IMG/VR virus record: IMGVR_UViG_3300014502_000022
Coordinates: 1 to 32,548 of that record
Length of the DNA stretch: 32,548 nucleotides
From: a virus
Direction: 5' to 3' (one strand)
The notes under the pieces are model-generated. The model worked only from the letters and a program-made list of their open reading frames with translations. It was not told where the DNA came from and did not search any database. This document shows, in pieces, positions 1 through 32,548 of the stretch (positions are counted from its first letter, which is position 1; every line of letters begins with the position of its first letter). The position numbers and the translations under genes are program-made.

Positions 1-124
1 ATGATGTAAAAACCTCTTTTGAGAGGCCGTAGAGACAGTTTCATGTAAGACCTATATCTTTTATCATCTCAGTTATGAAAGCCCGGCAAATTAAAAAACT
101 ACAAAATTTAATATTATCGAAATA

Positions 125-137
125 TTGTATATATTTG
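125..137 (+). promoter_or_regulatory. Bacteroidota-type promoter box P1
   Basis: The 13-mer ttgtatatatttg contains TATATTTG (130-137), matching the TAnnTTTG -7 element known for Bacteroidota housekeeping promoters. The same 13-mer recurs exactly at 8731 and 19326, each time just before a gene block, which argues that it is a real phage promoter. No clear TTTG -33 element is visible. It is preceded by two AATATT copies spaced by five bases (110-126). It would drive the accessory operon that starts at 265. Confidence 0.6.
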
Positions 138-217
138 TGTAGTTCTTTTGACGGCTGTAGCTTGGATAATAGCATAAGACAGGCATTAAACACTTAATTG
201 TGGCTAATCATATTCTC

Positions 218-250
218 AGTCCGGGCTAAGTCAATTTAACCCGGACTTTT
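218..250 (+). terminator. Terminator-like hairpin in the leader of the first operon
   Basis: The left arm agtccgggctaa (218-229) pairs with ttaacccggact (236-247) with one mismatch, around a six-base loop. The right arm is followed by a run of four T. It sits between promoter P1 and the first gene, so it either ends a short transcript of roughly 105 nt or acts as a leaky attenuator. The short T tract makes it weaker than a textbook intrinsic terminator. Confidence 0.5.
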
Positions 251-264
251 AATTTACAGAGAGC

Positions 265-813
265 ATGATTGAACTTATTCAGAATCAGCAAACCCCTCAG
301 GCAGAGGAGACAGCAGACCCCATTATCGACAAACAGTTAATTGAAGAGTGCCTCAAGTTCGTAGAGACACTTGATGACTGTGCCGGGTTATCAGCAAATC
401 AACTAATGAAAGACGGCTACCGGATTAATAAACGGTTCTTCTTTGCTGTCAAGTCAGCAGACAAACATGAGTTCGTAACAATCCTTAACCCGGTCATACA
501 TGAGTATTACGGGAAGACGGCCACTACCATAGAGGGCTGTCTCTCTCATGGGGGAGACAAAAAAGACGGAAGGCGAATTTACGTCAGCCGGTATCATGGA
601 ATCCGGGTAACCTATATGGATATGTGGGGAGAGAAATATACCGGGGAATTTGAGGGCTTTTCATCTCAGGTATTTCAGCATTGTACCGATCATCTTAACG
701 GGGTAAAAGAAAAGTTCATGGATGAGACTCAGGAAAACAAGCAAGGGCGAAACGAACCCTGTAGATGTGGCTCAGGTCTCAAGTATAAAAAATGTCACGG
801 TTCACTTAACTAA
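265..813 (+). CDS. Peptide deformylase-like protein with C-terminal SEC-C zinc motif
   Basis: 182 aa. The three peptide deformylase signature regions are in order: motif I C-A-G-L-S-A-N-Q (39-46, normally GxGLAAxQ), motif II E-G-C-L-S (90-94) and motif III Q-H-C-T-D-H-L (138-144, normally QHExDHL). The metal ligands Cys92, His139 and His143 are present, but the catalytic glutamate of HExxH is a cysteine (codon TGT). Deformylases remove the formyl group from nascent peptides at the ribosome, and loss of this Glu is expected to abolish or alter that activity. A SEC-C zinc motif follows at 161-178 (CxC, eight residues, CH), a module also found on SecA and YecA-type proteins; as a tail here it could act as a docking device. 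It is the first gene after promoter P1. The fold assignment is firm; catalytic function is doubtful. Confidence 0.85.
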   Translation: MIELIQNQQTPQAEETADPIIDKQLIEECLKFVETLDDCAGLSANQLMKDGYRINKRFFFAVKSADKHEFVTILNPVIHEYYGKTATTIEGCLSHGGDKKDGRRIYVSRYHGIRVTYMDMWGEKYTGEFEGFSSQVFQHCTDHLNGVKEKFMDETQENKQGRNEPCRCGSGLKYKKCHGSLN

Positions 814-818
814 ATTAT

Positions 819-1379
819 ATGAAATCAACTTCTTTACCCTTGGCAAAGATCAAGGGGAACTCAGGCCAAATAAAAGGCCTACCACGAAACCCCCGGTTCA
901 TCAAGGATGACCGATATCAAAAACTGAAACAGTCTATAATCGACCTCCCGGAGATGCTTGACCTCAGGGAATTAATTGTCTTCCCCCACAAAGGGGAATT
1001 TGTCGTTATAGGGGGAAATATGAGACTGATGGCACTCAAGGAATTGGAGCATAAGACAGCCCCCTGTAAAGTGTTGCCTGAAACGACCCCGGTTGATGTA
1101 TTGAAAGCGATTACGATCAAGGATAATATCAACTATGGCGAACACGACTTTGAGGCTCTTCTCAATGAGTGGGATAAAGATATCATAACTGATTGGGGGG
1201 TAGAGGTAGACGGATTCGCTTTTCAGCCGTCCTTCAGCCCGGAGAAATCCGGTAAGGAAATTACACAGGCTGACATGGAAAAGGCGCAGGGTAAAATTGA
1301 CGGAGGCTTTACCGGGGTCAAGCCTAAAATTGAGGTAACGTGCCCCGAATGTGGTAATTCATTTTATATCAATCAGTAA
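819..1379 (+). CDS. ParB/sulfiredoxin-fold protein 1 with C-terminal CxxC
   Basis: 186 aa. The ParB-like N-terminal domain is recognised from N-P-R-F at 24-27 followed by a helix rich in charged residues, a D-L-R-E-L-I-V strand near 48-54 and the hallmark I-G-G-N-M-R-L-M-A-L (64-73), equivalent to the GxxRxxA nucleotide-binding box. A C-terminal segment around 175-182 carries C-P-E-C-G, half a zinc ribbon. Such domains occur in phage genes associated with DNA methyltransferases, in partition proteins and in nucleases; enzymatic activity cannot be read from sequence. It starts five bases after the deformylase-like gene, and its stop overlaps the next ATG (taATG). It is one of three ParB-fold genes in this operon and the most divergent of them. 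Confidence 0.8.
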   Translation: MKSTSLPLAKIKGNSGQIKGLPRNPRFIKDDRYQKLKQSIIDLPEMLDLRELIVFPHKGEFVVIGGNMRLMALKELEHKTAPCKVLPETTPVDVLKAITIKDNINYGEHDFEALLNEWDKDIITDWGVEVDGFAFQPSFSPEKSGKEITQADMEKAQGKIDGGFTGVKPKIEVTCPECGNSFYINQ

Positions 1380-1654
1380 TGACAGAAAGAGCATTAATTC
1401 AGTTTCTTGAGGCGAACACATGGACGTTCGCAAAGACAATGCCGAAGACCCCCCATTGGTATATTGTCAAGGACAAATGTACTGACTCTGACCTTTTTGT
1501 AGAGGCAGTTAAACTTCTTCAGAAAATAGGAATCCCTGAAAAGTTTGGTAAAGCGACATTCAAATATTATGTGATCGGAGAGTTCAAGTATTGGACTAAT
1601 GGATATCCCCCTGACATGACTACGATCATAAATAGATTCAAGCCTGAGGTATGA
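1379..1654 (+). CDS. Small conserved-looking phage protein, function unknown
   Basis: 91 aa. I do not recognise a named family. Visible features are an aromatic stretch P-H-W-Y-I-V near 25-30, a helix around 38-50, and a C-terminal Y-W-T-N-G...T-T-I-I-N-R-F pattern (about 71-87) that I associate with small phage proteins of unknown role. There is no signal peptide, membrane segment or metal motif. It is translationally coupled on both sides (taATG upstream, ATGA downstream), so it belongs to the modification-type operon. It could be an accessory subunit of the neighbouring ParB or methyltransferase proteins, but that rests only on position. Confidence 0.65.
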   Translation: MTERALIQFLEANTWTFAKTMPKTPHWYIVKDKCTDSDLFVEAVKLLQKIGIPEKFGKATFKYYVIGEFKYWTNGYPPDMTTIINRFKPEV

Positions 1655-2208
1655 TTTATAGCATTGAATACTGTCATGTCTATACCGACAAAGGGGTAGA
1701 TGAACAGGCTGAGAACTCAATTACGATCCTGAAAGATGTTCTTAAAGATATCAGGGAAGAGGAATTTGAGTTGGCTGTAATGGTTGATGACTATACCCCG
1801 GCAAATTGTGAGTTCAGCTATAAGCAGTTCATTGAGTTTATTTCAGCCCGAAATGCTACCCCCTCAATCCTTATCAAAGAAAGCTCTTTGCTATTGATGA
1901 ATGAGGTCACTCTTAACCGGATGCCTGAGGGTAAACTCAAGCAGTCATATATAACCTATATTTCAGGCAAGGGGCTTCATCCGTGTTCCCTGTTTGTCGC
2001 AACATGGTATCTGATCCGGTTGGGATGGATTCAGCCCGGGAAATTAGAGACAGTAATCGATACCGGATTCCGGGTTGCTGACAGGCTGATCAACATCTTG
2101 CCTGTTCACTTTTTAGAGGCTGAAAACAAGGCCTCAAAGATTCTTCGATCAATCGGTGTTCCTGTATCTAAACTTATAACAAATATCTACATTGAAGACA
2201 AAAAGTAA
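1651..2208 (+). CDS. Hypothetical protein in modification-type operon
   Basis: 185 aa; not recognised. It is a soluble-looking, mixed alpha/beta protein with no signal peptide or membrane helix. It opens with a Y-S-I-E-Y-C-H-V strand, has an acidic V-M-V-D-D-Y-T-P segment near 43-50 that could be a beta-strand plus acidic turn, and a hydrophobic middle around 112-128. The start ATG overlaps the preceding stop (ATGA), and its end overlaps the TTG start of the NNMT-type methyltransferase by 17 bases. This tight coupling suggests it is made with, and perhaps acts with, that methyltransferase. Confidence 0.65.
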   Translation: MIYSIEYCHVYTDKGVDEQAENSITILKDVLKDIREEEFELAVMVDDYTPANCEFSYKQFIEFISARNATPSILIKESSLLLMNEVTLNRMPEGKLKQSYITYISGKGLHPCSLFVATWYLIRLGWIQPGKLETVIDTGFRVADRLINILPVHFLEAENKASKILRSIGVPVSKLITNIYIEDKK

Positions 2209-2911
2209 CCCTTGGCCTAAGTTTAACCCGGCTGAATATGTCAGGAAAAACTATGAGAAAATGTCTATTCCCGATGTAGTGTTGGCTACTCATCTGATTG
2301 AATGGAATAGTGTTCATGGTAGATCAGGTCAGATATTGGAAATAGGGGGTGCAGTTAATCTCTACCCGATCTTTATTATGTTGCCCTTTTTTGAGAAAAT
2401 AATTGTTACCGATATCGTAGATGAAAATCTTTGGTATTTAAGATCACAACAAAGGGAAATGGATACCCTTTGGCGTCAATATATCGGCCTGATCAGAACT
2501 CTTAATGATAAGTTTTACAATTTTGATTTTCAGACAGCCCTCCGGGAACGGGTTACTGTCAGATCGTTATCAATCTTTGATATTGAGAAAGAGCGATACA
2601 GTCATATCTCTATGAACTTCGTTGCTGAGAGTATCACAGATGACCCGGATGAATTTGTCCGGGCTTGTAATTGTGTTATGGCAGGGCTTAAAAAAGGGGG
2701 TTATCTTACCGCATCATTTATGTCAGGTAGCCGGGGCTACGTGGTTAACGGGGTTGACTTCCCGGCCGTAGCCATTGATCCTACGGGGGTAGCTGACACG
2801 TTCAGGGCTATGGATGACCTACGGGTCAGATATATACCAATATTCGGCAAACCGCTTAGAAATGGCTATAACGGTATTATTCACTTAACAGCTAAAAAGA
2901 ATGGAAAATAA
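2192..2911 (+). CDS. NNMT/PNMT-type SAM-dependent methyltransferase
   Basis: 239 aa from a TTG start; a later in-frame ATG at 2261 would remove an N-terminal Y-x(n)-Y region typical of this family, so the TTG is preferred. The Rossmann methyltransferase core shows I-L-E-I-G-G-A (motif I, about 48-54), an acidic I-V-T-D-I-V-D strand (motif II), and the family-specific block N-F-V-A-E-S-I-T-D-D (about 142-151) followed by a G-G-Y-L strand. Relatives in the NNMT/PNMT/TEMT superfamily methylate small amines, nicotinamide or thioethers rather than DNA. The substrate here is unknown. It is surrounded by ParB-fold, glycosyltransferase-like and DNA-methyltransferase genes, so a role in preparing or decorating a modified nucleotide is possible but inferred. 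Confidence 0.7.
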   Translation: MKTKSNPWPKFNPAEYVRKNYEKMSIPDVVLATHLIEWNSVHGRSGQILEIGGAVNLYPIFIMLPFFEKIIVTDIVDENLWYLRSQQREMDTLWRQYIGLIRTLNDKFYNFDFQTALRERVTVRSLSIFDIEKERYSHISMNFVAESITDDPDEFVRACNCVMAGLKKGGYLTASFMSGSRGYVVNGVDFPAVAIDPTGVADTFRAMDDLRVRYIPIFGKPLRNGYNGIIHLTAKKNGK

Positions 2912-3638
2912 ACTTGGTATGATTGTGATCCTGAATTGTGAAAGACGAAAACAGGAAGGTCAGTATATGTATAAACTTTTAGAGATGAACGCTAAGGCCT
3001 TAGGGATTCCGGTAGTCATCAGTTTTGATGATGGCTCTCTTCATATTTGGGGAAACTTCAGACAGGCCTTACAGATCGGAGAAAACAAAGGAACTCATAG
3101 AATGATCATTCATGATGACGTTAGTATTGACAGGCTTGCGATTGAGAAAGCGATTCATATCTTGAATTATCTCCCGGCTGACTCTTATCTCAGTATTTAT
3201 AACCCGGACAATTCAGACTATCGGAAAGCCCGGGCAGAGAAGAAGCGGATCCTACAAACAAAAACAAACTTTTGGCTTCAGGCCTGTATTTATCCTGACA
3301 ACCTTTGTGCTGACTTCCTGAATTGGGTTGACGCTAATGTAGCCCCTGAATACCCATACGAAGACGGAAGACTCAGCCCGTTTATAGACACTCAGGAAAA
3401 GACAATGTTTGCAGTTGTTCCCGGGTTGGTTCAGCACTTTGGGGCTTATAGGTCTACATTTAAACAGGGGGGAGTCGTTGCCGGGCATAAACGCTACTCC
3501 GCAACGGTTAACGGATCGCAGAATGTCAAGGACGTGGATTGGGAATCTGAGTTTAAGAATCCTTTTATGGCAAAGATGAAGACAGATAATTATCTCACTA
3601 AATTGCAAAAGAAAAACTTGGAGGCAGGGCTATGTTAG
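2901..3638 (+). CDS. Glycosyltransferase-like protein (GT-A type, putative)
   Basis: 245 aa. It begins with an I-V-I-L-N-C-E-R-R strand, then R-M-I-I-H-D-D-V (about 67-74), which resembles the acidic metal/nucleotide-sugar site of GT-A glycosyltransferases. The C-terminal half has V-V-P-G-L-V-Q-H-F-G (about 172-181), a pattern I associate with phage glycosyltransferase-like proteins. A predicted role is transfer of a sugar to DNA, a protein or a surface glycan; no acceptor can be deduced. It overlaps the methyltransferase by 11 bases and the next ParB-fold gene by seven. Its location in the accessory operon, away from the fibres, makes DNA or nucleotide decoration worth considering. Confidence 0.55.
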   Translation: MENKLGMIVILNCERRKQEGQYMYKLLEMNAKALGIPVVISFDDGSLHIWGNFRQALQIGENKGTHRMIIHDDVSIDRLAIEKAIHILNYLPADSYLSIYNPDNSDYRKARAEKKRILQTKTNFWLQACIYPDNLCADFLNWVDANVAPEYPYEDGRLSPFIDTQEKTMFAVVPGLVQHFGAYRSTFKQGGVVAGHKRYSATVNGSQNVKDVDWESEFKNPFMAKMKTDNYLTKLQKKNLEAGLC

Positions 3639-4057
3639 CAGACAGGATCGCAAACGACAAAATTGAAAAGACTTCCGGGAAACTCACTATTGATTATGTT
3701 CCGGTCAAAGATATCTATCCGAATGAGTATAACCCGAATCAGCATACGGCTGATAGTTTTGACCTACTCATCAAAAGTATTGTTTATTTCGGGTTTACTC
3801 AGCCGATAGTGGTTCACAGGGCTACTATGAAGATAGTTGACGGGGAAAACAGATTCAGGGCTGCCTGTATCTTAGAGATGGAAGAAGTGCCTGTTTGTTT
3901 CGTTGACTTTGATCCTATCAAACTCAGGTTTGCAACTATAATGCACAACCGGGCAAGGGGCAGGGAGAATCAGGAATTGATTACCCGGCTCTATGATGAA
4001 CTTGATAAGGCAGACACAGATTACAAGAAACTTTTATTACTTGATCGCAATGAGTAA
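3632..4057 (+). CDS. ParB/sulfiredoxin-fold protein 2
   Basis: 141 aa, essentially a single ParB-like domain. Signature elements are N-E-Y-N-P-N-Q (31-37), G-F-T-Q-P-I-V-V (54-61), I-V-D-G-E-N-R-F-R-A-A (68-78) and M-H-N-R-A-R-G (104-110). It shares YNPNQ, TQPIV, VDGxxRF and HNRARG with the third ParB-like protein (from 5724), so the two are paralogues or drawn from one family, while the first is more distant. The ATG lies just after a good Shine-Dalgarno-like ggagg (3620-3624), unusual in this window. The next gene, a DNA methyltransferase, starts inside its last codons, implying coupled production. ParB-methyltransferase pairs are common in phages; the ParB partner may guide or license the enzyme, which is inference. 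Confidence 0.82.
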   Translation: MLADRIANDKIEKTSGKLTIDYVPVKDIYPNEYNPNQHTADSFDLLIKSIVYFGFTQPIVVHRATMKIVDGENRFRAACILEMEEVPVCFVDFDPIKLRFATIMHNRARGRENQELITRLYDELDKADTDYKKLLLLDRNE

Positions 4058-4586
4058 AAACTACAACAAAGACATTATGTCATGGGAGTCCTTTCCGGGA
4101 CATGATCTGATATGGTGCGACCCCCCTTGGGAGCAGAAGATGGTAAACTTCTTTCAGACTAAATTGAAGCAGGATTCAGGCCGGGTAGCCAACAATACCA
4201 TTGAGGGCATTATTGATCAGTTGGCTAAATTGGCCTCTACTGAAAAGCCTTGTTATGTCGAATACGGAATGGCCGGGCATCAGCTTGTTCTTGATAAGAT
4301 GAAAAAGAGGGGTCATGCACTCAATTTTATCAGTCATGGAATCCAAACATCAAAACGGCCTTTCGTTATCATGTGCTTTAATACAAGCGTTCCGGCTAAC
4401 GTCAACAGATCAGGCTTGAATATCGTAACCGATACCCTGATGGATTTTCAAGGAAAGGGGATAGTCTTTGATCCATTTGCCGGGATCGGAGTAACGGCTA
4501 CGGCTGTCAGAAAAGCCGGGTGGGAGTATATAGGCTCAGAAATTAATCCGGCTCGTTATCACAGGCTAATGCAAGCGAATCCATGA
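4050..4586 (+). CDS. DNA N-methyltransferase (DPPW type)
   Basis: 178 aa from the ATG at 4050, which overlaps the ParB-like gene by eight bases; a longer version from 3993 would only add residues out of register with the domain. Catalytic motif IV C-D-P-P-W (23-27) precedes the SAM-binding motif I F-D-P-F-A-G-I-G (140-147), the beta-class order of exocyclic amino methyltransferases. The expected product is N6-methyladenine or N4-methylcytosine; DPPW is commonest in adenine enzymes. The protein is short, with little space for a target-recognition domain between motifs, so site choice may need a partner such as the adjacent ParB-like protein. Typical phage use would be protection from host restriction. 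Confidence 0.85.
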   Translation: MSKNYNKDIMSWESFPGHDLIWCDPPWEQKMVNFFQTKLKQDSGRVANNTIEGIIDQLAKLASTEKPCYVEYGMAGHQLVLDKMKKRGHALNFISHGIQTSKRPFVIMCFNTSVPANVNRSGLNIVTDTLMDFQGKGIVFDPFAGIGVTATAVRKAGWEYIGSEINPARYHRLMQANP

Positions 4587-5761
4587 AAATCTTTACAAAA
4601 CAAAACGTCTTTGATGCAGCCCTTGAAAGGATCAGGCTCTTATATGATGAGTTTCCCCATGTCGTAGTCTCGTTTTCCGGGGGGAAGGATTCTACTGTTT
4701 GTTTTGAGTTGACAAAGATCGTTGCCCGGGAAAGAGGTCGTTTACCCCTCAAGGTTGTCTTCATGGATCAGGAAGCGGAGTGGCAAGCGACAGTTGATTT
4801 TATGAGGGAGGTAATGTCAGACCCGGACGTAGACCCTTATTGGTTTCAGGGAGAGTTTCAGATCACTAACAACACTTCCGGGGATGATCATTGGTGCTAT
4901 TGTTGGAAGAAAGGAGACGAATGGATCAGGCCTAAGGAAGATATCTCAGTCAAGGAAAACACATTCGGAACGGTCAGGATCAAGGAAATCCTTGGCAAGA
5001 TAATCGACAGCCTATACCCGGATGAACCTGCTTGTTACATAGCCGGGGTCAGGGCTGAGGAAACTCCTGCACGAACTTTAGGCCTAACATCAGACCCGAC
5101 ATACAAGTATATCACTTGGGGCAAAAAGATGAATAAGGCTCTGAATCATTACACGTTTTACCCTATCTACGATTGGTCATATACTGACATTTGGAAAGCG
5201 ATCTTTGTAAATGATTGGCCTTATAACAAACTGTATGATTACATGTATCAGCATCAGATACCTATTCAGCAAATGAGGGTATCATCTGTTCATCATGAGG
5301 GGGCTATCGCTACGCTTGGATTTCTTCAGGAGATTGAGCCGGAGACATGGAACGCCCTGACTAAAAGACTACATGGCGTAAACACAGCCGGGCAGGGAAC
5401 AAAAGACTTTTTTCAGGTAAAGGAATTGCCTTTCATGTTTGACACATGGATTGAATACCGGGATTACTTACTTGAGAATCTTGTAGAGTCTGAGGACTAT
5501 CGTAAGATATTCAGACGCACCTTTGCACACATGGATAAACGCTACATCAGGGGTAATGATATGCTGACAGAAAAGTATATCAAGGAATGTATCTCTGAGA
5601 TTCTAACGGTTGACGTAGAGATGGTAAAGCTGAATAACTTCAAGAGACGGCCTGAGACTAATGGTTGGCTTAAATGGAAAGAGTTGGGGAGAGAACCCCG
5701 GGTATTAAATAAATTCGTTGAGTATGAAAGAAATAATAAAGCTGATTCTTCGAAAGTATAA
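4583..5761 (+). CDS. PAPS-reductase/PP-loop ATP pyrophosphatase (IbrA/YbdN-like, DUF3440)
   Basis: 392 aa. The PP-loop S-G-G-K-D-S lies at 32-37, and a G-V-R-A-E-E motif at 155-160 is typical of the PAPS reductase-like family. A C-Y-C pair at 105-107 could bind metal. Length and the tryptophan/tyrosine-rich middle (I-T-W-G-K, Y-P-I-Y-D-W near 177-198) match the DUF3440 group that includes E. coli YbdN and IbrA. PP-loop enzymes adenylate a substrate, and relatives include DndC of the DNA phosphorothioation system. Exact chemistry for IbrA-like proteins is not established. The following ParB-like gene reproduces the ibrA-ibrB (ybdN-ybdM) arrangement. ATGA overlap with the DNA methyltransferase places it in the same operon. 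Confidence 0.85.
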   Translation: MKIFTKQNVFDAALERIRLLYDEFPHVVVSFSGGKDSTVCFELTKIVARERGRLPLKVVFMDQEAEWQATVDFMREVMSDPDVDPYWFQGEFQITNNTSGDDHWCYCWKKGDEWIRPKEDISVKENTFGTVRIKEILGKIIDSLYPDEPACYIAGVRAEETPARTLGLTSDPTYKYITWGKKMNKALNHYTFYPIYDWSYTDIWKAIFVNDWPYNKLYDYMYQHQIPIQQMRVSSVHHEGAIATLGFLQEIEPETWNALTKRLHGVNTAGQGTKDFFQVKELPFMFDTWIEYRDYLLENLVESEDYRKIFRRTFAHMDKRYIRGNDMLTEKYIKECISEILTVDVEMVKLNNFKRRPETNGWLKWKELGREPRVLNKFVEYERNNKADSSKV

Positions 5762-6392
5762 AGAGTCAGAGAACAAAATTGAATTCCTGAATGACCTTCG
5801 GGAATTTATTCATTCAGAGTTATCAGAACTCAAGGGTCAGCCCGTAGACTTTGTGAAATGGGTCCCGGCTGATATGGTTAAGGCAAATGACTACAATCCT
5901 AATCAGGTTGCCCGGGTAGAGATGAAACTGTTATATACTTCAATTCTCCATGATGGCTACACTCAGCCAATAGTAACAGTCTTCGACAAACTGAATAACA
6001 AATACGTCATAGTTGATGGATTCCATAGATTCTTTACACTGAAGGAGAATAAAGATATCTTTGACCGCAATCAGGGTATGTTGCCCGTAGTCGTTATTGA
6101 CAAAGATATAAATGACCGAATGGCCTCTACTGTGAGACATAACAGGGCAAGGGGAAAACACTCTGTAAAAGGAATGTCAAGCATGGTATTTGAGATGTTG
6201 AATAATGGTTGGTCAGATGAGGCTATCTGTAACAAACTTGGAATGGAGCCAGAGGAATTACTGAAGCTGAAACACATTACCGGGTTCTCAAAACTGTTTA
6301 AGGATACGGAGTACGGTCTTGCATGGGTAACTAAGCATCAGATATTATTGAAGAAGGGTTATTTTGAAACATTGAAAAACGCTGAGAAATGA
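5724..6392 (+). CDS. ParB/sulfiredoxin-fold protein 3 (IbrB/YbdM-like)
   Basis: 222 aa from the ATG at 5724; a TTG two codons upstream is possible. The ParB-like core spans roughly 40-145 with N-D-Y-N-P-N-Q (55-61), Y-T-Q-P-I-V (79-84), V-D-G-F-H-R-F (97-103) and R-H-N-R-A-R-G-K-H (138-146). The C-terminal part (about 150-222) contains a helix-turn-helix-like W-S-D-E-A-I-C-N-K-L-G-M stretch. It overlaps the IbrA-like gene by 38 bases, as expected for an IbrA/IbrB pair. In E. coli IbrA and IbrB were described as activators of immunoglobulin-binding protein genes; in phages such pairs are widespread and their job is unknown. DNA binding is plausible from the HTH-like segment. Confidence 0.82.
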   Translation: MKEIIKLILRKYKESENKIEFLNDLREFIHSELSELKGQPVDFVKWVPADMVKANDYNPNQVARVEMKLLYTSILHDGYTQPIVTVFDKLNNKYVIVDGFHRFFTLKENKDIFDRNQGMLPVVVIDKDINDRMASTVRHNRARGKHSVKGMSSMVFEMLNNGWSDEAICNKLGMEPEELLKLKHITGFSKLFKDTEYGLAWVTKHQILLKKGYFETLKNAEK

Positions 6393-6646
6393 ATTACTAC
6401 AAGGCACTTGAATTAGCTGATGACACAGGTAAGGGTATTCGTAAGTTTCAGTTTACGCAAACCAATGATGACAGTACATGGGCTGTAGGCTATTGTGCAA
6501 TCAATAGGTGTAAGCATGATTCTGCAATAGAGGCCTCTGACTGTTATCGTAAGTATTGCCGGGAACACAATCATGGTAACTTACCCGGGGGATTTCCGTT
6601 AGAGTCAGAAGACGGAACTGAATTGGTATTCTATGGAAGTTATTGA
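6389..6646 (+). CDS. Small hypothetical protein
   Basis: 85 aa; not recognised. It contains four cysteines and four histidines in its central part (G-Y-C, R-C-K-H, D-C-Y-R, Y-C-R-E-H-N-H), a spread that could form a zinc site though no canonical spacing is evident. No signal peptide or membrane helix. Its ATG overlaps the ParB-like gene stop (ATGA) and it is followed by another small gene with a four-base overlap, so it is co-translated within the operon that runs into the terminase genes. Confidence 0.6.
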   Translation: MNYYKALELADDTGKGIRKFQFTQTNDDSTWAVGYCAINRCKHDSAIEASDCYRKYCREHNHGNLPGGFPLESEDGTELVFYGSY

Positions 6647-6879
6647 TTTATCCGGCAATGATACAAGAGTTGATGATTGAAGTCGAGAACAGGAAACTTT
6701 CAGAGATGGATATTGAGCAACCGATTCAATATAGACCATTAAGATTCCGGGTGAGAGCCTTAGTAGGATATTGGGTATCGACAGAGGCTATTGTGGTATA
6801 TGTCGGAGTGCAGACTTTTAATGCAAAGATAACGTCTCACAATATCGCTATGCTTGAAACAATTTTGAATGAAAGCTGA
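6643..6879 (+). CDS. Small hypothetical protein upstream of terminase
   Basis: 78 aa from a TTG overlapping the previous stop, or 73 aa from the ATG at 6658; the overlap favours the TTG but the choice is not secure. The sequence is basic in the middle (R-P-L-R-F-R-V-R) and predicts alternating strands with a C-terminal helix. No family was recognised. It ends six bases before the terminase small subunit. A small DNA-binding or regulatory role would fit the position, but nothing in the sequence proves it. Confidence 0.55.
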   Translation: MIYPAMIQELMIEVENRKLSEMDIEQPIQYRPLRFRVRALVGYWVSTEAIVVYVGVQTFNAKITSHNIAMLETILNES

Positions 6880-6885
6880 AACGAA

Positions 6886-7263
6886 ATGAGCTACACTATC
6901 CAACAAACTGCACTTAAAAAAGATTTGATGATCAAGGCAATGGTCAAGCGACTCGGAGTTGTTACCAATGCCTGTAAGGATGCAGACATTGACAGGTCAA
7001 CGCATTATGATTGGATGAAGGCTGATGACGCTTACCGGGAGGCCATTGAATCAATAGCAGAGATCACGCTTGACTTTGCTGAATCCAAACTACTTGCCCG
7101 GATCGACAAACAGGACATTACGGCAATTATCTTCTACCTGAAGACAAAGGGCAAAAAGAGGGGATATGTTGAAAGACAGGAAATACAGCATGAGGTTGTT
7201 ATTGAGACTGAAGCCCTAACATCAGCCCGGAAACGAGCAATGGAGATACTTGAACAGAAATGA
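6886..7263 (+). CDS. terS: Terminase small subunit
   Basis: 125 aa. The N-terminal half holds a helix-turn-helix: G-V-V-T-N-A-C-K-D-A-D-I then D-R-S-T-H-Y-D-W-M-K (about 24-46), the homeodomain-like DNA-recognition unit of many phage small terminases. The later A-I-I-F-Y-L-K-T-K-G-K-K-R-G-Y (about 84-98) is a strong family signature. The C-terminal helix (about 108-125) would interact with the large subunit. It recognises phage DNA for packaging and loads the motor. The stop overlaps the large subunit start (ATGA), a standard arrangement that confirms the identification. Confidence 0.88.
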   Translation: MSYTIQQTALKKDLMIKAMVKRLGVVTNACKDADIDRSTHYDWMKADDAYREAIESIAEITLDFAESKLLARIDKQDITAIIFYLKTKGKKRGYVERQEIQHEVVIETEALTSARKRAMEILEQK

Positions 7264-8717
7264 CAGATGACGAATTAGCATACGGCCTGTTGGCTGACTA
7301 TTATAAATTCTTCCAATGGTGTTGGCCTATTTTGTCAAATGAACCCCTTGTGCCGAATTGGCATATCAAAGTCTTAGCACACAGATTGCAGTATATCGGG
7401 ATGCACATTGTCAATCAGACTCAGCCTGATTACCTCACAAACTTATTCAGCGTTCCCCCGGGGTCTACGAAGTCATCTCTGATCAGTCAGGCATGGATTA
7501 ATTGGATGTGGCTACTTAACCCGGGAATCAAGATGGCGAATATCAGCTACTCAGGAGACCCGGCATTAAAAAACAGTTTCGTAGCAAAACAGATATTCAG
7601 GTCTGAGGCTTTCAATAAACTTTTCGGGGGTATTATCAGGAAGATGCATGGGAAAGACATTGAACTGATCAAAGACCTGACAGATGATTGGGAGAATAAC
7701 TTCGGGGGAAAGTATTTCTGCACATCAGTCATGGGTCAGGCTACCGCTTACCATTTCCACGTATTGGTCTTTGACGATGCAATGAACGCTGCCATAGCTG
7801 ACTCAGACACAAAGAGGGAGACGTCAAACAGGATGCACGACTTCACGTTCCCAACCCGTAAGATCAATAAGGCTATTGCCCCGTCAGTCTACGTAGGACA
7901 GAGGTTGCACGATAATGACACGATAGGTCATGTAATGAAGAAAGACGAACCCTACTATTATCTCTGCCTCCCTGCTGAGGAGTCAAGCCGTATCAGCCCC
8001 CCGGCTCTCAGGGCAAACTATGTAGACGGGTTACTTGACCCGATCCGGCTAAACAGAACAGTCCTTGCAAAGTCGAAAAGAGACTTAGGCTCTTACGCTT
8101 ATTCCGGTCAGTTTAATCAGAACCCATCTCCTGAGGGTGGAGGGATGATCAAAACGGCATGGCTAATCAAGGCTCTTCCTCAGGTCATCTACGAAAAGGT
8201 TAAGTGGTATGTGTTTATAGACGGGGCTTACTCAGAGAACACAAAGAATGACCCCTCAGGTATTATGTTGTGCGGAGTATGGCAGGAGAAACTTATAGTC
8301 AGATTTTGCACATCAAAGTTTGTAGAGATTCAGGATTTGATAAAAGAGATCACAGGCTTATTCATGGTCTTCAAACTACCTAAGCAGACAACTATTTACA
8401 TTGAACCTAAGGCATCAGGAAAGTCACTTAAACAGTTATTGACTAAGGCCGGGTATAATGCCGTAGAGATCAGCAGTTATCTTGTAGGAGAGAATAAGAC
8501 AGGCAGGATCAATCTGACAATCCCTTACGCTGAGGCCGGGCGAATAACCTACATTGAAGGGGCATGGAATCATGAATGGATTCATCAGTTGACAGCTTTC
8601 CCAAAGGCAGATCATGACGAATATGTAGACTTAACAGGCTATGCCACAGAGCGACTACTCCATAATGTAGACACAGTTACAGCAGACATGGAAGTTAATC
8701 CTTCAGAGTTTTATTAG
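7260..8717 (+). CDS. terL: Terminase large subunit
   Basis: 485 aa, full length for the family. The ATPase domain has Walker A V-P-P-G-S-T-K-S (65-72) and Walker B V-L-V-F-D-D-A (168-174), with the coupling/arginine region V-G-Q-R-L-H-D-N-D at 212-220. The linker Y-S-G-Q-F-N-Q-N-P-S-P-E-G-G-G (281-295) is characteristic of this terminase group. The RNase H-like nuclease domain begins with F-I-D-G-A-Y-S (319-325) and a second acidic site near D331; a final Asp lies in the N-V-D-T-V-T-A-D tail. It drives DNA into the prohead and cuts the concatemer. It ends with TAG directly followed by promoter P2, so it probably closes the first transcription unit. Confidence 0.95.
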   Translation: MTDDELAYGLLADYYKFFQWCWPILSNEPLVPNWHIKVLAHRLQYIGMHIVNQTQPDYLTNLFSVPPGSTKSSLISQAWINWMWLLNPGIKMANISYSGDPALKNSFVAKQIFRSEAFNKLFGGIIRKMHGKDIELIKDLTDDWENNFGGKYFCTSVMGQATAYHFHVLVFDDAMNAAIADSDTKRETSNRMHDFTFPTRKINKAIAPSVYVGQRLHDNDTIGHVMKKDEPYYYLCLPAEESSRISPPALRANYVDGLLDPIRLNRTVLAKSKRDLGSYAYSGQFNQNPSPEGGGMIKTAWLIKALPQVIYEKVKWYVFIDGAYSENTKNDPSGIMLCGVWQEKLIVRFCTSKFVEIQDLIKEITGLFMVFKLPKQTTIYIEPKASGKSLKQLLTKAGYNAVEISSYLVGENKTGRINLTIPYAEAGRITYIEGAWNHEWIHQLTAFPKADHDEYVDLTGYATERLLHNVDTVTADMEVNPSEFY

Positions 8718-8718
8718 G

Positions 8719-8743
8719 ATTCCCGGGAATTTGTATATATTTG
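8719..8743 (+). promoter_or_regulatory. Promoter P2 with upstream perfect palindrome
   Basis: The second exact copy of ttgtatatatttg (8731-8743) contains the TATATTTG box at 8736-8743. It abuts the perfect 12-base palindrome attcccgggaat (8719-8730), which could be an operator or a chance CCCGGG site in a CCGG-rich genome. The element sits in the 66-base gap between terminase and portal and would start the portal/fibre unit. Confidence 0.6.
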
Positions 8744-8783
8744 ATTCGATTTTCTCATTGTCTCATCTTAATAAATCGACTGT

Positions 8784-10367
8784 ATGAACATACAGGAACT
8801 ATTCACTCTCCCATCATGGTCGGATCGCTTAACTCAGCTAAAAGCATCAGATTCTCAAACAGCAAGACCCAAAGATGATTACATAGCTTATTATGGCGGT
8901 AAGCATCCGATTCTCAAAGACGCTGAACGGCAGGATGTTCAGGTAACAATCTACAAGGTTGGGGAAGACGGTAAAAAGGTTGAGAACGGGGCAAAGACTG
9001 TTACAAAGACTAAAAAGATTCTGAATTATCCTGTTCAGTTGATAGGCACTCTTGCATCATTTGTCTTTGGTAACCCCCCGGAACTGATCTTGAATAATGA
9101 ACCTAAGACTGAGGCACAGGAGGTCGCTTTCAAGAAATTCAAAGAGGTATGGGCTAAGGAATCACGCTTGGATGAGCATAATAAAAAACTGCTGAGAACA
9201 GTCTCTATTGAGACAGAGGGGGCAGAGTTGTTTTTCAATGATACCCCTGATAAGCCGAAAGAGGGTAAGATCAAGGTAATGTTATTGTCAAAAGAAAACG
9301 GGGACTTGTTTTGGCCGTTCTTCAATGATAACAGAGACTTAGAAGCCTTTACCCGGAGATACACAAAGAAAGAGGTAAAAGAGGGTGCAGTCGTTTCAAA
9401 GACTTATGATGAAATATGGACTGCTGACAGGTATATCCTGATTGACACATCAAAGGGGGCATCGGCTGAAACCCCGGTTAAGGATACAAACAACGTCTAC
9501 GGTAAGATACCCGTAGTTTATTATGATCAAAAGCTACCTGAGTGGGATAAGATTGCCGGGCTGATTGACACTATTGAGAAAAAGGAATCTCAGCTTTCAG
9601 ATGTAAACACCCGGGTTGGTCATGCAGCCGTTAAGATCACAGGGGAGTTAGTCAATATGCCAGACGCTACGGCTGATGTAAAAGTTTATCAGGTTAAGCC
9701 CGTAACCATTGATGGAAAGACAGTCTCAGGAGATGTATCTTATTTGGAGTCACAGACAGCCCCGGAATCAGTAAAACTTGAACTTGAAAGGACTGAGGAG
9801 GCTATATACAAGTTTACCAATATCCCGAATCTTTATGAGATATTCAAGAACGCCACAAACGAGTCAGGTAAGGCATTAAAGATTCGGTTGTTCCCTATCA
9901 ATATCATCATAGACGAAAAGAAAGAGATCTATGCCCCCGGGCTTGATCGGAGGATATCTGTTCTGAAGACTATGCTCAATAAGATCACAGGAGAGGCTGT
10001 CTACAATGAACTTGATATCGTAGTCAATTTCCGGGATTACATACCTGAAGACGTAGCCGATACCATTGACAAACTGATGACAGCAAACGGGAATAAACCT
10101 ATTCTCAGTCAGGAGAAATCAGTAGAGTTGTCCGGGCTTGTCAAAAACGCTGCTGAGGAATACAAAAAGATCAAGGATGAGGCATCCGCAAACATGGGGG
10201 CATTAGCCGGGTCGTTTGGATCAGGCCTTGCCTTTGACAGAACAGGAGGGTCAGGGGGCAATAATAACAATGATCAGAACAACAATTCAGGTCAGAACAA
10301 CAATAATAACAATTCAGGCAAAGGTGGATTCGGAGGGGGAAATAAGAACAACGGAACACAGAAATAA
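8784..10367 (+). CDS. Portal protein (SPP1 gp6-like)
   Basis: 527 aa, typical portal length and in the expected position after the large terminase. The early K-K-I-L-N-Y-P-V-Q-L-I-G-T-L-A-S-F-V-F-G-N-P-P (about 74-96) is a portal hallmark of the SPP1 gp6 group, and residues around 335-410 show the helical stem/crown pattern. Twelve copies form the vertex ring through which DNA enters. The C-terminal about 45 residues are low-complexity Gly/Asn/Ser runs, probably a disordered tail. It follows promoter P2, and is unusual in that fibre genes, not the MuF-like head gene, come next. Confidence 0.92.
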   Translation: MNIQELFTLPSWSDRLTQLKASDSQTARPKDDYIAYYGGKHPILKDAERQDVQVTIYKVGEDGKKVENGAKTVTKTKKILNYPVQLIGTLASFVFGNPPELILNNEPKTEAQEVAFKKFKEVWAKESRLDEHNKKLLRTVSIETEGAELFFNDTPDKPKEGKIKVMLLSKENGDLFWPFFNDNRDLEAFTRRYTKKEVKEGAVVSKTYDEIWTADRYILIDTSKGASAETPVKDTNNVYGKIPVVYYDQKLPEWDKIAGLIDTIEKKESQLSDVNTRVGHAAVKITGELVNMPDATADVKVYQVKPVTIDGKTVSGDVSYLESQTAPESVKLELERTEEAIYKFTNIPNLYEIFKNATNESGKALKIRLFPINIIIDEKKEIYAPGLDRRISVLKTMLNKITGEAVYNELDIVVNFRDYIPEDVADTIDKLMTANGNKPILSQEKSVELSGLVKNAAEEYKKIKDEASANMGALAGSFGSGLAFDRTGGSGGNNNNDQNNNSGQNNNNNNSGKGGFGGGNKNNGTQK

Positions 10368-10370
10368 GGA

Positions 10371-11645
10371 ATGGGACGTTACGGTAAGGCTCATGCCCCT
10401 TATTACACAGGGGATTTCTCAGCCGGGGAGATTTATCCTGATCTGACCCCGGTAGCACTCCCGGCATCACTAATCAGTTATTATTCATTCAGGGCAAATT
10501 GGGAGGCTTTTCCCGGGGCTGTCAGCTACATCTTTGAACTCTCTTACGATCCAATGTTTGAGAATAAGGTTCCCGGATATGAGTCAGTTATTTTTAGCGA
10601 TTCTTTGTTTTGCGACATTATTGCACCCTTTGACAATCAAACATATTATTATCGAATCAAAGTCGTTACAGACGCTTATACGACCTCCTACAGCAATGTC
10701 ATCCAATTAAGAACTTTAGACTATCAGGTTCATGTATTGACAGTTCAGGACTGTTTGCACATCCTTACCTCTGACAATATCTTCTTAGGATTGACTTACC
10801 CGGACGCATTAAATGTAGATGACTCATGGCATGGTCATCAGGCAGACAGTCTCAATCTATCCCCTGTAGAGACGCTGACTGTTAACGACTGTATTCATGC
10901 ACACTCAGCCGATAGTATTGATATCTCAGTTGACGAAATGCTTTACCCGGCCTCAGTAGCCACACAAACGATATCAAACGAAGCGATTGACGTTACGTGG
11001 ACTAATCAGGGCGAATATCAATATGTCAGGGTTGAAAGGAGTTCTGACGGGGTTAGTTTTACAGAGATAGGATATGTTACCGGGGATCAGACTATCTACC
11101 ATGACACTACAGGGCTTACAATGAATAGGCAATATTGGTACAGACTCAGGGCTGACAACTACGGGGCTTATTCTGATTACTCAGTGATTGTAAACGATTG
11201 GACTGCATGGAAGATTGTGTTTCACTCATCAGGTAACGGAATCCTGAATCTCAATCCTTATTTCTCAGGAGGAAGTCGTAAGTTGACGGTTGACAACGGA
11301 GGAGAGATATACGATGATTGGAGTAGAACAGGAACCCCTGTAAGTGAGAAGACGGGTCAAAGTATTTCTGCATACATGACACTTCCGAATTCAGGAGACT
11401 ACAACGTAATGATATTCCACAAGGGAGACTTGACGCAGATGGGGCAGGGAATCATTACTGGATGGGGTTATATGGGTTTCTACATGCAAAGTAATGTTAC
11501 GGCTGATATTTATTTAGCTGATCTTCCAAGGTCTCTTACTCATTTAGGTATTATTGTTTACGGAGGTATTTATGGAGCATTAGCAGACTTGCCCCCGGGG
11601 ATACTAAATATCGACTTGGGGGGGCAAGGGAATATCACAGGGTAG
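10371..11645 (+). CDS. Fibronectin type III / leucine-rich-repeat fibre, N-terminal part (ends at in-frame TAG)
   Basis: 424 aa. Order: a short N-terminal anchor; Fn3-like domain 1 (about 30-116, with R-A-N-W-E-A and Y-Y-Y-R-I-K-V-V strands); three copies of a short L-x-V-x-D-x-x-H-x-x-x-A/S-D motif (122-187); Fn3-like domain 2 (about 192-275, Y-W-Y-R-L-R-A); then a beta-rich linker and the first leucine-rich-like repeats from about 378. The TAG at 11643-11645 lies within the repeat array, and the same frame continues in the next ORF with matching repeats. Either one 763-residue gene is broken by a nonsense change, or readthrough gives a long form. Likely role is a virion appendage that binds the host surface. 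Starts three bases after the portal. Confidence 0.75.
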   Translation: MGRYGKAHAPYYTGDFSAGEIYPDLTPVALPASLISYYSFRANWEAFPGAVSYIFELSYDPMFENKVPGYESVIFSDSLFCDIIAPFDNQTYYYRIKVVTDAYTTSYSNVIQLRTLDYQVHVLTVQDCLHILTSDNIFLGLTYPDALNVDDSWHGHQADSLNLSPVETLTVNDCIHAHSADSIDISVDEMLYPASVATQTISNEAIDVTWTNQGEYQYVRVERSSDGVSFTEIGYVTGDQTIYHDTTGLTMNRQYWYRLRADNYGAYSDYSVIVNDWTAWKIVFHSSGNGILNLNPYFSGGSRKLTVDNGGEIYDDWSRTGTPVSEKTGQSISAYMTLPNSGDYNVMIFHKGDLTQMGQGIITGWGYMGFYMQSNVTADIYLADLPRSLTHLGIIVYGGIYGALADLPPGILNIDLGGQGNITG

Positions 11646-12440
11646 GTTACTGATTTGCATGAAGGAATGCAGTTGTTTACCTGTACTATTAGTAACACAA
11701 TGTCGGGAAATATAGCTGATATCCCCGACTCTATGATCCGGTTTGCAAACGCAGGGAGCGCAAATACAATCTATGGAGATGTTTCAGACCTACCCGTTGG
11801 CAACCTGAGATTCTTTGATCTTTATGGTCAGGGCAACATTTCGGGAGATGTAGCCGGTTTGAATCAGCCGGGATGTGTGCTTGAAGAGTTTCAGGTTCAG
11901 AACACATCTCTCTCAGGAGACGTAGGCGATCTTCCTGACAGTATGAAAAACTTTTATGTTTACACGAATGACTTATCCGGGGATATCGGAGGGCTACCAT
12001 CGGGAATGACTTCATTTAATGTTTACGGATTTAATACCTGTAGCGGAGATATCGCTGATCTTTCGGGATCGTTGCAGAGCCTTGTAATTTATGGGTCGAA
12101 CACTATTCATGGAGACTTAGCTGACTTACCCCGGTCTCTACAGATATTGAATGTTTACGGAGAGAATACACTAACGGGGGATATAGTAGGCTTACCAACG
12201 TCTTTTAATTCCTTTTATGTTGAAGGGTTTAATACGATATACGGAGACATAGCTGATATTCCTGCAATGTATTCATTCACGTTATTAGGATCAAATACGA
12301 TGACCGGAGACATTGCGGATATTAACCCTCAGATTAACTCGTTTCAGCTTGAAGGAAATAATACAGCGTATGGAGACCTTGCATCGATTCCCTCAGGAAT
12401 CTATTACTTTATTTGTCTTGGGAATGCTCAGATCGACAGC
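11502..12440 (+). repeat. Array of about 14 leucine-rich-like protein repeats
   Basis: The protein-coding repeat has a period of 21-24 residues (66 bases most often), with consensus G-D-I-A-D-L-P-x-S-L-x-x-L-x-V-Y-G-x-N-T-I. It crosses the TAG at 11643: repeats 1-2 lie before it, repeats 4-14 after it, and the TAG takes the position usually filled by Asp (Asn or Ala in some copies). DNA identity between copies is modest, so this is an old, diverged array rather than a recent expansion. Confidence 0.8.
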
Positions 12441-12662
12441 TATACTTCTCCCCGGGTATGGCCTTCTTATGTTTATCAGTTACAGATTAAGACTACCTTT
12501 ACTTCGGTTGAAGTCGATGAGTTGATTAATGATTTAGCAGACAGCGTAACAATGGGATGGTATTATTACATTATTGCCTTACAGAACAGAACATCGGCCT
12601 CTGATGATGCGTATAATTATCTTGTAAACACTTTAGGAATTCAAGTATATGTTGCAGTTTGA
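11655..12662 (+). CDS. Leucine-rich-repeat fibre, C-terminal part (same frame after TAG)
   Basis: 335 aa if started at TTG 11655 (next ATG 11667). No sensible independent N-terminus exists, because the sequence begins in the middle of a repeat. About eleven G-D-I-A-D-L-P type repeats run to about residue 262. The end V-D-E-L-I-N-D-L...R-T-S-A-S-D-D-A-Y-N-Y-L (about 286-328) matches the usual C-terminal cap of BspA-like repeat proteins in phages and bacteria. It is best read as the distal part of the 10371 gene, probably receptor-binding. If the TAG is real and not suppressed, the virion would lack this tip or it would be made separately. Confidence 0.7.
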   Translation: MHEGMQLFTCTISNTMSGNIADIPDSMIRFANAGSANTIYGDVSDLPVGNLRFFDLYGQGNISGDVAGLNQPGCVLEEFQVQNTSLSGDVGDLPDSMKNFYVYTNDLSGDIGGLPSGMTSFNVYGFNTCSGDIADLSGSLQSLVIYGSNTIHGDLADLPRSLQILNVYGENTLTGDIVGLPTSFNSFYVEGFNTIYGDIADIPAMYSFTLLGSNTMTGDIADINPQINSFQLEGNNTAYGDLASIPSGIYYFICLGNAQIDSYTSPRVWPSYVYQLQIKTTFTSVEVDELINDLADSVTMGWYYYIIALQNRTSASDDAYNYLVNTLGIQVYVAV

Positions 12663-13152
12663 TAAAATTAAAGTATGGTTTGATCAGTTGGGCAGTCTTA
12701 CAAAGATGGCCTTGACTGTAGGATCAGCAGTCGGAATTATAACCGGGTATTTGACTATTCATGACAATAAGGTCATTTCCCGGTATGACAAGGCCAATGA
12801 GCAAAAAGAAATCAAGGTCGATCTGAAGAAAATAATGGATGCACAGGCAAGGGACACTATTGCCCGTATAATCAATAATAAGAGGGTAGGACAGCAGATA
12901 GATTCTTTGATAGCTGTTATCAACGGCCTTACAGAAAGTGTCACTACGTTGAAATCTACTAACAATAACCTTGAGAATTGGTTAATCAATAATGCGTCAA
13001 CGAAAGATGACGTTCTGAATATAATTGATATCTTCAAAAAAAAAAGTTTTGAGTTCTACGACTCTCTGTATAAGAAAAATGATGTGAAAATCAAAATTGA
13101 GCAATATGACAAAAACAAAAAAAGATCCTATACTATCCCTGCCTCTCATTGA
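12649..13152 (+). CDS. Small membrane-anchored coiled-coil protein (possible spanin-like)
   Basis: 167 aa. A hydrophobic helix lies near the N-terminus (M-A-L-T-V-G-S-A-V-G-I-I-T-G-Y-L, about 20-35), followed by a long polar, charged, probably coiled-coil region to about residue 120 and a basic C-terminus. That N-in membrane anchor plus helical ectodomain is the topology of inner-membrane spanins, but no family was recognised. A run of ten A (13036-13045) sits inside the gene. It overlaps the repeat-fibre end by 14 bases and the next gene by 47 bases out of frame. A lysis or envelope role is inference from topology and neighbours. Confidence 0.55.
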   Translation: MLQFDKIKVWFDQLGSLTKMALTVGSAVGIITGYLTIHDNKVISRYDKANEQKEIKVDLKKIMDAQARDTIARIINNKRVGQQIDSLIAVINGLTESVTTLKSTNNNLENWLINNASTKDDVLNIIDIFKKKSFEFYDSLYKKNDVKIKIEQYDKNKKRSYTIPASH

Positions 13153-13720
13153 CACTAAGAGCAAGGTGTATAACGACATGGACAAATACGATCATGAGGA
13201 ACTAATGAAACCTTTTGAAGATCAGTTATTTGGTATGCCGAAAGACCATGTAAAGAGTATGTCTCTCAATCAGGATGACAGGGTATGGTTGCTTCGCAAA
13301 GATGACATTAGGGATAGGATTGTCAAGGCTGATTTACAGGAATATATTGACGGGGTATATAACAATACCTCTAAGATGTTAGTAAGTCAGTTGGGAGAAG
13401 TCCTTGATGCACATTGGGCAAGAACAAATGAAATTGTAGATAAGTTAACCGGGAAGGTTGATTCTATCTCCTCAGACATTAAGGACATGAAAGGCAATTT
13501 TGAACGTAGGATTGTAGCCCTTGAAAAGACAGCTAAGTATCACGAAGAGCTTAACAAAAAGGATGCTGAATTGGAAAAACAAATACGTAGCCTTGCAGAG
13601 ACAGGGTTTATAAAAAGACCTTGGTACACAAGACCTTTTTGGATGGTAATGTGGAAGATCATTGAGATTGTTACCCTGACCGGGTTATTGGCATTTTTAC
13701 ATAATAAATATTGGAGATGA
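13106..13720 (+). CDS. Coiled-coil protein with C-terminal membrane anchor
   Basis: 204 aa from the ATG at 13106 (a TTG three codons upstream is possible). The body is charged and helical; about 110-165 looks coiled-coil (alternating I/V/L and K/E). A single hydrophobic segment near the C-terminus (M-V-M-W-K-I-I-E-I-V-T-L-T-G-L-L-A-F-L) ends in a short basic tail, so it would be tail-anchored with the bulk in the cytoplasm. No family was recognised. Together with the N-anchored upstream protein and the holin-like downstream protein it forms a three-gene membrane cluster. It overlaps the next ATG by ATGA. Confidence 0.6.
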   Translation: MTKTKKDPILSLPLIDTKSKVYNDMDKYDHEELMKPFEDQLFGMPKDHVKSMSLNQDDRVWLLRKDDIRDRIVKADLQEYIDGVYNNTSKMLVSQLGEVLDAHWARTNEIVDKLTGKVDSISSDIKDMKGNFERRIVALEKTAKYHEELNKKDAELEKQIRSLAETGFIKRPWYTRPFWMVMWKIIEIVTLTGLLAFLHNKYWR

Positions 13721-13947
13721 CAGAATTAAAAATATCAAACATAGGAAAGCCCGTCAATAAGAGATGGAAGTTCATCTCTAAGTTCCTGACCCGGACACTA
13801 CCCATTTATGCGGGGGCAGCCGTTACCTTACCGATCCCGGAAAAGACGAAAGTCCTGATCATCTTTATTCAGACAGTTATCGTTGCAACAATCTCAGCAT
13901 TAACAGAGATGACAGCAGACAATTCAGATTCACAACCTAACACTTGA
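13717..13947 (+). CDS. Small holin-like membrane protein (putative)
   Basis: 76 aa from the ATG at 13717, overlapping the preceding stop. After a basic N-terminus (K-R-W-K-F-I-S-K-F-L-T-R) come two hydrophobic segments, about 25-38 (L-P-I-Y-A-G-A-A-V-T-L-P-I) and about 44-62 (V-L-I-I-F-I-Q-T-V-I-V-A-T-I), then an acidic/polar tail. Size and two-helix topology fit a holin, which would open the inner membrane at lysis. No endolysin is seen in this window, so the assignment stays tentative. Confidence 0.5.
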   Translation: MTELKISNIGKPVNKRWKFISKFLTRTLPIYAGAAVTLPIPEKTKVLIIFIQTVIVATISALTEMTADNSDSQPNT

Positions 13948-13951
13948 AAAT

Positions 13952-14323
13952 ATGGCAAAATGGCAACTTGACACAATTCTTGATCAGGCTCTTGAGTACA
14001 TTGCGAATAATGTAACACAGGAAACAGTCTGTTCAGCACAGCCGGCAAACTATACTGAGGCAGTCACTACTTTTATGTTGGCCCGGAAGACGGGGTTGAC
14101 CTCAGGCTCGTTTACCTTAGGGAATGGCGACACTTCAGGCCGGAAGCTATCAATCGGTCAGCAACCGACAATACCTGTCTCTAACGGAGGCACAGCAACC
14201 CATGTGGCCTTATGCTCAGGGTCAGTTTTATTGTATGTCACTACTTGCACCCCTCAGCCAATAACCGGGGGTAACACAGTCACTATTCCGGCTTGGGATA
14301 TTGAAATAGCGGATGCCTCATGA
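13952..14323 (+). CDS. Conserved phage protein, probably virion-associated
   Basis: 123 aa. The pattern G-G-T-A-T-H-V-A-L-C-S-G...L-L-Y-V-T-T-C (about 80-100) and the closing I-P-A-W-D-I-E-I are features I associate with a small phage protein family often found beside tail-fibre genes; no biochemical function is known to me. It is beta-rich with no signal peptide or membrane helix. The start follows the holin-like gene by four bases and the stop overlaps the glycosyltransferase start (ATGA). Its position among fibre and envelope genes suggests an appendage component. Confidence 0.6.
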   Translation: MAKWQLDTILDQALEYIANNVTQETVCSAQPANYTEAVTTFMLARKTGLTSGSFTLGNGDTSGRKLSIGQQPTIPVSNGGTATHVALCSGSVLLYVTTCTPQPITGGNTVTIPAWDIEIADAS

Positions 14324-15048
14324 AGAAAACAATTTATACGCTGAACGTCAACGGCTATTCTCCTAAGATTACCCGGTTGACGTTTCCTCTTTTAAGGTAT
14401 TACGCCAACAAAATTGGAGCAGACTTTCATATCATAGATGAACGCAAATTCCCGGACTATCCTGTAACCTATGAAAAGTTTCAGATTTATAAACTTGGTC
14501 AGATCGCTAAGAATGATTGGAACATCTACATTGACGCTGACGCTTTGATTCATCCTGAAACCCCTGATTGGACTGAGCATCTTCACAAACAGACGGTAGC
14601 CCATAACGGGTTTGATATGGCAAATGTAAGATGGAGGTATGATGATATTTTCCGAAGAGATGGTCGGAATATCGGATCATGTAATTGGTTCACTATCGGC
14701 TCAGATTGGTGCATCGACCTGTGGCATCCTTTGAGCATCTCTCTTCAGGAAGCCCTTGACAATATATTCCCAACAGTTGATGAGGCGAAACTTGCTCTCA
14801 AAGACGGGAGGCTGAAAGCTGTCGTTACCCGGGAACACTTAATAGATGACTATACTGTCTCCCGGAACATAGCCCGGTTCGGACTAAAGTTTACGACTAT
14901 TCATGATCTTCAGGAGAAGATAGGCTTAAAAAACGGAGTCTTCCATTGGCATTTGTATAACATCACAGAGGATCAGAAACTTGAAGAGTTATCAAAGGTT
15001 ATAGCTGAATGGGAGATACCTGATTCAATAAAAAACTTCGGTTTGTAA
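14320..15048 (+). CDS. Glycosyltransferase (GT-A fold, DxD)
   Basis: 242 aa. The N-terminal strand Y-T-L-N-V-N-G-Y is followed by a K-F-Q-I-Y-K-L segment and then W-N-I-Y-I-D-A-D-A-L (about 67-76), where D-A-D is the metal/nucleotide-sugar binding DxD of GT-A enzymes. The C-terminus has the acidic/His region G-V-F-H-W-H-L-Y (about 206-213). It transfers a sugar from a nucleotide donor; the acceptor is unknown. Being among fibre genes, it may modify host surface glycans or virion proteins. It is not closely similar to the glycosyltransferase-like protein at 2901. It ends just upstream of promoter P3. Confidence 0.75.
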   Translation: MKKTIYTLNVNGYSPKITRLTFPLLRYYANKIGADFHIIDERKFPDYPVTYEKFQIYKLGQIAKNDWNIYIDADALIHPETPDWTEHLHKQTVAHNGFDMANVRWRYDDIFRRDGRNIGSCNWFTIGSDWCIDLWHPLSISLQEALDNIFPTVDEAKLALKDGRLKAVVTREHLIDDYTVSRNIARFGLKFTTIHDLQEKIGLKNGVFHWHLYNITEDQKLEELSKVIAEWEIPDSIKNFGL

Positions 15049-15054
15049 AAATAA

Positions 15055-15064
15055 TGTATATTTG
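15055..15064 (+). promoter_or_regulatory. Promoter P3 (variant box)
   Basis: The sequence tgtatatttg contains TATATTTG at 15057-15064, again TAnnTTTG. It lacks one TA step of the 13-mer seen at 125, 8731 and 19326. It lies in the 39-base gap after the glycosyltransferase and 23 bases before the next ATG, the only non-coding stretch in this part of the window. Confidence 0.55.
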
Positions 15065-15087
15065 TTAAACTTTAATCCGTTACAAAG

Positions 15088-15405
15088 ATGATTAATTACG
15101 ATGAAGCACAGGAAGAAGCCGTTGCAAAAGGCGGTACTTATGACATTCAGGGAACAGGGGCAATAGCAACAAAAAAGATTTGGGGATTTATTGCCGGAGA
15201 CACTACTGTAATTGAGGCGATCTCAGGTGTGCCTATTGGAACTGAGTCTCCTACTGCAGTCAGCGTTCTCTCAATGATCAGTAATGATGCGACAAAAGCA
15301 TTATTCACAGGTCAGATTTATAGAGTCCCGGGGTATGTTATTACAAGCGTAAAATTAACATCAGGTAGTTTACATTGTTTCCTGACAGGAGATCAGACAT
15401 TATAA
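15088..15405 (+). CDS. Small hypothetical protein, probably structural
   Basis: 105 aa; not recognised. It is Gly/Thr/Ser-rich and beta-predicted, with no signal peptide or membrane helix. The pattern G-A-I-A-T-K-K-I-W-G-F-I-A-G-D-T-T-V and a later G-Y-V-I-T-S-V-K-L-T-S-G-S-L suggest a small beta-sandwich, as in head-fibre or tail-fibre accessory proteins. It is the first gene after promoter P3 and is followed 11 bases later by the lectin-like fibre. Its base usage is like the main phage genome, not like the two genes that follow. Confidence 0.55.
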   Translation: MINYDEAQEEAVAKGGTYDIQGTGAIATKKIWGFIAGDTTVIEAISGVPIGTESPTAVSVLSMISNDATKALFTGQIYRVPGYVITSVKLTSGSLHCFLTGDQTL

Positions 15406-15415
15406 TTCTTTTTCC

Positions 15416-16831
15416 ATGAAAAGATTTGTACCCGGACTAATTCACACAGGTATTAATGTAATGCCTAAATTGTCTCAGAGTAACTGGACGCAACAAAGAA
15501 TTGCGGACATATTTTTATTTTATGCAGAAGACAAAACGAACATTACAAATCAAATAAGTGGGGGGAAGATATATAATCAAGTATTGGGCTCAGTAGATTA
15601 TCTTACCATTCCTTCAGGTACTGGATTAAATACCATTTATCAGACTCCCGATAATGCAACATATAGAACCGCAGATTCGGATTATTGTTGGTGGAAATTA
15701 GATTCAAGTAGTTCAATAACAGATGGGAATAGACTAATTGCTTATGATTTTACAAGAACTATAATAAAATACGGTAATATTTCTCCATATACGATTACAA
15801 TAATTGCTATTCTAAAAACAGGAAGGGTATTAACAACAAAAGAAGAAAATTTTATAAGAGATTATTTCCAATTGTCTATCTGGTGGAATAATGTTTCTTC
15901 AGATCACGGTATGACAAAGGGAAATAGGACAGGCGAACAATCAGCATGGATAGCAGAAAGTGTTTCAGGCCCCGCCTTTGGATCTGCACAAATAACTGAT
16001 GCAAATCAAAATCAGGTTGCAATTACATTTGATGTAGCATTGGACAATACTTCTATTCCTGCCGTAACTGCTTATTCCGTTCTTGTAAATTCTGTTGCAA
16101 ATGTAGTAACAAGTGTTGCAATATCTGGGACATTAAATACATTAACATTAACAAAAGGAGTTCCGAAAGGAGCAACAATAACAGTTGCATATACAAAACC
16201 AGCAACAAATAAATTAAAAGCACTTTCAAACGGCGCGGAATCTGCTTCATTTACAGCACAGGCTGTAACAAATAATGGAACGAAGTATCTACATGATACA
16301 TTCACAGATACGAACGGAACCCATTTGAATGTTCATGTAATGGATATTGGTTCAGGTTGGACGGAATCAACAGGATCATGGAATACCCAAGGGAATCAAT
16401 GTAATGAAGTAACGGAAGGGATAAATACAAGATTGTTAATTGATAGGGATACGGCAGATTATGATATTTATCTTGATTGTATAATGCCATCAGGAACCCC
16501 GAAATATGCAGTTGGAATTGTATTCAGATATCAAGATGCTACACACGGATGGCAGTTTATACTAGAAAATGATGCTTCTAGCCCTTATTATACTTTAAAT
16601 AAAGACGGATCTCTTGTTGGATCTAACGCCGTTACTTCGATTGCAAATTCAACTGTTACTATAAGAGTTTTAGCTTCTGGTAATAGTATCAAAACTTATA
16701 TAAACGGAGTTTTAAAACACGACATTACCGATTCTGCATATAACAATAAAGTAACAATAGGAATAGTAAAATATTGGCAAACATCGGCTTCTTATGTACA
16801 AATTATGGTTGATAACTTTATAGTGAAATAA
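15416..16831 (+). CDS. Fibre protein with SwmB-like and lectin/glucanase-like domains
   Basis: 471 aa. The N-terminal third is unassigned. About 180-285 resembles a SwmB-type bacterial Ig-like domain (N-Q-V-A-I-T-F-D-V-A-L-D, then T-L-T-L-T-K-G-V-P-K-G-A-T-I-T-V-A-Y). From about 295 the beta-sandwich D-T-F-T-D-T-N-G-T...Y-D-I-Y-L-D-C...G-I-V-F-R-Y-Q-D resembles concanavalin-like carbohydrate-binding domains. Likely role is binding host surface polysaccharide. Codon and tetranucleotide use change abruptly within its first codons: AT-rich, AGA arginines, no CCGG after 15435, many CTGG. This marks it as recently acquired along with the next gene. Confidence 0.7.
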   Translation: MKRFVPGLIHTGINVMPKLSQSNWTQQRIADIFLFYAEDKTNITNQISGGKIYNQVLGSVDYLTIPSGTGLNTIYQTPDNATYRTADSDYCWWKLDSSSSITDGNRLIAYDFTRTIIKYGNISPYTITIIAILKTGRVLTTKEENFIRDYFQLSIWWNNVSSDHGMTKGNRTGEQSAWIAESVSGPAFGSAQITDANQNQVAITFDVALDNTSIPAVTAYSVLVNSVANVVTSVAISGTLNTLTLTKGVPKGATITVAYTKPATNKLKALSNGAESASFTAQAVTNNGTKYLHDTFTDTNGTHLNVHVMDIGSGWTESTGSWNTQGNQCNEVTEGINTRLLIDRDTADYDIYLDCIMPSGTPKYAVGIVFRYQDATHGWQFILENDASSPYYTLNKDGSLVGSNAVTSIANSTVTIRVLASGNSIKTYINGVLKHDITDSAYNNKVTIGIVKYWQTSASYVQIMVDNFIVK

Positions 16832-16832
16832 T

Positions 16833-18017
16833 ATGACAACATTCGCGGGAAACATGACTCCGCCTAATTATTATGGGCAATTAAATCTTCTTAATAATTT
16901 CTTTAATGTTAAAGATTTGACTTATGGAGCAAAAGGAGACGGCAATACTGACGATACAGCAGCAATACAAGCAGCTATTAATACCTGTTATGCAGCAGGA
17001 GGAGGTACGGTTTATTTTCCAACAGGTATATATGTAATTGCGGGAAATTTGCAGACAAATGTCGGAGGAATAAATTATAATAGTCAGTTATACTTCCCTT
17101 TTGCAAGAACACAAGGAAGGGTTGCATTAAGATTATTGGGAGAAATTATTCCTAATTTTATTCAGGGATATGGAATTGGTAATGTCTTAACGCCTACAAG
17201 CGGAGTTATTTTAAAATCTACAATTACAGGATCAGGAACCAAACCATCTGTTGTATCAGGAGGATTAAATACAGGAGGAACTCAAACAGATTTTAACTGG
17301 ACTATGCCAATAATTGAAAATATTCAAACAATGGTTACAGTCAATGGATCAAGCCAGGTAACGGTAGGGGGGCTTAATTTTAGAAACGTAGCAAATACAA
17401 TTATTAAAGATTTTACTGCGTTCCCATATAACCTTGATCTTACTACATTAGCGGCTCCCGTAACTGGTGTTGTTGGTATTGAAATGCCAAGAATGAACTG
17501 CGAACTTATAAATTTAGTTGAAAATTGTAATGTAGGAGGATTTGACACAGGTTATCTGTCTGGCGAACATACATCATTCAAAAATGTGGTTGCAATTTGT
17601 TGTACCAATGGATATGAATTTGGTGCAAATTATCATCATTCAGTAGCTAATAGAATATCAGCCTTTTGGTGTAAAAATGATATAAAATTTTCGGGTGCTT
17701 CTTACGTTAATATATTAGGACTACAATCTGAGTGGGCAAGTCAATCAAAATGGTATGATAACGTATATACAATCCTTGATCCATCAAACTACGGACACGG
17801 CGAAGTTCATTATCACATAGTTGAGGCTGGTGTTGGTTCTAATGATGCTAGATTTAGCAAATCTGGCGGAGCAAATCTGCAATGCTTACCGATAGGATTT
17901 GCAGCAGCGTCTTCATTCACGGTGACGGGGAAACGCAATGATGCAACTGCATTAACTAATCTTTTAACAGCACTTGCAGCAAAAGGAATAATTATAGATT
18001 CAACAACGGCAAGTTAG
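16833..18017 (+). CDS. Pectate-lyase-superfamily tailspike
   Basis: 394 aa. The N-terminal F-N-V-K-D-L-T-Y-G-A-K-G-D-G (about 23-36) with T-D-D-T-A-A-I-Q-A-A-I-N (about 39-50) and G-G-G-T-V-Y-F-P-T-G-I-Y (about 56-67) is the classic start of a pectate-lyase-3 right-handed beta-helix, as in phage tailspike depolymerases. Later G/N-rich strands fit the helix coils. It may cleave or bind capsular or exopolysaccharide. No catalytic residues can be fixed by eye. It lies two bases after the lectin-like fibre and shares its foreign base composition, suggesting the pair moved together. Confidence 0.85.
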   Translation: MTTFAGNMTPPNYYGQLNLLNNFFNVKDLTYGAKGDGNTDDTAAIQAAINTCYAAGGGTVYFPTGIYVIAGNLQTNVGGINYNSQLYFPFARTQGRVALRLLGEIIPNFIQGYGIGNVLTPTSGVILKSTITGSGTKPSVVSGGLNTGGTQTDFNWTMPIIENIQTMVTVNGSSQVTVGGLNFRNVANTIIKDFTAFPYNLDLTTLAAPVTGVVGIEMPRMNCELINLVENCNVGGFDTGYLSGEHTSFKNVVAICCTNGYEFGANYHHSVANRISAFWCKNDIKFSGASYVNILGLQSEWASQSKWYDNVYTILDPSNYGHGEVHYHIVEAGVGSNDARFSKSGGANLQCLPIGFAAASSFTVTGKRNDATALTNLLTALAAKGIIIDSTTAS

Positions 18018-18063
18018 TGGCTTTGGATGTAAGTAAACTAAAATTACATAAAGACTCAACGAA

Positions 18064-18189
18064 ATGAATATTTTCAAAAGATACAAAACAATCGAAGAAT
18101 TATTGCCCGGATTGACTCAGCACTATGTCAAGACCCGAATGGGGGTAATCAATCCAAAGATCAGAGATAACTTTCCCAGTCCAATTTAA
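18064..18189 (+). CDS. Small ORF upstream of MuF-like gene
   Basis: 41 aa (begins M-N-I-F-K-R-Y-K-T-I-E-E-L-L, ends F-P-S-P-I). It is too short for confident assignment, but it has the base usage of the main phage genome (CCCGG at 18106-18110), starts soon after the tailspike and ends nine bases before the MuF-like gene, so it fills what would otherwise be a 181-base gap. No domain was recognised. Confidence 0.45.
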   Translation: MNIFKRYKTIEELLPGLTQHYVKTRMGVINPKIRDNFPSPI

Positions 18190-18198
18190 TACCGGGTA

Positions 18199-19323
18199 AT
18201 GACAATCGACCCGTTATACGAAAGATATCTGATTCAATATCAGATCAGGCTTAAAAGCAAAATGATCAGCGTAACAGAAAATGCTATTGCTGATCTTTCT
18301 GCATATTTAGCCCGGTATGCAAAAAAGTTCCCGGATGACTTTGCTACCCGTATAACCTATATCAACCGGATGGGTATCAAAACTGAGTTGCAGAATCAGA
18401 TTGATCAGTTAAGCCGGGATATCGCTTATCTGACACGAAAAGGGGTAGAGGACTCATGGGAACTCTCCGTAGAGAAGAACAACCTGATAACCCGGGAATA
18501 CGTTGCAGGGATGACTCTCAAGGCCGGGCTGACAACTACACTCTTCGGAAACAATCAGGGGGCATTAGTCAGCTATTTAGAAAACAGGTCAAACATCAGC
18601 GAAAGGGTTCTTAACTATACCGGGGTCTTTCAGGAGCAGATTGAGAATTATTTGTCATCAGGTATCATTCAGGGAAAATCAGCCCGGGAGATAGCCCGGG
18701 AACTGACTAAGATTGCATCTGATCCTATGGCAGAGTTTAAGACTCTCAGCAAAGCATTTCCTGAGGCCGAACTCAGTTTGGGAACACCCGGATCAGGGGT
18801 ATATCAGTCAGTCTATGCAAACTTTATGAGAATAGCCCGGACTGAGACAAATATTGCTTACAGGCTGTCAAACTATGAAAAGCGTAAGGATGCCCCTCAT
18901 GTAGTCGGTATGGAGGTTCATCTCTCAGACGCACACGATATCGTAGATATTTGTGATGCTATGGAGGGGTCTTACCCGGTTGAATTTGTCTTTTGTGGTT
19001 GGCATCCGAACTGTCTCTGTTATGAGGTTGATATCTTAGCTGACAAAGATGAGTTCCGGGAATGGCTGAGAGATGGAGGAGAGGGCGATTTGAACAGCCG
19101 TAATGAGGTTGACAGGATTCCTTTGTCAGCAGAGCGTTACGTCCTGACTCATCAGGATAAATTTCAGAACGCTTACTTTTACCGGGACAATTTTGTCAAC
19201 GGTCAGCCTATGCCTATTGTCGGAGGGGCAAGAAAAGATTTACAGCCTTATCAGCTATTACCTAAGGAGGGGAACACCCGGGAGATAGAACGAATAATCA
19301 GGAATTCCTTTGCGAGTAAATAA
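18199..19323 (+). CDS. MuF-like head morphogenesis / minor capsid protein
   Basis: 374 aa. The N-terminal half is helical. The MuF-type region runs from about 210: R-I-A-R-T-E-T-N-I-A-Y-R (about 213-224), then H-L-S-D-A-H-D-I-V-D-I-C-D (about 241-253) and F-C-G-W-H-P-N-C-L-C-Y (about 266-276). This Cys/His cluster is the conserved putative metal site of phage Mu F-like minor head proteins, which are packaged in a few copies near the portal. The C-terminal N-R-N-E-V-D type region closes the domain. Normally it is next to the portal; here the fibre module separates them. Confidence 0.85.
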   Translation: MTIDPLYERYLIQYQIRLKSKMISVTENAIADLSAYLARYAKKFPDDFATRITYINRMGIKTELQNQIDQLSRDIAYLTRKGVEDSWELSVEKNNLITREYVAGMTLKAGLTTTLFGNNQGALVSYLENRSNISERVLNYTGVFQEQIENYLSSGIIQGKSAREIARELTKIASDPMAEFKTLSKAFPEAELSLGTPGSGVYQSVYANFMRIARTETNIAYRLSNYEKRKDAPHVVGMEVHLSDAHDIVDICDAMEGSYPVEFVFCGWHPNCLCYEVDILADKDEFREWLRDGGEGDLNSRNEVDRIPLSAERYVLTHQDKFQNAYFYRDNFVNGQPMPIVGGARKDLQPYQLLPKEGNTREIERIIRNSFASK

Positions 19324-19325
19324 TT

Positions 19326-19338
19326 TTGTATATATTTG
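19326..19338 (+). promoter_or_regulatory. Promoter P4
   Basis: Third exact copy of ttgtatatatttg, with TATATTTG at 19331-19338, two bases after the MuF-like stop. It would place a transcript start near 19343-19345, ahead of the small gene at 19356 and the scaffold/capsid block. The -33 region is not recognisable. Confidence 0.6.
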
Positions 19339-19355
19339 AGCAAAACTTTACAATC

Positions 19356-19541
19356 TTGAATCCTAAGTTTGATCGTTTACAGATTGTTTTTCATAATCTC
19401 CCTGAGGGGGAAAAAGGCCGGGTCATCGACATTCGGTACACATATTCAACACAATCATTTGAGTATTTAGTGACATTTGGAGTTGGTAGGACTATTTGGG
19501 TAACCGAATCAGAACTGTCAAAGACAAAGGTCTTCAATTAA
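19356..19541 (+). CDS. Small hypothetical protein before scaffold
   Basis: 61 aa from TTG 19356. The frame is open from another TTG at 19326, but that codon lies in the promoter box and would precede the predicted transcript start, so 19356 is preferred; there is no in-frame ATG. The sequence predicts a small beta-barrel-like fold (R-L-Q-I-V-F-H-N-L, V-I-D-I-R-Y-T-Y, Y-L-V-T-F-G-V-G-R-T-I-W). No family was recognised. It sits directly upstream of the scaffold gene and may be an assembly accessory. Confidence 0.5.
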   Translation: MNPKFDRLQIVFHNLPEGEKGRVIDIRYTYSTQSFEYLVTFGVGRTIWVTESELSKTKVFN

Positions 19542-19564
19542 TATTAACCTTAATAAATTTATTT

Positions 19565-20212
19565 ATGGCACTTACAAAAGATCAGATTTTGGCAGCACTC
19601 AAGAAAAGAGGTCTTACAGAATCTTATGCAGACCACTTGACCTTTGAGACTGAGGAACAGCTTAATGCCTTTGTCGGCTCTATCCCTAAGAAGTATAACA
19701 CTTATGCAGAGATGTTAGCTGATGAAGAGGCCAATCCAATTCTCAAGCAATACGGAGACAAACGAGTAACCGATGCTAAGATCAAATGGGAGAAAGACAA
19801 TCCGAAACCCGGATCGGGAAGTGGCTCAGGTAACAATGAAACACACTCTGACATTGCCGGTATCGTGGCAAAGGCTGTTCAAGACGCACTCAAGCCTGTA
19901 ACAGATCAAGTCACTAAGTTGGAAAACGAAAAGGCATCAGAACTCAGGATCGCTAAGATCAAAGGTTTACTTGTCAAAGAAGAGATTCCTACTAAGGTAC
20001 ATGATTTGGTATTGAATAGTATTCCCTCTGACGCTGATGATACAGTCATAGCCGGGAAGATCGCTGAGGCAAAAGCAACCCTTACAGAACTCGGATTAAA
20101 GGATATCGGAGTGCCGGGATCAGGAGGAGGTGGAAGTAATTCTACCGCTAAGACGGAAATCAATAATTGGGGCGACAAAAAAAAGAAGAAAGAGCAAACC
20201 GGAATCAAGTAG
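19565..20212 (+). CDS. Capsid scaffolding protein (putative)
   Basis: 215 aa from ATG 19565; the frame is open further upstream, but those codons overlap the previous gene. It is rich in Lys, Glu and Ala with helix-forming stretches. A glycine/serine hinge P-G-S-G-S-G-S-G (about 77-84) separates an N-terminal helical domain from a coiled-coil-like region (about 92-150), and a second Gly-rich linker (about 184-193) leads to a very basic C-terminus (K-K-K-K-K). Acidic/basic helical composition and position just upstream of the decoration and major capsid genes fit a scaffold that binds capsid by its basic tail and is removed before packaging. Ends with TAG. Confidence 0.72.
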   Translation: MALTKDQILAALKKRGLTESYADHLTFETEEQLNAFVGSIPKKYNTYAEMLADEEANPILKQYGDKRVTDAKIKWEKDNPKPGSGSGSGNNETHSDIAGIVAKAVQDALKPVTDQVTKLENEKASELRIAKIKGLLVKEEIPTKVHDLVLNSIPSDADDTVIAGKIAEAKATLTELGLKDIGVPGSGGGGSNSTAKTEINNWGDKKKKKEQTGIK

Positions 20213-20236
20213 TATTAATTAAAAAACGTAGTTAAA

Positions 20237-21145
20237 ATGAAATTGACTTACACGTCAGCTGATGCAATTTCGTATCCTATGTTTGATCTGTCAAAGATCA
20301 GGGTTGCACAAGGGGGGTTCTCTGTAGATACCACTTCTTTGCCTACCGGATTGGCTTATATCAAGCAGGGAACGCTAATTAACATCAACTACACAACCCG
20401 TACCGCAACGGTATTCAAATCCGTTAAGGTAATAACCGGAGGTAGCACATCCGCTCCCCGGGTAACCAAAAACAACCTATTCAAAGTAGGTGATTCAGTT
20501 ATCGTTGAAGGGAGACTTGAAGCGAGAACAATAAGTGCTATCGTGACCACAAATACGGCTTATGATACATGGACATTAAGCGGAGCAATCACAGGCCTTG
20601 CAGCCGATGATACACTTGAGTTAGGCTCAGGAGCAGGAACTCAGTCGTGGGGCGGTAATATTTCCGATAAGGCTACCGAATTTATGGCCATAAAAGTATT
20701 TGATTCTGACTTTGATGGAGCAACAATATTACTTAAGGCAAACGGATCAGATGCTCTTGCAGTAGCCTATGCGTCTAAAGTTCTTACTATCAGTTTAGCA
20801 AGCACTACCGATGCAAGTAATACTCCGGCTCTTATTCAGACAGCCATCAGGGCATTAGGAACAGTTGAAAGTGTTGACTTCTCAACTATGTTAGTTTTAG
20901 GAACAAACACAGGACACGGTGCAGTATTAGCCGACCCTCAGGCCGTTGCAAAGCTGAACGACTCAGATGTTAACCTGAATACTAATAAGCCTAACGCATT
21001 TGTTCTTGACACAGTTAAGAATGAAGGAACGCCTACTGTATCGGCTATCATATCAGCTATGGAAATCGAACCCGCCAATCTTCCTTTCCCGATAACAGCC
21101 GGACAGAAGATAGCCCTTGGCCCATTGTTTCACTTTAAATCATAA
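20237..21145 (+). CDS. Head decoration/stabilisation protein (putative)
   Basis: 302 aa. The sequence is beta-rich with little charge: Y-I-K-Q-G-T-L-I-N-I-N-Y near 42-53, F-K-V-G-D-S-V near 80-86, and a closing F-P-I-T-A-G-Q-K-I-A-L-G-P. These features recall decoration proteins that sit between scaffold and major capsid genes in related phages. Its location here, 15 bases before the major capsid gene, supports that role. No enzymatic motif or signal peptide is visible. An alternative is a head fibre base. Confidence 0.65.
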   Translation: MKLTYTSADAISYPMFDLSKIRVAQGGFSVDTTSLPTGLAYIKQGTLININYTTRTATVFKSVKVITGGSTSAPRVTKNNLFKVGDSVIVEGRLEARTISAIVTTNTAYDTWTLSGAITGLAADDTLELGSGAGTQSWGGNISDKATEFMAIKVFDSDFDGATILLKANGSDALAVAYASKVLTISLASTTDASNTPALIQTAIRALGTVESVDFSTMLVLGTNTGHGAVLADPQAVAKLNDSDVNLNTNKPNAFVLDTVKNEGTPTVSAIISAMEIEPANLPFPITAGQKIALGPLFHFKS

Positions 21146-21160
21146 CGGGAGGTATATACT

Positions 21161-22249
21161 ATGACACTTGCAGAACTTTTAGCAAACGCACAGCAATATC
21201 AGATGTTCCTTGATAAGACTCAGGAACAGTTTGATGCCCCCGTATGGCAGTCATTTTTGACAGAAAAATACGTCAGTTCTCTTACATGGAAGTCATTAGG
21301 CGGTTCAGTCCGTGAAGTGGCTGCCGGTACTATCAAAGACTTTTCGGCTGAAAAGCCTATCAAGTCAAGGCCGAATCTCTCTCAGGCAACCGGGGATATC
21401 CCTTCTATTGCAGACCAATGGCAGATGACTCCCCGTCAATTAAGGGATATGCTTGACATTGCACAGACAGCCGGAATTATAGGCGGTGGAGAAACAGCAA
21501 TGTTGCTTGATTATCTGTTCCCTGAAATACGTAAGGCTGCACTCAGTCCTCAGAAAAGAATTGACTGGCTCTTACTTCAGTCTCTCTCAGAGGGTCAGAT
21601 CGTAGTTGATACTACAAGTAACCCTGATGGAGTTGTTTGGACTGTTCAATGGGATATAACCCCGACTCACGTTGCAGTAGCATGGACTGTAGGAGGAACG
21701 ACAGCAACCCCTCTGACTGATTTCAGGACAATTATGACAACCCGTAGAGGTAAAGGTTTACCAACGGCTGCAATCCTGATGAATCAGAACACATGGGATA
21801 AGATGGTTTGTTCAACTCAGCTTGCCGGAGTATTCGGAATTAGAGTACCTAAAGCTAATGGTGGAGAAATGACTGTATCAGCGGTTAACTTTATAACCAA
21901 AGATTTAGTAAACACTTACCTCAGTTCAATAGGGATTCCCCCGATTGTAATAATTGATGTTCCTATAAGGATCGAAGGATCAAAAGGAACAACTACATCC
22001 GTACAGGGATTCGCTGATAACAGAGTAGCATTTGTTCCGTCATTGACTGACTTAGGTGAAATGCAGTGGACTTATGCAAACGAGCAGAGAGTTCCTGATA
22101 AGAAGAAGACTTACGGAACAATCAATAATGTACTGATCGCTCAATACCTTGAGAAAGCAAACTTTTACACAGAGTATGAGTTTAACGCTTTCCCGGTTCT
22201 GAACTCAGTTAATGAAATTTCATTATTGCATACCGATTCAACAAGCTAA
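21161..22249 (+). CDS. Major capsid protein (HK97 fold, gpE-type)
   Basis: 362 aa. Recognised from overall organisation of the lambda gpE-like family: an N-terminal helix, a long extended segment (about 40-80), R-Q-L-R-D-M-L-D...G-I-I-G-G-G-E (about 92-109) spine-helix region, a central K-G-L-P-T-A-A-I-L-M-N-Q-N-T-W-D (about 202-217) and a C-terminal F-Y-T-E-Y-E-F-N-A-F-P-V strand. It forms the icosahedral shell. A good Shine-Dalgarno gggagg (21147-21152) lies eight bases before the ATG, stronger than almost any other start in the window and consistent with very high expression. The flanking scaffold/decoration and connector genes confirm it. Confidence 0.88.
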   Translation: MTLAELLANAQQYQMFLDKTQEQFDAPVWQSFLTEKYVSSLTWKSLGGSVREVAAGTIKDFSAEKPIKSRPNLSQATGDIPSIADQWQMTPRQLRDMLDIAQTAGIIGGGETAMLLDYLFPEIRKAALSPQKRIDWLLLQSLSEGQIVVDTTSNPDGVVWTVQWDITPTHVAVAWTVGGTTATPLTDFRTIMTTRRGKGLPTAAILMNQNTWDKMVCSTQLAGVFGIRVPKANGGEMTVSAVNFITKDLVNTYLSSIGIPPIVIIDVPIRIEGSKGTTTSVQGFADNRVAFVPSLTDLGEMQWTYANEQRVPDKKKTYGTINNVLIAQYLEKANFYTEYEFNAFPVLNSVNEISLLHTDSTS

Positions 22250-22253
22250 CAGG

Positions 22254-22556
22254 ATGACCAATCTTGAGGCATATCAGGCAACTTACAAAAATCCAAATGG
22301 GGAGGGTAGCATGGAGCTTACCCTCTCCATTAATGGTATTACCCCGGCATCGACTGACTCTAATGAACTAAGCGTAGCTTACGCTATTCATGATCAGGTA
22401 ATGGCATCGGACTATAATCAGGGGGGAACATCAGAAACTCTCTCTTCATCAGCAAGGTCGCTGTTAATTGCAAAAGCCCGTAAGATATTTTTGAAGTATG
22501 GTAAAGCCGATCCTTTCATAGACATTACTCCGACTATTGAATCAATAACATGGTAA
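22254..22556 (+). CDS. Head-tail connector protein (adaptor-like)
   Basis: 100 aa from ATG 22254; the frame is open upstream, but that would overlap the capsid gene. A helical N-terminus (T-N-L-E-A-Y-Q-A-T) and a helical C-terminal region (S-S-S-A-R-S-L-L-I-A-K-A-R-K-I-F-L-K-Y) match the small helical adaptor proteins that extend the portal. It is the first of four short genes between capsid and tail tube, which is the standard connector order. Role: joins the portal ring to the stopper. Overlaps the next gene by seven bases. Confidence 0.7.
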   Translation: MTNLEAYQATYKNPNGEGSMELTLSINGITPASTDSNELSVAYAIHDQVMASDYNQGGTSETLSSSARSLLIAKARKIFLKYGKADPFIDITPTIESITW

Positions 22557-22846
22557 GATATCCTCACAAAGCAACGCTTATTTCCCCGGGCGCAGTTACA
22601 TGGGTCAAGGGTAAGGCCGTAACCTCAGAGTCAACGGAAGAAATCATAGACTGTGAAGTGCAGACCGATAGTTCAAACCTGACGGTTACTATCAACGGTG
22701 TAGCGGTTGTTTCTCAATACAGGGTCTTCTTTGCAAATTTGTATCAGACAACAAAGACGGCAAGTAAGTTCCGGTTTGAGGGTAAGGAATATGATATCAT
22801 TCAGAATTTCCCTTCGGGGCATGACGTAAAACTAAAAATCGGATGA
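22550..22846 (+). CDS. Head-tail stopper-like protein
   Basis: 98 aa, beta-rich, starting M-V-R-Y-P-H-K-A-T-L-I. Middle strands E-I-I-D-C-E-V-Q-T-D and the closing F-R-F-E-G-K-E-Y-D-I-I-Q-N-F resemble the small beta-barrel stopper proteins that close the portal channel. Identification rests mainly on size, fold pattern and order (second of the connector set). ATGA overlap with the next gene. Confidence 0.65.
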   Translation: MVRYPHKATLISPGAVTWVKGKAVTSESTEEIIDCEVQTDSSNLTVTINGVAVVSQYRVFFANLYQTTKTASKFRFEGKEYDIIQNFPSGHDVKLKIG

Positions 22847-23265
22847 AAGCTGAGTTTAACAAGGCCGATATTCAAAAGACGGTAGATGAGTTTCTTCAGA
22901 AAAAAGAAAAGGAAATTCATTTCATTCTTGACTATGAGGGTAGAGACTTTGTTAAGAGATGTAAACTTGGGGGGTCATATCATAATCGAACAGGTAACCT
23001 CAGGGCTTCAATCGGTTATTTAGTTGTAAAAGATGGTCAGGTCATGTCATTGCACACAGAGGGGGGAAAAGAGGTAGGACAACAGGCCGGATTAACTTAT
23101 GGTCAGGAACTTGCTCAGGAGTATAACAAGGGGTGGGTTCTCATAGTGTTTGCCGGAATGCATTACGCTTTTTATGTCGAATTGAAAAGTTATTCAGTCA
23201 TAACATCATTTTTACCGGGTTACGAAGAGTTTGTACAAACCTTAGCCGAATATATCCATGAGTAA
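22843..23265 (+). CDS. HK97 gp10-like tail completion protein
   Basis: 140 aa. The block Y-H-N-R-T-G-N-L-R-A-S-I-G-Y (about 47-60) and later F-A-G-M-H-Y-A-F-Y-V-E (about 104-114) are characteristic of the HK97 gp10 / tail-completion family. It sits after the stopper and before the tail terminator, the usual place. It helps complete the tail end that meets the head. Overlaps the next gene by eight bases. Confidence 0.78.
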   Translation: MKAEFNKADIQKTVDEFLQKKEKEIHFILDYEGRDFVKRCKLGGSYHNRTGNLRASIGYLVVKDGQVMSLHTEGGKEVGQQAGLTYGQELAQEYNKGWVLIVFAGMHYAFYVELKSYSVITSFLPGYEEFVQTLAEYIHE

Positions 23266-23683
23266 CATATTTGATGCAGTAGCACAGGTTTACGAATACA
23301 TTCAAGTTCCTGACGTTTCAGTTCAGCTTGACGGTCGTATATATCAGCATCAATTTCCGACTGAAGGAGAGTTAATCGGAGAGGGGAAAGACAGATTCAT
23401 CGTTATCAATACGATTGAGCCAAAGTATGGTCAGATCGTGAGAGAAGTGACTGTAAACATTCAGGTCTTCGTCCGGGAAAAGCCCTTTAAATTAATGGAT
23501 ATTGACACGCTTGACAGCTTGGAGAAAGCTATTGATGTAGCCCTTGATGTTCAAGCAGGGTCAAGAATCACGTCCTACGGGGCTGTAGAGAAGATAACTG
23601 CAACGGTATTGCCGGAGAATCCTTTTAGTAAGAGTCATACATTAATGGTAATCAGGTTAAACTTAATAATTAACGCAAAATGA
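23258..23683 (+). CDS. Tail terminator-like protein
   Basis: 141 aa. Alternating strands V-S-V-Q-L-D-G-R-I-Y, R-F-I-V-I-N-T-I-E, V-T-V-N-I-Q-V-F-V and a helix D-T-L-D-S-L-E-K-A-I-D-V-A fit the alpha/beta fold of tail terminator proteins, which cap the polymerised tube. The position directly before the tail tube gene, with ATGA overlap, supports this. Sequence conservation in this family is weak, so assignment depends on context. Confidence 0.7.
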   Translation: MSNIFDAVAQVYEYIQVPDVSVQLDGRIYQHQFPTEGELIGEGKDRFIVINTIEPKYGQIVREVTVNIQVFVREKPFKLMDIDTLDSLEKAIDVALDVQAGSRITSYGAVEKITATVLPENPFSKSHTLMVIRLNLIINAK

Positions 23684-24201
23684 GTTCAAGCACAGTAAAC
23701 TTAGGTATTGGAATCCACTCTTTTGAGTATTCCTCTAATGACGGAGTGGCATGGTCAAAAATCGAAAATATAGTTGAAGGCTCTTTAGCTTTCACCTTTA
23801 CCGATCCAACAGAAACTAACCTTAACGTGGAGGATAAGGCAGACCCTATCGCTACCCTGAGGTCAAAAGATACCCCTGACAGGGTAGATCTTTCATTCTA
23901 TAATTTGAGTGCAGCCGAATTGGTTATCCTTGCCGGGGGGTCGGCAACCGGAGAAGCTTGGTCTGCACCCGTAGCAACCCCTCTGATCAATCTTGCAATC
24001 AGAATAACGACTCAGGCATTTAATGGTTATTACATAACCTACGTTATCAAGAAAGCACAGATTCTTGGTAAGTTTGCCGGAGCACCGACTAAAAAACAGG
24101 CAGAGCAATTCAACGTCAGTTGTGTTATTCAGGCCTATTCAGCAAACAACGTGGCTGCACCTCCATTTGTCAGGACAGCCATTTCCGGCACTCCTTCCTA
24201 A
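23680..24201 (+). CDS. Major tail tube protein
   Basis: 173 aa, beta-rich, with few charges and a G-I-G-I-H-S-F-E-Y start. The pattern of strands (S-L-A-F-T-F-T-D-P-T-E, Y-Y-I-T-Y-V-I-K-K-A-Q, F-N-V-S-C-V-I-Q-A-Y) suits a tube-forming beta-sandwich. It lies between the tail terminator and the tail assembly chaperone, the expected place. It polymerises around the tape measure as stacked hexamers. It is followed at once by a strong intrinsic terminator, suggesting transcripts ending here give more tube protein than downstream tail proteins. Confidence 0.8.
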   Translation: MSSSTVNLGIGIHSFEYSSNDGVAWSKIENIVEGSLAFTFTDPTETNLNVEDKADPIATLRSKDTPDRVDLSFYNLSAAELVILAGGSATGEAWSAPVATPLINLAIRITTQAFNGYYITYVIKKAQILGKFAGAPTKKQAEQFNVSCVIQAYSANNVAAPPFVRTAISGTPS

Positions 24202-24230
24202 CGAAGTATCCGGAAGAGTATTTACGGGAG

Positions 24231-24258
24231 GCCGGGATTTCCCGGCTTTCCTTTTTTA
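24231..24258 (+). terminator. Intrinsic terminator after tail tube gene
   Basis: The hairpin gccgggatttcccggc (24231-24246), a GC-rich six-base stem with four-base loop, can be extended by two more pairs including a G-T wobble, and is followed by tttcctttttt. It is the clearest Rho-independent terminator in the window and lies in the 68-base gap before the chaperone gene. Confidence 0.85.
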
Positions 24259-24269
24259 ATAAATAACCT

Positions 24270-24746
24270 ATGGAAAAAGATTTAGGAAAAGAGATTCACA
24301 GGGTCATTCTCAATGAACCCGTCAAGGTCAGATTTACAGATAAGAAAGGTAAGGTTGTTCGTACATTCAAGATCGGGCTGTTAAGCCTTAGTGAGGCCGT
24401 TCAGATATCCCGGATCGCTTACGGAACTCAGGTCAAGAAAGAAGTAGGTGTAGCTGAGATGCACGAACTGATATCCCTGCAGTCAGATAAACTTATTGAG
24501 GTCATTACGATCATGCTTAAAAGCAGATCAAGGTTGCCAAAGTGGTATATCAAGAGGATCATAAACAAATATTCTAACCCGAATGATTTAGAGGGGCTGA
24601 TAAGTCTTGTTTATGACTCTATGGCTGTAAAGTCTTTTCTGAATTCTATCATCCTGCTGAGTGGGATGAGCCTGATCAAGCAGGAGGAGATAATAGCCTC
24701 CCGGGAGCAATTGAAGAAGACCCGACTGAAAGAAGAGACAGCATAA
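24270..24746 (+). CDS. Tail assembly chaperone (gpG-like)
   Basis: 158 aa, mostly helical and charged. An N-terminal strand region (V-I-L-N-E-P-V-K-V-R-F-T) is followed by helices (L-S-L-S-E-A-V-Q-I-S-R, L-I-S-L-Q-S-D-K-L-I-E-V-I-T-I-M-L) and a basic C-terminus. The small protein immediately before the tape measure is the lambda gpG-type chaperone position. Its 3' end overlaps a second open frame (-1) that continues nearly to the tape measure start, the standard G/GT arrangement. It binds the tape measure during tail assembly and is not in the virion. Confidence 0.78.
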   Translation: MEKDLGKEIHRVILNEPVKVRFTDKKGKVVRTFKIGLLSLSEAVQISRIAYGTQVKKEVGVAEMHELISLQSDKLIEVITIMLKSRSRLPKWYIKRIINKYSNPNDLEGLISLVYDSMAVKSFLNSIILLSGMSLIKQEEIIASREQLKKTRLKEETA

Positions 24747-24940
24747 ACCTTTGGGAGTTAATAGGGGTAGGCATGAACCATTTACATCTCACATACGAAC
24801 AAGTTATGAACACCCCCCTTTGTCATCTCAGTTTATTAATCAGCGAATCGACCCCCCGGTATAAAAAGGAGAAATCAAAAGAGGTAGAGTTAGATACATA
24901 TTGGGGCAAAGTCAAGGCTAAAAAACAATTTATAATCTAA
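24617..24940 (+). CDS. Tail assembly chaperone T-extension (-1 frame, probable gpGT frameshift product)
   Basis: In the -1 frame relative to the chaperone, reading is open from 24617 (just after a TGA) to TAA at 24938-24940. Its sequence after the chaperone stop is protein-like: N-L-W-E-L-I-G-V-G-M-N-H-L-H-L-T-Y-E-Q-V-M then a Lys-rich tail ending K-K-Q-F-I-I. The only ATG (24773) would start a 55-residue peptide in the middle of that block, so fusion to the chaperone by -1 frameshifting is more likely. I could not find a classic X-XXY-YYZ slip heptamer in the 24617-24746 overlap, so the slip site is unknown. The TAA overlaps the tape-measure ATG (taATG). Confidence 0.65.
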   Translation, partial: LYGCKVFSEFYHPAEWDEPDQAGGDNSLPGAIEEDPTERRDSINLWELIGVGMNHLHLTYEQVMNTPLCHLSLLISESTPRYKKEKSKEVELDTYWGKVKAKKQFII

Positions 24941-27900
24941 TGGGCGTAAACGTAGGCGGGGTATTAGGTAAGCTGTATTGGGCCTTAGGCTTTGATACGG
25001 GGGAACTCAAAAAGGATTCCGATAAGGCTGTTCAGATCGTAGACAATATGTCTAATCAGATCAATAAAAAAGAGGTCTTCAAGCAAATGATTGCTGACCA
25101 AAAACAGCTTGTGGCTGAAGTAGAGGCTGATGTTAAACGGATGAAAGAGGCTTATGCCAACATGAATGCCGGGGCAGCCAAAAACGGCCCAAATGGACTC
25201 GGGGCTGATATCAGTGCAGCCAATAAGGCATTGTTGGAAGAGAAAGCAAAACTTGCTCAGTTACAGGAGCAGTCTAAACAGTCTAACGACAAAGAAGGGA
25301 GTTCCATTGAGGGGCTGATCGGAAAGCTGAAGATGTGGGCTATTGGTATCTTCTCAGTCCATACAGCCATGCAGTTATTCAACGGCATTATGAAAGCGAC
25401 AGAAACAACGGGGGTGGAATTTCAGGCCGTTATAAAAGGTGCAGAGACGGGGATTCAATATCTGTTTAAGACAATAGCCTCCGGGGATTGGTCAAACTTC
25501 AGGGAAGGACTTAACAGGGCTATTCAGGCCGGGTATGAGTATATCAAGGTCATGGATGAGATTGCTAACGAATCCAATGAATTGTCAATAAAACAAGCGG
25601 AGCAGGAGGTTCATATCGGAGAACTCAGGGAAAAGACCTATAATAAGGATGCCTCAAATGACTTCGAACGCAAAAGGGCACTTGAGGAAATGATTCAGAT
25701 TGAGAAGGATATCTATACAAAGAAGTCTGAACTCGATAAAAAATCATTAGATGAAACCATAAAACTTGCCTCCGCAAAAACCAACCTGTCAGATGCAGAG
25801 ATCAGGAATCTCTTACATGAATATTCATCTCTTGAAGAGGTATTGAAGTTAGGGGAGAAATATAATCTTCAGAAAGCCCTTTTAGCCAATGCTCAAAAGA
25901 CTCCCGGGATGGCCTTACAGGCTAATGAGATTCAAAAGAACATGGAGCAGATGGGTGCAGGGGCTAAGATGGCAGGAGATTACGCAATCAAGGTCGGTAA
26001 GCTGACCCTTGAGGAACGTAATCAGATAACAGAGTTATGGGTTAAGGCTGAGGAAGACATGGCAGCATTCTTCAGTAAAACCCGTAGATATGGAACTCAG
26101 TTAGCCGGGGTAGATAAAAGTATTAGCGATAAGTGGGATGCTGAGATTGAAAACGCTAACAAAAAAAGAGAAGAGTTAGGTAAGGATCAGACGGCCTTTC
26201 AAAAGGAACTCGATCAGAAGAGGCTTGATAATGCCCTGAGTATTGAGGAACAGATGTTAGCGATTCAGGAAGACGGCAAGGACAAAGAACTCAAAATAGC
26301 TGATCTGAAATACAGGCAGAAATTGGCTGCTCTCGACAAAGAGAAAAAGGCTACGATCCAAAAGATCAATGAGACTTCCGGGTATATAGATGACAACGGG
26401 GAGAGGGTATATAAGGCTGTCACAGTCCTTCCGGCTGATCTTCAAAAGGAAGATACGGCTCAGAGAGATGCAGCGTTAATGACCCGAAACGCTAAATGGG
26501 ATGAGATTAATAAAAAGTCCCGGGCTGACCTGAAAGCAATCAATCAGGAGATAACAAAAGACTTTGCAGATGAGGTTGAAAAGCACATTATTGAAATCAA
26601 TAAGGAATATGATGCCCGAATCAAAAAAGCAAAAGAGGCCGGGGCTGACTCTGAGTTCCTGACAGACATTGAAAGCAAACGTGCTGAGGCTATCAGTCAG
26701 GCACATGAAAGCGCCTCCCTGAAGATGACTGAGTATTACAAAAAAGCGTTTGGGGATATCTCGACCTATGGATATGCCTCACTTCAAAAACTGATAGCCG
26801 ATACTGATAAAATTATGGGAACTGCCCGGACTGAGAAAAGAGAGGGTAAGACCATGATCATCGTAGACGTAGATGAGTTGGATAAAGAGGGAAACGCTGT
26901 CAAGAAAACGGTCTCAATGACTATTGAGGAGTTCAAACAGTTGCAGGAGAAATATAATTCATTCGTCAAGGCTGTCAGGGAAAAGAATCCGTTCAAGGCG
27001 GTGGAAGACTCATTCAAGGATTTACTGACGGCTGTCAAGGGAGGGAGTAAGGAGGATATCGGAGATGCCCTTGGTAAGTTTAATAAGTCAGCCGATGAAG
27101 CGATTAAACAGGTCAAGGAATTATCATCAGATTTCGGCACTCTATTCGGGAAAGACGTAGGGGATGGAATTGATATGATAGCTGATCTTGCCGGAGGATT
27201 AAAAGACTTAGGGGTAGGCGTTGCCCGGATCGCTGCCGGAGATGTTGTCGGGGGGGCTATTCAGGCTATCAAAGGTCTTGCCAAGACTGTGGCTACACTC
27301 GCAAAAGGGGCACAGCAGTATCATAAAGATCAGGCTGCATGGTGGGTCAAGAGCATTGAGATGGCAAATAAATACAAGAATGCCCTGATAGATATCATAC
27401 AGGCTCAGTCTTCAGTAATGGATTCGGCATTTATAAAGGATCAGACAGCAATAATCAATGATAACGTAAAGGCTATCGCTGAGGCCGAAAGTGAGTTTAA
27501 CCGACTGTATAATACTGCACCTCATGGTAATAGGCCTTCAACCCTGACAGGCTTAATGGGTTCGGCTGCAGACGCAGAGAGTATCACGACATACCTGAGT
27601 AACTTACAGGTTCAGATAGGGGTCACTAAGAAGAAGTTTTTGGGTATAACAATGGGGTCGAAACCCGTTTATGGAAGTCTCTTAAAAGAATACCCTGCTT
27701 TAATTGATGCCGGGGGTAAGTTTAACTCAGCCCTTGCAGAGCAGTTATTGACCCTTGACGCTTTACCTCAGGCTACAAAAACAGCCCTTCAGGGATTAGT
27801 GGATTACAACAAACAGATTGAGGAAAGTCAGAAAGCTATTGAGTCAGCCGTAGAGAGTATGGCCGGGTTCATAGCTGATGACCTCAGGACTGCCTTAGTT

Positions 27901-28440
27901 TCTGCATGGGATGACGGCACAGATGCTTTTGAAGCGTTCCGGGGGTCAGTCTCAGCCGGGTTGAAAAAGATCGTAGAGGACATGATTTTTAACGCTGTCT
28001 TTGCCGAACAGTTTAAGCAGTTACAGGCTAACATGACGAAATCGTTTTCTCAGGGAGGCGATCAGTCAGTAGTCGATGACCTGAAGAAGTTCTATGATCA
28101 AGCCCCTGATTTAGTAAAGACATGGATTGATTCAATGAATAAGGCTCAGCAGGAGGCTACAACAGCCGGGTTTGATTGGGCTACCCCGGGGGCTTCTCAG
28201 GCTCAGGCCACAGGTCTTGCCGGGGCTATTCAGCAGGACATTACAGAACAGACGGCTTCACTTATAGCCGGACAGATGAACGCTATGCAGATCAATGTCA
28301 TAGAGCAATTAAAGGTCTTCCGGGAATCGGTTGTTTATCATAAACTGACAGCAGAGAACACTACGAAAATGGTCAGTCTTTTGACTATATTGACTACCCG
28401 GGTAAGTCAGGATGAAACACTAAGGGCTGTAGGACTATGA
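24940..28440 (+). CDS. Tail tape measure protein
   Basis: 1166 aa, by far the longest gene, in the standard place after the chaperones. It is almost wholly helical. Residues 40-120 are coiled-coil-like, a hydrophobic segment M-W-A-I-G-I-F-S-V-H-T-A-M-Q-L-F sits at about 132-147, and long Lys/Glu-rich helices occupy 200-680. A Gly/Ala-rich hydrophobic region near 740-790 (A-D-L-A-G-G-L-K-D-L-G-V-G-V) may insert in the host membrane. The well-known relation of about 1.5 angstrom of tail per residue would give a tail near 170-180 nm. It has no obvious lytic or peptidase motif. The start codon overlaps the chaperone-extension stop, and its stop overlaps the Dit-like start (ATGA). Confidence 0.92.
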   Translation: MGVNVGGVLGKLYWALGFDTGELKKDSDKAVQIVDNMSNQINKKEVFKQMIADQKQLVAEVEADVKRMKEAYANMNAGAAKNGPNGLGADISAANKALLEEKAKLAQLQEQSKQSNDKEGSSIEGLIGKLKMWAIGIFSVHTAMQLFNGIMKATETTGVEFQAVIKGAETGIQYLFKTIASGDWSNFREGLNRAIQAGYEYIKVMDEIANESNELSIKQAEQEVHIGELREKTYNKDASNDFERKRALEEMIQIEKDIYTKKSELDKKSLDETIKLASAKTNLSDAEIRNLLHEYSSLEEVLKLGEKYNLQKALLANAQKTPGMALQANEIQKNMEQMGAGAKMAGDYAIKVGKLTLEERNQITELWVKAEEDMAAFFSKTRRYGTQLAGVDKSISDKWDAEIENANKKREELGKDQTAFQKELDQKRLDNALSIEEQMLAIQEDGKDKELKIADLKYRQKLAALDKEKKATIQKINETSGYIDDNGERVYKAVTVLPADLQKEDTAQRDAALMTRNAKWDEINKKSRADLKAINQEITKDFADEVEKHIIEINKEYDARIKKAKEAGADSEFLTDIESKRAEAISQAHESASLKMTEYYKKAFGDISTYGYASLQKLIADTDKIMGTARTEKREGKTMIIVDVDELDKEGNAVKKTVSMTIEEFKQLQEKYNSFVKAVREKNPFKAVEDSFKDLLTAVKGGSKEDIGDALGKFNKSADEAIKQVKELSSDFGTLFGKDVGDGIDMIADLAGGLKDLGVGVARIAAGDVVGGAIQAIKGLAKTVATLAKGAQQYHKDQAAWWVKSIEMANKYKNALIDIIQAQSSVMDSAFIKDQTAIINDNVKAIAEAESEFNRLYNTAPHGNRPSTLTGLMGSAADAESITTYLSNLQVQIGVTKKKFLGITMGSKPVYGSLLKEYPALIDAGGKFNSALAEQLLTLDALPQATKTALQGLVDYNKQIEESQKAIESAVESMAGFIADDLRTALVSAWDDGTDAFEAFRGSVSAGLKKIVEDMIFNAVFAEQFKQLQANMTKSFSQGGDQSVVDDLKKFYDQAPDLVKTWIDSMNKAQQEATTAGFDWATPGASQAQATGLAGAIQQDITEQTASLIAGQMNAMQINVIEQLKVFRESVVYHKLTAENTTKMVSLLTILTTRVSQDETLRAVGL

Positions 28441-28850
28441 GCACATACATGATTGACGGAATAAACCTGAAAGACGTATTTGGCCTTGACGTTAAAAGGG
28501 TCTCAGGTATAGAAGACATTCCCGGGAGAAAAGGGGAGACGTTTCAGGATTGGAATGACTCTGATGGAATTGAACCATTTGTCGATGCTGATGATATTAT
28601 TTTGAAAGAGAGAGTATTCAAGATAGAGGCCTATCTTATGTCAGGAACAGTACAGACCGGGCAGACTCTTCTTGGTATGCTTGAAACTATATTATTCAGC
28701 CCGGGAAGTCGATATCTGACCATTGATTATGCCGGGTCGTTTTACGGGTATTGTAAAGGCCCCATCTCAGGGAAGAGGATCACGAATGCAGTTCCCGGGA
28801 ATGTTGTTTTTGAGGCATCATTTGATTTCATTTTAATAACCCCTACGTAA
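28437..28850 (+). CDS. Distal-tail-like protein A
   Basis: 137 aa. It starts Y-M-I-D-G-I-N-L-K-D-V-F-G-L-D-V-K-R-V-S-G and continues with K-E-R-V-F-K-I-E-A-Y-L-M-S-G (about 57-70), L-F-S-P-G-S-R-Y-L-T-I-D-Y-A-G (about 86-100). The pattern (I-D-x-x-N-L, RK near 30, KERx-x-x-I-x-x-Y-L/M, SPGxR) is shared with the next gene, so the two are paralogues. Position directly after the tape measure corresponds to Dit proteins, which form the hexameric hub at the tail tip. No carbohydrate-binding insertion is present. Confidence 0.72.
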   Translation: MSTYMIDGINLKDVFGLDVKRVSGIEDIPGRKGETFQDWNDSDGIEPFVDADDIILKERVFKIEAYLMSGTVQTGQTLLGMLETILFSPGSRYLTIDYAGSFYGYCKGPISGKRITNAVPGNVVFEASFDFILITPT

Positions 28851-29275
28851 TGGCTACATATACGATTGATGACAATAACCTACTGAACTATGGGTTACAA
28901 GTCAAGGAGATGGTAGGCTTTTATACAACCCCTCAGAGGAAAGCGCCTACCGAAATAGATAACCCCGTCCTTGCCGGGGTCGTTGCATTAACAGGGGATA
29001 ATGATTTTTATGTCAAAGAAAGAGAGGTTGAAATCCAATGTTATATGCTTGTGGCGAATGTCGCTGAGGCTCTGACAAAAAGAGATGCTCTTCAGACTTT
29101 ACTCTATTCCCCCGGGCTAAGAACAGTAAAGGTCAGTTATAATACGGTACAGACTTGGGTATGTTATTGCCGGGATGGGGTTGACTTCAATAGGCTGACG
29201 GGGGTAGAGGGCAGTCAGGTTGCCTATGAGGTAACGATTAAATTGGTAGAAATTAATCCACGAAGATCGCTATGA
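28850..29275 (+). CDS. Distal-tail-like protein B (paralogue of A)
   Basis: 141 aa. Parallel features to its neighbour: Y-T-I-D-D-N-N-L-L-N-Y-G-L-Q-V-K-E-M (3-20), Q-R-K-A-P-T near 28-33, K-E-R-E-V-E-I-Q-C-Y-M-L (about 56-67), L-L-Y-S-P-G-L-R-T-V-K-V-S-Y (about 83-96) and a closing I-K-L-V-E-I-N-P. The 'taatgg' junction gives a one-base overlap with gene A. Together they may build a mixed ring or two stacked rings at the tail tip. Overlaps the large tail gene by four bases. Confidence 0.72.
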   Translation: MATYTIDDNNLLNYGLQVKEMVGFYTTPQRKAPTEIDNPVLAGVVALTGDNDFYVKEREVEIQCYMLVANVAEALTKRDALQTLLYSPGLRTVKVSYNTVQTWVCYCRDGVDFNRLTGVEGSQVAYEVTIKLVEINPRRSL

Positions 29276-32028
29276 TTATTTACAGATCAGGGGTTCAGAT
29301 TTATGACGTTAGTATTGATGATTCTACAATACTGACGAAAGGCCTCATGGGGGTAGACATTATCAAGTCAACCTTTGAATCATCCGTCTTGCTTGATATC
29401 AGAACTTTGGATTACATAACATTCAAAGGGCTGAATTACACAGTCAATCAGTTACCCGTAGTCACTAAAGTATCAACCCGGTTATATAAATATGATGTTA
29501 GTTTTGAGGGCTATTCTTATGCGATATCAGAATCCGCTTTCCTGAATAATTCCCGGGCTGACTTCAGTCTTTATACAGGAATTGACACGATGCTTATTGC
29601 GATCCGGGATAACCTTAACAGATTGGGAGAAACAGCTTGGACTATTGTAAACTCAGTCACTACAACAGAGTTTAAGAATATAGCCTTTGCGAACGACAGT
29701 TGTCTCTCAGCCTTACAGAAGATCGTAAAAGAGTTCTTGGTCGAATATTATTTGGTCGGGCATGAGATAAGGGTCGTAGATAAGGTCGGGAATCCAACGG
29801 GGCTTTCCTTTGAGTATAAGGCCGGGCTTAAAGAGATAACCCGGATCAATGCAAACCGGAATAATATCATTACCTCTTTGTGGGCTTACGGGGGAACACA
29901 GAACATCCCTGCGACCTATCGGAATGGACTGCAGAGGTTAGGCTTAGCAAACCCTGTTCAGAATAATGTAGCCACTTATGGGTATAAAGAGGGGTCGATT
30001 AATTATGAGGATATCTACCCTCAGAGAACCGGAACGGTAACCTCTGTCAACGGGCTTATGTTTACAGATACAAGTATGGACTTTGACGTAAACGCCTACT
30101 TCGTTCCTAAGGTTACAGCGAAAATTATTTTTAAGACAGGGGCATTAGTTGGCTACCTGTTTGATCTGCATAGTTACGATCCGGGAACAAAGACGTTTCA
30201 GATCATAACTTATAACGACCCTGCCGGATTCAGTCTCCCGAATAAGTCTCAGGCTATTGCCCCGGGAGATCAATATACGATGGTCGATATCTATATGCCA
30301 CAGGCTTACATTGATCAGGCTGAGGCTGATCTTTTGGCAAAGGCTACTGAAGAGATCGCCCTATTATCGACTCCTCGGGTAACATACAAGATAACCCCTG
30401 ACAGTAGGCATTTCAAGCACAATGAGATTACGCTTGAGTGCGGAGATTCACTTACTGTAAATGATGTTGATCTTGCCTCTTCAGGGCTAACAAGCCGGAT
30501 CATTCAGTTAGAACAAAAAGTTATTGACCCTTTCAGCTATGTCATTACGGTATCTGACACTATAACTTATTCGGTAATTCAGCAAGTCATCTCAGAGCAA
30601 AGAAATACCAATAACATTATAAAGATTGCCGGGATAGAAAACGCATGGAGGGCAAGGGCTAATTGGATGAACACTCAGGAATTACTGCATAAGATATTTG
30701 ACCCTGATGGTTATTTTGACAATACAAATATTCGGCCTCTTACCATTGAGACAGGAATGATTTCAGTAGGGTTTAAGGGGTCTCAGTTCATCCTTAAAGA
30801 TGTAACCTTTCAGCCAAACTTTGAGGGTAACTATAATGCTCTACATATCTCTACCGGGTCGCTGATTCACTTTACTATTGATCCAAATGGAGTAAAGACA
30901 TGGGCTATCGGGGAATACACTACCTATGCTTTAGCTGACGCTACCGGGTATTATCTTTATGTCAGGGCGAATAAGACTCTCAATACAGCCGATTGGTTTG
31001 TTTCGACAAATCAGTATATGACCGATACAGCCGGGGATTATTATTACTTCTTGGTAGGATATCTGCATGAGCCAAACGAAGGACTCGGATTCAAAAGAGG
31101 GATATCCCTGACTTACGGATCGTCTACAATTACCGGGCAATTTATTCAGACCGGGCGAATCTCTTCAACAGACGGTCAGACATACTTTGATCTTGATACA
31201 GGGGTTATTCATGGAACTATTGAGTTCGAATCCTCTCAGGCTGACGCACAGGTAAAGTCGGTCATTGACGGGGGGCTGATCTCTACCGGGAGAATAGAGG
31301 TCGGAACAGGATTTATTGGTCAGGGTCAGGCCGGGATGACAGGAGACGGAACAGCCGGGTCAAGTGTTCGTTTTTGGTCAGGGGCTAACTTCGCAAACAG
31401 AAACACAGCCCCTTTCCGGGTCTTACAGGATGGAACTATAGTCTCAACCTTAGGTGTTATCGGAGGTTGGCATATAGCCCCGGATGCTCTCTACACGCAA
31501 AATAAGTCTCTTGCCCCCGGGCTTAATCCTGCCCCGGGAGTAACTTTCGGATCAGACGGCTCTATTCATGCACCAACCTTTTACATGAACTCAGACGGGG
31601 TTTCAGGATTCTCAGCTATTCAAAAGATCAACCTGATTCCTGTTCAGTCAGGATCCTTCCGGGGATCGGTAAACATGGAGGGGAATGAAATATGGGAAGA
31701 TACTCAGGACAATGATGTTTACGGAGTCATCAGGATCAATTATTACGGGTATCACAAAGGATCGACCCGGGCAAGGATTACGATCATAGGCAGTGGTCAG
31801 GGGTCTTCGGTAGGGGTTTTCTCCGGGATAGACAACCCGACTTACGGACTTCATGCCGGGCTTGACATTAGATTTGGAGCATTAAAAGTGCCAGTCCTTA
31901 CAACGGCTCAGAGACAGGCATTGTCTTCAGCCCCGGGAAAGATAGTCTTTGATTCTACCTTAGGTCAGTTTGTAGGACTCAATGCAGACGGTCAATGGTG
32001 GACGTTCTGGATGCACAACCAAGTGTAA
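29272..32028 (+). CDS. Tail hub / tail fibre protein (Tal-like, 918 aa)
   Basis: The N-terminal about 400 residues are beta-rich with V-N-Q-L-P-V-V-T-K-V-S-T-R-L-Y-K-Y-D-V (about 58-76), resembling the gp27/Tal hub domains that close the tail tip. A helical linker (about 440-480) leads to a long fibre-like part. The distal part includes repeated G-Q-F-I-Q-T-G-R-I-S-S and G-V-I-G-G-W-H-I-A-P-D-A-L-Y (about 720-733) motifs, seen in phage tail fibres near where chaperone domains join, and ends A-P-G-K-I-V-F-D-S-T-L-G-Q-F-V-G, common at fibre tips. No peptidase motif was found. It is the last gene of the tail operon and a likely receptor-contact protein in addition to the fibres at 10371-18017. 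Confidence 0.82.
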   Translation: MIIYRSGVQIYDVSIDDSTILTKGLMGVDIIKSTFESSVLLDIRTLDYITFKGLNYTVNQLPVVTKVSTRLYKYDVSFEGYSYAISESAFLNNSRADFSLYTGIDTMLIAIRDNLNRLGETAWTIVNSVTTTEFKNIAFANDSCLSALQKIVKEFLVEYYLVGHEIRVVDKVGNPTGLSFEYKAGLKEITRINANRNNIITSLWAYGGTQNIPATYRNGLQRLGLANPVQNNVATYGYKEGSINYEDIYPQRTGTVTSVNGLMFTDTSMDFDVNAYFVPKVTAKIIFKTGALVGYLFDLHSYDPGTKTFQIITYNDPAGFSLPNKSQAIAPGDQYTMVDIYMPQAYIDQAEADLLAKATEEIALLSTPRVTYKITPDSRHFKHNEITLECGDSLTVNDVDLASSGLTSRIIQLEQKVIDPFSYVITVSDTITYSVIQQVISEQRNTNNIIKIAGIENAWRARANWMNTQELLHKIFDPDGYFDNTNIRPLTIETGMISVGFKGSQFILKDVTFQPNFEGNYNALHISTGSLIHFTIDPNGVKTWAIGEYTTYALADATGYYLYVRANKTLNTADWFVSTNQYMTDTAGDYYYFLVGYLHEPNEGLGFKRGISLTYGSSTITGQFIQTGRISSTDGQTYFDLDTGVIHGTIEFESSQADAQVKSVIDGGLISTGRIEVGTGFIGQGQAGMTGDGTAGSSVRFWSGANFANRNTAPFRVLQDGTIVSTLGVIGGWHIAPDALYTQNKSLAPGLNPAPGVTFGSDGSIHAPTFYMNSDGVSGFSAIQKINLIPVQSGSFRGSVNMEGNEIWEDTQDNDVYGVIRINYYGYHKGSTRARITIIGSGQGSSVGVFSGIDNPTYGLHAGLDIRFGALKVPVLTTAQRQALSSAPGKIVFDSTLGQFVGLNADGQWWTFWMHNQV

Positions 32029-32092
32029 CCTATTGCAGATTAAAAAAATACGTTCTAACTTTAAGAGTATCATAAACTTAATTTTAACTACG

Positions 32093-32338
32093 ATGAAAAA
32101 AGCACTTTTGTTATTCGGATTAATTTTGTTCCTTAGCTGTGAAAAGACAGATGACGGAAAGAAATGTTGGGACTGTTATTATTTTGACATTAAGACGCTG
32201 AAACCAATTATGCCAAGTGAGACGTTTTGCGACCTGACAGTAGAGCAGTTAGATTCCCTGAGTTATGACCCGGGGAAGTGTAAGACAATTTCAAGAACCT
32301 GTTATAACAAGGAATTCAGCTATGCAAAACCCTATTAA
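32093..32338 (+). CDS. Small surface lipoprotein
   Basis: 81 aa from ATG 32093; the open frame upstream overlaps the tail gene. Signal peptide M-K-K-A-L-L-L-F-G-L-I-L-F-L-S-C, with lipobox cysteine at 16. The following E-K-T-D-D is the kind of acidic motif that, in Bacteroidota, sends lipoproteins to the outer cell surface. The mature part has five cysteines (C-W-D-C, F-C-D-L, K-C-K, T-C-Y), suggesting a disulphide-stabilised fold. Phage lipoproteins placed after structural genes often block superinfection; lysis control or outer-membrane disruption are alternatives. A 64-base gap separates it from the tail gene. Confidence 0.75.
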   Translation: MKKALLLFGLILFLSCEKTDDGKKCWDCYYFDIKTLKPIMPSETFCDLTVEQLDSLSYDPGKCKTISRTCYNKEFSYAKPY

Positions 32339-32522
32339 GCAATCTATCCCGATGAGGGAGCCGATACCTGAAAAAGTTTATTTTCTTCAGCTATCGCAAA
32401 CAGAAGTCAATATCATCATTGACGGGCTGATGGAATTACAGACAAAGTTCACTTGGGATTTGCTGAACAATATGCAGACTCAGATGATGAATCAATCTAA
32501 AGCAGAAACACCGCAAAAGTAG
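32322..32522 (+). CDS. Small hypothetical protein
   Basis: 66 aa from ATG 32322, overlapping the lipoprotein end by 17 bases (an upstream ATG at 32265 would overlap much more). It has a central helical region Q-L-S-Q-T-E-V-N-I-I-I-D-G-L-M-E-L-Q-T (about 22-40) resembling small phage helical proteins of unknown role found after tail genes. No signal peptide or membrane helix. Ends with TAG, three bases before the next start. Confidence 0.55.
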   Translation: MQNPIKQSIPMREPIPEKVYFLQLSQTEVNIIIDGLMELQTKFTWDLLNNMQTQMMNQSKAETPQK

Positions 32523-32524
32523 CT

Positions 32525-32548
32525 ATGGCATTTGATGAATACGTTACC
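32525..32548 (+). CDS. Start of a further gene, cut by the window edge
   Basis: An ATG two bases after the previous stop opens M-A-F-D-E-Y-V-T, then the window ends. Spacing is typical of this operon-dense genome, so a gene start is likely, but no product can be named. Confidence 0.4.

Follow-up and report, generated by a model that had tools for sequence, protein, structure and literature searches.

An overlapping array of nine genes precedes the terminase in IMG/VR virus record IMGVR_UViG_3300014502_000022 (32,548 nucleotides, referred to here as the window). The array raises two questions: whether its genes form one pathway, and on what such a pathway acts.

Gene content of the locus

All nine open reading frames (819-6392) are on the + strand, and neighbours overlap by 1-38 nt. 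The initial annotation had described this overlapping set, and identification of the families bears it out: three ParB-fold proteins, a DUF3440 PP-loop enzyme, a DPPW methyltransferase, an NNMT/SCO2525-like methyltransferase, a GT-A glycosyltransferase, and two proteins designated u1379 and u1651. The genes for the small (TerS, 6886-7263) and large (TerL, 7260-8717) terminase subunits follow on the same strand (Pfam Terminase_6C match at 6886..8717, 1.4e-8) and are conserved downstream context, outside the pathway proper.

By sequence, the genes at 4583 and 5724 are assigned to the known IbrA/IbrB pair. IbrA (4583..5761; phrog_2302, 4.9e-83), a DUF3440 PP-loop ATPase with an SGGKDS motif, carries the PAPS-reductase PP-loop domain (PF01507, 9.3e-16) and DUF3440 (PF11922, 8e-10), both above cut-off, and adjoins its ParB-fold partner IbrB (5724..6392, ORF from 5718; phrog_2159, 7.5e-72; DGFHR and HNRARG motifs). 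The earlier PAPS-reductase/PP-loop and ParB calls thus named the right families but missed the identity of the pair. Among 50,697 phage records, IbrA was present in 215 and IbrB in 218, with a nearly identical host breakdown.

The other ParB-fold proteins are ParB1 (819..1379; phrog_17622, 1.5e-41), a ParB/Srx-fold protein that carries the nucleotide motif GGNMR and has at its C-terminus a CPECG tail resembling a zinc ribbon, and ParB2 (3632..4057; Pfam ParB_N, 3.1e-11; phrog_620, 1.4e-24), a single-domain fold with DGENR and HNRARG. Homologues of ParB1 were found in virus loci L002-L005 and L110, in Leptospira LE3 and in Hendrix (gp2/gp3). A G-x-x-R motif is present in each of the three folds (819, 3632, 5718/5724). 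Canonical partition (ParABS) was rejected for the cassette because the ParB proteins (141-224 aa) gave no HTH match and no ParA gene was found at 265-6392.

The protein encoded at 2901..3638 gave a weak sequence match, phrog_854 'glucosyltransferase' (0.008), which was too weak alone, and the protein was therefore folded. Structural matches to the AlphaFold model (pLDDT 86) were GT-A glycosyltransferases throughout, including GlcNAc-transferase I (1foa; Z 16.7 over 217 residues, rmsd 3.7) and Mimivirus R655 (Z 14.1). Across the family R16, D72-D73, H179 and S185 are invariant, with the DD pair and the histidine invariant in 16 sequences. A GT-A fold with the metal-binding acidic pair is therefore present, and the glycosyltransferase-like call made earlier gains structural backing.

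The class I SAM methyltransferase at 2192..2911 (TTG start) is NNMT/SCO2525-like (Pfam NNMT, 9.2e-9); it matches SCO2525 family NF040568 at 1.7e-45, under that family's curated cut-off, and is 46% identical to the L110 copy. The small DPPW methyltransferase (4050..4586; Pfam N6_N4_Mtase, 7.5e-9) probably starts at ATG 4050, since homologues 33-53% identical begin at the equivalent position; a start at 3993 was rejected. Its DPPW (motif IV) precedes FDPFAGIG (motif I, FxGxG), the beta-class order. From ATG 4050 the protein is ~178 aa, with no target-recognition domain and a motif spacing that fits the catalytic core only, and its nearest solved relative is DpnA (8.5e-5).

Conserved homologues indicate that 1379 and 1651 are real genes. 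The product of 1379..1654, u1379, is a 91-aa domain with the pattern FAKTM..PH...YW...INR in a 36-sequence alignment. Its AF2 model (pLDDT 93) had no convincing match in the PDB (best Z 3.5); it was accordingly given no fold name, and a new fold is not claimed. u1651 (1651..2208), the partner of the NNMT-like methyltransferase, has a homologue 56% identical at the same position in L110, and none was found beyond that locus.

Recurrence of the module across virus loci

Virus contigs were baited with u1379, the 91-aa marker of the module, and with no other protein; 98 distinct loci were obtained. IbrA lies within 2 kb of u1379 in 91 of them (median gap 574 bp, maximum 1945), against a base rate of 215 in 50,697 phage records, a ParB gene is present in 87/98, and terminase genes commonly adjoin the u1379/IbrA loci. 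The order ParB1-u1379-GT-MTase-IbrA-IbrB-TerS recurs in unrelated contigs, where most genes are 30-60% identical and the GT 15-18%, a recurrence beyond chance. IbrB is followed directly by a TerS homologue in both L003 and L005, and L110 repeats the order u1651-NNMT-GT-IbrA-IbrB; as a further base rate, 3 strong IbrA matches were found among 296 genomes from the phylum of L110. In the cultured Microbacterium phage Hendrix, two GTs, a u1379-MTase, a GNAT, IbrA, IbrB and two further ParBs are followed by TerL. Single-protein scans with NNMT and with GT gave no matches, nor did tblastn of the DPPW methyltransferase and L003 u1379 against cultured phages; profile searches made after these recovered GT and u1379 in Hendrix.

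At least one group-transfer gene was found in 96/97 loci holding both u1379 and IbrA. By class, these 97 loci contained MTase (52), GNAT (33), GT (29), a long u1379 ORF, mostly an MTase fusion (25), and AdoMetDC (14). The swappable enzyme types are GT, DPPW MTase, class I MTase, GNAT and AdoMet decarboxylase, with arginine decarboxylase once. On the IbrA tree the GT switches between present and absent at least 22 times, as expected for swapped decorators. Some of the enzymes are fused: u1379 to a class I MTase, AdoMetDC to u1379 (L018), and GT to DPPW MTase (L025/L182). Elsewhere, u1379 is also fused to GmrSD_N (5/41 bacterial u1379 proteins) and PD-(D/E)XK (PDDEXK; 2/41), domains that occur in restriction enzymes. 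Mantel correlations within the block were 0.39-0.75, not clearly above the TerS values (IbrA vs TerS, 0.73), so that joint transfer is not separated from vertical descent.

The nine-gene set is thus one version of a widespread, conserved virus module. The check proposed earlier, conservation of the gene set as a block, comes out positive for the core; the window's NNMT and u1651 pair was found in just one other locus (L110). Conserved synteny, the swappable group-transfer set and the gene fusions argue for one unit rather than a chance assembly. The initial annotation's single multi-step modification unit is therefore well supported, while its DNA substrate is what we infer, together with the chemical step.

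Proposed pathway and alternative explanations

We consider it probable that the cassette encodes a modular phage modification pathway, acting most likely on the phage's own DNA or nucleotides before packaging and thereby defeating host restriction. In favour of this reading, IbrA resembles BrxP and DndC, both of which act on DNA. The PP-loop of IbrA would activate an oxygen of a carbonyl or phosphate group by adenylation, the target being a base, a nucleotide or a small donor, and the activated position would then be attacked by a nucleophile. Co-encoding of a pyruvoyl decarboxylase (AdoMetDC, once arginine decarboxylase) in several loci points to an amine as nucleophile or donor; decarboxylases occur in only 14/97 loci and are absent from the window's cassette. 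The ParB-fold proteins may serve as NTP-dependent DNA-engaging or switching subunits, and GT, MTase and GNAT enzymes would next add a cap or other decoration to the group so installed. In the window, the candidate decorators are the GT and two methyltransferases, the DPPW enzyme and the NNMT-like one that is paired with u1651. No nucleotide hydroxymethylase, hydroxymethyl-base kinase or polymerase-level replacement enzyme was found among the genes scanned, in a record that may be incomplete. IbrAB occurs without other module genes in many phages, so the core step is able to proceed by itself and may have another use.

The relationship to DndC had earlier been taken to suggest sulphur chemistry. 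Such a modification, either a phosphorothioate backbone or a thio-base with IbrA acting like DndC or SspD, is very unlikely. IbrA does match BrxP (4.9e-12) and DndC (1.9e-7), and its family is named PAPS reductase. However, DndC and the PAPS reductases rely on conserved cysteines, and the best cysteine column among 106 IbrA homologues reaches 69%; this lack of a common conserved cysteine makes sulphur chemistry improbable. IbrA has neither the conserved Fe-S or sulphur-accepting cysteines of the Dnd/Ssp PP-loop enzymes nor the conserved C-terminal redox cysteine of CysH (TIGR00434 cysH, 24 bits vs a cut-off of 165), and searches of the ten genes at 265-6392 (Pfam, NCBIfam, PADLOC) identified no DndD/DndE, SspB/SspC-like or cysteine desulfurase genes. 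The sulphur idea is thus unsupported.

A pathway whose target is not DNA but tRNA, a small molecule or a protein of the virion or host is fairly unlikely. It would suit the common substrates of PP-loop enzymes, tRNA or metabolites, the nearest solved relatives of IbrA (CysD, 2.6e-7; also FAD synthase and GMP synthase), the small-molecule substrates of NNMT-type methyltransferases and the protein glycosyltransferases matched by the GT-A model. The closest solved relatives of the DPPW methyltransferase, on the other hand, are DNA adenine methyltransferases, and the ParB folds, the terminase-proximal position and the fusions of u1379 to GmrSD and PDDEXK point to DNA. It is also unlikely that IbrAB regulates late phage expression or packaging, with the transferases as passengers that have no connection to it, gathered at a hot spot just before the terminase. 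The module does adjoin the terminase in many phages, and the name ibrAB comes from the activation of prophage eib genes, the sole phenotype reported for IbrAB (Sandt 2002, as cited in later work). Random passengers would not be expected to include the same few enzyme classes repeatedly at the same place, in nearly every locus, some fused together or to u1379.

Modification of the phage's own DNA or nucleotides thus remains our preferred reading. More tentatively, the module may represent phage DNA hypermodification of a new class, in which IbrA adenylates the base or backbone and attaches, for example, a decarboxylated amine for capping by interchangeable GT, GNAT and MTase enzymes, and in which host u1379-GmrSD and u1379-PDDEXK restriction enzymes recognise or handle the mark.

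Relation to known systems

IbrA/IbrB of the E. coli ECOR-9 ibrAB island (phrog_2302/phrog_2159) belong to the same families, a DUF3440 PP-loop protein beside a ParB-fold partner, with a function known only as eib activation; the surrounding cassette of u1379, GT, GNAT, decarboxylase and MTase is undescribed in the literature searched. That literature held no description of the module or gene combination; the likeliest prior survey (Iyer et al., 2013) lay outside it and could hold a partial prediction. The IbrAB pair was already known; what is new here is its place in a conserved module with u1379.

The phosphorothioation systems Dnd, Ssp and type 4 BREX share a PAPS-reductase-clan PP-loop ATPase with the module, and Dnd also has the ParB-superfamily DndB. 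IbrA differs in having no conserved cysteines, and the cassette in having no DndD/E or SspB/C and in adding transferases for sugar, methyl and acyl groups. Phage hypermodified-thymidine and glycosylated-cytosine cassettes follow a common logic, in which a handle is installed first and is then capped by GT, GNAT or MTase enzymes that can replace one another; they begin with a hydroxymethylated nucleotide, whereas the recurring core here is PP-loop, ParB and u1379. Mu Mom is a GNAT-fold enzyme for phage DNA (adenine) modification. The module GNATs accompany IbrAB and gave a marginal Pfam Mom match in one case (0.049), and the window has no GNAT. GmrSD and SspE restriction enzymes share a ParB-fold domain, and bacterial u1379 is fused to GmrSD_N, but nuclease domains, HNH or other, are absent from the phage cassette.

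Phage PAPS-reductase genes have been reported as sulphur-metabolism genes, an annotation that, if the proposed pathway is correct, would be wrong for the IbrA family. The long-unexplained IbrAB pair would gain a role, and a set of novel nucleoside structures would await. The bacterial u1379-restriction-enzyme fusions are candidate counter-defences, IbrAB occurs in >200 sequenced phages, and cultured phages such as Hendrix make this reading testable.

Genes of the window and a predicted glycosyltransferase

The 32.5-kb virus record carries nine overlapping + strand genes between a peptide-deformylase-like gene (265–813) and the terminase genes (6886–8717). Family searches agreed with the initial annotation on this set (819–6392) and on its families: ParB1 (819–1379), an NNMT/SCO2525-like methyltransferase after u1651, ParB2 (3632–4057) and a DPPW N6/N4 methyltransferase, for which ATG 4050 is the likelier start codon. 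No family was named by these searches for u1379 (1379–1654) and u1651 (1651–2208), which follow ParB1, and the protein at 2901–3638 had no clear sequence family. For the PAPS-reductase/DUF3440 PP-loop protein (4583–5761) and the ParB-like protein (5724–6392) the families had been given correctly, the main omission being their identity as IbrA (phrog_2302) and IbrB (phrog_2159), which occur in 215 and 218 phage records, respectively, with almost identical host breakdowns.

The 2901–3638 protein, ambiguous from sequence alone, was modeled with AlphaFold from 16 homologues (pLDDT 86). GT-A glycosyltransferases were matched throughout, Foldseek top hits included Mimivirus R655, POMGnT1 and EXTL2, VIA-align gave Z 16.7 against GlcNAc-transferase I, and R16, D72-D73, H179 and S185 were invariant. 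Judged from the model, the product is a real GT-A glycosyltransferase (GT).

Elsewhere in the window, a candidate glycosyltransferase-like protein was noted by eye ('YIDADALIHPETPDW') among structural genes (14320–15048), with no Pfam match. The deformylase-like protein has a SEC-C tail and may be inactive or repurposed, because its catalytic H-E-x-x-H reads HCTDH (cysteine for glutamate).

Conservation of the block

ParB1, u1379, GT, methyltransferase, IbrA and IbrB follow one another in this order in the first four relatives, L002–L005, found by searching with IbrA or the methyltransferase, except that in L002 the methyltransferase precedes the GT. The block of L003–L005 also holds TerS, and in L003 and L005 an AdoMet decarboxylase sits between ParB1 and u1379 (Pfam 3.8e-21, 7.1e-22). 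A Bacteroidota assembly (L110) has ParB1-u1379-u1651-NNMT-GT-IbrA-IbrB in window order, without ParB2 and the methyltransferase (u1651 56% and NNMT 46% identical).

A second scan used u1379 as sole bait and, after removal of duplicates, gave 98 virus loci, the pattern-based scans being biased toward conserved u1379 copies. IbrA was present in 91 of these (median gap 574 bp, maximum 1945), and several of the remaining seven stop at a contig edge. IbrB was found in 78/98 and a ParB gene in 87/98, the ParB counts being loose because the ParB models overlap one another and the HMMs were grown by iteration. IbrA is otherwise rare (215/50,697 phage records), and 296 genomes of L110's phylum gave three strong matches; the many weaker matches there, short PP-loop stretches only, were attributed to different enzymes with a PP-loop, for example CysD. 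Mantel correlations inside the block were similar to those with TerS and therefore show co-inheritance, not independent mobility. The core recurs as a block, which is the check proposed initially.

Among cultured phages, Microbacterium phage Hendrix encodes two GTs (gp154, 9.9e-33; gp155, 1.7e-12), a u1379-methyltransferase fusion (gp156, 5e-27), GNAT (gp157) and IbrA (gp158, 4e-103), with IbrB (gp1), ParB (gp2-gp3) and terminase (gp5) across the genome end. Salgado and 031MP002 have IbrAB plus an annotated methyltransferase, and FCV-1, Gaia, D4276 and PhiR5_2 have IbrAB without the module's other genes. D4276, a Streptococcus phage, has a gene annotated as the anti-CRISPR AcrIIA5 (L073 1217–1639) some 2 kb upstream of its IbrAB pair, which hints that the neighbourhood may be an anti-defence one. 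Upstream of terminase, Leptospira phage LE3 (L006 6079–7700) carries a ParB1 homologue (52% identical) and, after it, a gene annotated as GNAT, with no IbrA in the stretch read; this is possibly a reduced version of the module.

Swapped enzymes and fusions

At least one group-transfer gene was present in 96 of the 97 loci having both u1379 and IbrA, in fifteen combinations: DPPW methyltransferase (52), GNAT (33), GT (29), long u1379 ORF (25; ORF length is a proxy for what is mostly a fused class I methyltransferase) and AdoMet decarboxylase (14). State changes on the IbrA tree, as raw counts without a shuffled baseline, numbered at least 22 for GT and at least 16 for GNAT. Further enzymes in module loci included a second GT-like family, a TylF-like methyltransferase, a possible oxygenase and, inside the module of L021 (5925–6455), an arginine decarboxylase of the pyruvoyl-dependent type (1.4e-48). 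Between GT and IbrA, L168 (1755–2276), L222 (2098–2598) and L227 (7818–8318) encode members of a small family that has an HxD...H pattern and very weak cupin/Asp-Arg-hydroxylase matches, and is possibly an oxygenase supplying a hydroxyl for the GT.

Fusions of AdoMet decarboxylase to u1379 (L018 5257–5940), u1379 to class I methyltransferase (L021, Hendrix gp156) and GT to DPPW methyltransferase (L025/L182) tie module parts together. Adjacent methyltransferase pairs mostly comprise one DPPW copy and one degenerate copy; in L023, L027, L159, L205 and L216, DPPW is kept in one, and the other has TDLPW, SEPPY or no motif. This pairing resembles METTL3/METTL14 and suggests an active/inactive heterodimer.

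In bacteria, u1379 is fused to a class I methyltransferase in 16 of 41 cases, to GmrSD_N in 5, to PD-(D/E)XK in 2, and to NUDIX and ADP-ribosylglycohydrolase in 1 each. Fusions to GmrSD_N or PD-(D/E)XK nuclease domains (L102 7956–9788, also containing DUF7834; L122 4297–6849; L127 5784–8258; L116 7983–9425; L081 7944–9407) are restriction-enzyme candidates that may be cognate to the predicted phage mark. In an archaeal assembly (L108 934–2385), N-terminal u1379 precedes an ADP-ribosylglycohydrolase domain (5e-81).

Predicted chemistry and substrate

The initial annotation had suggested sulphur chemistry, DndC being a PP-loop relative. In 106 IbrA sequences the PP-loop motif and acidic/aromatic positions were near-invariant, and no cysteine column exceeded 69%; DndC, PAPS reductase and tRNA thiolases, in contrast, need conserved cysteines, so persulphide chemistry by IbrA is unlikely. 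The closest solved relatives, CysD, FAD synthase and GMP synthase, adenylate or activate their substrates, and simple adenylation followed by nucleophile attack would be the likelier course. The module decarboxylases, found in a minority of loci and absent from the window, hint at an amine donor.

Four observations lead us to infer DNA or a nucleotide as the substrate: the module adjoins terminase, the methyltransferase is closest to DNA adenine methyltransferases, IbrA is related to BrxP/DndC, and bacterial u1379 is fused to the methyltransferase, GmrSD_N, PD-(D/E)XK, NUDIX and ADP-ribosylglycohydrolase domains. NTP binding by ParB folds goes through a conserved P-motif arginine (PMC12704722), and G-x-x-R is retained in all three window ParB proteins.

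Full-text searches returned IbrAB as annotation or eib activator only, phage PAPS reductases as putative sulphur genes or with function open, and ParB folds as NTP-binding modules in general; none described the gene module seen here. A handle with swappable caps is an already known kind of phage DNA hypermodification; the putative version in these loci, built on IbrAB, ParB1 and u1379, is new as far as could be checked.
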